From Mycobacterium sp. (GTDB lineage Bacteria > Actinomycetota > Actinomycetes > Mycobacteriales > Mycobacteriaceae): 46,163 nucleotides of DNA. Each line of letters opens with the position of its first letter. Position 1 is the first letter of the stretch. The DNA lies in contig JAHFVC010000001.1 in the NCBI GenBank assembly GCA_023264765.1, positions 1 through 46,163 of the forward strand. Direction: 5' to 3'. The position numbers were made by a program, and so were the translations under genes. Of the stretch, positions 1 to 46,163 are shown in pieces. The notes beneath the pieces were generated by a model that worked only from the letters and a program-made list of their open reading frames with translations, was not told the DNA's origin and searched no databases.

Positions 1-119
1 CCCGCTATTCGGCGGCCGCCCGGCGCAGCGTGCTCGCCCGCACGTGGCCCGCCGTCTGCGACGAACTGCTGGGACACTACGAGGCCGTCATCGGCCTGCA
101 CCGCCGCAAGGCAGCCTGA
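1..119 (+). CDS. mgtA: C-terminal end of a glycosyltransferase, probably MgtA (partial)
   Basis: An open frame enters from the left edge and ends at TGA 117-119, giving about 38 residues that finish with [14 protein letters not shown]. The segment includes [20 protein letters not shown], which looks like the last helix of a GT4 glycosyltransferase. In M. tuberculosis the gene just before menG (Rv0558) is mgtA (Rv0557), a GDP-mannose-dependent alpha-mannosyltransferase acting on glycolipids, and the position here matches. The name therefore rests mainly on gene order plus a short C-terminal resemblance; the catalytic part is outside the window. Its stop lies 2 bp from the stop of the convergent hydrolase gene. 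Confidence 0.6.
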
Positions 120-121
120 CC

Positions 122-946
122 TCAGGACCGGATGAACTCCAGCAGGTCCGCGTTGATCACGTCGGCCTGGGTGGTCGGCATCCCGTGCGGGAAGCCGGGA
201 TAGATCTTCAACGTCGCATTGGGCAACAGCTGCGCGGAGAGCACACCGGCGTCCTCATAGGGCACGATCTGGTCGTCGTCGCCGTGCATCACCAAAGCGG
301 GCAGCGTGATCTTCTTGAGGTCCTCGGTGAAGTCGGTCTGCGAGAACGCCACGATGCCGTCGTAATGTGCTTTCGCGCCGCCCATCATGCCCTGGCGCCA
401 CCAGTTGGCGATGACCGCTTCCGACGGCTCGGCACCGTCGCGGTTGAAACCGTAGAACGGACCCGACGGAAGCGCCCGGTAGAACTCGGAGCGATTCGCG
501 GCCAACTGCGCCTGCAGGTCGTCGAACACCGATTTGGGCAGCCCACCGGGATTGGCCTCGGTCTGCACCATCAACGGTGGCACCGAACTGATCAGCACGG
601 CCTTGGCGGCCCGATCCTGACCGTGCCGAGCCAGGAAGCGAGCCACCTCGCCACCACCGGTGGAGTGCCCGATGTGCACGGCGTCGTGCAGGTCGAGGTG
701 GTTGACCACCGCGGCCAGGTCGTCGGCGTAGTGGTCCATGTCATGACCGTCGCCCACCTGTGCCGAACGGCCGTGCCCGCGCCGGTCGTGGGCGATGACG
801 CGGTAGCCGTGCCGCAGGAAGAACAGCATCTGGGTGTCCCAGTCATCCGCGGACAGCGGCCAGCCGTGACTGAACACGATCGGCTGCCCCGACCCCCAGT
901 CCTTGAAGAAGATCTCGACGCCGTCAGCAGTGGTGATGGTGGGCAT
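122..946 (-). CDS. alpha/beta hydrolase of the non-heme chloroperoxidase type
   Basis: 274 aa from ATG at 946. The fold is clear: an oxyanion region around [12 protein letters not shown] (residues 26-37), nucleophile Ser95 in GHSTGG, acidic residue in [11 protein letters not shown], and catalytic His in YPGFPHG near the C terminus. The wording [12 protein letters not shown] is typical of the bacterial non-heme chloroperoxidase/arylesterase branch; such enzymes are cytoplasmic serine esterases with incidental perhydrolase activity, and the natural substrate is unknown. No signal peptide. The frame stays open upstream of the ATG, but that extension lies antisense to the SDR gene and is spurious. 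The SDR gene ends 26 bp upstream on the same strand, so the two may form a small operon lying between mgtA and menG. Confidence 0.88.
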
Positions 947-972
947 TCGGCAACCGTACGCGGATCTGTCGG

Positions 973-1797
973 TCAGCCCTGCGCTTCGACCGAAACCGGT
1001 TGCCACGCATCCCATGTGGCCAGCCGGCTCTCGTAGTCGGCGCGGGCCAGCTGCAGCGGCAGCTCGCCGAAGAACACCCGCAGCGGTGGCTGCTCGGCGT
1101 CGACGATCTTCAGTACCGCCGCGGCCGACGCCTTCGGATCGCCGGACTTGGAGGTACGTTTGGCGCGGGCTTCCTGGGCCTGCTGGTGTGCCTCTGCGTA
1201 GTCGGGCAGCGGCGTCGCGTGTTTGGCCGAGGAGCCGGCCCAGTCGGTGGAGAAACCACCCGGCTCGATGAGCGTGACGTGGATGCCGAACGACGCGACC
1301 TCCTGGGCCAGGGACTGCGAGAAACCCTCGAGTGCCCATTTCGATGCGTGGTAGATGCCGACGTTCTGGAACGCGGTGATCCCGCCGATCGAGGACACCT
1401 GCAGGAAGTGCCCGCTGCGCTGAGCCCTCAGGTACGGCAGTGCCGCCTGGGTGATCCACAGGGCGCCGAACACGTTCGTCTCGATCTGATCCCGGGCCTC
1501 CGCTTCGGAGAGCTCCTCGATGAACCCGAACTGGCCGTAGCCGGCGTTGTTCACGACGATGTCGAGGCGGCCGAAATGGTCATGGGCCTGCGCGACGGCC
1601 GCGAAGTCGGCGGCACGGTCGTTGACGTCGAGTCGTAGCGGCAGCAGCGCGTCGCCGTACTTCTGGGCCAGATCGTCCAGTGTCGCGGTGTCGCGCGCCG
1701 TGGCGGCCACCTTGTCCCCGCGTTCCAGGGCCGCGATGGCCCATTCGCGGCCGAACCCGCGCGACGCGCCCGTGATGAACCAGACCTTCTCCGCCAT
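973..1797 (-). CDS. classical short-chain dehydrogenase/reductase
   Basis: 274 aa. It has every classical SDR element: the Rossmann glycine motif TGASRGFG (residues 9-16), NNAG at 83-86, Ser135/136 in VSSIGG, and the catalytic pair Tyr149-Lys153 in YHASK. Length is normal for the family. The segment [11 protein letters not shown] after the active site is usual for SDRs that form the substrate loop there. Substrate cannot be read from sequence. ATG 1797 is preceded on its strand by an AG-rich stretch (AAAGAGGG), a fair ribosome binding site. It is transcribed toward the hydrolase gene with a 26-bp gap and away from menG, from which it is separated by 95 bp that should hold divergent promoters. 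Confidence 0.9.
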
Positions 1798-1892
1798 GTC
1801 GTCCCTCTTTCCTCATGGTGCCTGTGCGGTAGCAACAGCACCACGCGCAGGCCATTCCCGGAAGTACGAGACTCACAGGTAGTTTTAGTGCG

Positions 1893-2579
1893 GTGAGCCG
1901 CGCGACGCTGGACAAAGACCCGCACGAGGTGGCGTCGATGTTCGACGCCGTGGCCAGGCGCTACGACATCACCAACACGGTGATGTCGCTGGGCCAGGAC
2001 CGGTTCTGGCGCCGTCAGACGCGCGCCGCACTGCAGATCGGCCCGGGGGACAAGGTGCTGGACCTGGCCGCGGGGACGGCGGTGTCGACGGTGGAACTGG
2101 CGACCTCGGGTGCCTGGTGTGTGGCGGCCGACTTCTCGGTGGGCATGCTGGGCGCGGGGGCGACGCGCACGGTGCCGAAGGTGGGCGCGGACGCGACCAA
2201 GCTGCCGTTCGCCGACGGGGTGTTCGACGCGGTGACCATCAGCTTCGGGCTGCGCAATGTGGTCGACCACACCGAGGGCCTGCGGGAGATGGCCCGGGTG
2301 ACCCGCCCGGGTGGGCGGCTGGTGGTGTGTGAGTTCTCCACACCGACCAACGGGCCGTTCGCGACGATCTACAAGGAATACCTGATGAAGGCGCTGCCGG
2401 CGATGGCCTCGGCGGTGTCGAGCAATCCGGATGCCTATGTCTACCTTGCCGAGTCGATCCGGGCCTGGCCCGATCAGGCCGAACTGGCCGGCCGGATCGC
2501 CGACGCGGGCTGGGGAGCGGTGCGCTGGCGCAATCTCACCGGCGGCATCGTCGCGCTGCATGCGGCGGTCAAGCCCTGA
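1893..2579 (+). CDS. menG: demethylmenaquinone methyltransferase (UbiE/MenG family)
   Basis: 228 aa from GTG 1893. It transfers the methyl group of S-adenosylmethionine to demethylmenaquinone, the last ring step of menaquinone synthesis. The N-terminal UbiE signature is present ([13 protein letters not shown], residues 16-28, followed by the [10 protein letters not shown] signature), the SAM-binding loop is LDLAAGTA (56-63), and the second signature [12 protein letters not shown] is also visible. Length fits the actinobacterial enzyme (Rv0558, often named menH or ubiE). Translation start GTG is followed directly by the typical mycobacterial [13 protein letters not shown] terminus. The stop codon is embedded in the putative CTG start of the next gene, suggesting translational coupling. 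Confidence 0.94.
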
Positions 2580-3514
2580 GCGTCCCCGTCCTGGCCGTCG
2601 CCGGCCATCTCGGCGCAGGTAAGACCACCCTGCTCAATCACCTGCTGCGCAACGGCTCCGGTGCCCGAATAGGGGCGCTGGTCAACGATTTCGGAGCCGT
2701 CAACATCGACGCCATGCTGGTCGCCGGTCAGGTCGACGCCATGGCGTCGTTGTCCAACGGCTGCATCTGCTGTGTCACCGACGACGGCGAGGTCGCCGAG
2801 ATGCTCGGCAAGCTGGCCGCCGTCAAACCACGGCTGGACCTCATCGTGGTCGAGGCCAGCGGTGTGGCCGAACCGCCCGCTCTGGCCCGCACCATCATGG
2901 CGGTGGACGACAAGCGGTTCCACTACGCCGGTCTGGTCCTGGTGGTCGACGCCACGGCACCGGCCGAACTGGGTCACGGAGCGCGGGTAGCCGATCTGGT
3001 CGTGCTGAACAAGGCCTCTGCGGCAACGGATCTCGATGCGGTCAGTGACGCCGTCCGGGCGCTGAACCCGGGAGTGCCGTTGGTGCCCACCGATTTTGCC
3101 CGGGTGGATCCCCGCCTGCTCATCGACCCGGCGCCGCGCCCGCTGCGCGCGCAGATGTCCTTCGACGAGCTGGCTCACGATGATCACCACGACCACGCGC
3201 ACCCCGCGTACCAGAGCATCGAGTTCCGTGCCGACACACCGCTGAACCCGCGCCGGTTCATGGCCCTGCTTCGTGATCGACCCCAAGGGCTTTATCGGGC
3301 AAAGGGTTTCGTAGATTTCGGGCCGGGTCACCGGTATCTACTGCAATTGGTGGGCGGTTCGGTGCGGTTCGAGAAGCAGCGGCGCGCCGGTACCGAACTG
3401 GTGTTCATCGGCACCGACATCGACACCGCCGCACTGCACACGGCGCTGCGGGAATGCACCGCCGAGCCCGCCGACGAAGCGGCCATCCTCGGAGTGCTCA
3501 AGTACGTGGTCTAG
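2576..3514 (+). CDS. CobW/COG0523-type metal-chaperone GTPase, probable CTG start
   Basis: Read from CTG 2576 the product is 312 aa. The Walker A motif GHLGAGKTT (residues 10-18) lies upstream of the first ATG (2714), and no ATG, GTG or TTG exists in this frame between 2402 and 2714, so initiation at CTG, sharing CTGA with the menG stop, is the simplest reading. The family motif CICC is at 63-66, the NKxD position reads NKAS (145-148), a His/Asp-rich loop DDHHDHAH is at about 202-209, and a CobW C-terminal domain follows. Such GTPases insert or deliver Zn, Co or related metals; the metal is unknown here. The NKAS in place of NKxD is a departure from the usual guanine-specificity motif. The start is uncertain; the family call is firm. 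Confidence 0.85.
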
Positions 3515-3547
3515 GTATGCTGACCGCTCACCCGAGTTCGAGGAGCT

Positions 3548-3832
3548 GTGCTGTTCAAGGTCAATGAGTATTTCGACGGTGATGTCGCCTCGATCGCGTT
3601 CGCGACGGCGGCGGGCCCGGCGACCGTCGGCGTCATGGCTGTCGGCGAATACGAGTTCGGGACCTCGAAGCTGGAGATCATGCACGTCGTCTCCGGCACG
3701 CTGACGGTCAAGCTGCCCGGCCGTGACGATTGGGAAACCTTCGCTGCCGGAACACAGTTCACCGTGCCCGCGGACAGCAAGTTCGGGGTGCGGACCGAGG
3801 TCGAGACGGCCTATCTGTGTGAGTACCGCTGA
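3548..3832 (+). CDS. ppnP: pyrimidine/purine nucleoside phosphorylase PpnP
   Basis: 94 aa from GTG 3548, with GAGGAG just upstream. A single small cupin beta-barrel: [14 protein letters not shown] strand (here [18 protein letters not shown]), then VKLPG, W(E)[18 protein letters not shown] and a final YLCEY. This matches the DUF1255/YaiE family, whose E. coli member phosphorolyses several purine and pyrimidine nucleosides. Full length, cytoplasmic, no signal peptide. It lies 33 bp after the CobW-like gene on the same strand and may be cotranscribed with menG and that gene. Confidence 0.88.
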
Positions 3833-3886
3833 CCTCTTCACGCGAGTAACCCTCTTCACGCGAGTAACCCTCTTCACGTGAGCGGC
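3833..3886. repeat. 18-bp tandem repeat, about 2.6 copies
   Basis: Units beginning CCTCTTCACGCGAGTAAC occur at 3833-3850 and 3851-3868 without change, and a third, diverged unit at 3869-3886. They start directly after the ppnP stop and fill the space toward the convergent menJ stop. The core GCGAGTAACC is also found in reverse orientation at about 12984-12993 in another intergenic gap. Function unknown; no hairpin is formed by a single unit. Confidence 0.8.
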
Positions 3887-3933
3887 CGTGTTTGCACAGT
3901 GACACGCCGCGAAGTGTGGCATTTTGGGGACGC

Positions 3934-5154
3934 TCAGCTGAATGGCTTGCGCGCATCGAGGCGGCGTGACGCCCGGCCGGCCGTCCGCCAGACCCGGGCG
4001 ATCATGTCTTCGTCCTCGTCGGTGACAAGGTTGCCCATCATCCGCACCGCCACCTTCATCAGGAAATCCGACCGCATGGCCACCGGGCCCGTCGTCGGCA
4101 GGAACCGCGGATAGGTGAGCAGCAGAGCCAGGCGCCGGGCGGCCGAGAATCCGCGGGCGTAATGCTCGGTGAGTACTGCGGGCCAGGCGTCGGTCAGATC
4201 CCCGGAGTCGAGCAGCTCGATGGCCAGTCGGCCGGTTTCCAGCCCGTAGTCGATACCTTCGCCGTTCAGCGGGTTGACGCATGCCGCCGCGTCGCCGATC
4301 AACATCCAGTTGGGTCCGGCCACGCCGCTCACCGCACCGCCCATCGGCAGCAGTGCCGACAGCCCGGCCCGTGGTTCGCCGGTGAAGCCCCATTCCTCGC
4401 GCCGCAGCCCGGCGTAGTAGGACATCAACCGCGGCAGCCGGACGTCGGCGGGCCGCTTCGCGGTGGCCAGCGCACCCACCCCGATGTTCACCTCGCCGTT
4501 GCCGAGCGGGAAGATCCAGCCGTACCCGGGCAGGATTTCGCCTTCGGGGGAACGCAATTCGAGGTGTGACGTGAGCCACGGCTCGGCCGCGCGCGGGGAG
4601 GCGATGTACCCGCGGATCGCGACGGCGTACACGGTCTCCTGATGCCAGGTGCGGCCCAGGGCACGGCCCAGCGTCGAGCGCGCGCCGTCGGCGACGATCA
4701 GCGTGCCCACCCCGATCTCACTGCCGTCATCGATGGTCAGCGACGACACCGATCCATTCGAATCATGTTTCACATCAACTGCTTTGGCGCCGAGGAGCAT
4801 CTTCGCACCATCGTCGGACGCGACCATCCGAATCCGGTCGTCGAGCTCGGTGCGCGGCACCGCGCTACTCGTCGATGGGAACGACGGCCCCGGCCAGCGG
4901 ATCTCGACGTCGGCGCCGAACCCGGACATCCGCAGGCCGTGGTGCCGGATCCGGCCGTCCAGCCACGCACCCAGGCCGAGCCGTTCCAGCTCGGCGACCG
5001 CTCGCGGGGTCAGTCCGTCACCGCACGCCTTGTCGCGGGGGAACTGCGCCGAGTCGATCACCAGCACGTCACGCCCCGCCCGCGCCGCCCATGCCGCTGC
5101 CGACGAACCCGCGGGTCCGGCCCCGACGACAACCACATCTGCTCGACTCAGCAT
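3934..5154 (-). CDS. menJ: menaquinone reductase, geranylgeranyl-reductase family FAD enzyme (MenJ)
   Basis: 406 aa from ATG 5154, very close to the length of Rv0561c. The N terminus has the FAD dinucleotide fold VVVGAGPAGSSAA (GAGPAG at 11-16), then DKACGDGLTP (41-50), the family signature that contacts the isoalloxazine, and the second FAD motif LIGDAAACVNPLNGEGI in the C-terminal half. MenJ saturates the second isoprene unit of the menaquinone side chain, giving MK-9(II-H2). The start is only 20 bp from the divergent start of the polyprenyl diphosphate synthase gene, so promoters or leader sequences of the two must overlap. Longer upstream in-frame codons would run into grcC1 and are not believed. 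Confidence 0.92.
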   Translation of the reverse strand: MLSRADVVVVGAGPAGSSAAAWAARAGRDVLVIDSAQFPRDKACGDGLTPRAVAELERLGLGAWLDGRIRHHGLRMSGFGADVEIRWPGPSFPSTSSAVPRTELDDRIRMVASDDGAKMLLGAKAVDVKHDSNGSVSSLTIDDGSEIGVGTLIVADGARSTLGRALGRTWHQETVYAVAIRGYIASPRAAEPWLTSHLELRSPEGEILPGYGWIFPLGNGEVNIGVGALATAKRPADVRLPRLMSYYAGLRREEWGFTGEPRAGLSALLPMGGAVSGVAGPNWMLIGDAAACVNPLNGEGIDYGLETGRLAIELLDSGDLTDAWPAVLTEHYARGFSAARRLALLLTYPRFLPTTGPVAMRSDFLMKVAVRMMGNLVTDEDEDMIARVWRTAGRASRRLDARKPFS

Positions 5155-5174
5155 GTCCCCAGTATGTTGGACGA

Positions 5175-6182
5175 ATGAGGACACCGGCGAGCGTGGTGGC
5201 GGGGGTGGACTTCGGGGACCCGGAGTTTGCCGCACGGGTGCGCGAGGGGGTCGCCCGGGTCGAGGACCTGATGTCGGTTGAGCTGGGCAAAGCCGATGAG
5301 CTGATGGCCGAGGCCGTGCAGCATTTGTTCCAGGCCGGCGGTAAGCGCTTCCGGCCGCTGTTCACCGTGCTGTCCGCGTCCCTGGGCCCGGAGCCGGATC
5401 ATCCCGACGTCGCCATCGCGGGCGCGGTGATCGAGTTGGTGCACCTGGCGACGCTGTATCACGACGACGTCATGGACGAAGCCCAGGTGCGTCGCGGCGC
5501 CGACAGTGCCAACGCCCGCTGGGGCAACAACATCGCCATCCTGGCCGGCGACTACCTGTTCGCGACTGCGTCGCGGCTGGTGTCCCGACTGGGCCCCGAG
5601 GCGGTGCGGATCATCGCCGAGACGTTCGCCCAGCTGGTGACGGGGCAGATGCGTGAGACCCGCGGCGCGGTGACCGGCGCCGACGAGGTTGAGCACTACC
5701 TGAAGGTGGTCTACGAGAAGACTGCTTGCCTGATCGTGGCGTCCGGTCGCTTCGGTGCCACCTTCTCCGGCGCCGACGAGGAGCAGATCGAGCGGCTGGC
5801 CCGGCTCGGCGGCATCGTCGGCACCGCCTTCCAGATCTCCGACGACATCATCGACATCGACAGTGATCCCGACGAGTCGGGCAAACTGCCCGGCACCGAC
5901 CTGCGCGAAGGGGTGCACACCCTGCCGGTGCTGTACGCGCTGCGCGAGCCGGGCGCCGACGGCGACCGGCTGCGGGAGCTGCTGGCCGGTCCGGTCGAGG
6001 ACGACGCCGAGCTCGCCGAGGCTCTGGATTTGTTGCGTCGCTCGCCGGGTATGACCCGGGCCAAGGAGGCGGTGGCCGACTACGCCCGCCAGGCCCGCGC
6101 CGAACTGGATCTGTTGCCGGACTGCCCTGGGCGGGCCGCCCTGGCGACGCTGGCGGACTACACGGCAAACCGGCACGGCTAG
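5175..6182 (+). CDS. grcC1: trans-polyprenyl diphosphate synthase (GrcC1-like)
   Basis: 335 aa from ATG 5175, the same length as Rv0562. Both Asp-rich magnesium-binding motifs are intact: DDVMD at 97-101 (within YHDDVMDEAQVRRG) and DDIID at 223-227. GGKRFRP (55-61) binds the pyrophosphate of isopentenyl diphosphate. The enzyme elongates an allylic diphosphate with isopentenyl diphosphate; given its neighbours menG and menJ, a role in making the menaquinone side chain is likely. The position 5 residues before the first Asp motif is Leu94-Tyr96, small to medium residues that do not by themselves fix chain length. Upstream in-frame ATGs lie antisense to menJ and are rejected. Confidence 0.93.
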   Translation: MRTPASVVAGVDFGDPEFAARVREGVARVEDLMSVELGKADELMAEAVQHLFQAGGKRFRPLFTVLSASLGPEPDHPDVAIAGAVIELVHLATLYHDDVMDEAQVRRGADSANARWGNNIAILAGDYLFATASRLVSRLGPEAVRIIAETFAQLVTGQMRETRGAVTGADEVEHYLKVVYEKTACLIVASGRFGATFSGADEEQIERLARLGGIVGTAFQISDDIIDIDSDPDESGKLPGTDLREGVHTLPVLYALREPGADGDRLRELLAGPVEDDAELAEALDLLRRSPGMTRAKEAVADYARQARAELDLLPDCPGRAALATLADYTANRHG

Positions 6183-6248
6183 GCGCAGGAACCTGCGGGG
6201 GTGGCTCGGCGTTACATGGAGCGGGGACTTTCGTAGGAAGGGAAGCAG

Positions 6249-7121
6249 ATGACCTGGCATCCACATGCCAACCGGTTGAAGACGTTCGTGCTGTTGGTCG
6301 GCATGTCCGCGTTGATCGTGTTCATCGGGGCGCTGTTCCGCAACCCGTCCATCCTGTGGCTGTCGGTGTTGTTCGCGGTGGGCATGAATGCCTACGTCTA
6401 CTTCAACAGCGACAAGATGGCGCTGCGGGCCATGCATGCGCAGCCCGTCACCGAGATGCAGGCACCGGCGATGTACCGCATCGTCCGCGAACTCGCGACC
6501 GCCGCCCGTCAACCGATGCCCCGGCTCTACATCAGCGACACCGACGCCCCCAATGCGTTCGCCACCGGTCGCAATCCGCGCAATGCCGCGGTGTGCTGCA
6601 CCACCGGCATCCTGCGCATCCTCGACGAGCGTGAACTGCGCGCCGTACTGGGCCACGAACTGTCGCATGTGTACAACCGCGACATCCTGATCTCGTGCGT
6701 CGCGGGCGCGCTGGCCTCGGTGATCACCGCTCTGGCCAACATCGCGATGTTCGCGGGCATGTTCGGCGGGAACCGCGAGGGTGGCACCAATCCTTTTGCG
6801 ATGCTGCTGGTTTCGCTGCTCGGTCCGATCGCCGCGACCGTGGTGAAGATGGCCGTCTCCCGATCACGGGAGTACCAGGCCGACCAGTCCGGCGCCGAAC
6901 TCACCGGTGACCCGCTGGGCCTGGCGAGCGCGTTGCGCAAGATCTCCTACGGCGTACAGGCCGCGCCGCTGCCGCCTGAGCCGCAACTGGCCGACCAGGC
7001 GCACCTGATGATCGCCAACCCGTTCCGGGCGGGGGAGAAGATCGGCAAGCTGTTCTCCACCCATCCGCCGATCGAGGATCGCATCCGTCGCCTCGAGGAC
7101 ATGGCCGGCCGCCGACTCTGA
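6249..7121 (+). CDS. htpX: HtpX-type zinc membrane metalloprotease
   Basis: 290 aa from ATG 6249, preceded by AGGAAGGGAAG. Two N-terminal membrane helices (about 12-30 and 36-52), the zinc motif HELSH at 136-140, two further hydrophobic stretches (about 145-170 and 183-203), and the third zinc ligand Glu208 in SRSREYQAD. HtpX is a cytoplasmic-membrane M48 protease that removes damaged membrane proteins; the mycobacterial orthologue is Rv0563. C-terminal [11 protein letters not shown] is also a family signature. It follows grcC1 by 66 bp on the same strand. The gene ends just before a perfect long palindrome that probably terminates it. Confidence 0.94.
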
Positions 7122-7123
7122 GC

Positions 7124-7172
7124 GATTTGTGCACGTTCCGTAACGCCCGGCGTTACGGAACGTGCACAAATC
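7124..7172. terminator. perfect 49-bp palindrome between convergent genes
   Basis: Arms 7124-7147 and 7149-7172 are exact reverse complements around a single centre base at 7148; the arm begins GATTTGTGCACGTTCCGTAA. It starts 2 bp after the htpX stop and ends 9 bp before the stop of the convergent SulP-carbonic anhydrase gene, where a bidirectional terminator is expected. No T-tract follows on either strand. A partial copy of the arm (TGTGCACGTTC) occurs near 12948. Confidence 0.75.
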
Positions 7173-7181
7173 ACAGCAGAG

Positions 7182-9323
7182 TCAGGCCGCGTCGACCAGA
7201 GTCTCGACGATGGTCGGGGTGACCCGCAGGACGTCGGCACTGGCGATGTCGTAGAACAACCCGATCACCTCGATCTCCGGGTGCGCCTTGAGCAGCGGAT
7301 GCTGCGCCAGGGTCTGCACCTGCACGGCGATGTTCACCATCGACAGCTGATCGGCTTCCCCGAACCCGGCCGCCGCGGCGGATCGCGCCACCGGATGGCT
7401 GCCCCCGCGGAACGCTTCCAGTGTCGGGTTACCGTGCGCCAGCCACGATTTCAGGTGCTTGTCATCCGGGGCCCCGTGCAGCAGCGCCTTCATCGCGCCG
7501 CAGCTGGAATGTCCGCACACCACGATCGAGGACACCCCCAGCTGATCCACCGCGAAGGCGATGGCCGCTTCGACGGAGGAATCCTGCTGCCCGGCCGGGA
7601 TCATGTTGCCGACGTTGCGGACGGTGAACAGATCACCCGGGCCGCTGCTGGTGATCACGTTGGGCACCACCCGGGAGTCGGCGCAGGTGAGGAACAGCGT
7701 CTCGGGCTGTTGCGCGTCCGCCAACTCCTTGAGGTGCGGGCGCAGTGCCGGTGCGGTGCGGCGGTGGTAGTTCGCAAGGCCGTGCAGCATGGACGGCACG
7801 TGCTTCTGCTGCCACGAACTCCACGGCGCCACACCGGACCGCTTGTCGAACGGGGTGAACCCCCGCTCGGGAGGGCCGTCGACGGCGCTGCCCATCTCGA
7901 CGGCGCCGAGGTCGTGCAGGTGCACCGTGCCGCCCGTCGTCTCGTGCTGCCGACGCCATTCCTCGATGGCCTCATGCGCGGCGTGGTCCAGGAAGTCGAC
8001 CGACAACTCGACCGTCACGTCCGCGCCCCCGGGCACGGTGGCCAGCGCGCTGGTGAGTCGCGGCAGCGACAGGAAGGTGCACGAACCCTCGATGTCCACC
8101 CGCCACTGATTCTCCGAGACTTCCTCGGCGGCGATCTTGACGCGCACCACACGCCACACCGTCAATGCGACGGCCAGGGCGAGTCCGATGAGTACGCCCT
8201 CCAGCAGGTTGAGGAACACGACGCACAGCACCGTGACGACGTAGACCGCGAGATCGCCGGTGCGGCGGGCGGTTCGGATGTGCGCAGTCTTGACCAGTTG
8301 GATGCCGATGACGATGAGCAGGCCGGCCAGCGCTGCCGACGGGATCAGCTGGGCCAACCCGGCGAAGGGCACTGCGAACACCAGGATCCACACGCCGTGC
8401 AGGATGGCCGAGGCCCTGGTCTTGGCACCGGCGGCGACGTTGGTGGAGCTGCGCACGATCACGCCGGTGACCGGCAGCCCGCCGACCGCACCGGAGGCGA
8501 TGTTGGCCGCACCCTGCCCGATCAGTTCGCGGTCGAAGTCGGTGCGGGGCCCGGTGTGCATCCGGTCCACCGAGACCGCCGACAGCAGGCTCTCCACGCT
8601 GGCGATCAGGGCGACGGTGAGCACGCCGGTGGCGAAGGCGCCCCAGTTGCCCTCGGGCAGGCCAGGCAGCGCGAACGCGTCCAGCAGCGAGCCGTCGAGC
8701 TGGATGCGGGGCACGTCGAAGGCGGCGACGACGCTCAACGCGGTGACGCCGACGATGGCGACGAGCGGACCGGGCACCTTGCGCAGCCGGGCCGGCACCC
8801 AGCGCCACCCCACCAGGATGGCGATGACCAGTGCGCCGAGGAACAGCCCCGGCCCGTGAGCGGACATCAGCTGGCTGGGCAGGTCGGTGACGTTGGCCCA
8901 GGCCGAGCTGTGCGAGCTGCCGCCCAGCAGGACGTGCACCTGCTGCAGGGCGATGGTGATACCGATGCCCGCGAGCATCGCGTGCACGACCACCGGGGAG
9001 ATGGCCAGGGCGGCCCTGGCGATCCGGCTGAGACCGAACAGCACCTGAAGGATGCCCGCGCACACGGTGATGGCGCAGGTGACCTTCCACCCGAACTCGG
9101 CCACCAGGCCGGCCACGATGACGGTCAGGCCGGCAGCCGGTCCGCTCACCTGCAGCGGTGAGCCACCGATCGCGCCGGCGATGATGCCGCCGACCGCGGC
9201 CGCGATGAGGCCGGCCAGCACCGGTGCCCCGGAGGCGACGGCGATGCCGAGGGACAGGGGCAGCGCGACCAGGAACACCACCAGCGAAGCTGGTAAGTCG
9301 TACCGCAGAATTGTTTGCCGCAT
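7182..9323 (-). CDS. SulP-family anion transporter fused to a beta-carbonic anhydrase
   Basis: 713 aa from ATG 9323, chosen because GGGAG lies 8 nt upstream; a frame 11 codons longer lacks this. Residues 1 to about 400 form a SulP permease with some 10-12 hydrophobic helices (start RQTILRYDLPASLVVF, then SGPAAGLTVIVAG and a second inverted half). A short STAS-like linker region (about 405-465, FLSLPRLTSALATVP) follows. From about 500 there is a beta-carbonic anhydrase with zinc ligands Cys547, His605 and Cys608 and the Asp549-Arg551 pair. Such fusions are thought to couple bicarbonate transport with CO2/HCO3- interconversion at the inner face of the membrane; Rv3273 is of this type. Transport substrate is inferred. 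Confidence 0.9.
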   Translation of the reverse strand: MRQTILRYDLPASLVVFLVALPLSLGIAVASGAPVLAGLIAAAVGGIIAGAIGGSPLQVSGPAAGLTVIVAGLVAEFGWKVTCAITVCAGILQVLFGLSRIARAALAISPVVVHAMLAGIGITIALQQVHVLLGGSSHSSAWANVTDLPSQLMSAHGPGLFLGALVIAILVGWRWVPARLRKVPGPLVAIVGVTALSVVAAFDVPRIQLDGSLLDAFALPGLPEGNWGAFATGVLTVALIASVESLLSAVSVDRMHTGPRTDFDRELIGQGAANIASGAVGGLPVTGVIVRSSTNVAAGAKTRASAILHGVWILVFAVPFAGLAQLIPSAALAGLLIVIGIQLVKTAHIRTARRTGDLAVYVVTVLCVVFLNLLEGVLIGLALAVALTVWRVVRVKIAAEEVSENQWRVDIEGSCTFLSLPRLTSALATVPGGADVTVELSVDFLDHAAHEAIEEWRRQHETTGGTVHLHDLGAVEMGSAVDGPPERGFTPFDKRSGVAPWSSWQQKHVPSMLHGLANYHRRTAPALRPHLKELADAQQPETLFLTCADSRVVPNVITSSGPGDLFTVRNVGNMIPAGQQDSSVEAAIAFAVDQLGVSSIVVCGHSSCGAMKALLHGAPDDKHLKSWLAHGNPTLEAFRGGSHPVARSAAAAGFGEADQLSMVNIAVQVQTLAQHPLLKAHPEIEVIGLFYDIASADVLRVTPTIVETLVDAA

Positions 9324-9670
9324 GTGAAAACTCCCATCACGGGATTGAGGGTGCAAACGACGTCATTGTCGTCGTTGGAATCGAAATACTGTGCAGTGCA
9401 AGCAGTTACGGAACTCTGCGGGGCAATTGCTATGAGCCAGCGTATTTATCGGTTCGACAGGCGGTCAAGGAAGATCCGGTCTTGCATACCGAACCCAAAT
9501 GTTTTGCTGTGTGCTGTCTTTCATTGTGCTGTGAAAGGTGATGTAGCGCAGATTGTTTCGTTGCGTGTCACTTGACCAAGGGAAAGGTGACGTGGGTCAT
9601 AACGTTGTAACATCTAAGAACTCGCTATGAACTTCGTGACAGTACGCTGCGAGATCCGCAGAATGGTTGT
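9324..9670. promoter_or_regulatory. divergent intergenic region of about 350 bp
   Basis: It separates the minus-strand SulP fusion from the plus-strand response regulator. Base composition is clearly more AT-rich than the flanks. No credible gene is seen; the open frames here have no family features. It should hold both promoters. Near the right end the sequence GGGTCATAACGTTGTAACATC contains the imperfect inverted pair ATAAC/GTTGTAAC, a possible regulator site, but no consensus was recognised. Confidence 0.5.
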
Positions 9671-10453
9671 ATGGCCACGATGTCGCTACCTCCTCGGACC
9701 CAACAACCTCGCCAGGCGATTCTCGGCCAGCTGCCCAAGATCCACCGCGCCGACGGATCACCCATCCGGGTGTTGCTGGTGGACGACGAGCCCGCTCTGA
9801 CCAACCTGGTCAAGATGGCTTTGCACTACGAGGGCTGGGTGGTCGACGTGGCCCACAACGGCCAGGACGGCGTGGCTAAATTCGACGAGACCGAGCCCGA
9901 CGTGGTGGTGCTCGACATCATGCTGCCCGACATCGACGGGATGCAGATCCTGGCGCGGGTCCGCGAGGCACAGGGGTACACCCCGACGCTGTTCCTCACC
10001 GCCAGGGACTCGGTGCTGGACCGGGTGTCCGGGCTGACCGCCGGCGCCGACGATTACATGACCAAACCGTTCAGCCTGGAGGAATTGGTCGCCAGGTTGC
10101 GCGGGCTGTTGCGCCGCTCCAGCCACACCACCCCGCCTGCCGACGAGGTGCTGTCCGTCGGCGATCTCACGCTGGATGGCGCCAGCCGCGATGTCACCAG
10201 GGCGGGCGCCCCCATCGCGCTGACCGGCACGGAGTTCGAACTGTTGCGGTACCTGATGCGTAATCCCGGCCGGGCGATCAGCCGTGCCGAAATTCTGGAC
10301 CGGGTGTGGAACTACGGGTTCGGTGGCAAATCCAGCATCGTCGACCTCTACATCTCCTACCTGCGCAAGAAAGTGGACGCCGACCGCGCGCCGATGATCC
10401 AGACCGTGCGGGGCGTGGGCTACATGCTCCGGCCGTCCACCGAGGCGGCGTGA
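9671..10453 (+). CDS. OmpR/PhoB-type response regulator
   Basis: 260 aa. Receiver domain at about 33-145 with acidic pocket Asp38-Asp39, phosphoacceptor Asp82 (VVVLDIMLPD), Thr110 and Lys132 (MTKPF); winged-helix DNA-binding domain at about 165-255 (LTGTEFELLRYLMRN, then YLRKKVD and TVRGVGYMLRP). About 30 residues precede the receiver. The start is not certain: ATG 9671 and ATG 9680 are both possible and neither has a good ribosome site, so a leaderless transcript is conceivable. It overlaps the downstream kinase gene by GTGA, so the two form a two-component system. The layout resembles TcrXA/TrcR-type mycobacterial systems but I cannot assign an orthologue. Confidence 0.92.
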   Translation: MATMSLPPRTQQPRQAILGQLPKIHRADGSPIRVLLVDDEPALTNLVKMALHYEGWVVDVAHNGQDGVAKFDETEPDVVVLDIMLPDIDGMQILARVREAQGYTPTLFLTARDSVLDRVSGLTAGADDYMTKPFSLEELVARLRGLLRRSSHTTPPADEVLSVGDLTLDGASRDVTRAGAPIALTGTEFELLRYLMRNPGRAISRAEILDRVWNYGFGGKSSIVDLYISYLRKKVDADRAPMIQTVRGVGYMLRPSTEAA

Positions 10454-11955
10454 TCTGGTGGCCGCGATCGCTGCGCCGGCAATTGGTGCTCGGCGTGACG
10501 GCGATCGTGACGGTCGTGCTGCTCGCGGTCGGCGTGCTGTCCGTGTACAGCCTGCGTACCTACGTGGGCACCATGGGCGACACCGAACTGTCCCGGTCGC
10601 TGGCGGCGTTCAGCCATTCCTTCCACAAGTTCCAGCTGAAACAGGATGACGCCGAGCATGTGATCGACGCCGACGCACTGTCGGCGTTCGTGGGGCAAGC
10701 CCCCGGCAACCTCATCGCGGTGGTGCACGACGGCGAAGTGGTGCAGTCGGCGGTGTTCTCCGACGGGGAGCCGCGCCCGGCACCGCGCGCGGTGGTCGAG
10801 GCGCTCGACGGTCTGGACTGGTCGCAGGCCGGTCCCCGCACGGTGAAGCTGCCGGAGCTGGGGGCCTACCGGCTGGCCGCAGAGGCAACAGGAGGGCAGG
10901 AGCGTAGCGACCCGGGAAACGCCCTGGGCGACGGCGATGTGTTGCTGTGCGGGGTGTCGCTGGACAGCGCGAACCATGTGATCGCCCGCAAGACGATGAC
11001 GCTGGCAGCGATCATCGTCGTCGCGCTGGTGGTGACGGCACTGGGCACGGTCATGGTGGTGCGGTACGCGCTGCGCCCGCTGCGCCGGGTGGCCTCCACC
11101 GCCGCCAAGGTGGCCACCCTGCGGCTGGACGCCGACGATCCGCGTATCCACGCCCGCGTCCAGGAGCGCTACACCGATCCGGACAGTGAGGTCGGTGTGG
11201 TCGGCGAGGCCCTCAACCAGCTGCTGGCCAACGTGGACAGCGCACTGGCCGAACTTGCCGCCTCCGACCGGCGGACCCGGCAGTTCCTGATGGACGCCAG
11301 CCATGAGCTGCGCACTCCGCTGGCGGCGATTCAGGGGTATGCCGAACTGACCCGTCAGGACAGCGCCGACCTGCCACCGACCACCGAGTACGCGCTGGCC
11401 CGTATCGAGGCCGAGGCCCGGCGGATGACGGGGTTGGTGGGTGATCTGCTGTTGCTGACCCGGCTCGGCGAAGGCCAGGACCTGGAGACCGACGACATGG
11501 ATCTGACCGACCTGGTGGTCGACGCGGTCAACGACATCGCGGTGTCGGCGCCCGAGCACCATTGGGTGTCGCGGCTGCCCGAGGAACCGGTCTGGGTGCG
11601 CGGCGACCGCGCGCGACTGCATCAGGTGCTCGGCAACCTGCTGACCAACGCGCGGATGCACACGCCACCCGGCGTGACCGTGGCGATCGGCCTGGCCACC
11701 GACGGTGACCGGGCGCTGCTGACGGTCTCCGACGATGGTCCGGGAATTGATGCCGAATTGGTGCCGAACCTGTTCGGAAGATTTGTCCGCGCCGACAAGT
11801 CCCGGTCGCGAGATCTGGGCAGTACCGGGTTGGGTCTGGCCATTGTCGCGTCCATCGTAGAGGCCCACAACGGTTCGGTTACGGTCCAGTCCTCTTCTGA
11901 AAGAACGACTTTCACGGTCGTGCTGCCTCTCGTGGTCGCTCCTCAATTGGTATGA
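10450..11955 (+). CDS. sensor histidine kinase, partner of the upstream response regulator
   Basis: 501 aa from GTG 10450, overlapping the regulator stop by 4 nt. Two membrane helices (about 8-31 and 180-203) flank an extracytoplasmic sensor of roughly 145 residues. A HAMP linker follows, then the H box with phospho-His285 (DASHELRTPL), N box (LGNLLTNARMH), G1 (VSDDGPGID), F box (FGRFVRAD) and G2 (GSTGLGLAIV). All catalytic motifs are intact. Near residues 143-160 the sensor domain holds a hydrophilic run, TGGQERSDPGNALGDG, unlike its surroundings, which may be a late insertion. The signal sensed is unknown. Confidence 0.92.
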   Translation: MIWWPRSLRRQLVLGVTAIVTVVLLAVGVLSVYSLRTYVGTMGDTELSRSLAAFSHSFHKFQLKQDDAEHVIDADALSAFVGQAPGNLIAVVHDGEVVQSAVFSDGEPRPAPRAVVEALDGLDWSQAGPRTVKLPELGAYRLAAEATGGQERSDPGNALGDGDVLLCGVSLDSANHVIARKTMTLAAIIVVALVVTALGTVMVVRYALRPLRRVASTAAKVATLRLDADDPRIHARVQERYTDPDSEVGVVGEALNQLLANVDSALAELAASDRRTRQFLMDASHELRTPLAAIQGYAELTRQDSADLPPTTEYALARIEAEARRMTGLVGDLLLLTRLGEGQDLETDDMDLTDLVVDAVNDIAVSAPEHHWVSRLPEEPVWVRGDRARLHQVLGNLLTNARMHTPPGVTVAIGLATDGDRALLTVSDDGPGIDAELVPNLFGRFVRADKSRSRDLGSTGLGLAIVASIVEAHNGSVTVQSSSERTTFTVVLPLVVAPQLV

Positions 11956-12029
11956 ATTCGACCTGAATTGCCATTGTTTGCATTTGATATGCATTGATGG
12001 ATTTCGCGCGAAAAGCCAATATCCTGAAA

Positions 12030-12047
12030 GGGTATTCAGAAATACCC
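12030..12047 (+). promoter_or_regulatory. leader hairpin just upstream of a ribosome binding site
   Basis: GGGTATT (12030-12036) pairs with AATACCC (12041-12047) around the loop CAGA. It lies 2 nt before the AAAGG that serves the secreted-protein gene starting at 12062 and 75 bp after the histidine kinase stop. It could act as an mRNA stabiliser, a weak attenuator or a regulator site; the sequence does not decide. Confidence 0.5.
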
Positions 12048-12061
12048 GAAAGGTGAATCGC

Positions 12062-12361
12062 ATGATCAAATCGCTCGCGCTCCTTCCCGTCGGCCTGGTT
12101 GCCGCTGGCCTGGCTCTGGCCGCACCGGCCGGCGCAGCCCCGACCGGTCCGTCGACCGCGCAGCAGACCATCAACCAGTTGGAATCCGAGGGGTACAAGG
12201 TGATCACCACCAAGGTGGGGGCCGGCTCCCTTGATCAGTGCAGCGTCAGTGGGGTCCGGCCGGGCCGGGACATCACCGAACTGAAGGCGTTCCCACGCGG
12301 CAATACGCAGGAAGTCGTGCGGTACACGACTGTTTACGTTGATCTGGCCTGTGCGAGGTGA
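12062..12361 (+). CDS. small secreted protein, unknown function
   Basis: 99 aa from ATG 12062, with AAAGG 8 nt upstream; a longer frame from 11978 lacks this. Residues 1-29 are a Sec signal peptide ending APAGAAP. The mature part of about 70 residues (starting PTGPSTAQQTINQLESEG) has two cysteines, in DQCSVSG and at VDLAC near the end, which could form one disulfide. The short predicted helix followed by beta strands is common among mycobacterial exported proteins of this size. I do not recognise the family. It sits 106 bp after the two-component system and 18 bp before another secreted protein gene, with which it may be cotranscribed. Confidence 0.8.
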   Translation: MIKSLALLPVGLVAAGLALAAPAGAAPTGPSTAQQTINQLESEGYKVITTKVGAGSLDQCSVSGVRPGRDITELKAFPRGNTQEVVRYTTVYVDLACAR

Positions 12362-12379
12362 CCAGGTTAGGGTGTGGCC

Positions 12380-12931
12380 ATGCTGAGCAAGATGCTGATC
12401 GCGGCGGTGAGCGCCGCGAGCGCCGCGGCGTTCGGGTTGCCCGGCATGGCCGTGGCCGACCCGGCGCCCGCCCCTGCGCCGCCTCCGCCGCCCAACATCG
12501 GTGGCTATGAGCTGGCCAAGCCGTCGCAGTTCATGGTGATGGACGGCTCGGCCTACGCCTTTGTCGTCCCGGGCGGACTCAGTTGCATCATGATGCGCAC
12601 CACAGGTGACTACGGCTGTGGTGGCCAGATCCCGGGCCCGCCGCAGCCTGCGAACGTCGTCACCGGCGGGCAGGTCGGACCGCCGGCGTTTGCCCAGAGC
12701 GGCGCCCCGATCTACGCCTCGCTGGTCGGGCACATCAACCCGCTGCTGCCCAACACGAAGATCAGCTACAAGAACATCACCTGCGGCACCGACGGTGTGA
12801 TGACCACCTGCCAGAACTCGTTCGACCAGTCCGGGTTCGTGCTCAGCCCGGCGGGCAGCTTCATCCTCAACCAGACGAACCCTCTGGTGGACCGGCCGGA
12901 CGACGCAGGCCGAAACCCGTTCTTCAACTGA
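12380..12931 (+). CDS. secreted Pro-rich protein, unknown function
   Basis: 183 aa from ATG 12380 with AGGG 7 nt upstream (GTG 12374 is an alternative). Signal peptide of about 27 residues ends GMAVADP; a proline run follows (APAPAPPPPPN). The folded part contains four cysteines (SCIMMRTTGDYGC, ITCGTDGVMTTC) and ends in a conserved-looking GFVLSPAGSFIL segment. This is the layout of a family of exported mycobacterial proteins that I know only as hypothetical. Soluble after cleavage; no lipobox. Confidence 0.78.
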   Translation: MLSKMLIAAVSAASAAAFGLPGMAVADPAPAPAPPPPPNIGGYELAKPSQFMVMDGSAYAFVVPGGLSCIMMRTTGDYGCGGQIPGPPQPANVVTGGQVGPPAFAQSGAPIYASLVGHINPLLPNTKISYKNITCGTDGVMTTCQNSFDQSGFVLSPAGSFILNQTNPLVDRPDDAGRNPFFN

Positions 12932-13033
12932 GCGGATCGCGCTCGGTGTGCACGTTCGCGTGTTGACTCGTCCGTGAGGGCGTTGGTTACTCGCACTTGT
13001 GCGCCATAGCCGACAAGTCAATGCGCAGGACTT

Positions 13034-13129
13034 CCCCTGATCGGGGGACAACGACTTCATCCGGTGCATCCACCGGTTACCCGACAGATCCGATGCGTGA
13101 ATCCCGGCATTCTTATCTCAACGCCGGAA
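13034..13129 (+). promoter_or_regulatory. 96-bp conserved upstream element, copy A
   Basis: This segment aligns without gaps to 34046-34141, with about 69 of 96 positions identical by hand count. Conserved blocks are CCCC(T/C)GATCGGGGGA, ACGACTTC, CCGGTG, ACCCGACA and GGCATTCTT followed by TCAACGCCGGAA. The first block is a near-perfect palindrome (perfect in copy B). It ends 26 bp before the start codon of a small secreted peptide. It probably holds a promoter and a regulator site; the regulator is unknown. Confidence 0.8.
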
Positions 13130-13155
13130 AGCCACTCACACAAAGGATTACAGAA

Positions 13156-13380
13156 ATGAACTTCACCTTCCGCAACCTGGGCCTGACAATCTGCACCGCC
13201 GGGATCATCGGCGCCGGAGCGCTCGGCCTGGCCGGTACCGCCTCGGCAGCCGCCCAGGCCCCGACCGGCCCGGGCTACTCCTACAGCCCCGAGGTCAAGG
13301 CCCACCCGGCGCCGTCCGCCCAGCCCGGCTGGCATGGCCATCACGGCCCGGCCCGCATTGCCGCCCTCGAAGGCCGCTAG
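13156..13380 (+). CDS. small secreted peptide with a His/Gly-rich tail
   Basis: 74 aa from ATG 13156; AAAGGA is 6-7 nt upstream. Signal peptide of about 31 residues ends GTASAAAQ. The mature peptide of about 43 residues is rich in Pro and Gly and has GWHGHHG near the end, a possible metal-binding cluster. No recognised family. The gene is preceded by the 96-bp element shared with the His-rich peptide gene at 34192 and followed by a strong hairpin terminator, so it forms its own transcription unit. The mature sequences of the two peptides do not align, though both contain His clusters. Confidence 0.78.
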   Translation: MNFTFRNLGLTICTAGIIGAGALGLAGTASAAAQAPTGPGYSYSPEVKAHPAPSAQPGWHGHHGPARIAALEGR

Positions 13381-13393
13381 ACCAGCATTGCGA

Positions 13394-13422
13394 GACGCCC
13401 TCCCCGAAATGGGGAGGGCGTC
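13394..13422. terminator. hairpin terminator between convergent genes
   Basis: GACGCCCTCCCC (13394-13405) and GGGGAGGGCGTC (13411-13422) form a perfect 12-bp stem with a 5-nt loop. It lies between the secreted peptide gene (+) and gpsA (-), so it can serve both; T-tracts are weak. Confidence 0.8.
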
Positions 13423-13430
13423 AATGCATT

Positions 13431-14456
13431 TCAGAAACCGGAGCCGTGTACCTCGTGGCCGGGCTTCTCGACCATCAGCCCGTTGTAGGCGTCCTTCACC
13501 GTGGCGCCGTGGTTGATCACCCCGTCGACCTCGCGTGCGATCGGCATGGTGATGCCGCATTCCTTGGCGAATTCCATGATCACCGACGCTGCCTTGACGC
13601 CCTCGGCCACCTGGTTCATCGAGGCGATGATCTCTTCCACCGTCTTGCCCTGTCCGAGCTGTTCGCCGACGTGCCGGTTGCGGCTGCGTTGCGAGGTACA
13701 CGTCACGATCAGGTCGCCCATCCCGGCCAGGCCGGCGAAGGTGTCGCGGTGCCCGCCCATCGCCACCCCGAGCTTGGACATCTCGGCCACCGCCCGGGCC
13801 ATCACCATGGCGCGGGTGTTCTCACCGATACCCAGTGAGTAGCCCATGCCCACCGCGATGGCGTAGACGTTCTTCAGCGCGCCGGCAATCTCGACGCCCA
13901 CCACGTCATCGGTGGTGTACGTCCGAAATCGCCTGGTGCGGAACAGCTGTCCCAGGTTGGCGGCCAGGTGCTGGTCCGGCATCGCCAGCACCGCTGCCGC
14001 GGCGTAGCCTTCGGCGACCTCGCGTGCGATGTTGGGGCCGGCCAGGATGCCGGCCGGGTGCCCGGGCAGCACTTCGTCGACGATCTGGCTCATCCGCATG
14101 TTCGTGCCCTGCTCCAGGCCCTTGACCAGAGACACGACGGGGACCCACGGACGCAGTTCCTTCGCCAGCTCCTGCAGGACGCCGCGGAAGCCGTGCGAGG
14201 GCACGCCCATGACGATCACGTCGGCGCAGTTGGCCGCCTCGGAGAAGTCGGTGGTGGCACGCAGTCCGTCGGGCAGCGCCACCTCATCGCCGAGATACCG
14301 GGAGTTGCGGTGGTTGTCGTTGATGTCCTTGGCGGTTTCCTCGGATCGCACCCACTGCAGGGTCGGTCCGCGCCGGGCGCAGATGGACGCCACCGTGGTG
14401 CCCCACGATCCACCACCCAGGACGACGACATTCGGTTCGCGTTGCGCAGCTACCAT
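13431..14456 (-). CDS. gpsA: NAD(P)-dependent glycerol-3-phosphate dehydrogenase
   Basis: 341 aa from ATG 14456. It reduces dihydroxyacetone phosphate to sn-glycerol-3-phosphate for phospholipid synthesis. The N-terminal nucleotide motif LGGGSWGT (13-20), the signature SLVKGLEQGT (about 108-117), the active-site Lys194 in VEIAGALKNVYAIA, and the C-terminal GLAGMGDLIVTC are all present. Length is normal. By position and sequence it matches Rv0564c (gpdA1). The start codon lies 110 bp from the divergent start chosen for the DUF1023 hydrolase gene. Confidence 0.95.
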   Translation of the reverse strand: MVAAQREPNVVVLGGGSWGTTVASICARRGPTLQWVRSEETAKDINDNHRNSRYLGDEVALPDGLRATTDFSEAANCADVIVMGVPSHGFRGVLQELAKELRPWVPVVSLVKGLEQGTNMRMSQIVDEVLPGHPAGILAGPNIAREVAEGYAAAAVLAMPDQHLAANLGQLFRTRRFRTYTTDDVVGVEIAGALKNVYAIAVGMGYSLGIGENTRAMVMARAVAEMSKLGVAMGGHRDTFAGLAGMGDLIVTCTSQRSRNRHVGEQLGQGKTVEEIIASMNQVAEGVKAASVIMEFAKECGITMPIAREVDGVINHGATVKDAYNGLMVEKPGHEVHGSGF

Positions 14457-14566
14457 CCGGCCAGATTAGTTTTGCCGTCCCCGCGTTCGTGGCCGATTCG
14501 ATTGTTGCGCGGAAACCCTCCCGGGCTGTGCGACGATCGAAGGGGTCGGTTGGGGGTGGGGTTTCA

Positions 14567-16399
14567 TTGGCTTCGATCTCGCAGGTCGCGGCGTCGCATC
14601 CGGAGACCTTGCTGGCCGCCGCTGCTCAGCTGGGCGCCAAGATCGCCCAACTCGACGCCGCCATCGCCGGTGAGCGGCAGGTCATTGCCGTACTGCGCGG
14701 GTCGTGGTCGGGCTCGGCGGCCGACGCCGCCATCGCCCGGGCCGAAACCCACATTGCGGAGATGGCACGCCTGCGCAGTTCGATGTTGGCGTGTCAGGCG
14801 GCGCTTGCGCGTGGGGGCGCCCAGTTGTCCTCGACGCGCACCGGGCTGTTGTCGCTCGTGTCGGGGCTGCGTGCGGTGGGCTGGCAGGTTGCCGACGACG
14901 GAACCTGCACGGCGCCGTCGTTCCTGCCGCCGGTGTTCACCGGACTGGCGCTGGCGTGGAGCGCGATCATCAAGAGACTGCTGGCGCTGTTCGATGAGAT
15001 CGACCGCGATACGGCCGACGCCGTCCGTGCCGCCGTCGCCGGTCCGACGTCCCAGCAGCCGCCCGGTGCCCCACCGTCACCGCAGATCCCCGCGGCCGGC
15101 ACCGCGCCGGAGGACGTCAAGAAGTGGTGGGACGCACTGCCGCAGGAACAGCGGGATCGCTACCTTGCCGAGCATCCCGCGGAATTGGGCAACCTCAACG
15201 GCATCCCCGCCGAGATTCGCGACAAGGTGAATCAGGCCGTGATGAACGACGACCTGAACCGGGTGCGTGAGGTGGCCGGTCAGCACGGCGTGTCGGAGGA
15301 CGAGGTCATAAAGGACCCGGCGAAATATGGGCTGACCCACGATGACGCCACCCGTTTCTACAACGCCCGTCGCACCAGCGAGGGGCTGGCGCACCAGCGC
15401 GGTTCGGACCCCGAGAACCCGCGGCCGGTGATGCTGTGGGGATACCAACCCCTGGCCGACGGTGGGCAGGGCAGGGCCGCGATCGCGATCGGCAACCCGG
15501 ACAAGGCCCGCAACACGGCCGTCATCGTCCCCGGCACCGGCAGCAGCGTGCGCGACGGATGGCTCGCCGACGGACACAACGACGCCATCAACCTGTACGA
15601 CCAGTCGGCGCTCGCCGATCCCGACGACCCGACCGCCGTCATCATGTGGATGGGTTACGACGCGCCGGACGGCTTCAGCGATCTGCGGATCGCCAACCCC
15701 GATCTCGCACGCCAGGGCGGGGACCTGCTGGCCGCCGACGTCAACGGGCTGTCGGCCACCCACGAAGGTGCCTCCCATGTGACAGTCATCGGCCACTCGT
15801 ATGGTTCGACGACGGTGGCCGACGCCTTCGCGGGCAGCGGGATGCGAGCCAACGATGCAGTGCTGATCGGTTGTCCGGGAACCGATCTGGCCAAGAGTGC
15901 GGCCGACTTCCACCTGGACGGGGGACAGGTGTACGTCGGCTCGGCGTCCACCGACCCGGTCAGCTGGATCGGTACCCCCGGGGCGATCCCGGCCAATGTG
16001 CTCAACCAGCAGCTGGGGTACCCGGCGGGGCTACAGGCCGGCCTCGGTGCGGACCCGGCCGGGGACGCGTTCGGCTCGGTGAGGTTCGACGCGGAGGTGG
16101 CGGGGCATGGTGGCGTGAGCACCCACGACCATTCGCACTACTACGACATGGGGAGTGAATCGTTGCGCGCGATGACCGATATCGCCAGCGGGAACGCCGA
16201 CCGGCTGGAGGGCGACGGGCTGCTGGCCGAGGGGCGCCGGCAGCCGCACATCACCACACCCGACCACGTCGAACTGCCGTTCGGAATCGACGTGCCGTTG
16301 CCGCACATCGATTCCGATATCCCCGGCTCACCGGCGTTCATCGACCCCGAAGTGAACCGGTCAGGAAGTTCGGTGACGACAGACCATGAATACAAATAG
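14567..16399 (+). CDS. DUF1023 alpha/beta hydrolase with an N-terminal WXG100-like domain
   Basis: 610 aa if begun at TTG 14567, which has GGGGGTGGGG 6 nt upstream and puts the WSG turn (WXG type) at residue 47, where WXG100 proteins carry it. GTG 14489 gives 26 more residues of low-complexity basic sequence and is the alternative. The helical N-terminal domain covers about 1-140, a Pro-rich hinge about 165-185, a small helical segment to 265, and the DUF1023 hydrolase about 275-520 with nucleophile Ser411 in GHSYGSTT. No signal peptide; export, if any, would be through an ESX (type VII) system, an inference from the WXG-like part. The stop overlaps the start of a lipoprotein gene by 14 nt, so the two are translated from one message. 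Confidence 0.85.
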   Translation: MASISQVAASHPETLLAAAAQLGAKIAQLDAAIAGERQVIAVLRGSWSGSAADAAIARAETHIAEMARLRSSMLACQAALARGGAQLSSTRTGLLSLVSGLRAVGWQVADDGTCTAPSFLPPVFTGLALAWSAIIKRLLALFDEIDRDTADAVRAAVAGPTSQQPPGAPPSPQIPAAGTAPEDVKKWWDALPQEQRDRYLAEHPAELGNLNGIPAEIRDKVNQAVMNDDLNRVREVAGQHGVSEDEVIKDPAKYGLTHDDATRFYNARRTSEGLAHQRGSDPENPRPVMLWGYQPLADGGQGRAAIAIGNPDKARNTAVIVPGTGSSVRDGWLADGHNDAINLYDQSALADPDDPTAVIMWMGYDAPDGFSDLRIANPDLARQGGDLLAADVNGLSATHEGASHVTVIGHSYGSTTVADAFAGSGMRANDAVLIGCPGTDLAKSAADFHLDGGQVYVGSASTDPVSWIGTPGAIPANVLNQQLGYPAGLQAGLGADPAGDAFGSVRFDAEVAGHGGVSTHDHSHYYDMGSESLRAMTDIASGNADRLEGDGLLAEGRRQPHITTPDHVELPFGIDVPLPHIDSDIPGSPAFIDPEVNRSGSSVTTDHEYK

Positions 16400-16913
16400 G
16401 GTCGCGGCGACCATCGCCGCCATGTTGACGTTAGGAGGGTGTGCGATGAACCCCGGACATCCCGATCCTGAGCAGCCGGCCAACCCGCTGACCGCAGGCC
16501 AGGCGACCGAGCAGGTTGTCGACGTGGGCAGACAGCTGCGCAAAGTCGCCGGCCTGCAAGGTGTTTCGGGTGGCTTCTCGTTCGAGTCGTGCAACGACCA
16601 GGGGGAGCCGCCCTATCGCGGCAAGGTGGAGATGAGCTCGGTGCTGCCCGCGGGTGTGCAGGCGGACGTTTACGCGCGCCAGGTTGCCGCTGCGATGGTG
16701 GCCGCGGGGTGGACCGACGGGCCGCCGCCGGGCAAGAAGCCCTACGGAACTGTCATCAACAAGGACGGCGTCATGGTGGTGATGGGCCGGGCCCATGTGG
16801 ACGGCCGGATCTCCTACACCGTGTTCGGCGAATGCCGTGATGCCACCGATCATCGCAACGACGGGGCGACCATCGGCCACCCCATCACCGAGGACCTGCT
16901 GAAAGACAGCTGA
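16386..16913 (+). CDS. lipoprotein encoded with the DUF1023 hydrolase
   Basis: 175 aa from ATG 16386, which overlaps the end of the hydrolase gene by 14 nt. The signal peptide ends in a lipobox, TLGGC, with Cys19 as the lipidated residue, so the protein should be anchored on the outer face of the cytoplasmic membrane. The mature part has two further cysteines (ESCNDQ and GECRD) that may form a disulfide, and an alternation of helix and strand with VEMSSVLPAGV and YGTVINKDGVMVVM. No catalytic motif is seen. The overlap suggests joint function with the hydrolase, for example as immunity or targeting partner, but that is conjecture. Confidence 0.82.
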   Translation: MNTNRVAATIAAMLTLGGCAMNPGHPDPEQPANPLTAGQATEQVVDVGRQLRKVAGLQGVSGGFSFESCNDQGEPPYRGKVEMSSVLPAGVQADVYARQVAAAMVAAGWTDGPPPGKKPYGTVINKDGVMVVMGRAHVDGRISYTVFGECRDATDHRNDGATIGHPITEDLLKDS

Positions 16914-16994
16914 CTCAGCTCTGATCTGACACCGCGACGGCCAGCGGCCGGCGCCGTCTCATCATGTCCGCACTGTCCGCCGAGCGGTGGACAG

Positions 16995-17022
16995 AATTTG
17001 TCAATTGACTGACCGACAAATT
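16995..17022. promoter_or_regulatory. operator-like inverted repeat upstream of a secreted protein gene
   Basis: AATTTGTC (16995-17002) and GACAAATT (17015-17022) are exact reverse complements with a 12-bp spacer; the left half overlaps the 10-bp palindrome GTCAATTGAC (17000-17009). It lies 76 bp before the GTG start at 17098 in an otherwise AT-rich leader. The size and spacing suit a dimeric repressor of the TetR or similar type, but no known site was recognised. Confidence 0.5.
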
Positions 17023-17097
17023 TCCCCGGGGCGCGTTACTCTGTGCCTAGTCAAATTTTGCGTCTGCAACTATATTCCGATTCCCTGGGAGAAGTCA

Positions 17098-17508
17098 GTG
17101 AAGAGCACCCTCATCGTCGCCGGCATGATCGGCGCTGCCAGCCTCGGCGGTTTTGCCTTCGCGTCCGCGGCGCCCGCGCAGGCGGCCTGCGCTCCGTCGT
17201 TCACGTCGATCCCCTGCACGATCGTGACCAACGTGGCCGCTGCCCCCGGGCAGCTCGCCGGCGGCCTCGCCGCGGCCCCGCTGCAGCTTGCTTATGGGGT
17301 GGTGACGCTGCCGGCTCAGGCCGCGGTCGGAGCCCAGTCGATCGTGAACGGACCGCAGAACGTGGCCAACGCTTTTGCGAATGCGCCGGGTCAGATAGCG
17401 GGCGGCCTCGCGTCCGCGCCGGGGCAGCTCGCCGGCGGCCTCGCGGCCGCGCCCGGCCAGTTCGTCCGCGCCATCACCCACGGCGGCACGGACCCCGAGT
17501 CGCAGTAG
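17098..17508 (+). CDS. secreted Ala/Gly/Pro-repeat protein, paralogue 1
   Basis: 136 aa from GTG 17098, with GGGAGA 5 nt upstream; longer in-frame starts lack it. Signal peptide of about 26 residues ends APAQAAC. The mature part begins CAPSFTSIPCTI, giving a close Cys pair, followed by degenerate repeats of the form APGQLAGGLAAAP (at least five), and ends THGGTDPESQ. The same Cys start and THGGTDP end occur in the gene at 17896, so the two are tandem paralogues. The repeats are moderately hydrophobic and may pack as amphipathic helices. Function unknown. A strong terminator follows at once. Confidence 0.82.
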   Translation: MKSTLIVAGMIGAASLGGFAFASAAPAQAACAPSFTSIPCTIVTNVAAAPGQLAGGLAAAPLQLAYGVVTLPAQAAVGAQSIVNGPQNVANAFANAPGQIAGGLASAPGQLAGGLAAAPGQFVRAITHGGTDPESQ

Positions 17509-17531
17509 TCCGTCCCTGAACTTCACGTAGG

Positions 17532-17565
17532 GAGCCCGGAGGCGTACGACGCCTCCGGGCTCTTT
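17532..17565 (+). terminator. intrinsic terminator
   Basis: GAGCCCGGAGGCGT (17532-17545) pairs perfectly with ACGCCTCCGGGCTC (17549-17562) around a 3-nt loop and is followed by TTT. It terminates the secreted protein gene ending at 17508. The lower stem sequence GAGCCCGGAG is shared with the terminator of the downstream paralogue. Confidence 0.88.
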
Positions 17566-17895
17566 GCGTTCATGGCCGGGTTGGCGCGGCCCGTACATCG
17601 ACGCAGCTCTCGTGGATCAAACTATTTATTTGATTTCGCAAATTATCCGAGACAATCTTTAATTGCGAATTCAATCAATATTGATGATATTTACTTGCCA
17701 GCGCAAATTCTTCGGCCCCGCTGGCTGCGCAAACTTGCAGCTACGTCAGAAACTTGGCATAACAACTGTTCAGCGCATTTCCTGCGCGACGGACGAGGTT
17801 GCTGCAGCGACCCTGATGGCGGCGCCAAATGGACGATGTTGAGCTAATCTGATCGCAATTCGTTTGCGCGTGTCTTTCCTCACATAGGAGTAGCA
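17566..17895. promoter_or_regulatory. AT-rich spacer between the two secreted paralogues
   Basis: About 330 bp without a credible gene. The stretch 17618-17720 is markedly AT-rich for this genome (for example TTGATTTCGCAAATTATCCG and AATTCAATCAATATTGATGA). It must contain the promoter of the gene at 17896. CAATATTG at 17676 is a short palindrome. The composition suggests foreign origin or a site for an AT-binding nucleoid protein such as Lsr2. Confidence 0.55.
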
Positions 17896-18411
17896 GTGAA
17901 GAAAATTCTCATCTTCGTCGCCGCGGTTCTCGGCGCCGTCGGTATCGCCGGTCTCGGAGGCTTGACGGCCGCAGCGCCGGCGCAGGCGACGTGTGCCGAC
18001 GGATTTACCTCGATTCCGTGCACGATTGCGGAACAGGTGGCGCAGGCCCCGGCAACGGTTGCCGGCGTCGGATGCGCTCAGCCGAAGCCGGTCGGCGGCA
18101 AGCAATACAACAGCACCTGTGGTCTCCCGTCCATTACGAACCTGGTGAACGTCGGTTGCCCGCCGGATGACAAGGGCAACCAGACCGACCCCTGTGGGTT
18201 GCCGGCAGTGCCCGGGCAACTTGCCGCAGGCCTCGCGAGCCTGCCAGGGCAGGCCTTGGTCGGCGCGCAGCAGGTCGCCACGGCACCCGTGGCGATTGCC
18301 GGCGGGCTACTCACTGCGCCGCAACAGATCGCCAATGCTCTCGGCAAGGCGCCGAAACAGTTCGCGGACGCCGTCACGCACGGTGGCACGGACCCGGACC
18401 CCGATAACTGA
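17896..18411 (+). CDS. secreted Ala/Gly/Pro protein, paralogue 2 with a Cys-rich insert
   Basis: 171 aa from GTG 17896, with AGGAG 8 nt upstream. Signal peptide ends APAQATC after about 31 residues. The mature start CADGFTSIPCTI and the end VTHGGTDPDPDN match paralogue 1. Between them lies an insert absent from paralogue 1 (about residues 56-103) with four more cysteines (VGCAQPK, STCGLPS, VGCPPDD, DPCGLP), then the repeats QLAAGLASLPGQ and related. An even total of six cysteines in the mature part suggests disulfides. Function unknown; tandem duplication followed by an insertion or loss is likely. Confidence 0.82.
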   Translation: MKKILIFVAAVLGAVGIAGLGGLTAAAPAQATCADGFTSIPCTIAEQVAQAPATVAGVGCAQPKPVGGKQYNSTCGLPSITNLVNVGCPPDDKGNQTDPCGLPAVPGQLAAGLASLPGQALVGAQQVATAPVAIAGGLLTAPQQIANALGKAPKQFADAVTHGGTDPDPDN

Positions 18412-18440
18412 TCAGCCTGTTGATCGACTCTCGCGCAACG

Positions 18441-18472
18441 AAAAGAGCCCGGAGAACACTCCGGGCTCTTTT
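18441..18472. terminator. intrinsic terminator, usable in both directions
   Basis: AAAAGAGCCCGGAG (18441-18454) and CTCCGGGCTCTTTT (18459-18472) form a perfect 14-bp stem with loop AACA; the T-run on the right and the A-run on the left make it a terminator for both the secreted protein gene (+) and the convergent yajQ-like gene (-). Confidence 0.9.
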
Positions 18473-18484
18473 CGTATCTAGGAT

Positions 18485-18976
18485 TCAGCGATAGTTGACG
18501 AACTGCAGCGCCACGTCCAGATCGGCGCCCTTGAGCAGTGAGATGACGGCCTGCAGGTCGTCGCGCTTCTTGGAGCTGACCCGCACCTCTTCGCCCTGGA
18601 TCTGCGCCTTGACGCCCTTGGGGCCCTCATCGCGGATGATCTTGGTGATCTTCTTGGCCTGCTCGCTGGTGATGCCCTGCTTGAGGGTGCCGGTCACCTT
18701 GTAGGTCTTGCCCGAGGGCAGGATGTCGCCGGCCTCGAACGCTTTCATCGAGATGTCGCGGCGGACCAGCTTCTCGATGAACACGTCGATCGCGGCCTTC
18801 ACGCGGTCCTCGGTGGCGCTGACGATCTCGATGGCTTCCTCACCTTTCCACTCGATGGTGGTGTCGGTGCCCCGGAAGTCGAAACGGGTCCCCAGTTCCT
18901 TGGCTGCCTGGTTGAGCGCGTTGTCGACCTCCTGGCGATCGAACTTGCTCACGATGTCAAAGCTGGAATCCGCCAT
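18485..18976 (-). CDS. YajQ-family nucleotide-binding protein
   Basis: 163 aa from ATG 18976, the usual length for the family and equal to Rv0566c; the start [17 protein letters not shown] is the family N terminus and GGGAGGAT (reverse strand) lies just upstream. Two ferredoxin-like halves are joined by [23 protein letters not shown] and [26 protein letters not shown] segments (the latter split here as [19 protein letters not shown]) are characteristic. Members bind nucleotides, and in some bacteria cyclic di-GMP, acting on transcription regulators; the role in mycobacteria is not settled. The frame extends upstream through the tRNA gene and that part is not coding. Confidence 0.93.
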
Positions 18977-19075
18977 TGGATCCTCCCTCTCCGGATAGGC
19001 CGTTTTCGTCTTAGGTACATCCTCGTTGTAGTCTTCTCCTCGCACCAAACCGGTCCCCGGTGAGTGCGACACCCG

Positions 19076-19157
19076 GCAGGTTGCCCGAGCGGCCAATGGG
19101 AGCGGACTGTAAATCCGTCGGCTAACGCCTACACAGGTTCGAATCCTGTACCTGCCA
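19076..19157 (+). tRNA. tRNA-Tyr, anticodon GTA
   Basis: The acceptor arm pairs GGCAGGT (19076-19082) with ACCTGCC (19150-19156), discriminator A19157. The anticodon loop reads CTGTAAA within GGACTGTAAATCC, giving GTA. A long variable arm (CGGCTAACGCC region) marks a class II tRNA, as expected for bacterial tRNA-Tyr. The T loop GGTTCGAATCC is standard. CCA is not encoded. Confidence 0.96.
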
Positions 19158-19163
19158 CGCTGG

Positions 19164-19190
19164 TCAGGCCCCCTCACCGAGGGGGCCTGA
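19164..19190 (+). terminator. hairpin after the tRNA gene
   Basis: TCAGGCCCCCTC (19164-19175) pairs with GAGGGGGCCTGA (19179-19190), loop ACC, 6 bp after the tRNA end. A short T-rich stretch (CATTTG) follows. Likely terminator of the tRNA transcript. Confidence 0.82.
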
Positions 19191-19245
19191 GGCATTTGTG
19201 GGGCGGAATTGTCGCGGATCGATGGGCGCCGGCTGTGGCTGGGGC

Positions 19246-19938
19246 ATGATGAGCCTGATGACGTCGCAGAACCACGAACTTGCCCTTCGCATGGCGGAGT
19301 TGGCGAGGAACATCACGCTGCGCCCGGTCGATGACGTACTCGTCGATGTCACTGCCGCCGCGAAGGAATTGATTCCCGGTGTCGACATCGCCGGAGTGCT
19401 GCTCATCGGCCCGGGCGGAACTCACAAAACTCTTGCACCCACCTCGGATCTGATGTTCAAGCTCGACGATCTGCAACTGGCCACCGGGGAAGGGCCTTGC
19501 CTGCATGCCGCACTCGACGAAACCATCGTTCGCACAGACGATTTCCGCGACGAGCCGCGCTTCCCGCGGTACGCGCCACAGGTCGCCGAGCTGGGGCTGC
19601 GCAGTGCGTTGTCTTTCAAGCTCTACACCGCTGACCGCACCGCGGGGGCGCTCAACTTATTTGGTCGCGAGCCCAACCTGTGGGACAGCGAAGCAGAAAC
19701 GGTGGGCAGCGTCCTTGCCGCGCATGCCGCGGCAGCGATCCTGGCGAGCCGCGAAGGTGATCAGCTGCAGTCCGCGCTGTCGACCCGCGACCGCATCGGC
19801 CAGGCCAAGGGCGTCATCATGGAGCGCTTCAAGATCGACGACGTCCGCGCGTTCGCGATGCTCCGCCGACTGTCGCAGGACACCAACACCAAGCTCATCG
19901 ACGTTGCGCAGCGCGTGATCGACACACGGGGGGAGTGA
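19246..19938 (+). CDS. GAF-ANTAR domain regulator (1)
   Basis: 230 aa from ATG 19246, preceded by GGGG; ATG 19249 and 19258 are alternatives. Residues about 20-165 form a GAF sensor domain ([15 protein letters not shown] start, [24 protein letters not shown]). Residues about 172-228 form an ANTAR domain of three helices ([16 protein letters not shown], then [19 protein letters not shown]). ANTAR proteins bind paired hairpins in leader RNAs and prevent transcription termination. GAF-ANTAR proteins are numerous in mycobacteria. It sits directly after tRNA-Tyr and at the left of a group of DUF5994/DUF6307 genes; a second such regulator is at 36819. Confidence 0.9.
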
Positions 19939-19980
19939 CGCCACACAACGGCGAGATCGCGCTGTACCGTCGGACGTCCG

Positions 19981-19998
19981 GCCACCCCCAGGGGTGGC
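19981..19998. terminator. short hairpin between convergent genes
   Basis: GCCACCCC (19981-19988) and GGGGTGGC (19991-19998) form an 8-bp stem with a 2-base centre, so the real loop is slightly larger. It lies between the GAF-ANTAR gene (+) and the small minus-strand gene ending at 20029. Confidence 0.55.
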
Positions 19999-20028
19999 GT
20001 GTGGGGAACAGGCCGCGTGCCGGGCGTC

Positions 20029-20187
20029 TTACCGACTCTTTTCCGGTATGGAATCCAGTGTGTGCAGCACTTGCACCGCGAGCTTGGCGGCGAGATCGTC
20101 GTCAAGCGTGGAGGCCGACATCAGCGTTTGTTTGACGAGGTCTACACGTTTCTCGTAGGGCGAGCGAAATGCGGTGGGTGAAGTCAT
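20029..20187 (-). CDS. 52-aa protein, DUF6307-like
   Basis: ATG at 20187 is preceded on its strand by AAAGGA 6 nt away, and the frame runs 52 codons to TAA at 20029-20031. The peptide begins MTSPTAFRSPYEKRVDLV, continues with an acidic, helical SASTLDDDLAAKLAVQVLHTLDSIP and ends EKSR. This looks like a family of about 50-aa mycobacterial proteins that I recall as DUF6307; the number is from memory. It is likely the last gene of a minus-strand group with two DUF5994 genes upstream. A 16-bp tandem duplication sits just before its ribosome site. Function unknown. Confidence 0.78.
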   Translation of the reverse strand: MTSPTAFRSPYEKRVDLVKQTLMSASTLDDDLAAKLAVQVLHTLDSIPEKSR

Positions 20188-20194
20188 GTTTTTC

Positions 20195-20226
20195 CTTTGA
20201 TTGAAATCGACTTTGGTTGAAATCGA
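20195..20226. repeat. 16-bp tandem direct repeat at a ribosome binding site
   Basis: CTTTGATTGAAATCGA (20195-20210) is followed directly by CTTTGGTTGAAATCGA (20211-20226), one mismatch. On the minus strand each unit ends in CAAAG; the proximal one supplies the AAAGGA ribosome site of the 52-aa gene. It may be a duplicated ribosome site or a double binding site. Confidence 0.75.
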
Positions 20227-20257
20227 GCCGTCGGAGTTGCGATGGGTAGGCCGACGG

Positions 20258-20743
20258 TCATACAGCCTGCCGCTGTCGGCGCCGTGGTGGCGCCCACCGG
20301 GAACTCTCCCCCTGGGCTGCCGAGATGGCCCGGTGAGCCCACTGCCCTAATTCTGGGAGTGATTCAAAACTGCGGGTATCGAGTCCGGCGGCACGCCTGA
20401 GTACAAGGGTGGCCAGACCCAGAGACGTTTTGCTCGGCACCACCAGCAGCATGGCGTTGGCGCGCGTTCCGCAGATGCGCATCATCGAAGGGCGGCACGC
20501 ATCCGTGATCGCGGTTCCCGGCACGGCGGTCACCCGAAGCTCTGACGGGCCTTCCGCGACCGACCAGTTGACGCAGATGTCATCGATGACGCCCAATTGC
20601 GGCTGCAGGGCAGCGACCAGCTCCGGTAGTTCGGCAGCTACGGAAGCACCGCATGGCCACCACGCCCCGTCGACTCCGGTTCCGAGTTCGGTGGCCAGCG
20701 ACACCCGCGCCGACCGCGCCGACCGGTGCAAGATTCGGTTCAT
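20258..20743 (-). CDS. DUF5994-type protein (b)
   Basis: 161 aa from ATG 20743. It contains TGVDGAWWPCGASVAAELPELV near its start, which matches GYVDGAWWPRGTDLAAELPDLL of the upstream gene, the family hallmark. A hydrophobic strand MLLVVPSKTS follows the middle, equivalent to IVLLVIPPSTD in the paralogue. The C-terminal 25 residues are basic. No export signal, no known catalytic motif. Sequence identity outside the hallmark is low, so the two copies are old or fast-evolving. Start has only a weak ribosome site (GGGGCGAG). Function of DUF5994 proteins is not known. Confidence 0.75.
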   Translation of the reverse strand: MNRILHRSARSARVSLATELGTGVDGAWWPCGASVAAELPELVAALQPQLGVIDDICVNWSVAEGPSELRVTAVPGTAITDACRPSMMRICGTRANAMLLVVPSKTSLGLATLVLRRAAGLDTRSFESLPELGQWAHRAISAAQGESSRWAPPRRRQRQAV

Positions 20744-20873
20744 CGAGAACTCGCCCCGCGGCCCTCGACAGGAGCCCCGGATCTGTCCGAGAACACGATC
20801 GGCGGCACGTCATGTCGATCGGTCTGACACGGCGAAACCGGCGAGACCGGATGGGAGAACAAGGCGCTGTGGC

Positions 20874-21497
20874 TCATACGCATGCGAGTTCTCGCACCTG
20901 AGGGGACGAGGTGCGCACGGCGCGAATGGACCGTACCTCGGGATGCCGGCTATGTGCGGGCCATCCGATCCCCGCCGCCCGGGTATAGCGCAGGACGCTG
21001 TCCATGCTCGTGCACGCCAATCGGGATTGGACGCCGGTTGTCAGGACGCGCGGGGAAACGGTGGTTGCCAGGAGATGATCGACGGTGTCGCTGTTTCCCT
21101 GAGTGGAGGCGGTCTTCATGATGCGGTGTGCGTCGTCGGGGTCCGTCGAGGGCGGGATGACCAGAAGGACGATTCGTCCGCGATCAGCCCCTTGCACTTC
21201 GACCGTGGTCGGCGGCTGCAATCGGTATCCGTCGAGTCGGACGACGTGATCGTTGATCACCACTTTCCTGTCGTTGACCGTCCATTCACCGAGACGGTAG
21301 AGGACTCGGTTGATTGGGCCCAACTGAATTGCAAGCTCCGTCAACAAATCTGGCAGCTCGGCGGCCAGGTCGGTGCCGCGCGGCCACCAAGCGCCGTCGA
21401 CGTAACCAGATGTAGGAGACTTCGGCTTGAGTTGAAGCCGTGATGCGCCTGCCGTCGGCGACGTGCGTACGTCAAGAAGGACATTCTGCTGCGTCAC
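20874..21497 (-). CDS. DUF5994-type protein (a)
   Basis: 207 aa from GTG 21497, chosen because AGGAG lies 7 nt upstream. The hallmark SGYVDGAWWPRGTDLAAELPDLL is followed by RVLYRLGEW, VVRLDGYRLQPPTTVEV and a hydrophobic strand IVLLVIPPSTDPDDAHRIM: the full conserved core. After that, from about residue 135, comes a tail of some 70 residues ending RELACV that has no feature I recognise and seems long for the family; it could have arisen by loss of the original stop. Cytoplasmic by appearance. It heads a likely minus-strand unit with the second DUF5994 gene and the 52-aa gene. Confidence 0.8.
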   Translation of the reverse strand: MTQQNVLLDVRTSPTAGASRLQLKPKSPTSGYVDGAWWPRGTDLAAELPDLLTELAIQLGPINRVLYRLGEWTVNDRKVVINDHVVRLDGYRLQPPTTVEVQGADRGRIVLLVIPPSTDPDDAHRIMKTASTQGNSDTVDHLLATTVSPRVLTTGVQSRLACTSMDSVLRYTRAAGIGWPAHSRHPEVRSIRAVRTSSPQVRELACV

Positions 21498-21885
21498 GAG
21501 GACGCTCCTGTCGTTGGCTCGGAATAAGCCAGATAATTCCAGATCTGCGATGACACAAGGGCGAAAAGCTATGTGTGCGAAATATCGCTGATAGTCGAAT
21601 ACTACTCGCAACGGTGACAATAGCAACATGTGTCCTGCTGTTCTTCCGTGAACGCAGCACCCGACTGCTCGCGCGTGTCGGTGCCGCGGTGAGGGCGTGT
21701 TCAGCCGACACGCCTTCTGTACGTAAGCGTGACGCCAACTTTCGGCACGTTGTCACCGACCGGTCCGAAATCCACGACTCGGCGGCACATCCTGAGCAGG
21801 TTTCAGTCAGGCCGATGAGTGTCAAATATATTGCAGAGCAGTCGAACTCGGCTTTCGATCATATGACGCATCGCAGCCTTGCCGG
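21498..21885. other. gene-free gap of about 390 bp
   Basis: Between the DUF5994 (a) start and the end of the broken lhgO. Composition is lower in GC than the flanks. No frame has a convincing ribosome site or family features; the longer plus-strand frame across it continues antisense to lhgO. It should contain the promoter of the DUF5994 group on the minus strand, for which I recognise no consensus. Confidence 0.5.
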
Positions 21886-23076
21886 TCATACCGGAATCTC
21901 AACCAACTCGTCGGCGATGCGCTTGCCGATTTCCAGAGCGGCGGTCGCCGCGGGCGACGGAGCGTTGAGCACGTGGACCTGTCGGGGCGCGCGTTCGAAA
22001 GAGAAGTCTTCGACCAGGGTGCCGTCGCGACGCATCGCCTGGGCTCGAACTCCCGCGTGGGTAGGGGTGATGTCGTCGGAGGTGAGCTCGGGGATGAGCT
22101 CGTTGAGGCTGGCCAGGAATCGGCGTTTGGACACCGACCGTAGTACCTCGTCTATTCAGGTGCGCCAGAACCGTCTTCCGAGTCTCCAGAGCCCGGGCCA
22201 GGTGGCAGAGTCCCGGACGTCGCGGCCATTCACCTGCCCCCACGTATAGCCCTCGCGAGCCAGCGCCAGCACGGCGTTGGGGCCGGCATGAACGGTCCCG
22301 TCGTACATCCGGGTGAAGTGCACCCCGAGGAACGGCAGCGTCGGATCGGGAACCGGATAGATCAAGCCACGGACCAAATGATCAGCAGCAGAAGTCAGTT
22401 GGTAGTACTCGCCGCGGAAGGGGATGATCCGCACCTGAGGGTCCAGGCCGGCCAACTTCGCGATGCGGTCGCTGTGCAGGCCCGCGCAGTTGGCGAACTG
22501 GTCGGCGGTGAACTCCGAGGTGGTGGTTACCACCTGCACCCTGGTGCCCTCGTCGTGGATGCCGACGACCTCCTGGCCGAGCAGCACCTGACCGCCCGCC
22601 TCTTCGATGAGGCGCTGAAGCGTCGCGCAGACGCCCCGATAGTCGACGATCCCGGTCGATTCCACCCGCAGCGCCCCGACCGCTGCGACGTGCGGCTCGT
22701 AGTCCCGCGCCTCGGCCGGCGAGACCAGTCGGCACGGCACCCCGTTGAGCTGTCCGCGGCGGTGCAGCTCGTGCAGGGCGGGTAGTTGGGCCTCGGTGGT
22801 GGCGACCACCAATTTGCCGCAGATGTTCACGGCGATGTCGTGGGCTTCGGCGAATTCCTTCATCGACTTCGCCCCCGCGGTACCGAGCTGTGCCTTGAGG
22901 CTGCCGGGCGCGTAATAGAGGCCCGAATGGATGACGCCGGAGTTGTTGCCGGTCTGATGGTTCGCCACGCCGGATTCCTTCTCCAGCACCACGACTTCGC
23001 GGCCGCGGCGGGCCAACTCATACGCGGTCGACAGCCCGATGATGCCGCCCCCGGCGACAATGACTCGACTGCTCAT
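21886..23076 (-). pseudogene. lhgO: L-2-hydroxyglutarate oxidase gene interrupted by an in-frame TGA
   Basis: From ATG 23076 the frame encodes the FAD-binding start VIVAGGGIIGLSTAYELA, NNSGVIHSGLYY and the substrate domain up to GLWRLGRRFWRT, then meets TGA at 22156-22158. The same frame continues IDEVLRSVSKRRFLA and on to the family C terminus GVRAQAMRRDGTLVEDF and HVLNAPSPAATAALEIG, ending at 21886. A single base change (for example GGA to TGA) explains the break; there is no shift of frame. The intact protein would be about 396 aa and would oxidise L-2-hydroxyglutarate to 2-oxoglutarate. The 306-aa truncated form lacks the last strands and helix that contact FAD and is probably inactive. 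Recent decay, sequencing error or readthrough are all possible. Confidence 0.85.
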
Positions 23077-23184
23077 GCGCAACGATCCCTCCCGCGGAAG
23101 CCCGTGGATCCCGCACGCGGACAGCAGAGCCGAATTCTAAGTCAGAACCACCGAGGTTGCCGGGGTGGAGAGAGCCGCCTGATA

Positions 23185-23220
23185 CGACAATCGGGCCCCT
23201 CGCGAGGGGCCCGATTGTCG
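23185..23220 (-). terminator. palindromic terminator after the cutinase gene
   Basis: A perfect 36-bp palindrome with arms starting CGACAATCGGGCCCCTCG, 10 bp downstream of the cutinase stop on the minus strand and upstream of lhgO. The folded form has a 16-bp stem and CGCG loop; the minus strand continues TATCAGGC with no real T-tract. Confidence 0.82.
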
Positions 23221-23230
23221 TCGGTGGTGC

Positions 23231-23998
23231 TCAGTTACCGGGCTGAACCTCGGCTGCGGCCTGCACCACGGTGGCGGCCGGGGCGGGGATCCCCAGCCGG
23301 CCCACCACGAAATCGGCTGCCTGGTCGGCCATCCCGTTGGACTTGTAGGAGCTGTGGGCCGAGCGGTCCAGGCCGCCCGGGTAGCAGATCGGGTCACCGG
23401 CGGCGCACAGCTGGATGGTCTTACCGGCGTACTGGTCGCCGATGACGATCGGGGGTGCGCTGCGGTCGGCCAGACTCAGGAACCAGTTGTCCGGGGTTCC
23501 GAACAGGGCAACGGCGGCGACGTGGGAGGCGACCGACGCGGGCAACGGCCCGTTCAGCCCTGCGGGCAGGGCGACACCTGCGGGCACCGTGCTGCTGGTG
23601 GTGTAGCCCGCCACAGCGGCCCCTTGGGAGTAGCCGCCCAGCACGATCTTGGTCGAGGGGCACTGGGTCGCGATCGCCTGAATCTGGTTGGCAGCGTCGG
23701 CCACGCCGTCGATCGCCTGGCCGAAGTCCAGGGAGGCCGGGTAGTTGACGCCGTACACGCCGACGGTCTTCCCGGGCAGTCGCGCGTTCAGGGCATCGAC
23801 GAACGCCTGCCCGGTGGCGCCGACGCCGGCACCTTCGAACGTGCCGCGGGCGAACACCACCTCGACAGCCGCACAGGAGTCGTCGGCGGCGTTGGCCGTC
23901 GCGGCGGGGCCGGTGAACAGGCCCACCGCGATCGCGGCCGTCGCCAGGGTGGTGAACAGGGTTGATTTCGCTATGCGTGCCGGCAGAGAAGTGGTCAT
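23231..23998 (-). CDS. secreted cutinase-like esterase
   Basis: 255 aa from ATG 23998 with GGGGA upstream; the longer frame is not supported. Signal peptide of about 37 residues ends ATANAADD. The cutinase catalytic triad is complete: Ser124 in GGYSQGAAV, Asp202 in AAGDPICYPGG, and His215 in RSAHSSY. Cysteines at 42, 113, 198 and 205 fit the two family disulfides. Mycobacterial cutinase-like proteins hydrolyse lipid esters outside the cell or in the wall; chain-length preference cannot be read here. Followed by a strong terminator and preceded by a 180-bp gap that should contain its promoter. Confidence 0.93.
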   Translation of the reverse strand: MTTSLPARIAKSTLFTTLATAAIAVGLFTGPAATANAADDSCAAVEVVFARGTFEGAGVGATGQAFVDALNARLPGKTVGVYGVNYPASLDFGQAIDGVADAANQIQAIATQCPSTKIVLGGYSQGAAVAGYTTSSTVPAGVALPAGLNGPLPASVASHVAAVALFGTPDNWFLSLADRSAPPIVIGDQYAGKTIQLCAAGDPICYPGGLDRSAHSSYKSNGMADQAADFVVGRLGIPAPAATVVQAAAEVQPGN

Positions 23999-24179
23999 GA
24001 TGTGGTCCCCGTTTCCAGATCTTCTTTGCCATCGCTTCTGTGTAGAGGTGGCAACTGCCTGGTATAAGTCGGGGCACGTGAGCTGCGATTCCGCGGCTGT
24101 CAAGTGATCTATCTCACCCGCGAAAAGGTCCGTCGCGGGGATGGTTAGCAGCTCGCGATGCGTTTGCTGTGACCCTTGT

Positions 24180-25976
24180 TTATGGGCTCTCGGACACCGT
24201 GGTGACCGGCGCCGAGCCGGAATGACCGCCGCCGCTGGACCTTCCACCGGAATCACTGGATCTGCCCGAGCCACTCGATGACTCGCCGCCGCTCGACGGC
24301 GCTTTCGTCACGGGTGGCGCCTCGACGGTGGTGACGGGTGCCGGCGCAGGCTCGGGAGCTTGCGCCGGTGCCGTGTACGCGGGCTCGGCCGGGGCGGCGG
24401 GGGTCACCGGTTGTACGGGCGTGACCGGTTGGACCGGCGTGACCGGCTGCACCGGGGTAACGGGTTGCACCGGGGTAACGGGCGTCACCGGCTCGATCGG
24501 CGTTTCGGATGACGTCGGCGGCGCAGCGCTGGACGTCGTCATCGATGTTGTTGTCGTCGAGGCCGACGTGGAGGTCGACGTCGTCGTCGAGGTCGTCGTG
24601 GGTGTGGTCGACGTCGTGGTGGGTGTCGTGGTGGTGGTCGGTGTGGTGGTGACGGTCGTGGTGACCGTGGGCGGGTTCCACGGGTTGAACGGCGGGAACA
24701 CCACGATCGGGGGGATGGGAATCGGAACGGCGGGCACACCGACCGACGGCGCCGGCGGCGCCTCGATGGGAGCGGGCGCCGGTTGTACCGGTGCCTGCGC
24801 GGGCGGACTGACGCTTCTGGACCGCATCGGGGCGGCGGGTGCCGCCGGCGGTGGGGTGAGCACCGCGACCGGCAACGCCACCGGGTCCGGCTCATGCGGC
24901 ACGGGCGGGAGATAGCGCCCCGGTACGGTGTCGGACTGCGCGGGTGGTGGCTGCGCGCTCACCACGGCCGCCGGCCGGATGTTCACCGCCACGGTGACGG
25001 CCAGCGTCGCGAGGCTGACCACCAAAAAGCCCACCGCGCTACCCATCAGGATCAGCCGCGGGGGCGGCGCCGGGATGGCTTCCGTGTAGGCCCCCGGAAA
25101 GCCGGTCTCGTCGTCCTGCTCGGGCACGAACTCGGCGAGCGCCTCCTCGGGGATCTCGTCATATTCCGGCCAGGACCCGTCGGACGCCTGCGAGTACGCC
25201 AGCTGCGGAGCCAGTTCGGTGTTCGCCGCGTTGATCGGCGCCGTTTGGGTGGCGTCCACGATCGGCGCAGCCTGGGTGGCATCCACCACCGGCGCCGCCT
25301 GCGTGGCATCCACTGCAGGTGCGAGTTGGGTGGCCGCACCCGCGGGGATGACGCCGGAGGTGTCTGCGGTCTGAGCGGCGCCGCGGGCGATCGCATAGCC
25401 GGCGTCCGGCGGCACCTCGACCGTTGTCGTCGAACGAAGCTCTGCTGCAATGGAATCCAGATCGAGGCGCTGCCCGGTCAACATCACCCGGACGTGCGCG
25501 GGCGCCTGCTGCAGTACCGCGGCGCACGCGACGGCCGCCCCGGCGGCACCGATGGGTACCGACGTCAGCGTCGAGGCCAGCGCCGGATTGTCGCCGACCA
25601 CCGTCAGCGACACCGTGTCGTCGTCGGCCAGTAACAGCGACGCGTCGGCGCCCTGGCTGCGGGCCAGCGCGGCCGCCGCTTCGGCCTCGGTCACCACCTC
25701 GACGTCGCGCACACCGGCGCTCTGCACCGTCTGGCGCAGCGTCTGCGCTTCGGCAGGGTCGGGCAGGCACAGCCGGATCGCGGCAAGTCGATTACCCGAG
25801 TCGGTGACCTCGCGATAGGTGCCGATGATGGTCTCGGCGAGCTCGGTCAGGGCCCCGGTTGAATCACCGTCGGGCAAGTCGAACGCATACTGGTCGAAAA
25901 CCTGGGTGCCCGGCGAATCGATCATCGCCAGTCGCGCCACTCGACCGGTGACCGCCACCCCGAGGACTACGTCCAC
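24180..25976 (-). CDS. DUF7159-type membrane protein with long Pro/Thr/Ser-rich extracytoplasmic tail
   Basis: 598 aa from GTG 25976 with AGGAG 7 nt upstream; the frame extends far beyond but that part is antisense to the next gene. Residues 1 to about 205 look like an actin/Hsp70-type fold (LGVAVTGRVARLAMID, then VVTEAEAAAALA and LLADDDTVSLTVVG), as in the mycobacterial family I recall as DUF7159, related in layout to Rv0312. Then three VDATQAAP-like repeats (about 219-249), an acidic stretch, one membrane helix (about 305-330) and a low-complexity region: Pro-rich, Thr-rich, five PVTPVQ-type repeats, and a Ser/Gly-rich end. The tail probably crosses or contacts the cell wall. Function unknown. 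It is divergent from the membrane protein gene at 26103. Confidence 0.75.
   Translation of the reverse strand: MDVVLGVAVTGRVARLAMIDSPGTQVFDQYAFDLPDGDSTGALTELAETIIGTYREVTDSGNRLAAIRLCLPDPAEAQTLRQTVQSAGVRDVEVVTEAEAAAALARSQGADASLLLADDDTVSLTVVGDNPALASTLTSVPIGAAGAAVACAAVLQQAPAHVRVMLTGQRLDLDSIAAELRSTTTVEVPPDAGYAIARGAAQTADTSGVIPAGAATQLAPAVDATQAAPVVDATQAAPIVDATQTAPINAANTELAPQLAYSQASDGSWPEYDEIPEEALAEFVPEQDDETGFPGAYTEAIPAPPPRLILMGSAVGFLVVSLATLAVTVAVNIRPAAVVSAQPPPAQSDTVPGRYLPPVPHEPDPVALPVAVLTPPPAAPAAPMRSRSVSPPAQAPVQPAPAPIEAPPAPSVGVPAVPIPIPPIVVFPPFNPWNPPTVTTTVTTTPTTTTTPTTTSTTPTTTSTTTSTSTSASTTTTSMTTSSAAPPTSSETPIEPVTPVTPVQPVTPVQPVTPVQPVTPVQPVTPAAPAEPAYTAPAQAPEPAPAPVTTVEAPPVTKAPSSGGESSSGSGRSSDSGGRSSGGGHSGSAPVTTVSESP
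24403..24482. repeat. 18-bp tandem repeat inside the DUF7159-type gene
   Basis: Units starting GTGACCGG (or GTCACCGG, GTAACGGG) recur every 18 bp at 24403, 24421, 24439, 24457 and 24475, each followed by a 10-nt TT/CTG-type filler. They encode PVTPVQ repeats on the minus strand. Copy number may vary between strains. Confidence 0.8.
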
Positions 25977-26102
25977 GGATCCACTCCTTGCCTCGCGTGC
26001 TTTGTCACCCCGACGCTTCGACCGTTCCAAGCTACCGCACAGCCCCGAGCGCGGCGCAGAAGTCGATACGGTGGGCGCACCACCCATGGAAGGATCGGAC
26101 CT

Positions 26103-27632
26103 GTGAGCGACCGCGTCGGCTACGTCCCCGTCCGCGCCAACCGGGTGCGCGACGGACTCGCGGCGGTGCTGCTGATCCTTGCTTTGCTGCTGCCGTGGAA
26201 CCTGCGCTTCGGGGTCGGTGTCCCGGGCAGTGACGGATGGGTGTTCGCGGTATTGGCCGTGGCGACACTGCTGGCGATCGGCGCTGCCGCCCTGCCACAC
26301 GTCCGCGGGCTCACCGACGTCCGCCGTGCTGCGCGTGTCCGACTGCTGCTGTCCAGTGGCTACCTGCTCATCGTGATCGCATTCGTCGGCTACCACCTGG
26401 TGCAGACCGTCCAGAACGGCGGTACCGGCGCCGTCGCGCCCGGTGTCGGGCCCGGAATGTTGCTCGGGGTGGCAGGCGCGTTGTTGGCCGGGCAACCGCC
26501 GATCACGTCGATCATCATCGAGGACAACGGCTTTCGGCGTTGGTACGCGGTGGCGCCCGTGATCGGATTTCTGTCGATCGCCCTGGCGACGCTGTCGGTG
26601 GCGTTCAACCTGTACTGGCGGTTGCGGTACCTGTTCGTCACCGAGGGCGCGTTCGGCGGGCAGGACGTCGGTGTCGTGGTCACGACCCTGCTTTATGGCG
26701 CGGAGGCGCTGATTGCACTGGTGCTCGCCTCGCGCTGGTTGACCGAGCGGACGGCCGCCGCGCGGCTGGCGACGACAGCCCTGGGCGGCGCGGGTGCCGT
26801 GGCTGCCACGCTCGTGTGGGTCTTCGGCGTCGGGCGCGATGTCGACGCCTTCCACGGCATCGCGCAGAACACGTCGACCGCCGCGATCGGCTACGAGGGC
26901 TATCTCGCGTGGGCCGCGGTGGCGGGCATCGTCGCGCCGACGACGTTGTACGCCGTCCTGCTGATCAAGCCGCCGACCATCGGTGCCTACCGCGGCGCGG
27001 CGCAGAAATGCCTGACCCTCATCGCATTCTGGGCGTTCGCCTCGGCCGCGCTGCGGGTCGTCGACTTCGTGGTGGCGCTGTCGCTGGACCTGCCGCGCGC
27101 GCTCTACGACAGCGTCGCGATGACGGTGTTCAACCTCGTCACCGCCGTCATCGCGCTGTGGCTGCACCGCAACCTGGCCAACGGCGTGATCGCCGCCGCG
27201 TTCAGTGGGGTGTTGTTCGTCTTCAGCGTCGCCGACGTGGCGATCGGGGTGGCGCTCGCGCCGCGGTACGCCACGGCCGCACCCGACGCGATCTACGGCA
27301 ACAACCTGGCCCAGCAGATCACCAGCACGTTCGACGTCACCGTCAGTGTGCTCAGCCTGATCGTCCTGGTGGTCATGTTGTTCACCGGCCCCCTGGCGGG
27401 CTATCTGGTCCGGCGGGGGGAGCGGACAGACCGGCGCGGCGCCGCACCGCCTGCGGTGGTGCCGGAACCCGAGCCGCCGACCGTCGTTCGGCGGGAACAG
27501 CAGGCGACGATGCCCAGAATCGTTCGGCGCCGGGAGGATCCGACGACCGTGCTGGAAGCGCCGCCGACGGCCGTTCTGGACACGCCGACCCAGACGCTCC
27601 GGATCCAGCGCAGGCCCTCGAAGCGGGATTGA
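26103..27632 (+). CDS. polytopic membrane protein with a Thr/Arg-rich cytoplasmic tail
   Basis: 509 aa from GTG 26103. About ten to twelve hydrophobic segments lie between residues 18 and 440 (for example DGLAAVLLILALLLPW, GWVFAVLAVATLLAIGAAAL and LSLIVLVVMLFTGPLAGYLV). The last 70 residues are hydrophilic and strongly charged, with clustered Thr in DPTTVLEAPPTAVLDTPTQT, possible phosphorylation sites for Ser/Thr kinases. No transporter or enzyme signature is visible. It is divergent from the DUF7159-type gene with 126 bp between the starts, an arrangement that suggests a common process at the cell envelope. I do not recognise a named family. Confidence 0.8.
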   Translation: MSDRVGYVPVRANRVRDGLAAVLLILALLLPWNLRFGVGVPGSDGWVFAVLAVATLLAIGAAALPHVRGLTDVRRAARVRLLLSSGYLLIVIAFVGYHLVQTVQNGGTGAVAPGVGPGMLLGVAGALLAGQPPITSIIIEDNGFRRWYAVAPVIGFLSIALATLSVAFNLYWRLRYLFVTEGAFGGQDVGVVVTTLLYGAEALIALVLASRWLTERTAAARLATTALGGAGAVAATLVWVFGVGRDVDAFHGIAQNTSTAAIGYEGYLAWAAVAGIVAPTTLYAVLLIKPPTIGAYRGAAQKCLTLIAFWAFASAALRVVDFVVALSLDLPRALYDSVAMTVFNLVTAVIALWLHRNLANGVIAAAFSGVLFVFSVADVAIGVALAPRYATAAPDAIYGNNLAQQITSTFDVTVSVLSLIVLVVMLFTGPLAGYLVRRGERTDRRGAAPPAVVPEPEPPTVVRREQQATMPRIVRRREDPTTVLEAPPTAVLDTPTQTLRIQRRPSKRD

Positions 27633-27650
27633 CCCCCGGCGGTCCAGCCG

Positions 27651-28136
27651 CTAGCTGCGCCGGTTCAGCGCCCAGATGTGCGTCGACAGCGCCGTCGCGA
27701 ACGCGCACCACGCCGGGTACAGGCCCAGGGGTGCCGCCTTGGCGCCCTTCACCCGGGCCGAACGGCGGGTCAGATCCGCACTGCTGACGGTCAGCGCCGC
27801 GGCGGCGATGGCCGCCGTGCCCAGCTTTCGCCTGCTGAAGAAGATCCACGACCACGCGGCGTTGAGCGTCAGGTTGGTGACCAGCGCAGCCTGATACGCC
27901 GTGCGCTGCCCGGTCGCGCCGCGGGCCGTCAACTCGTCCAGCGTCGCGGCCGACGTCACGGCGATATCGGCGTAGAGGGCCGGCCAGACGATCGGGAAGG
28001 CTTGGCGCGGAGGCTGATACGGCGGCTTGCGGAGATTCTCGTACCAGGATGACTGGGCGGGGCGGCTGGCCAGACCGCCGACGACGGCGGTGGCCGCGAC
28101 CGCGGCGGTGGTGGGGAGCAAGGTGCGAAGTGCCAT
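27651..28136 (-). CDS. tspO: TspO/MBR family membrane protein
   Basis: 161 aa from ATG 28136, with GGAGAG directly upstream (ATG 28148 is in frame but has no better site). Five hydrophobic helices. The family residues are present: SSWYENLRKPPYQPPRQAFPIVWPALY-type loop (here split as WYENLRKPPYQPP and FPIVWPALYADIA), and NLTLNAAWSWIFFSRRK in helix 3-4. TspO proteins bind porphyrins and other hydrophobic ligands and are linked with tetrapyrrole and stress responses. It starts 21 bp after the stop of the large membrane protein gene on the same strand and may be cotranscribed. Confidence 0.88.
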   Translation of the reverse strand: MALRTLLPTTAAVAATAVVGGLASRPAQSSWYENLRKPPYQPPRQAFPIVWPALYADIAVTSAATLDELTARGATGQRTAYQAALVTNLTLNAAWSWIFFSRRKLGTAAIAAAALTVSSADLTRRSARVKGAKAAPLGLYPAWCAFATALSTHIWALNRRS

Positions 28137-28157
28137 GCTCTCCAACATACGGAAGCG

Positions 28158-30521
28158 CTAGATCATGTCGTTGCGTGTCAGCCAGCGCATCACCGGCCAG
28201 CCGACGAACACCGGCAGCCAGCACGTGAGCACCCGGTAGAGCAACACCGACGGCACCGCGATCGCGGTCGGGACACCGAACGCCGCCAGACCACCGATCA
28301 GGGCCGCCTCGACCGCACCGACGCCACCGGGGGTGGGCGCCGCGGAGGCCAGGGTCCCGCCGACCATCGTCACCACCGTGACGGTGATGAAGGACGTGTC
28401 GCCGCCGAACGCCTCGACACTGGCCCACAACGCCAGCGCGGCACCGAGGGTGGTGCCCGCGGCGCCCAGCACGATCAGTCCGAGCCGCTTGGGTTCCCGG
28501 GACAGCTCGACCAGATCCCCGGCCACCTCTTTGAGCTTCGGCCGCAGCGACGAGGCCAGCCAGCGCCGCAGATTGGGCACGGCCAGGAAGATCCCGACCA
28601 GCCCCAAGGCCACGCCGGCGGCCAGATACAGCACCGTCGTGCTGGGGACGAAGTGCGACAGGTTCGCCGACGCGCCCGCGATCGTGGTGAACATGATCAG
28701 CAGCAGCACGTGCACGATCACCTGCACGGTCTGCTGCAGCGCGACCGCGGCGGTGGCCCGCAGCGGGGCGAGTCCGGCCTTCTGCAGGAATCGTGCGGAC
28801 AACGCCAGCCCGCCGACCCCGGCCGGCGTCGTGGTGGCCGCAAAGGTGTTGGCCACCTGCATGATCGACAGATGACGGAAGCTGACCAACCCGTCGGCGC
28901 ACGCCCACAGGGCGGCCGCGGCGCCCACGTAGGTCAGCGCGGACACCGTGAGGCCCAGCAGTGCCCACCACCAGTTCGCCGAGCGCAGTTCGGAGAAGAA
29001 CGTCGGCACGGTACTGATGAACGGGTAGGCGACGTACACCAGGGCCACCAGCAGCACCAGCTGGATCACCTGAACCCGGGTGAACCGGGTGATGGTCTCG
29101 GTCCGGATCTGGCCGGCGCCGGTCTGGGTCTGCACCTCTTCGCGGGCAGCCTTGATGACGGACGGTGCGTCCGGGATGTTCTCGCGGATCCGTTTCGGCA
29201 CCGCCGATTTGGTGAGCCGTCGGGACGCGGTGAGTACGGCGTCGCGGCCGAAGGCGTCGATGGCGGCGGAGACGGCCGCCGGTGCTTCGTAGAGTGACGC
29301 GGTGGTCACCAGCAGGTGCGCGATATCCGACTGCAGCTGCTGCTCGGTGGCACCGTACTCGGCGTAGGCGAAACCGCCGAATCGCACGGTGTGGTCATCG
29401 ACGGTGATCTCCCTGGCCCGCAGATCGCCGTGTGCGATGCCGTGCTGGTGCAGTGCGCGCAACGCCCCCCACACCTCGGCGGCGGTGGCGTTGTCCGCCG
29501 ATGGCGCCGCGCCCCGCGCCGGTTTACGGGCATACAAAGTCCACCCGCGATCCAGCGCGGCCATCGCCACCGTGGACGTGTTCGCCAGTTCCAGATCGCC
29601 GATGGCGATGGTCATCAGCGCCCGGTGCTCGACGGCTCGGCGCATCGACGTCTGCAGGGGACCGGTCTCGTCATCGCGCAACCGGAACTTGCCCCACAGC
29701 TGCCGCATCGCGCCGCCGCTGCGCTGGTTCGGTCCGTACAACTCCACCACCGCGGTGGCCTCGGCGCTGGTCGCCGCCAGCACCAGCGGACCCGGGCCGG
29801 GCGGGCGGATGACGGCCAACGTCGTGGCGACGAAACCGCGGCGGTCCAGGGCCCGGATCGCCCCGTCGAGTGGAACTTCCAGCGCCGGGGTGCCCACCAC
29901 CCACACGACCAGCGCGCCGACGAACACGCCGACCGCGAGACCGAGCAAGGTACGGGCCGGCACCACCGCGCTGACCACCAGATGGATCGGGACGAACGCC
30001 AGCAGCAGGGTCCACCACCACCGCCGCAGCCGTCGGGACACCCACGGCCCGGACACCGTGAGCACGGCGGCGAGCAGCGCGATCCAGCGCGGATCGTCGA
30101 GGAATTGGGACAGCTGGGTGTCGAGGCGGTCGGACAGATCGAAATGCCACTGCGGAGCGGCGATGCCGTTGCCGGAGATGGACAGGGAAAGTACTGCCAG
30201 CACTCCTGCCGCGCCGTACGCGCCGAGCAGTTTCCACTGCCGCGACAACACCAGGCTGACCAGGATGACGAAGGGCAGCGCGAGGATCGCGATGCCGTAG
30301 GCCAGGTAGACCAGGTTGGACTGGGTCGGGGTGAGGACGCCGATGATCTCCGAGACGGACCGTTCCAGGGCCACCCAGTCGTTGCGGGTGATCAGGGAGC
30401 TGGTGATGACGGCGGCCAGCAACAGCGCGGCGAGCACGACGCGCAGGATGTCGTTGGTGCGGCGCGGCAGCGGTTGCAGCAAGCTCCCGGTGACGCTGAT
30501 GTCCCGGCCGTCGACGCGCAC
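28158..30521 (-). CDS. lysylphosphatidylglycerol-synthase-like membrane protein with a kinase-like segment
   Basis: 787 aa if begun at GTG 30521 (MRVDGRDISVTG); GTG 30545 is an alternative and neither has a strong ribosome site. The N-terminal third has about six membrane helices (35-250). A soluble part follows (about 260-480) with a kinase-like loop, HQHGIAHGDLRAREITVDD (His364-Asp366), preceded by YARKPARG, reminiscent of small-molecule or RIO-type kinases, but no complete Gly-rich loop or DFG was found. The C-terminal 300 residues form the LPG_synthase_TM (UPF0104) domain of six to eight helices, with TTTPAGVGGLALSARFL and ASAAPTPGGVGAVEAAL. There is no aminoacyltransferase (MprF-type) soluble domain. 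Likely a lipid flippase or carrier; substrate unknown. Divergent from the DUF4407 gene. Confidence 0.82.
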   Translation of the reverse strand: MRVDGRDISVTGSLLQPLPRRTNDILRVVLAALLLAAVITSSLITRNDWVALERSVSEIIGVLTPTQSNLVYLAYGIAILALPFVILVSLVLSRQWKLLGAYGAAGVLAVLSLSISGNGIAAPQWHFDLSDRLDTQLSQFLDDPRWIALLAAVLTVSGPWVSRRLRRWWWTLLLAFVPIHLVVSAVVPARTLLGLAVGVFVGALVVWVVGTPALEVPLDGAIRALDRRGFVATTLAVIRPPGPGPLVLAATSAEATAVVELYGPNQRSGGAMRQLWGKFRLRDDETGPLQTSMRRAVEHRALMTIAIGDLELANTSTVAMAALDRGWTLYARKPARGAAPSADNATAAEVWGALRALHQHGIAHGDLRAREITVDDHTVRFGGFAYAEYGATEQQLQSDIAHLLVTTASLYEAPAAVSAAIDAFGRDAVLTASRRLTKSAVPKRIRENIPDAPSVIKAAREEVQTQTGAGQIRTETITRFTRVQVIQLVLLVALVYVAYPFISTVPTFFSELRSANWWWALLGLTVSALTYVGAAAALWACADGLVSFRHLSIMQVANTFAATTTPAGVGGLALSARFLQKAGLAPLRATAAVALQQTVQVIVHVLLLIMFTTIAGASANLSHFVPSTTVLYLAAGVALGLVGIFLAVPNLRRWLASSLRPKLKEVAGDLVELSREPKRLGLIVLGAAGTTLGAALALWASVEAFGGDTSFITVTVVTMVGGTLASAAPTPGGVGAVEAALIGGLAAFGVPTAIAVPSVLLYRVLTCWLPVFVGWPVMRWLTRNDMI

Positions 30522-30651
30522 GAGGACAAACGTAACCGCTCGTCGCACGAAGCACGGGTACCGGCGCTGTGGGAGAATCCCGGGTATTCGCAGCCGACGT
30601 GGGGGGAATCCCGTCTGGCGCACAGCAGACCACTCGGAGTTTGGAGCAGTA

Positions 30652-32160
30652 ATGCGTGCGAACCGTCCATTCGAAGCGTTGTCCGTGGCGGTGTTGTTGC
30701 CGGCGAGTGTCCTTGCGGCGCTGGTGGCCGCGCTCGCGCTGACCGGCTCCACGCAGTGGCCGACCTTGGCCGCGGCGGCCGCGGGCGTGGTGTTCGGGCT
30801 CCTGTTCGGCCTGGTGAGTTGGGCGTGCGCCGGCGGCCGCTCGGCACCGGCGGGCCGGGTGGCGGTCGCCGCGGTCCTCGGCGTCCTCGTCGGTGAGCTG
30901 GCAGCGGTGGTGGTCTTCGCCGGGCCGGTGGACCGCGCACTTGCGGCGCAAGCCGATTCGGCGCCCGCGGTCGTGGCCGCCACCGCGGAACTGGACCAGG
31001 CCCGGCAAGCGCGGGGCAACCTCGACGCCGCCGTCGAGGCGGCAAACAGCCGTCGAGACGAGGCCCTGGTGGTGGCCCGCTGCGAGTTCAATCCATCTCC
31101 GCAGTGCCCGCAGGTCCGGATCACGGGCGTGCCCGGTGCCGGACCCGAGACCCGGACCGCGAACGATTTCCTCGCCGACGCGCAACGCCAGGCCGACGCC
31201 GCCGTCGCGGACCGCGACGGCCGGGCGGCGGGCTTGGATGCCGCGATCGCGAGCCGGGAACAGGCGGTGCAGACGGCCCGCGGGAGCGCGGAGGTGAGCG
31301 GGCTCGGCACGCGCTGGGCCGCGATGAACGGTTACACGCTTTCCCATCCGGGGACGCTGGTGTTGCGGGTTCTGATTGACCTGCTGTTCGTGCTCTTGAG
31401 CGGGTTGCCGTTGATCCTGCGACGGTGGCGGGGGACCACCGCCGCCGAACGTGGGGAGGAAGCCGTGGCGCAACAGCACCGCGCCGAACTGGACGCCGAC
31501 ACCGCGATCGCGGTCAAGCGCGCCGAGGTCCGCGCGACGATCGACGAGATGTGGGCCGAGCAGGAAGTGGAGAGTGCCCGCCTGGCCATTGCCGCTCAGC
31601 ACGAGATCGACCGCGAGCAGCAGCGTCGCCGCGTGGAGCAGGAGCTGCAGGCCCGGGGGCCGGTGCGGGTGGTACGGCCGGAGCCGGTGTACCGCGAGAT
31701 CGAGCCTCCTGCCGACCTGTATCTGCCGATCGCCGCGGAGGCCGAAGCGGCGAGCATCCGGGCGGCGGGGGCGCCGGAGTCAAAGAACCTCCCGGCTGTC
31801 ACCGAGCCCCAACGATCGGGCGGGCTGCCGTCCATCCCCGTCATCCCCGAGGTCACGAAGGCGGCGGTGCGCTGGATCCGGCCGTTCGTGCCGCCGATCG
31901 TCGCCGGCGCCATCGACAACGCCACCAAGCCGTTGCGCCAGGTGTTCGAGGAGACCGAGGAAATCCATTTCACGCTGCGCCGCACGCACAAGGTGACCGT
32001 CGAGACCGACGGGCCGACCCAGCCCGCTGCGCCCGCCGAACCGGCGTGGAGGGACGTTGCCCAGCCGGCCCGTGTCAACGCGCAGCGTGGCCCCGAGGTG
32101 TCCGACGCGGAGGGTTTTCCCGAGTTGCCGGGCCGTCGGCAGCTACCGCCGTCCCGTTAG
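30652..32160 (+). CDS. DUF4407 membrane protein with coiled coil
   Basis: 502 aa from ATG 30652, with GGAG 7 nt upstream. Three helices near the N terminus (about 8-30, 37-58, 66-90), then a long extracytoplasmic coiled coil (about 95-220: APAVVAATAELDQARQ and DRDGRAAGLDAAIASREQ) containing CEFNPSPQC, a fourth helix (about 235-258), and a cytoplasmic helix rich in Glu/Arg/Gln (about 265-345, QQHRAELDADTAIAVKRAEV). The C-terminal 150 residues are Pro-rich with WIRPFVPPIVAGAID. This layout fits DUF4407. Function unknown; an envelope or membrane scaffold role is possible. It precedes the receptor kinase by 101 bp on the same strand. Confidence 0.82.
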   Translation: MRANRPFEALSVAVLLPASVLAALVAALALTGSTQWPTLAAAAAGVVFGLLFGLVSWACAGGRSAPAGRVAVAAVLGVLVGELAAVVVFAGPVDRALAAQADSAPAVVAATAELDQARQARGNLDAAVEAANSRRDEALVVARCEFNPSPQCPQVRITGVPGAGPETRTANDFLADAQRQADAAVADRDGRAAGLDAAIASREQAVQTARGSAEVSGLGTRWAAMNGYTLSHPGTLVLRVLIDLLFVLLSGLPLILRRWRGTTAAERGEEAVAQQHRAELDADTAIAVKRAEVRATIDEMWAEQEVESARLAIAAQHEIDREQQRRRVEQELQARGPVRVVRPEPVYREIEPPADLYLPIAAEAEAASIRAAGAPESKNLPAVTEPQRSGGLPSIPVIPEVTKAAVRWIRPFVPPIVAGAIDNATKPLRQVFEETEEIHFTLRRTHKVTVETDGPTQPAAPAEPAWRDVAQPARVNAQRGPEVSDAEGFPELPGRRQLPPSR

Positions 32161-32261
32161 CACCCATCCGCGCATGTGACGACAATTTTGCCACCGTGAT
32201 GTAGCTTCGATCGACACTGCGACGCACGCGACACAGAGGCCGGCGCCGAGAGGGAAACACG

Positions 32262-34037
32262 GTGGACGCGACACCTTTCGGGCACTATCAGCTGCAGGAG
32301 CTGATCGGCCGGGGTGGGATGGGTGAGGTCTACCAGGCCTATGACACCCGGACCAAGCGCATCGTCGCGCTCAAGGTGCTTCCCCCCAACCTCGCGCTGG
32401 ACGCCATGTTCCAGGCCCGTTTCCGGCAGGAATCGCAGGCAGCCGCGGGTGTCAGTGACCCGCACGTCGTGCCGATCCACGGCTTCGGTGAGATCGACGG
32501 CCGGCTCTACCTGGACATGCGGCTCATCGAGGGGCAAACGCTCGGCGCGATCCTGGCCGACGCCGACAAACCGCAGGAACCCGAGTTCGCGGTCAAGGTG
32601 GTCGAGCAGGTGGCCTCCGCCCTGGACGCGGCGCATCGACAGGATCTCATCCACCGCGACGTCAAGCCGTCCAACATCCTGATCACCAAGCAGGACTTCG
32701 CGTACCTGATCGACTTCGGGCTGGCCCGGGTGGCAGGTGAAGTCGGGATGACGACGGCCGGCAGCACGCTGGGCACGTTGGCCTACATGGCACCCGAGCG
32801 CTTCGACGGCGGACAGGCCGATCCGCGGGCCGACATCTACGCCCTGACGTGCGTGCTCTACGAATGTCTCACCGGCAGGCGGCCCTACCCGGCCGAGAGT
32901 CTGGAACAGCAGATCGCGGGGCACATGGTGACGCCGCCGCCCAAACCGTCGCAGCTCAATCCGCGGCTGGAACCCTTCGACGAGGTGATCGCGAAAGGGA
33001 TGGCCAAGAAACCGGGCAAGCGCTACCAGACCGGTGCCGAGTTGGCTGCGGCCGCTCGACAGGCGCTGAGCACGCCCGTCCGGGTCGCCGGGTCGAGCTT
33101 CGGATCGGGGCGGCACTCGGCTACGCGCACGGGTGCCGGTGGCAGCCGGCGGATGCCACAGCGGGCGCTCGTGGTGGCCGGGGTGCTGGTCCTCGTCGGT
33201 GCCAGTGCGGTCGCGGCGTGGAAATGGTGGGAGCCGCACGAGCCCGTCGCGACGGGGTTGCCCGGATCCGTCGCGGCGATCGCGGCCACAGTGCCCGCCG
33301 ACATCCGGGACACCGGCAAGCTGGTGATCGGGGTGAACGTCCCGTATGCGCCCAATGAGTTCAAGAATTCCGCCGGGGAGATCGTCGGCTTCGACGTCGA
33401 CCTGATGAATGCCGTGGCGCGCACCCTCGGTTTGACCCCCGAATACCGGGAGACCGAATTCGACCAGATCATCCCGGCGGTGCAGAGCGGTACGTACGAC
33501 ATCGGGATGTCCTCGGTCACCGACACCGTGGAACGCCAGAAATCGGTCGACTTCGTCACCTACTTCGAGGCGGGCACATTGTGGGCGCAGCGAGCCGGAC
33601 AGACGGTCCGCCCTGATTCGGCGTGCGGCCTGCGCGTCGGGGTGTCCGACAGCGTCCTGCAGGAGACGGTGGAGATCCCCGCCAAGAGCGACGAGTGCGT
33701 GGCGGCAGGTCTGGCGCCCATCGACAAGGTCGTCTATGACCGGCAGGACGATGTGACGGCCGCGCTCATCGCCGGTGACATCGCCGCCATGTCCGCCGAT
33801 TCGCCGGTGACCGGGTTCGCCATCAAACTCAGCGGCGGATCGCTGATTCCCGCCGGTGAGGTGTTCGACGCGGCGCCCTACGGGTGGCCGGTGGCCAAGG
33901 GCTCCGGGCTGGCGCAGTCGCTCATGCAGGCGCTGACACACCTGATCACCACCGGCGAGTACAAGACCATCGCCACCATGTGGGGCGTGGAAAAGGGCAT
34001 GGTCCCCGAACCCTTGCTCAACGGGGCTTCGCGCTAG
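32262..34037 (+). CDS. receptor Ser/Thr kinase with an extracellular family-3 solute-binding domain
   Basis: 591 aa from GTG 32262 with AGGG upstream. Residues about 8-270 are a Hanks-type kinase with all key elements: GRGGMGEVY (16-24), Lys38, HRDVKPSN (131-138), DFG (151-153) and APE (177-179). A juxtamembrane basic linker and a single membrane helix (about 302-320) follow. Residues 345-580 match SBP_bac_3 proteins: DTGKLVIGVNVPYAPNEF, EIVGFDVDLMNAVARTLG, YDIGMSSVTDTVERQK, typical of polar amino-acid-binding proteins. So the ligand-binding domain faces outward and the kinase inward, in one chain; no ABC transporter gene is adjacent. Mycobacterial kinases more often carry PASTA or other sensor domains. 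Ligand unknown; amino acid likely. Confidence 0.9.
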   Translation: MDATPFGHYQLQELIGRGGMGEVYQAYDTRTKRIVALKVLPPNLALDAMFQARFRQESQAAAGVSDPHVVPIHGFGEIDGRLYLDMRLIEGQTLGAILADADKPQEPEFAVKVVEQVASALDAAHRQDLIHRDVKPSNILITKQDFAYLIDFGLARVAGEVGMTTAGSTLGTLAYMAPERFDGGQADPRADIYALTCVLYECLTGRRPYPAESLEQQIAGHMVTPPPKPSQLNPRLEPFDEVIAKGMAKKPGKRYQTGAELAAAARQALSTPVRVAGSSFGSGRHSATRTGAGGSRRMPQRALVVAGVLVLVGASAVAAWKWWEPHEPVATGLPGSVAAIAATVPADIRDTGKLVIGVNVPYAPNEFKNSAGEIVGFDVDLMNAVARTLGLTPEYRETEFDQIIPAVQSGTYDIGMSSVTDTVERQKSVDFVTYFEAGTLWAQRAGQTVRPDSACGLRVGVSDSVLQETVEIPAKSDECVAAGLAPIDKVVYDRQDDVTAALIAGDIAAMSADSPVTGFAIKLSGGSLIPAGEVFDAAPYGWPVAKGSGLAQSLMQALTHLITTGEYKTIATMWGVEKGMVPEPLLNGASR

Positions 34038-34045
34038 CCTCTTGT

Positions 34046-34141
34046 CCCCCGATCGGGGGAACACGACTTCCCCCGGTGGATGGGCCGGTCACCCGACATA
34101 CATCGGGGTGCGTGCGCGGCATTCTTGTATCAACGCCGGAA
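34046..34141 (+). promoter_or_regulatory. 96-bp conserved upstream element, copy B
   Basis: Gapless match to 13034-13129. Here the first block is the perfect 14-bp palindrome CCCCCGATCGGGGG (34046-34059), followed by ACGACTTC, CCGGTG, ACCCGACA and GGCATTCTT with TCAACGCCGGAA. It lies 9 bp after the receptor kinase stop and 50 bp before the His-rich peptide start, so the palindrome could also affect termination of the kinase gene. Confidence 0.8.
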
Positions 34142-34191
34142 CACACCGGACAGATACAGCGAAAAGCCAAGCCGCACAAGGAGAACATGAC

Positions 34192-34398
34192 ATGAGCACC
34201 ATCGCCCGCCGGATCGCCGCCGGAATCGTCCTCGCGGCAGCGCCGACCCTGATCGCCCTCGGTGTCGCAGGCAACGCCGATGCGCACACCACTCTGGCGA
34301 ACAACGGCCCGCAGGTCGCCCACACCGCGTTCGCGCATCAGGACAACGCTCCGCAGCCGGGCACCGCGGTGCACCATCACCACCAGAAGAACCGCTAG
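34192..34398 (+). CDS. small secreted His-rich peptide
   Basis: 68 aa from ATG 34192; AAGGAG is 8 nt upstream. Signal peptide of about 31 residues ends GNADAHTT. The mature peptide of about 37 residues has seven or more histidines, with HTAFAHQ in the middle and HHHHQKN at the end, so metal (Zn, Ni, Cu) or haem binding is plausible. No cysteine. It has no similarity to the peptide encoded at 13156 in its mature part, although both have the same upstream element. It ends 3 bp before the convergent small basic protein gene. Confidence 0.8.
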   Translation: MSTIARRIAAGIVLAAAPTLIALGVAGNADAHTTLANNGPQVAHTAFAHQDNAPQPGTAVHHHHQKNR

Positions 34399-34401
34399 GC
34401 G

Positions 34402-34533
34402 CTACCGCTTCTTGGGGCGCGGCACCTCGATGGCCGCGGCGCCATCTCCATCGGCCCGCTTGGCCGCGCGCTTCTCTTTGATCGACTGACCGGATTTCTT
34501 GGTCATGCTCTGGCGTGGTGACTTGTCGGCCAT
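34402..34533 (-). CDS. small basic protein (43 aa)
   Basis: 43 aa from ATG 34533, preceded by AAGGGGG; the frame upstream of this ATG is not supported. It starts MADKSPRQSMTKKSGQSIKEK and ends AAAIEVPRPKKR: more than a quarter Lys/Arg, no hydrophobic core, so likely unfolded or nucleic-acid-binding. The N-terminal half looks like a conserved mycobacterial small protein of unknown function. Upstream, GAAATTC (34620-34626) and GAATTTC (34640-34646) form an inverted repeat 87 bp before the start. Confidence 0.75.
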   Translation of the reverse strand: MADKSPRQSMTKKSGQSIKEKRAAKRADGDGAAAIEVPRPKKR

Positions 34534-34677
34534 GGCGGCCCCCTTGATCTGGGGCCGAAGTGGTCCCTGCCGTCCGACCCTACACGTACTCCCGATACCG
34601 GCGTCCCCGGCTTTGTTGTGAAATTCCTTGAAAATCAGTGAATTTCGCATGATCGGCCCGATACGACGGGGTTCGGC

Positions 34678-35562
34678 TCACGCGGCGTCGCGCAGCCGCA
34701 CCATGCGCGTGGTCGAACTCTCGTCCAGCTCGACGGTGTCCGACCGGGACCGCAGGAAGTCACTGAACGACCGGAATCCCAGAGATTTCTCGCTGAACGA
34801 CGGATCCATCCGCTTCATCTGTGCCTTCACCGCGGAGTTGTGCAGCCAGTCGACATCGTCCTTCTCCATGCCGATCTGTAGGGCCCGGGTCAGCAGCGCG
34901 GTCGCGGCCGTCTGTGGGTCGGGCGCGGCGGGTTCGTCCTCGACCTTTTCCTCGGGTGCCGACCTCTTGGTGCGCCGGGCCGGTTTGGTGGGCTCCGGCG
35001 CGGGCGCGGGTTCGAACACCGGGACGCCCGGCAAGGCGTCGTAGACGACGAACTCATCGCAGGCCGCGGCCAGCGCACGACTGGACGAGCCCGCCACACC
35101 GATACCCACCACGTAGCGGCCGAGTCGTTTGCAGCGTTGGGCCAGCGGTATGTAGTCGGAGTCGCCGGCGACGATCACCACATGCGTGAGGTCGGGTAAC
35201 CGGAACATGTCCTCGACGGCATCGACGGCGAGCCGGATGTCGGCGCCGTTCTTGCCGTATGCCGCCGCGGGAAACAGTTGCACAAGATCGACGGCCCTGC
35301 CCACCAATTGTTGGCGGTATCCGGCATTGACGTCGGCCGACCAGTCGGCGTAGGCCCGGGTGAGTACCAGCGTGCCGAACGACGAGGCGAAGTCCAGGAC
35401 GGCGCCGACATCGACGGTGGCGCGCGCCAGGTGATCGGCCTCCAGCCCCTTGGCTTTGTCGCGCTGAAACGAATTGCGCCCGTTGACCTGGTCGTATCGG
35501 GAGATGACGATGTTGTCGAAGTCGAGGTAGACCGCCACGCGGGTGGCTGCGGTGTCCGTCAT
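34678..35562 (-). CDS. NYN-domain nuclease with C-terminal OST-HTH/LOTUS-like domain
   Basis: 294 aa from ATG 35562 (ATG 35580 is six codons earlier; neither ribosome site decides). Residues 1-165 are a NYN (PIN-like) domain: VAVYLDFDNIV with Asp14 and Asp16, LTRAYADWS, KNGADIRLAVDAVEDMF, and VIVAGDSDYIPLAQRCK, all four acidic positions expected for the metal site. An Ala/Pro/Glu-rich linker (about 185-215) joins a C-terminal LOTUS-like domain (ALQIGMEKDDVDWLHNSAVK, DPSFSEKSLGFRSFSDFL). The fusion suggests an RNase recognising structured RNA, such as G-rich or quadruplex-forming RNA as proposed for LOTUS domains. RNA target unknown. Confidence 0.88.
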   Translation of the reverse strand: MTDTAATRVAVYLDFDNIVISRYDQVNGRNSFQRDKAKGLEADHLARATVDVGAVLDFASSFGTLVLTRAYADWSADVNAGYRQQLVGRAVDLVQLFPAAAYGKNGADIRLAVDAVEDMFRLPDLTHVVIVAGDSDYIPLAQRCKRLGRYVVGIGVAGSSSRALAAACDEFVVYDALPGVPVFEPAPAPEPTKPARRTKRSAPEEKVEDEPAAPDPQTAATALLTRALQIGMEKDDVDWLHNSAVKAQMKRMDPSFSEKSLGFRSFSDFLRSRSDTVELDESSTTRMVRLRDAA

Positions 35563-35681
35563 CGGTCCAGTCTGGCCCATCGCTGTCCCGCCTTTGGCGC
35601 GGATCGCTCCCGGCGCCTAAACTGGGGTGACGCATTTGAGCGGCCCGCTACCCGCCGCCGCGCAGACGGGCGGAAAAACAG

Positions 35682-36806
35682 GTGGCAATCACGGACATCG
35701 CGGCATACGCGAAGTTGAGCAAGGCCGACGTCGAAGCATTCGGTGCGGAGTTGGATCTCATCCGCAGCGATGTCGAGGAATCGCGCGGTGCGCGCGATGC
35801 CGCGTATATCCGCCGGGTGATCGTCTTCCAGCGCACGCTGGACGTAGCGGCACGGCTGCTGATCGCGGGAAGCCGAAGCAAGACCGGTTGGCTGCTCGGC
35901 ACCGCGTCGCTGGCCTATGCGAAATCCGTTGAGAATATGGAAATCGGGCACAACGTCTGCCACGGTCAGTGGGACTGGATGAATGATCCGGAGATCCACT
36001 CGACCACCTGGGAATGGGACATGGTGGGTCCGTCGGCGCAGTGGAGCTATTCACACAACTATCGGCATCACGTGTTCAGCAATGTGATCGGCGTGGACGA
36101 CGACCTCGGCTTCGGGGTCCTGCGGGTGACAGAAGACCAGCCCTGGCGTCCCGAGCACCTGCTGCAGCCGTTGCGAAATTTGTTGCTGGCCACCATCTTC
36201 GAATGGGGGATCGCGCGACACGGTCTGCATTCCGGACGTGAGCGGGCCACCACAGAGGACGGCAAGCGGGCGGTCACCGACGCGATGATGGCCAAGATCT
36301 GGCGCCAGGTGGCCAAGGACTATGTCATCGTGCCCGCGCTCAGCCTGCGCAGATGGCGCCGCACGCTCGGGGCGAACGCCACAGCCAACCTGCTGCGCAA
36401 CTACTGGGCCTATGTGGTGATCTTCTGCGGGCACTTCCCGGACGGTGTGCAGCAGTTCGCCCCGGAGGTCCTGCAGGAAGAGACCAGGGCGGAGTGGTAC
36501 CTGCGGCAGATGTTGGGCGCGGCGAACTTCAAAGCCGGCCGGCTGCTTGCACTTTCCAGCGGCAATCTGTGCTACCAGATCGAGCATCACCTGTTCCCCG
36601 ATCTGCCGAGCAACCGCTATCCGGAGATCAGCGTGCGCGTGCGCGAACTGTGCGTGAAATACGACATCGCCTACACCACGGGATCGTTGCCCCGGCAGTA
36701 CCTGCAGACGTTGCGGACCAATTTCCGGCTGGCCCTGCCCGACGGCGGATGGGCGGCGGCCTGGCGGCAGTTACGCGAGACCAGGTCGAACGGAGCGCCG
36801 GCGTAG
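35682..36806 (+). CDS. membrane fatty-acid desaturase (acyl-CoA desaturase family)
   Basis: 374 aa from GTG 35682. The three His boxes of di-iron desaturases are present: HNVCH (His90, His94), HNYRHH (His125, 129, 130) and QIEHHLFP (299-306). Between them lie only two clear hydrophobic stretches, which fits the short-helix topology of the DesA3-like branch. It introduces a double bond in acyl-CoA using oxygen and a ferredoxin/reductase partner (not nearby). The motif CVENMEIGHN-type start (here KSVENMEIGHN) and WDWMNDPEIHSTTWEWD are typical of a group conserved in mycobacteria with unknown regiospecificity. Followed after 12 bp by the GAF-ANTAR gene. Confidence 0.9.
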   Translation: MAITDIAAYAKLSKADVEAFGAELDLIRSDVEESRGARDAAYIRRVIVFQRTLDVAARLLIAGSRSKTGWLLGTASLAYAKSVENMEIGHNVCHGQWDWMNDPEIHSTTWEWDMVGPSAQWSYSHNYRHHVFSNVIGVDDDLGFGVLRVTEDQPWRPEHLLQPLRNLLLATIFEWGIARHGLHSGRERATTEDGKRAVTDAMMAKIWRQVAKDYVIVPALSLRRWRRTLGANATANLLRNYWAYVVIFCGHFPDGVQQFAPEVLQEETRAEWYLRQMLGAANFKAGRLLALSSGNLCYQIEHHLFPDLPSNRYPEISVRVRELCVKYDIAYTTGSLPRQYLQTLRTNFRLALPDGGWAAAWRQLRETRSNGAPA

Positions 36807-36818
36807 CCGAGCCCGGCG

Positions 36819-37583
36819 ATGGCTGACTTCCTCGTGGACGACGACGGCACCACAGCGGTCGCCGACCTCCAGGCCGGGCTGAGCAGTCTCGCGGGATTGG
36901 TGGCGGGCAGCCTGGACTTGGCGCAGGTGCTCGTCGAGGTGGCTGCGTCGGCGGTACGTGCCATTCCGGGTGCCGATGGAGCGGGTGTGACGCTGCTGCG
37001 ACCGACGACCGGTGCGGATCCCGTTGTGGTCTTGGCCGGCAGCGCCCCGTTCGTCGCCGAAATCGACGCGATTCAGTACGAAACGCTGCATGAAGGGCCC
37101 TGCATCACGGCGGTTGCGCAGCGGCGCACTGTTCGGTCCGGTTCGTTGGGTGGGGACAAGAACTGGCCGCGGTTCGGACCGCGGGTGGGCCGAATGGGGG
37201 TGCACAGCGCCTTGGCCGTGCCGCTGTTACTTGCCGACCAGGTCGTCGGTGCGATCAGCGTGTACGCGAACAGTAAGGACGCCTTCGACGACCACGCGGC
37301 CGAATTCGGTGAACTCTTCGCCACGCCGGCCGCCGTCGCCGTCCACAACGCCCGAATCCTGGCCGATGCGCTCACCCTGACGGCCCAACTCCAGGCGGCG
37401 CTGGAGACGCGACCCGTGATCGATCAGGCGATCGGGATCATCCGGGCGCGCACCGGCCGCAGCGCCGGGGAGGCGTTCACCCAACTGCGGGTGATGAGTC
37501 AGGCGGAGCAACGCAAGCTGACCGAGATGGCCGAACAGATCGTCGACGAGGCGGTTCGGCGGGCTCGTACCCGCCGCACCTGA
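36819..37583 (+). CDS. GAF-ANTAR domain regulator (2)
   Basis: 254 aa from ATG 36819. GAF domain at about 25-180 (IPGADGAGVTLLR, then HEGPCITAVAQRRTV and MGVHSALAVPLLLADQVVGAISVYA). ANTAR domain at about 190-250 (LQAALETRPVIDQAIGIIRARTG, then AFTQLRVMSQAEQRKL). It should bind hairpin pairs in target leaders and antiterminate. The gene starts 12 bp after the desaturase, so the two are probably cotranscribed, which may link desaturation and a cell signal. The GT4 gene follows on the same strand after about 140 bp. Only about 25 percent similar to the ANTAR gene at 19246 by eye. Confidence 0.9.
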   Translation: MADFLVDDDGTTAVADLQAGLSSLAGLVAGSLDLAQVLVEVAASAVRAIPGADGAGVTLLRPTTGADPVVVLAGSAPFVAEIDAIQYETLHEGPCITAVAQRRTVRSGSLGGDKNWPRFGPRVGRMGVHSALAVPLLLADQVVGAISVYANSKDAFDDHAAEFGELFATPAAVAVHNARILADALTLTAQLQAALETRPVIDQAIGIIRARTGRSAGEAFTQLRVMSQAEQRKLTEMAEQIVDEAVRRARTRRT

Positions 37584-37725
37584 CCAGCCGAGATGAGTCC
37601 CGCAGTGTAGAGTTCGAGGAGTTGGGACCCCAGCCGGTCCGGGATGGGTCAGCTGTCCGCCGTTGACTTCACAGAGCGATCGCTCGTGCCGGACACATCG
37701 GTGTTTTCCTGATGTCTGGATCACC

Positions 37726-38913
37726 TTGAATTCCTCGTCCACGTACCAGTTCTCCCACACACCCCTACTGGACCGCCGTCGGTCGGACAACCTCACCTTC
37801 GGAGTCCTCAGTACATATCCGCCAACGCCTTGTGGTCTGGCGAACTTCAGTGCGGCCCTGGCCGACGGACTTTCCAGCACCGGCGCCGAGGTCAACGTTG
37901 TCCGGATCGCCGACGGTACACCGTCTCGCAGCGCCCGCGTCATCGGTGAGCTGGTCAATGGGTCGCCGGCATCGGTGGCGGCCTGTTCGGATCTGCTCGG
38001 CGGGAGCGATGTCGCCGTCATCCAGCACGAGTTCGGTGTCTACGGCGGAACCGACGGCGATGAGGTAGTGGATATCCTTGGCGCCTTGGAGATTCCGTCC
38101 ATCGTCGTGGCCCACACCGTCCCCAACGACCCCACCGCGCATCAGCGTTCGGTCTTACAGGCGGTGACGACGCTGGCCGATCACGTCGTGGTGATGTCTG
38201 AGTCGGCGCGGACCCGGCTGTGCGCGCTCTTCGGGGTGGAACCCCGAAAAGTGACGACCATTGCGCACGGTGCGACTGTTGCCGCGTCCACCCACACCAA
38301 TCGCAGTGGGCGGCCCACACTGCTGACCTGGGGCTTGATCGGGCCGGGCAAAGGCATCGAGCGGGTCATCGATTCGATGGGGACCCTGCACACCCTCAGC
38401 GGCAATCCGAGATATCTCATTGCCGGTCGTACCCATCCGAAAGTGCTTGCGGCCGAAGGAGAGGCCTATCGCGAAGCTCGCATCGAGCAGGCGCGGCGCA
38501 CCGGTGTGGCTGCCCATGTGCAGTTCGACGCCAGCTACCGGGATGTGCAGTCGCTGTCGTCCCTCGTGCAATCCGCGTCCGTCGTAGTGCTGCCCTATGA
38601 CTCGACCGAGCAGGTGACCTCCGGTGTCCTGGTCGACGCCGTCGCTGCCGGTCGGCCGGTGATCGCCACCGCTTTCCCGCATGCCGTAGAACTGCTGGCC
38701 GGCGGAGCCGGCATCGTTGTGGCACACGATGATCCGGAGGCGATGACAACCGCGATTCACTCCGTCCTGACCAGGCCCCGTCTGGCGGGTGCGATGGCCG
38801 CGGAGGCGCGCCGGATCGCACCGGCGATGGCCTGGCCGGTCATTGCCGGCCGCTACCAGACACTGGCGCAACGGCTCCTGGCGACACAGTCCAAGCGGAC
38901 ATGGCTGAGCTAG
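37726..38913 (+). CDS. GT4-type glycosyltransferase, first gene of a mannoside operon
   Basis: 395 aa if begun at TTG 37726; TTG 37663 (416 aa) is the alternative, and no strong ribosome site decides. GT-B fold: N-terminal Rossmann with STYPPTPCGLANFSAALA, VAVIQHEFGVYGG and VVAHTV; C-terminal domain with LTWGLIGPGKGIERVID, LIAGRTHP and the sugar-nucleotide signature region PYDSTEQVTSGVLVDAVAAGRPVIAT. The usual EXFGxxxxE motif is replaced by EQVTSGVLVDA, a departure seen in some GT4 members. Donor unknown; linkage with a GH130 gene suggests GDP-mannose or mannose-1-phosphate-derived donors. The next gene overlaps by 13 nt. Confidence 0.83.
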   Translation: MNSSSTYQFSHTPLLDRRRSDNLTFGVLSTYPPTPCGLANFSAALADGLSSTGAEVNVVRIADGTPSRSARVIGELVNGSPASVAACSDLLGGSDVAVIQHEFGVYGGTDGDEVVDILGALEIPSIVVAHTVPNDPTAHQRSVLQAVTTLADHVVVMSESARTRLCALFGVEPRKVTTIAHGATVAASTHTNRSGRPTLLTWGLIGPGKGIERVIDSMGTLHTLSGNPRYLIAGRTHPKVLAAEGEAYREARIEQARRTGVAAHVQFDASYRDVQSLSSLVQSASVVVLPYDSTEQVTSGVLVDAVAAGRPVIATAFPHAVELLAGGAGIVVAHDDPEAMTTAIHSVLTRPRLAGAMAAEARRIAPAMAWPVIAGRYQTLAQRLLATQSKRTWLS

Positions 38914-39917
38914 CACCGCGGTTCGACCATCTGTTGGCAATATCGGACCATCACGGCACGTTCGAGCACGCCTGTGGTGCCGTACCTCGGCGCGAACACG
39001 GCTACTGCACCGATGACATGGCCAGGGTGCTGGTGGTCGTCAGTCGGGAGTCCGGCGCCGGTGAGGCGGTGCACGGTCTGGCTCGGGTAGCGGTGCGATT
39101 CCTGAACGAGGCGCAGGCGTATGCGGGCGGGTGCCGAAACCGGATGGACCACACCGGCCGGTGGACCGACGGGTATTCGTTCGAAGACTGCTGGGGCAGG
39201 TGTCTGTGGGGGCTGGGAACCGCCGCAGCCCACAGCGATATCGGTCTGATCCGAAAGTTGTCGGTGGTGCAGTTCGAGCGCGCCGCACATGGCCGTTCGA
39301 CGTGGCCGCGCGCCATGGCTTTCGCCGCTGTCGGTGCCGCCGAACTGCTCAGCGTCGAGCCCGGCAACGTCGCCGCGCGCAAACTCATCGTCGACTACGT
39401 CGCGGGTTTGGCGGCACCTGGCGGGGACGTCGGATGGCCCTGGCCGGAGCCGCGTCTCACCTATGCCAACGCCGTTATCGCCGAGGCGATGATCGCGGCC
39501 GCCGTCGCGACCGATGATCCGCTGCTGGGCGAGCGGGGGATGGACCTGCTGGGTTGGCTGATCGAGCGTGAAACGAACGGGGACCATCTCTCGCCCACTC
39601 CTGCCGGGGGTTGGTCGGCCGGTGAAACGCGCCCTGCGTTCGACCAGCAACCGATCGAGATCGCCGCGCTCGCCGATGCCTGCGCTCGGGCGGCGACAGT
39701 GGACCCGCGCCCGATCTGGCCTGACACCGTGCGGGCCGCAGCGGCGTGGTTCCAGGGCGACAACGATGCGAAGAAGCCGATGTGGAACCCCGAGACCGGC
39801 GGCGGATACGACGGATTGCACGCCGACCGCGTGAACGTCAATCAGGGCGCCGAGTCGACGTTGGCCGTGTTGTCGACCTTCCAGCAGGCACGTCGGTTCA
39901 CCGGGGTGCCGTCGTGA
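38901..39917 (+). CDS. (alpha/alpha)-barrel-like protein between a GT4 and a GH130 gene
   Basis: 338 aa from ATG 38901, which overlaps the glycosyltransferase gene by 13 nt. Rich in Trp and in helix-forming segments: YCTDDMARVLVVV (about 36-48), DCWGRCLWGLGTAA (about 96-109), TYANAVIAEAMIAAA, and Asp/Glu in GGYDGLHADRVNVNQGAESTL-type end (here GGGYDGLHADRVNVNQGAES). The spacing of repeated helices and acidic-aromatic pockets resembles (alpha/alpha)6 glycosidases or epimerases, but no named family was recognised. Such a gene between GT4 and GH130 partners has been seen in actinobacteria by annotation only. Presumed to act on the same glycan. Confidence 0.7.
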   Translation: MAELAPRFDHLLAISDHHGTFEHACGAVPRREHGYCTDDMARVLVVVSRESGAGEAVHGLARVAVRFLNEAQAYAGGCRNRMDHTGRWTDGYSFEDCWGRCLWGLGTAAAHSDIGLIRKLSVVQFERAAHGRSTWPRAMAFAAVGAAELLSVEPGNVAARKLIVDYVAGLAAPGGDVGWPWPEPRLTYANAVIAEAMIAAAVATDDPLLGERGMDLLGWLIERETNGDHLSPTPAGGWSAGETRPAFDQQPIEIAALADACARAATVDPRPIWPDTVRAAAAWFQGDNDAKKPMWNPETGGGYDGLHADRVNVNQGAESTLAVLSTFQQARRFTGVPS

Positions 39918-41395
39918 CATCGGTCGTGGAAGGGCTTGTCAGACGTGCGCCGGTGCGGCTCTACGCCGACCGGTCGCGGGTCATCACCCGATTGTTCGTG
40001 CCGGGCCAAGAAGGCTTCGAAGCCCAGGAGTCGCGCGCGGGAGCGGTGCTGGACCGGATCCTGGCACTGGACGAGGACGCCGTTCGCGCAGCGTTGAGCG
40101 ATGTCGTCGTCAGGTTCGACCACCGGCATCGCGACCTCGCCGGAGTATTCCGGCGGCACGCGCGGGAACTCGCCGACCGGCTGAAGCCCGGGGTCGAACT
40201 GTCCGACGCGCGAACTCTTTTGCTGGGTGCCACCTTCACCAGCGAGTACACGGTCGAGGGCGCCGCTTTGTGCAACCCCAGTATGGTCGCTCACCCCGAC
40301 CAGTCTGGCGTGCCGGCGGGGAGCCTGCGCTTTGTCATGAGCGTGCGAGGTATCGGCGAAGGGCATCTGTCGTCGATCGGCTTCCGGACGGGCATCGTCG
40401 ATGACCGTGGCCAGGTCGACGTCGATCCTGCGGTGCCGTTCGCGACCGTGGGGACCCCTGCCCCGACGTTGCTCGATGCCGCGGTGCTGCGCAGTGAGTT
40501 GGCCCGGCTGGGTCACGCGGGGGAGGCCGCCGGCTACGTGCTGGACAGTTTGGGTGCCCGGTTCACCCGGATGGATCTCGACGAGCGGCTCGAACGGTTG
40601 CGCCAGAACCGGCGTACCCGTGTGCATGCGCCAGAGACCATTGCCGTGATCACCACGGTCGCCTCTCGTAGCCACGGCATCGAATTTCCTTACGAAACAG
40701 CGCTTTCCGAGAGAATCCTGTGGCCTGCCACCGAGGCTGAGGCGGCGGGGGTCGAGGACGCGCGCTTTGTGCGCTTTGTCGAGGATGACGGGAGCGCAAC
40801 CTACTACGCCACCTACACGGCTTACAGCGGATCACATATCAGTCAGCAATTGTTGACCACCAGCGACTTTCGGTGCTTCACCTCGGTCCCGATGGTTGGC
40901 CCTGCGGCCGCCAACAAGGGCCTGGCGCTGTTTCCCCGCCGCGTGCACGGGCGCTTCGCCGGGATGTCGCGTTCGGACCGGGAATCGAACACGGTCGCGT
41001 TCGCCGACCATCCATCGGTGTGGACGGGTACAACTCCCTGCCAGCGTCCCGCCCTGCCGTGGGAAGTCCTGCAGCTGGGCAATTGCGGCGCGCCGATCGA
41101 AACCGATGCCGGGTGGCTCGTGCTCACGCACGGAGTGGGCCCCATGCGTACCTACGCGATCGGGGCCATCCTGCTCGACCTCGATGACCCCACCCGCATG
41201 ATCGGCCGGCTGTCCGAACCGCTGCTGTATCCCACCCGCGACGAGCAGGACGGGTACGTGCCCAACGTGGTGTATTCGTGTGGCGCCATGGTGCATGCCG
41301 ACAACCTGGTGATCCCGTATGGCATCAGCGACGGCGCGATCGGCTTCGCCATCGCCCCTCTCGGGGCGCTCCTCGCACTATTGCGGTCGACGTAA
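39914..41395 (+). CDS. GH130-family beta-mannoside phosphorylase-like protein
   Basis: 493 aa from GTG 39914, overlapping the previous stop by GTGA. The N-terminal 230 residues are a helical extension not found in the shortest GH130 enzymes (DRSRVITRLFVPGQEG, then TSEYTVEGAALCNPS). The five-bladed propeller follows with the GH130 signature GVEDARFVRF (Glu281-Asp282-Arg284), in which the Asp is the proton donor, and later KGLALFPRRVHGRF and YVPNVVYSCGAM. The family phosphorolyses beta-mannosides to mannose-1-phosphate, or runs in reverse to build them. With the two preceding genes it makes an operon for making or breaking a mannoside. No export signal in any of the three, so the glycan is intracellular. 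Confidence 0.85.
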   Translation: MTSVVEGLVRRAPVRLYADRSRVITRLFVPGQEGFEAQESRAGAVLDRILALDEDAVRAALSDVVVRFDHRHRDLAGVFRRHARELADRLKPGVELSDARTLLLGATFTSEYTVEGAALCNPSMVAHPDQSGVPAGSLRFVMSVRGIGEGHLSSIGFRTGIVDDRGQVDVDPAVPFATVGTPAPTLLDAAVLRSELARLGHAGEAAGYVLDSLGARFTRMDLDERLERLRQNRRTRVHAPETIAVITTVASRSHGIEFPYETALSERILWPATEAEAAGVEDARFVRFVEDDGSATYYATYTAYSGSHISQQLLTTSDFRCFTSVPMVGPAAANKGLALFPRRVHGRFAGMSRSDRESNTVAFADHPSVWTGTTPCQRPALPWEVLQLGNCGAPIETDAGWLVLTHGVGPMRTYAIGAILLDLDDPTRMIGRLSEPLLYPTRDEQDGYVPNVVYSCGAMVHADNLVIPYGISDGAIGFAIAPLGALLALLRST

Positions 41396-41566
41396 CTTAG
41401 TCGGCCGATCGGCAAGGCAAAATAGGCCGAAAGGCAAGCCAAAAATAGCCCTCTGAACTGGGCAAATGCGCGTAAGTAGTTCGCCACCGAATTGTGTCCA
41501 TGCAATGGTGTGATTCAGCCCACCACATGCGCTACATTGTGACGGCAGTCATACGAAAGGGTGGAC

Positions 41567-41716
41567 ATGACCGGAGCATTGTTAGCAGGTCTGCTGGTGG
41601 TTCTTGGCCTCGGCTCGATCGCCGCAGTGGTCGCCGCCGCGGTGCTCGGATACGGCACGCTGGCACTGGCGATCGGAATCCTTTCCAGCGCCGCTTTCGC
41701 CGCGCGGACCGTCTGA
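41567..41716 (+). CDS. 49-aa small membrane protein
   Basis: ATG 41567, preceded by AAAGGG 5 nt away, begins a frame of 49 codons ending TGA 41714-41716. The peptide starts MTGALLAGLLVVLGLGS, is almost wholly hydrophobic, and forms one or two membrane helices (about 4-20 and 22-42), ending SSAAFAARTV. Codon use (strong third-position GC) and the ribosome site support coding. The stop lies 1 bp from the convergent recD stop. Function unknown; not homologous to anything I recognise. Confidence 0.62.
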   Translation: MTGALLAGLLVVLGLGSIAAVVAAAVLGYGTLALAIGILSSAAFAARTV

Positions 41717-41717
41717 C

Positions 41718-43328
41718 CTACCGGCGCAGCCGCAGGCCGAGTCCCGTCGCGCGCACGGCCTGACGGTCGATGGCGGCGCGGACCTCGGCTGTGGAGCCCA
41801 CCACGCGCACGGCCTTCTTGGCGCGCGTCACCGCGGTGTAGAACAACTCCCGCGTCAGAAGTCTCGAATCCTCCGACGGCAGCAACACGGTCACTTCATC
41901 GGCCTGGCTGCCCTGTGACTTGTGGATCGTCATCGCGTGCATGGTGTCGACCTCGGCCAGCCGGCCGGTCGACAACGACGCAGCACCGAACGCCACGCGC
42001 AGTCCGTCAGGCGTCGCCACGGTGACCCCCGTGTCCCCGTTGTACAGCTTGAGGCCGTAGTCGTTGGCGGTCACCAGCACCGGTCGGCCCGCGTACCACG
42101 TGGACCACATCGGTTCGCCGGTCGCCTCGGTGAGCCAGCGCTGCACCTGACGATTCCAGTGCGTCACGCCGGACGGGCCGTGCCGGTGGGCGCACAACAA
42201 TCGGTGCTCGTCGAGAGTGGCTGTGGCCGTCGGGACGTCGCCGAGTAGCGCGGCGTCGCGCAGTCGCAGCGCATGTGGCAGCAGGATGTCGCGCAGCGAT
42301 TCGTCGGTGGGCGTCCACGTGATGTGGGGTCCGCCGGCGGCGAGGACTTCCAGTGCTCGGTCGGCGTCACCGTCGCGGATCGCGGCGGCCAGCTGCCCGA
42401 TCGACTCGCCGAACCGGTGCGAGGTGCGCAGCGCGGCAACGTGTTCGGCGCCCAGGCCGTCGACCAGATCGGCCAGTACCGCGCCGGCTTCCACCGACGC
42501 CAGCTGATCGGGGTCGCCGACGAGCAGCAGTCGGGTCTGCGGGCGAACGGCCTCGAGCAACCGGGCCATCATCGTCAGTGACACCATCGACGCCTCGTCG
42601 ACGACGATGACATCGTGCGGCAGCCGATTGCCACGGTGGTGCCGGAATCGCGACGAGGTATCCGGCCGGGGGCCGAGCAGCCGGTGCAGCGTGGTGGCCG
42701 GCAACCCTGTCAACCGAACACGGTCGGCAGGGTCGAGACGGCCCGCCTCGGCGGCGACGGCCTCCTGCAGGCGCGCGGCCGCCTTACCGGTCGGTGCTGC
42801 CAGGGCGATCCGCGGTGGCTGCGCACCCGCCAGGGCCGCCTGTTCGACGAGTAGCGCCAGCAGTCTCGCCACCGTGGTCGTCTTGCCCGTTCCCGGGCCA
42901 CCGGTCAAGACGGTGAGCCCCTGGGATAGGGCGAGTTCGGCGGCGGCGCGTTGCTCGGCGAACCCGTCGGGGAACAGTCGCGCCACATCCGGTGACGGAC
43001 CGGGCGGAGTGGCCGCCAGCAGCGCCAGGGCGTCGTCACACACCTGCTGTTCCTCGCGCCAGTACCGGTCCAGGTACAGCAGATCGCCGAGCAGGTGCAG
43101 CACCGGCGGATCACCCGCGAGCGGGCTGGCCCGCACCGCCGTCAGCCACGCGTCGGCATCCATCCCCAGTTCGTCGGCAGCGGAACGCAGATCCACACAC
43201 ACGGATCCGGCCCGCAGTGCGCGCACGGCCAGTGCGACGGCCAGGATCACCGATTCGTCGGTCTCGCCCGTCAGCGTCGTCAACCGTTGTGCCACATGGG
43301 TGTCGGCGGGCTCGAAATCGGTGATCAT
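41718..43328 (-). CDS. recD: exodeoxyribonuclease V alpha subunit RecD
   Basis: 536 aa from ATG 43328 with GGAGG upstream. 5'-3' helicase of the RecBCD nuclease-helicase. N-terminal domain 1-115 for RecB contact; Walker A GGPGTGKTT (143-151); motif II VVDEASM (about 236-242); motif III LLVGDPDQLASVEAG; motif VI region MTIHKSQGSQADEV and LFYTAVTRAKKAV. All superfamily-1B motifs are intact. The M. tuberculosis counterpart is Rv0629c. Start overlaps the recB stop by ATGA, so translation is coupled. In mycobacteria RecBCD acts in single-strand annealing rather than in homologous recombination. Confidence 0.95.
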   Translation of the reverse strand: MITDFEPADTHVAQRLTTLTGETDESVILAVALAVRALRAGSVCVDLRSAADELGMDADAWLTAVRASPLAGDPPVLHLLGDLLYLDRYWREEQQVCDDALALLAATPPGPSPDVARLFPDGFAEQRAAAELALSQGLTVLTGGPGTGKTTTVARLLALLVEQAALAGAQPPRIALAAPTGKAAARLQEAVAAEAGRLDPADRVRLTGLPATTLHRLLGPRPDTSSRFRHHRGNRLPHDVIVVDEASMVSLTMMARLLEAVRPQTRLLLVGDPDQLASVEAGAVLADLVDGLGAEHVAALRTSHRFGESIGQLAAAIRDGDADRALEVLAAGGPHITWTPTDESLRDILLPHALRLRDAALLGDVPTATATLDEHRLLCAHRHGPSGVTHWNRQVQRWLTEATGEPMWSTWYAGRPVLVTANDYGLKLYNGDTGVTVATPDGLRVAFGAASLSTGRLAEVDTMHAMTIHKSQGSQADEVTVLLPSEDSRLLTRELFYTAVTRAKKAVRVVGSTAEVRAAIDRQAVRATGLGLRLRR

Positions 43329-46163
43329 GCACCCTCCAGGAACGCCGACAGCTCGGTCACCAGTGCCGCCGGCGGGGCCCAGCTGAACACGCCGGCCGGA
43401 TGCCCTTCCACCACAGGGGTTTCGGGGCCGCACATTCCGCGCACGAACAGGTACATCACCCCACCCAGGTGCGTCTCGGGCGCATAACCGGGCAGTCGCC
43501 ACGTCAGATAGCGGTGCAGTACGACGCTGTAGAGCAGTGCCTGCAACGGGTAATCGGAATGCAGCATCGCCTCGACCATGCGCTGCCTGCCGTAGTCGGC
43601 CGCCGTCAGCGGCGCATCCGCGGTGCCCAGCCAGTTCGTCTTGTAGTCCACCACGATGAAGCGGCCGTCCACGCGTAGCACCACGTCGATCGAGCCGGAC
43701 AGGTAGCCACGCAGCGACTGCCGGCCTAGGGCACCCGTCGACAAGCGCTCGGCGTAGCAGGCCAAGGGATCATCGGCACTCAGATGGCGGCGCACGAGCG
43801 ACCCGACGCCGGCGAGGGTGCGGTCATCACCGACGAGCGGAAACTCGAAATCCAACTCGCACAGTCGATCCGAGGCGCCGATGCGCCGCAACGTGACGCC
43901 GGGGGCGAGCGGCCCCAGCGGGGTGTCGTGCATCGGGACCAATGCCGCGGCCAGGTCGGCCGCAGGCACCTCGACCGGCCATCGGGCCGCGTGCGCCTGC
44001 ACCTGGGTCCGCAACTCGGCCGCGAGGTCCGCGGCGAGCGGGTCCGCGGTCTCCAGCACCGCGTGCACCAGCGAGCCGAAGGCTGCGCCGGTGGGAAGGT
44101 CGGCCATCGGGGAGGGTGTATCGGCACCGGATGCGGGGGACACCAACGCGAGATCGGCTATCTCGTCGTCCAGTTGGACCACCTCGGGCTCGCTGGAGAC
44201 ACCGGATGGCTCGCCGTCCTCGGCAGCTCGTAACAGTCCGGAATACGATGTGCGCCGCCACGCCGTGTCGATGGACCGCTGGAAGCGGCGCACCGAGAGG
44301 CCGGCGGTGGGTGGGGCCACCGGGGCCGCCGTGAACGGCGCGATCACCGATTCCTCCAGCACGGGACCGCCCGCATCAGCCCACGCACGCAGCCGGGCCA
44401 GTGCATCGGCGTCCGAGATCTTGGCCGGCACACAGATATCCGGTACCTCCGCCGTGCCCGGCGCCCGGCCACGCAACAGCCGTGACAGGCCACCGTTGGG
44501 CTCGTAATACGACGGCGCCCACCACGCCACCACCTGCGACTGCGCGCGCGTCAACGCCACGTAGGTCAGCCGGCTGTCATTGGCCGCCGCCTCGGCCTTG
44601 CCCGCCCGCACCACGGCTGGGACCGCGCCACCCACGTACAGACAGCGGGCCGAATCCTCGTGGTAGAGCACCGGATCGGGATCGGGTGTGTAGCGGTTGA
44701 AGGCGAAGGGCAGATACACGATCGGGTACTGCAGTCCCTTGGACACCCACACCGTCATGATCTGCACCGCGGCGGCATCGCTGTCGAGACGCCGATTGCG
44801 CTCGGCCGCCGCACCGCCCTCGGCGCTCTGCGTACGCAGCCAATCCCGCAGCGCGGGCAGTCCGAATCCCTCGGTGTGCGCGGTGTCCTGCAACAGCTGG
44901 GTCATGTGCGACAGGTCGGTCATCAGCCGTTCACCGCCCTGGCGGGACAACACCCGGCGGCCCATCCCGTCCAGCTGCGCGGCCTCGAACACCGCGGCGA
45001 CCCCGCGCTCCCGCGCGTGCCCGGCCCAGGTGCGCAGCGTCTCGGCAACCCGATCGGTCAGCCGGTCAGCGCCCGCGGCAAGGGTTTCCGCTGTCTCCCC
45101 GAAAAACGCGGTGGCCGCCGCGGCTCGGACCAGGCCGGGGCGGTGCGGTTGATCGAAGGCCTCCAGCAGGCACAACCAGTCCGCGGCCGCCTCCGACCCC
45201 AGCACATTGGTGTCTCCGGTGTACACCGCGGGTATCCCGGCATCGGACAGGGCGTCGAAGCAGGCCCTGGCGTCCTTGTGCGTCTCGACGATCACGGCGA
45301 CATGACGAGCCTGCACCGCTGCGCCGTCGAACGTGGCTCCGCTGGTCAACAGGGCGCCGATGTCGGCGGCCAGGTCCTTGCCGATATGGGTGCGCAGACG
45401 ATCTATCGCCATGGTGCGGGTGTGGGCGTTGCCGCGGGTGACGACCCGCAGCCGGAACGGGTCGTTGTGCGGCGCACCCGCCAACCGGTGTCCCCGATGA
45501 TGTGCCGTCACGTCGTGCACCACGATGCCGGGACCGCCGAGCTGGGCTCCGCCCAGCACCACCTGCAGCCGGTCGACCAGTGCGGCATCGCTGCGCCAAT
45601 TGGTGCCCAGCGTCTGCTTGTCCCCGGCGGTGTCGGCGGCGCGCAGGTAGGTGTCGATGTCGCCGCCGCGGAAGGCGTAGATGGCCTGCTTGGGGTCGCC
45701 GATCAACACCAGCGTCGACCGCCCGGTGAACGCCCGCTCGATCACCTGCCATTGCACCGGGTCGGTGTCCTGGAATTCGTCGACCATGACGATCGGCCAC
45801 CGTTGCGGCATCCGGATCCGTGCGGCGGAGTCGGGGCGCTCGAGCGCGGCAGCCAGCCGGGTCAGCAGATCGTCATAACCCAGGATTCCACTGCGTCGTT
45901 TCCGGATCTCCAGTTCGGCGAGCACATCCCGTGCGAAAGCCAGGCACACCGCCGCGTAGGAGTCCGGCTCCGGGTCGACCGGGCGCAATTCGGTCGCGGG
46001 ATGGTTGACCACCTCACGGGCCAGCTTCAGGGCCGCGCGGTAGCCCAGTATCGGGTCGTCGCGCTGCATGCCGAAATGTGCCAGATACAGGTCGTCGACG
46101 ATCTCGCGTACCAGCGCATCCAGGCTCTCCACCAAGGTCACGCCGCTGTCGCTGTCACCGGCC
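43325..46163 (-). CDS. recB: exodeoxyribonuclease V beta subunit RecB (5' end outside window)
   Basis: The frame is open through the right edge, giving the last 946 or so residues of a protein that is about 1,090 aa in M. tuberculosis (Rv0630c); roughly 150 N-terminal residues with the Walker A motif are missing from the window. Visible are motif II (VMVDEFQDTDPVQW), motif III (LVLIGDPKQAIYAFRGGD), motif V/VI (IMTVWVSKGLQYPIVYLP, LTYVALTRAQ) and the C-terminal nuclease domain with the SGSIDVVLRVDGRFIVVDYKTN core (read here as GSIDVVLR then IVVDYKTNW), whose Asp, Asp and Lys form the active site. Internal GTG 46141 is not the start. Coupled to recD by a 4-nt overlap. Confidence 0.95.
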   Translation of the reverse strand, partial: AGDSDSGVTLVESLDALVREIVDDLYLAHFGMQRDDPILGYRAALKLAREVVNHPATELRPVDPEPDSYAAVCLAFARDVLAELEIRKRRSGILGYDDLLTRLAAALERPDSAARIRMPQRWPIVMVDEFQDTDPVQWQVIERAFTGRSTLVLIGDPKQAIYAFRGGDIDTYLRAADTAGDKQTLGTNWRSDAALVDRLQVVLGGAQLGGPGIVVHDVTAHHRGHRLAGAPHNDPFRLRVVTRGNAHTRTMAIDRLRTHIGKDLAADIGALLTSGATFDGAAVQARHVAVIVETHKDARACFDALSDAGIPAVYTGDTNVLGSEAAADWLCLLEAFDQPHRPGLVRAAAATAFFGETAETLAAGADRLTDRVAETLRTWAGHARERGVAAVFEAAQLDGMGRRVLSRQGGERLMTDLSHMTQLLQDTAHTEGFGLPALRDWLRTQSAEGGAAAERNRRLDSDAAAVQIMTVWVSKGLQYPIVYLPFAFNRYTPDPDPVLYHEDSARCLYVGGAVPAVVRAGKAEAAANDSRLTYVALTRAQSQVVAWWAPSYYEPNGGLSRLLRGRAPGTAEVPDICVPAKISDADALARLRAWADAGGPVLEESVIAPFTAAPVAPPTAGLSVRRFQRSIDTAWRRTSYSGLLRAAEDGEPSGVSSEPEVVQLDDEIADLALVSPASGADTPSPMADLPTGAAFGSLVHAVLETADPLAADLAAELRTQVQAHAARWPVEVPAADLAAALVPMHDTPLGPLAPGVTLRRIGASDRLCELDFEFPLVGDDRTLAGVGSLVRRHLSADDPLACYAERLSTGALGRQSLRGYLSGSIDVVLRVDGRFIVVDYKTNWLGTADAPLTAADYGRQRMVEAMLHSDYPLQALLYSVVLHRYLTWRLPGYAPETHLGGVMYLFVRGMCGPETPVVEGHPAGVFSWAPPAALVTELSAFLEGA

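Follow-up and report, generated by a model that had tools for sequence, protein, structure and literature searches.

The closest described counterparts of the system reported here are regulators of the NarL family. NarL of Escherichia coli prefers 7-2-7 sites such as TACCCCTAAAGGGGTA, according to the part of the source accessible to us (PMC4549865), and the Streptomyces NarL-family regulator BldM binds TCACcCgnncGgGTGA, as the available portion of that report states (PMC4125116). For Mycobacterium tuberculosis, the accessible text describes NarL as acting with DevR at the narK2 promoter in nitrate metabolism (PMC8139620), and for Rhodococcus sp. P14 an excerpted source describes a LuxR-family ‘NarL’ that binds GAAAGTTG-CAACTTTC as a repressor (PMC7037279).

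We analysed 46,163 nucleotides of a Mycobacterium sp. (assembly GCA_023264765.1, contig JAHFVC010000001.1, positions 1 to 46,163 of the forward strand; hereafter the window), in which a 96-bp element stands twice in front of a small peptide gene. From sequence comparison we conclude that this element is a promoter-like unit repeated throughout the family, which is likely switched on by NarL and would drive genes of small predicted secreted proteins.

Comparison with the described systems shows likenesses and differences. By our own count, the E. coli site TACCCCTAAAGGGGTA, as given in the accessible text, is identical to TCCCCCGATCGGGGGA at 11 of 16 positions (PMC4549865). Inverted heptamers, a 2-bp gap, a C-run followed by a G-run and an outer T...A are common to both, whereas the inner bases are CCG-AT-CGG in the element and CCT-AA-AGG in the E. 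coli site. The targets differ as well, being predicted secreted proteins here and respiration operons in E. coli. The BldM sequence TCACcCgnncGgGTGA, again as found in the available portion of its source, agrees with the element core at 12 of 14 specified positions (own count), and BldM group I sites share its 7-2-7 form and the CCCGnnCGGG core (PMC4125116). BldM is an orphan developmental regulator, while NarL has a kinase gene alongside in the loci inspected; the regulons resemble each other in a WhiB-like ORF behind the narL-linked element of three genomes (G017, G051, G058). Regarding mycobacterial NarS-NarL, the best solved relative of the candidate regulator is M. tuberculosis NarL (3EUL), and a narL-kinase gene pair is present. 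However, the secreted-protein regulon proposed here differs from the role in nitrate metabolism with DevR that the accessible text assigns to M. tuberculosis NarL (PMC8139620). The palindrome given for the Rhodococcus sp. P14 ‘NarL’, perhaps not an orthologue of the present NarL, is other than the element core, as far as the excerpted source goes (PMC7037279). No description of such a NarL secreted-protein regulon was found in the literature searched, in which subscription journals were mostly outside coverage.

The element and its conserved layout

The two copies, at 13034-13129 and 34046-34141, align directly and without a gap with 69/96 identities, exactly the value that an earlier note on this DNA had estimated by hand. 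The next best ungapped match to the 96-mer in the whole window, on either strand, reaches 45/96, which excludes an identity no better than that of random GC-rich upstream DNA. The downstream ORFs start at 13156 and 34192, 26 and 50 nt past the element, so that the spacers differ, as had been noted. The palindrome described before was confirmed but is longer than claimed, namely 18 bp (GTCCCCCGATCGGGGGAC); copy 2 (34044-34061) differs from this sequence solely at the last base and copy 1 (13032-13049) at the first and seventh bases. The features are as follows (all on the + strand):

13032-13129, +: element copy 1, promoter unit from operator to predicted start region (covariance model match in its own genome, E 2.9e-23; 69/96 to copy 2)
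13033-13048, +: 7-2-7 inverted heptamers TCCCCTG-AT-CGGGGGA, predicted NarL dimer site centred at about -79.5 (from sequence and the conserved positions of 151 non-redundant copies)
13056-13062, +: TTC--CC block (TTCATCC), perhaps another heptamer (conservation of T 90-99 %, of C 94-96 %)
13073-13086, +: block CCG-T...GACA centred near -40, perhaps a degenerate second NarL site that overlaps the -35 (conserved positions 43-45, 47, 53-56)
13085-13090, +: weak -35-like hexamer, 17 nt from the -10 (placed by position and A58/C59 conservation)
13108-13113, +: -10-like hexamer CATTCT of copy 1 (conserved A79 and T83)
13120-13155, +: predicted 5′ leader from the +1 A, lacking a stable hairpin (conserved CA; fold -0.5 kcal/mol)
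13156-13380, +: P0001, gene of a 74-aa peptide with predicted export signal, ..GPGYSYSPEVKAHPAP..PGWHGHHGPARI.. group (two close paralogues behind copies on contigs C169 and C530)
34044-34141, +: element copy 2 (E 7.0e-25)
34045-34060, +: 7-2-7 inverted heptamers TCCCCCG-AT-CGGGGGA of copy 2 (sequence, conserved positions)
34068-34074, +: TTC--CC block (TTCCCCC) of copy 2 (conserved positions)
34085-34098, +: block CCGGTCACCCGACA near -40 of copy 2 (conserved positions)
34097-34102, +: weak -35-like hexamer CATACA of copy 2 (placed by position)
34120-34125, +: -10-like hexamer CATTCT of copy 2 (conserved positions)
34136-34149, +: 5′-leader hairpin CCGG-AACACA-CCGG just past the predicted start 34132 (recurs in other copies)
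34192-34398, +: P0002, gene of a 68-aa peptide with predicted export signal, ..FxHQxNxPQPG...HHHHQ group

Queried by blastn with 13030-13135, the genome to which the window belongs (6.7 Mb, 586 contigs) yielded the second copy at E 3.1e-14 together with three more (E 2.6e-31 to 5.2e-8), two of them 90-91 % identical and one shorter (E 5.2e-8); a small ORF with an export-like start follows each of the three. Profile R1, a sequence-only profile built from 23 copies (alignment A2, i.e., 23 of 27 listed copies, excluding L020, L033, L035 and L037), detects eight copies in this genome at E < 1e-6. No Rfam family reached the gathering score on the element, the only Rfam match in the window being a tRNA at 19075-19157.

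For the position weight matrix, 225 unique copies were reduced to 163 non-redundant ones (< 85 % identity), of which the 151 covering at least 85 columns were used. The conserved operator positions are ungapped and read T3 C C n C C G9 A T C12 G G n G G A18 C A, followed by TTC (26-28), CC (31-32), CCG (43-45), T47, GACA (53-56) and AC (58-59). Since the variable positions 6 and 15 are symmetric, the core reads TCCnCCG-AT-CGGnGGA, i.e., inverted heptamers separated by 2 bp, with all other core positions conserved to 86-100 %. This 7-2-7 arrangement is the one bound by NarL-family regulators, and judged by its sequence the element core has the corresponding inverted heptamers. Further downstream lies a sigma-70-like -10 hexamer xATnnT (A79 92 %, T83 95 %), and 6-7 nt beyond it a start-like CA (C89 84 %, A90 88 %). 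The stretch earlier suspected of holding the -10 and the start site coincides with A79 and T83, the two best conserved positions there. With A90 taken as +1, the centre of the palindrome falls at about -79.5 and that of the CCG..GACA block at about -40; this block contains no clean heptamer pair, and the -35, assigned by its position, is poor. The near-gapless spacing over 80 bp indicates a geometry at the DNA level.

Spread of the element and association with narL

The profile search of mycobacterial genomes that the earlier note proposed gave an element match in 120 of 148 genomes of the same genus (R1, E ≤ 0.01), with up to 14 copies per genome, so that an absence of further copies in related genomes is excluded. 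At the family level, 53 of 201 genomes in 14 of 31 genera have a match (E ≤ 0.001). As the scans scored the best 18-24 candidates per genome, these copy and genome counts are lower bounds. A pattern scan of genomes found at least 111 stretches; among 80 titles listed from it, 70 are mycobacterial, seven Rhodococcus (including R. erythropolis, R. jostii and R. maanshanensis), one Antrihabitans and two unclassified actinobacterial MAGs.

Even before narL was searched for, 26 of the loci retrieved with the element proved to contain a narL orthologue, and a further locus contained part of one. For the 26, identities are 71-84 % to the NarL-type protein of the window's genome (contig C462), whose best PDB match is the M. 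tuberculosis NarL receiver 3EUL (E 4e-62), named NarL by its depositors. We take this NarL to be an Rv0844c-type protein and mycobacterial NarS-NarL to be Rv0845-Rv0844c. The candidate carries a LuxR/GerE-type DNA-binding domain, and the initial guess of a LuxR-type regulator was therefore right at the class level.

Within the genus, narL was found in 106 of 148 genomes (E ≤ 1e-70), all of which have the element at E ≤ 0.01. The table of genomes with both, element only, narL only or neither is 106/14/0/28 (Fisher p 4e-20, phylogeny ignored), or 103/9/3/33 at an element threshold of E ≤ 1e-3. For the 201 genomes and 31 genera of the family set it is 50/3/2/146, corresponding to an odds ratio of 1217 (p 5e-41, phylogeny again ignored); outside the genus, 38 genomes of this set have both, three the element only, one narL only and about 144 neither. 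Six genera (g6, g9, g11, g14, g22, g24) contain some genomes with both and others with neither. The exceptions were inspected individually. Three of the 14 genus genomes with an element and without narL at E 1e-70 have narL in pieces or truncated: in G107 two out-of-frame pieces lie next to an intact-looking element (L387, L391; G107:C48), G145 has two partial matches on separate contigs and G134 one partial match. In the other 11, no orthologue was detected down to E 1e-35 (G013 gave just a 38 % match). Two of these, G054 and G055, contain good elements (E 9e-13 and 5e-12), whereas element matches in the remaining nine are weaker (E 7e-8 to 0.006), with incomplete genomes among them. In the family set, G220 has an element at E 2.2e-8 and no narL at 1e-60.

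To describe linkage, we searched 2.5 kb on each side of the best narL gene in each of the 106 genomes and kept the best-scoring element per locus; 21 further narL-like matches of 57-64 % identity were left out. In 34 of the 106 genomes an element lies divergently upstream of narL, 33 times at 25-51 bp; a second element about 38 bp from narL in G066 would raise the count to 35. Short elements (columns 2-54) occur about 1 kb past the narL stop in 16 loci, and in the three of these inspected they head a gene convergent with narL, which in G001 is an E1-type dehydrogenase. Five loci have an element placed otherwise, and 51, among them that of the window's own genome, have none within 2.5 kb either side (three of these loci are cut by contig ends). 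Outside the genus, a divergent element stands within 150 bp of narL in at least 16 of 39 cases, and within 3 kb an element occurs in at least 24 of them. In R. erythropolis, narL is flanked by two element-headed genes (L172). A histidine-kinase gene adjoins narL in the inspected loci (HATPase_c in the one scanned). Behind the narL-linked element of G058 (L333), G017 (L345) and G051 (L360) lies the WhiB-like ORF mentioned above, matched by Pfam Whib in the case of G017. Short elements before an E1 dehydrogenase-like gene were also seen in L378, L365, L381, L437 and L208, and this gene is convergent with narL in the first three. Its position relative to narL is presumably that of Rv0843.

Could another LuxR/NarL-type regulator, such as DevR or a BldM-like or RamA-like protein, control the element, with narL linked by location alone? 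The BldM site, as the available portion of its source gives it, is very like the element core, and in the window's genome a RamA-like LuxR gene ends about 0.8 kb upstream of the copy on contig C180 (L129, about 856-1692; G000:C180:18975-19808; NCBIfam RamA 173 bits for a fragment, cut-off 500). Such a gene stands beside the element only in this genome among the element loci examined, and across the same 201 genomes RamA-like genes give 29/24/89/59, an odds ratio of 0.8, on which grounds a RamA-like regulator was rejected. DevR is associated with the element to a degree (48/5/89/59; odds ratio 6.4, p 2.6e-5): devR is present with most elements, yet it also occurs in 89 genomes lacking one. Set against the odds ratio of 1217 for NarL, these values for DevR and the RamA-like protein speak against control by another regulator of this class, which we consider unlikely. 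A promoter switched by NarL remains the likely reading, because the element is found almost only in narL genomes and in roughly one third of these is a direct neighbour of the gene. What the earlier note postulated, a regulator and promoter common to both copies, is borne out in silico by the many copies, the fixed spacing to the -10-like hexamer and CA, and the co-occurrence with one regulator gene.

Leader hairpin and proposed mode of action

Downstream of the predicted start, a leader hairpin (score ≥ 8) is present in 72 % of the 151 non-redundant copies versus 17 % of shuffles, with most stems starting at 91-94. When hairpin arms were swapped among copies in free register, native arms fitted in 109/151 copies versus at most 88 across four sets of 200 swaps. 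Both results would agree with a conserved block that acts chiefly in the RNA leader, in a riboswitch-like or mRNA-stabilising manner, and not as operator and promoter in the DNA. However, conservation is strongest at positions 3-59, ahead of the -10-like hexamer, and near-gapless there, as that of a DNA element would be. Besides the lack of an Rfam match, a fixed-register pair count of the leader hairpin on A2 found covariation no higher than in shuffles. In the RNAalifold prediction the palindrome is the sole folded part and shows no compensatory changes, for which reason an RNA structure of the palindrome was rejected. In the window, copy 2 has the leader hairpin and copy 1 no stable one. 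We therefore consider a primarily RNA-based element very unlikely, and the hairpin is likely a secondary feature.

For the NarL-switched promoter, the conserved positions suggest the following mode of action. Activation rather than repression by NarL is favoured on the predicted layout, since the palindrome sits upstream of -70 and the second block overlaps a poor -35. A NarS-type sensor kinase encoded next to narL would pass on the signal. A phosphorylated NarL dimer would bind the 7-2-7 inverted heptamer TCCnCCG-AT-CGGnGGA at about -80, with a second, weaker NarL contact possibly near -40, over the poor -35, and NarL may then recruit the housekeeping polymerase to the xATnnT hexamer. Transcription would start at the conserved A (A90; window 13120 and 34132), and a short hairpin, expected at the very 5′ end of many transcripts, could protect the mRNA.

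Products behind the element and their meaning

Listing of the genes downstream of the element, which had been proposed together with the profile search, gave mostly small, export-like ORFs: for 138 of the 163 non-redundant copies, an export-like start of an ORF no longer than 200 aa follows at a distance of 95-260 nt, versus 89 of 400 random places. By this heuristic, 15 of the 163 have no export-like ORF at the expected place. Some such copies head other genes, by eye thioesterase-like (L203) or E1 dehydrogenase-like (L208). This association with export-like ORFs and the restriction of conservation to operator- and promoter-like positions make it extremely unlikely that the copies are left over from a family of mobile repeats and lie near secreted-protein genes by chance, which the up to 14 copies per genome and the tandem clusters (e.g., five within 9 kb in G063) might otherwise suggest. 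A phage or plasmid origin was rejected, as no match at E 0.01 was found for copy 1 in 50,697 phage records or for copy 2 in 72,556 plasmid records. The cluster in G063 comprises five tandem element-peptide units (L091; G063:C14:14000-31000), suggesting local duplication.

No Pfam or NCBIfam model matched P0001 or P0002. The two fall into different sequence groups, which fits the earlier view of them as unrelated. Histidine clusters are not general among the products downstream of the element. In 118 short products, histidine content past residue 28 reaches 10 % in 53 and is zero in 11, and 20 products of 101-200 aa are His-poor (median 1.7 %). The metal-scavenging role that had been offered for these peptides is consequently not supported as a general one, and a metal-peptide regulon was rejected as the general reading.

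The Rhodococcus-type products are predicted by modelling to form a single beta-sandwich matching solved aegerolysins, with only 7-17 % identity to aegerolysin or actinoporin-fold proteins; for four of them (two cut at 150 aa) no Pfam family was found at the cut-off. A 148-aa product of the window's own genome (L048) was not placed among the aegerolysin-fold products, because its alignment to that set comprises 51 columns, chiefly signal peptide.

Several further observations concern the neighbourhood of the element. Directly upstream of copy 1, two more predicted exported proteins are encoded without an element (window 12062-12361 and 12374-12928), the former resembling by eye the product of an element-headed gene next to narL in L367. 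Transporter genes of MFS type follow other copies (L194, L211, L222, L235; by eye). A patatin-like gene recurs by eye downstream of element-peptide units (L091, L092, L094, L097, L099), and L091 also contains, again by eye, a recurring gene similar to the NYN-domain gene at 34678-35580 of the window. Near copies in L161, L164 and L196, a 55-aa exported ORF (MKKY...GPSATAPHVDTTVHGSR) is divergent from the palindrome of HHHHQW-type peptides; the palindrome may therefore serve both sides.

A broader reading, to which we give about even chances, is that actinobacterial NarS-NarL is not primarily a nitrate system but a dedicated switch for exported proteins, in which copies of a single rigid promoter cassette have come to stand before numerous small secreted proteins unrelated to each other, namely His-rich peptides among mycobacteria and aegerolysin-fold proteins among rhodococci. 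As the Rhodococcus targets include predicted aegerolysin-fold proteins, the role of the latter would become a question of the signal of one regulator. For a well-known but poorly understood two-component system, the analysis provides a testable operator, promoter layout and target list on a family-wide scale. A regulatory cassette better conserved than the proteins behind it may also aid in finding unannotated small secreted proteins. If the broader reading is true, the family would possess a common secreted-protein programme, the members of which turn over fast while the cassette stays.
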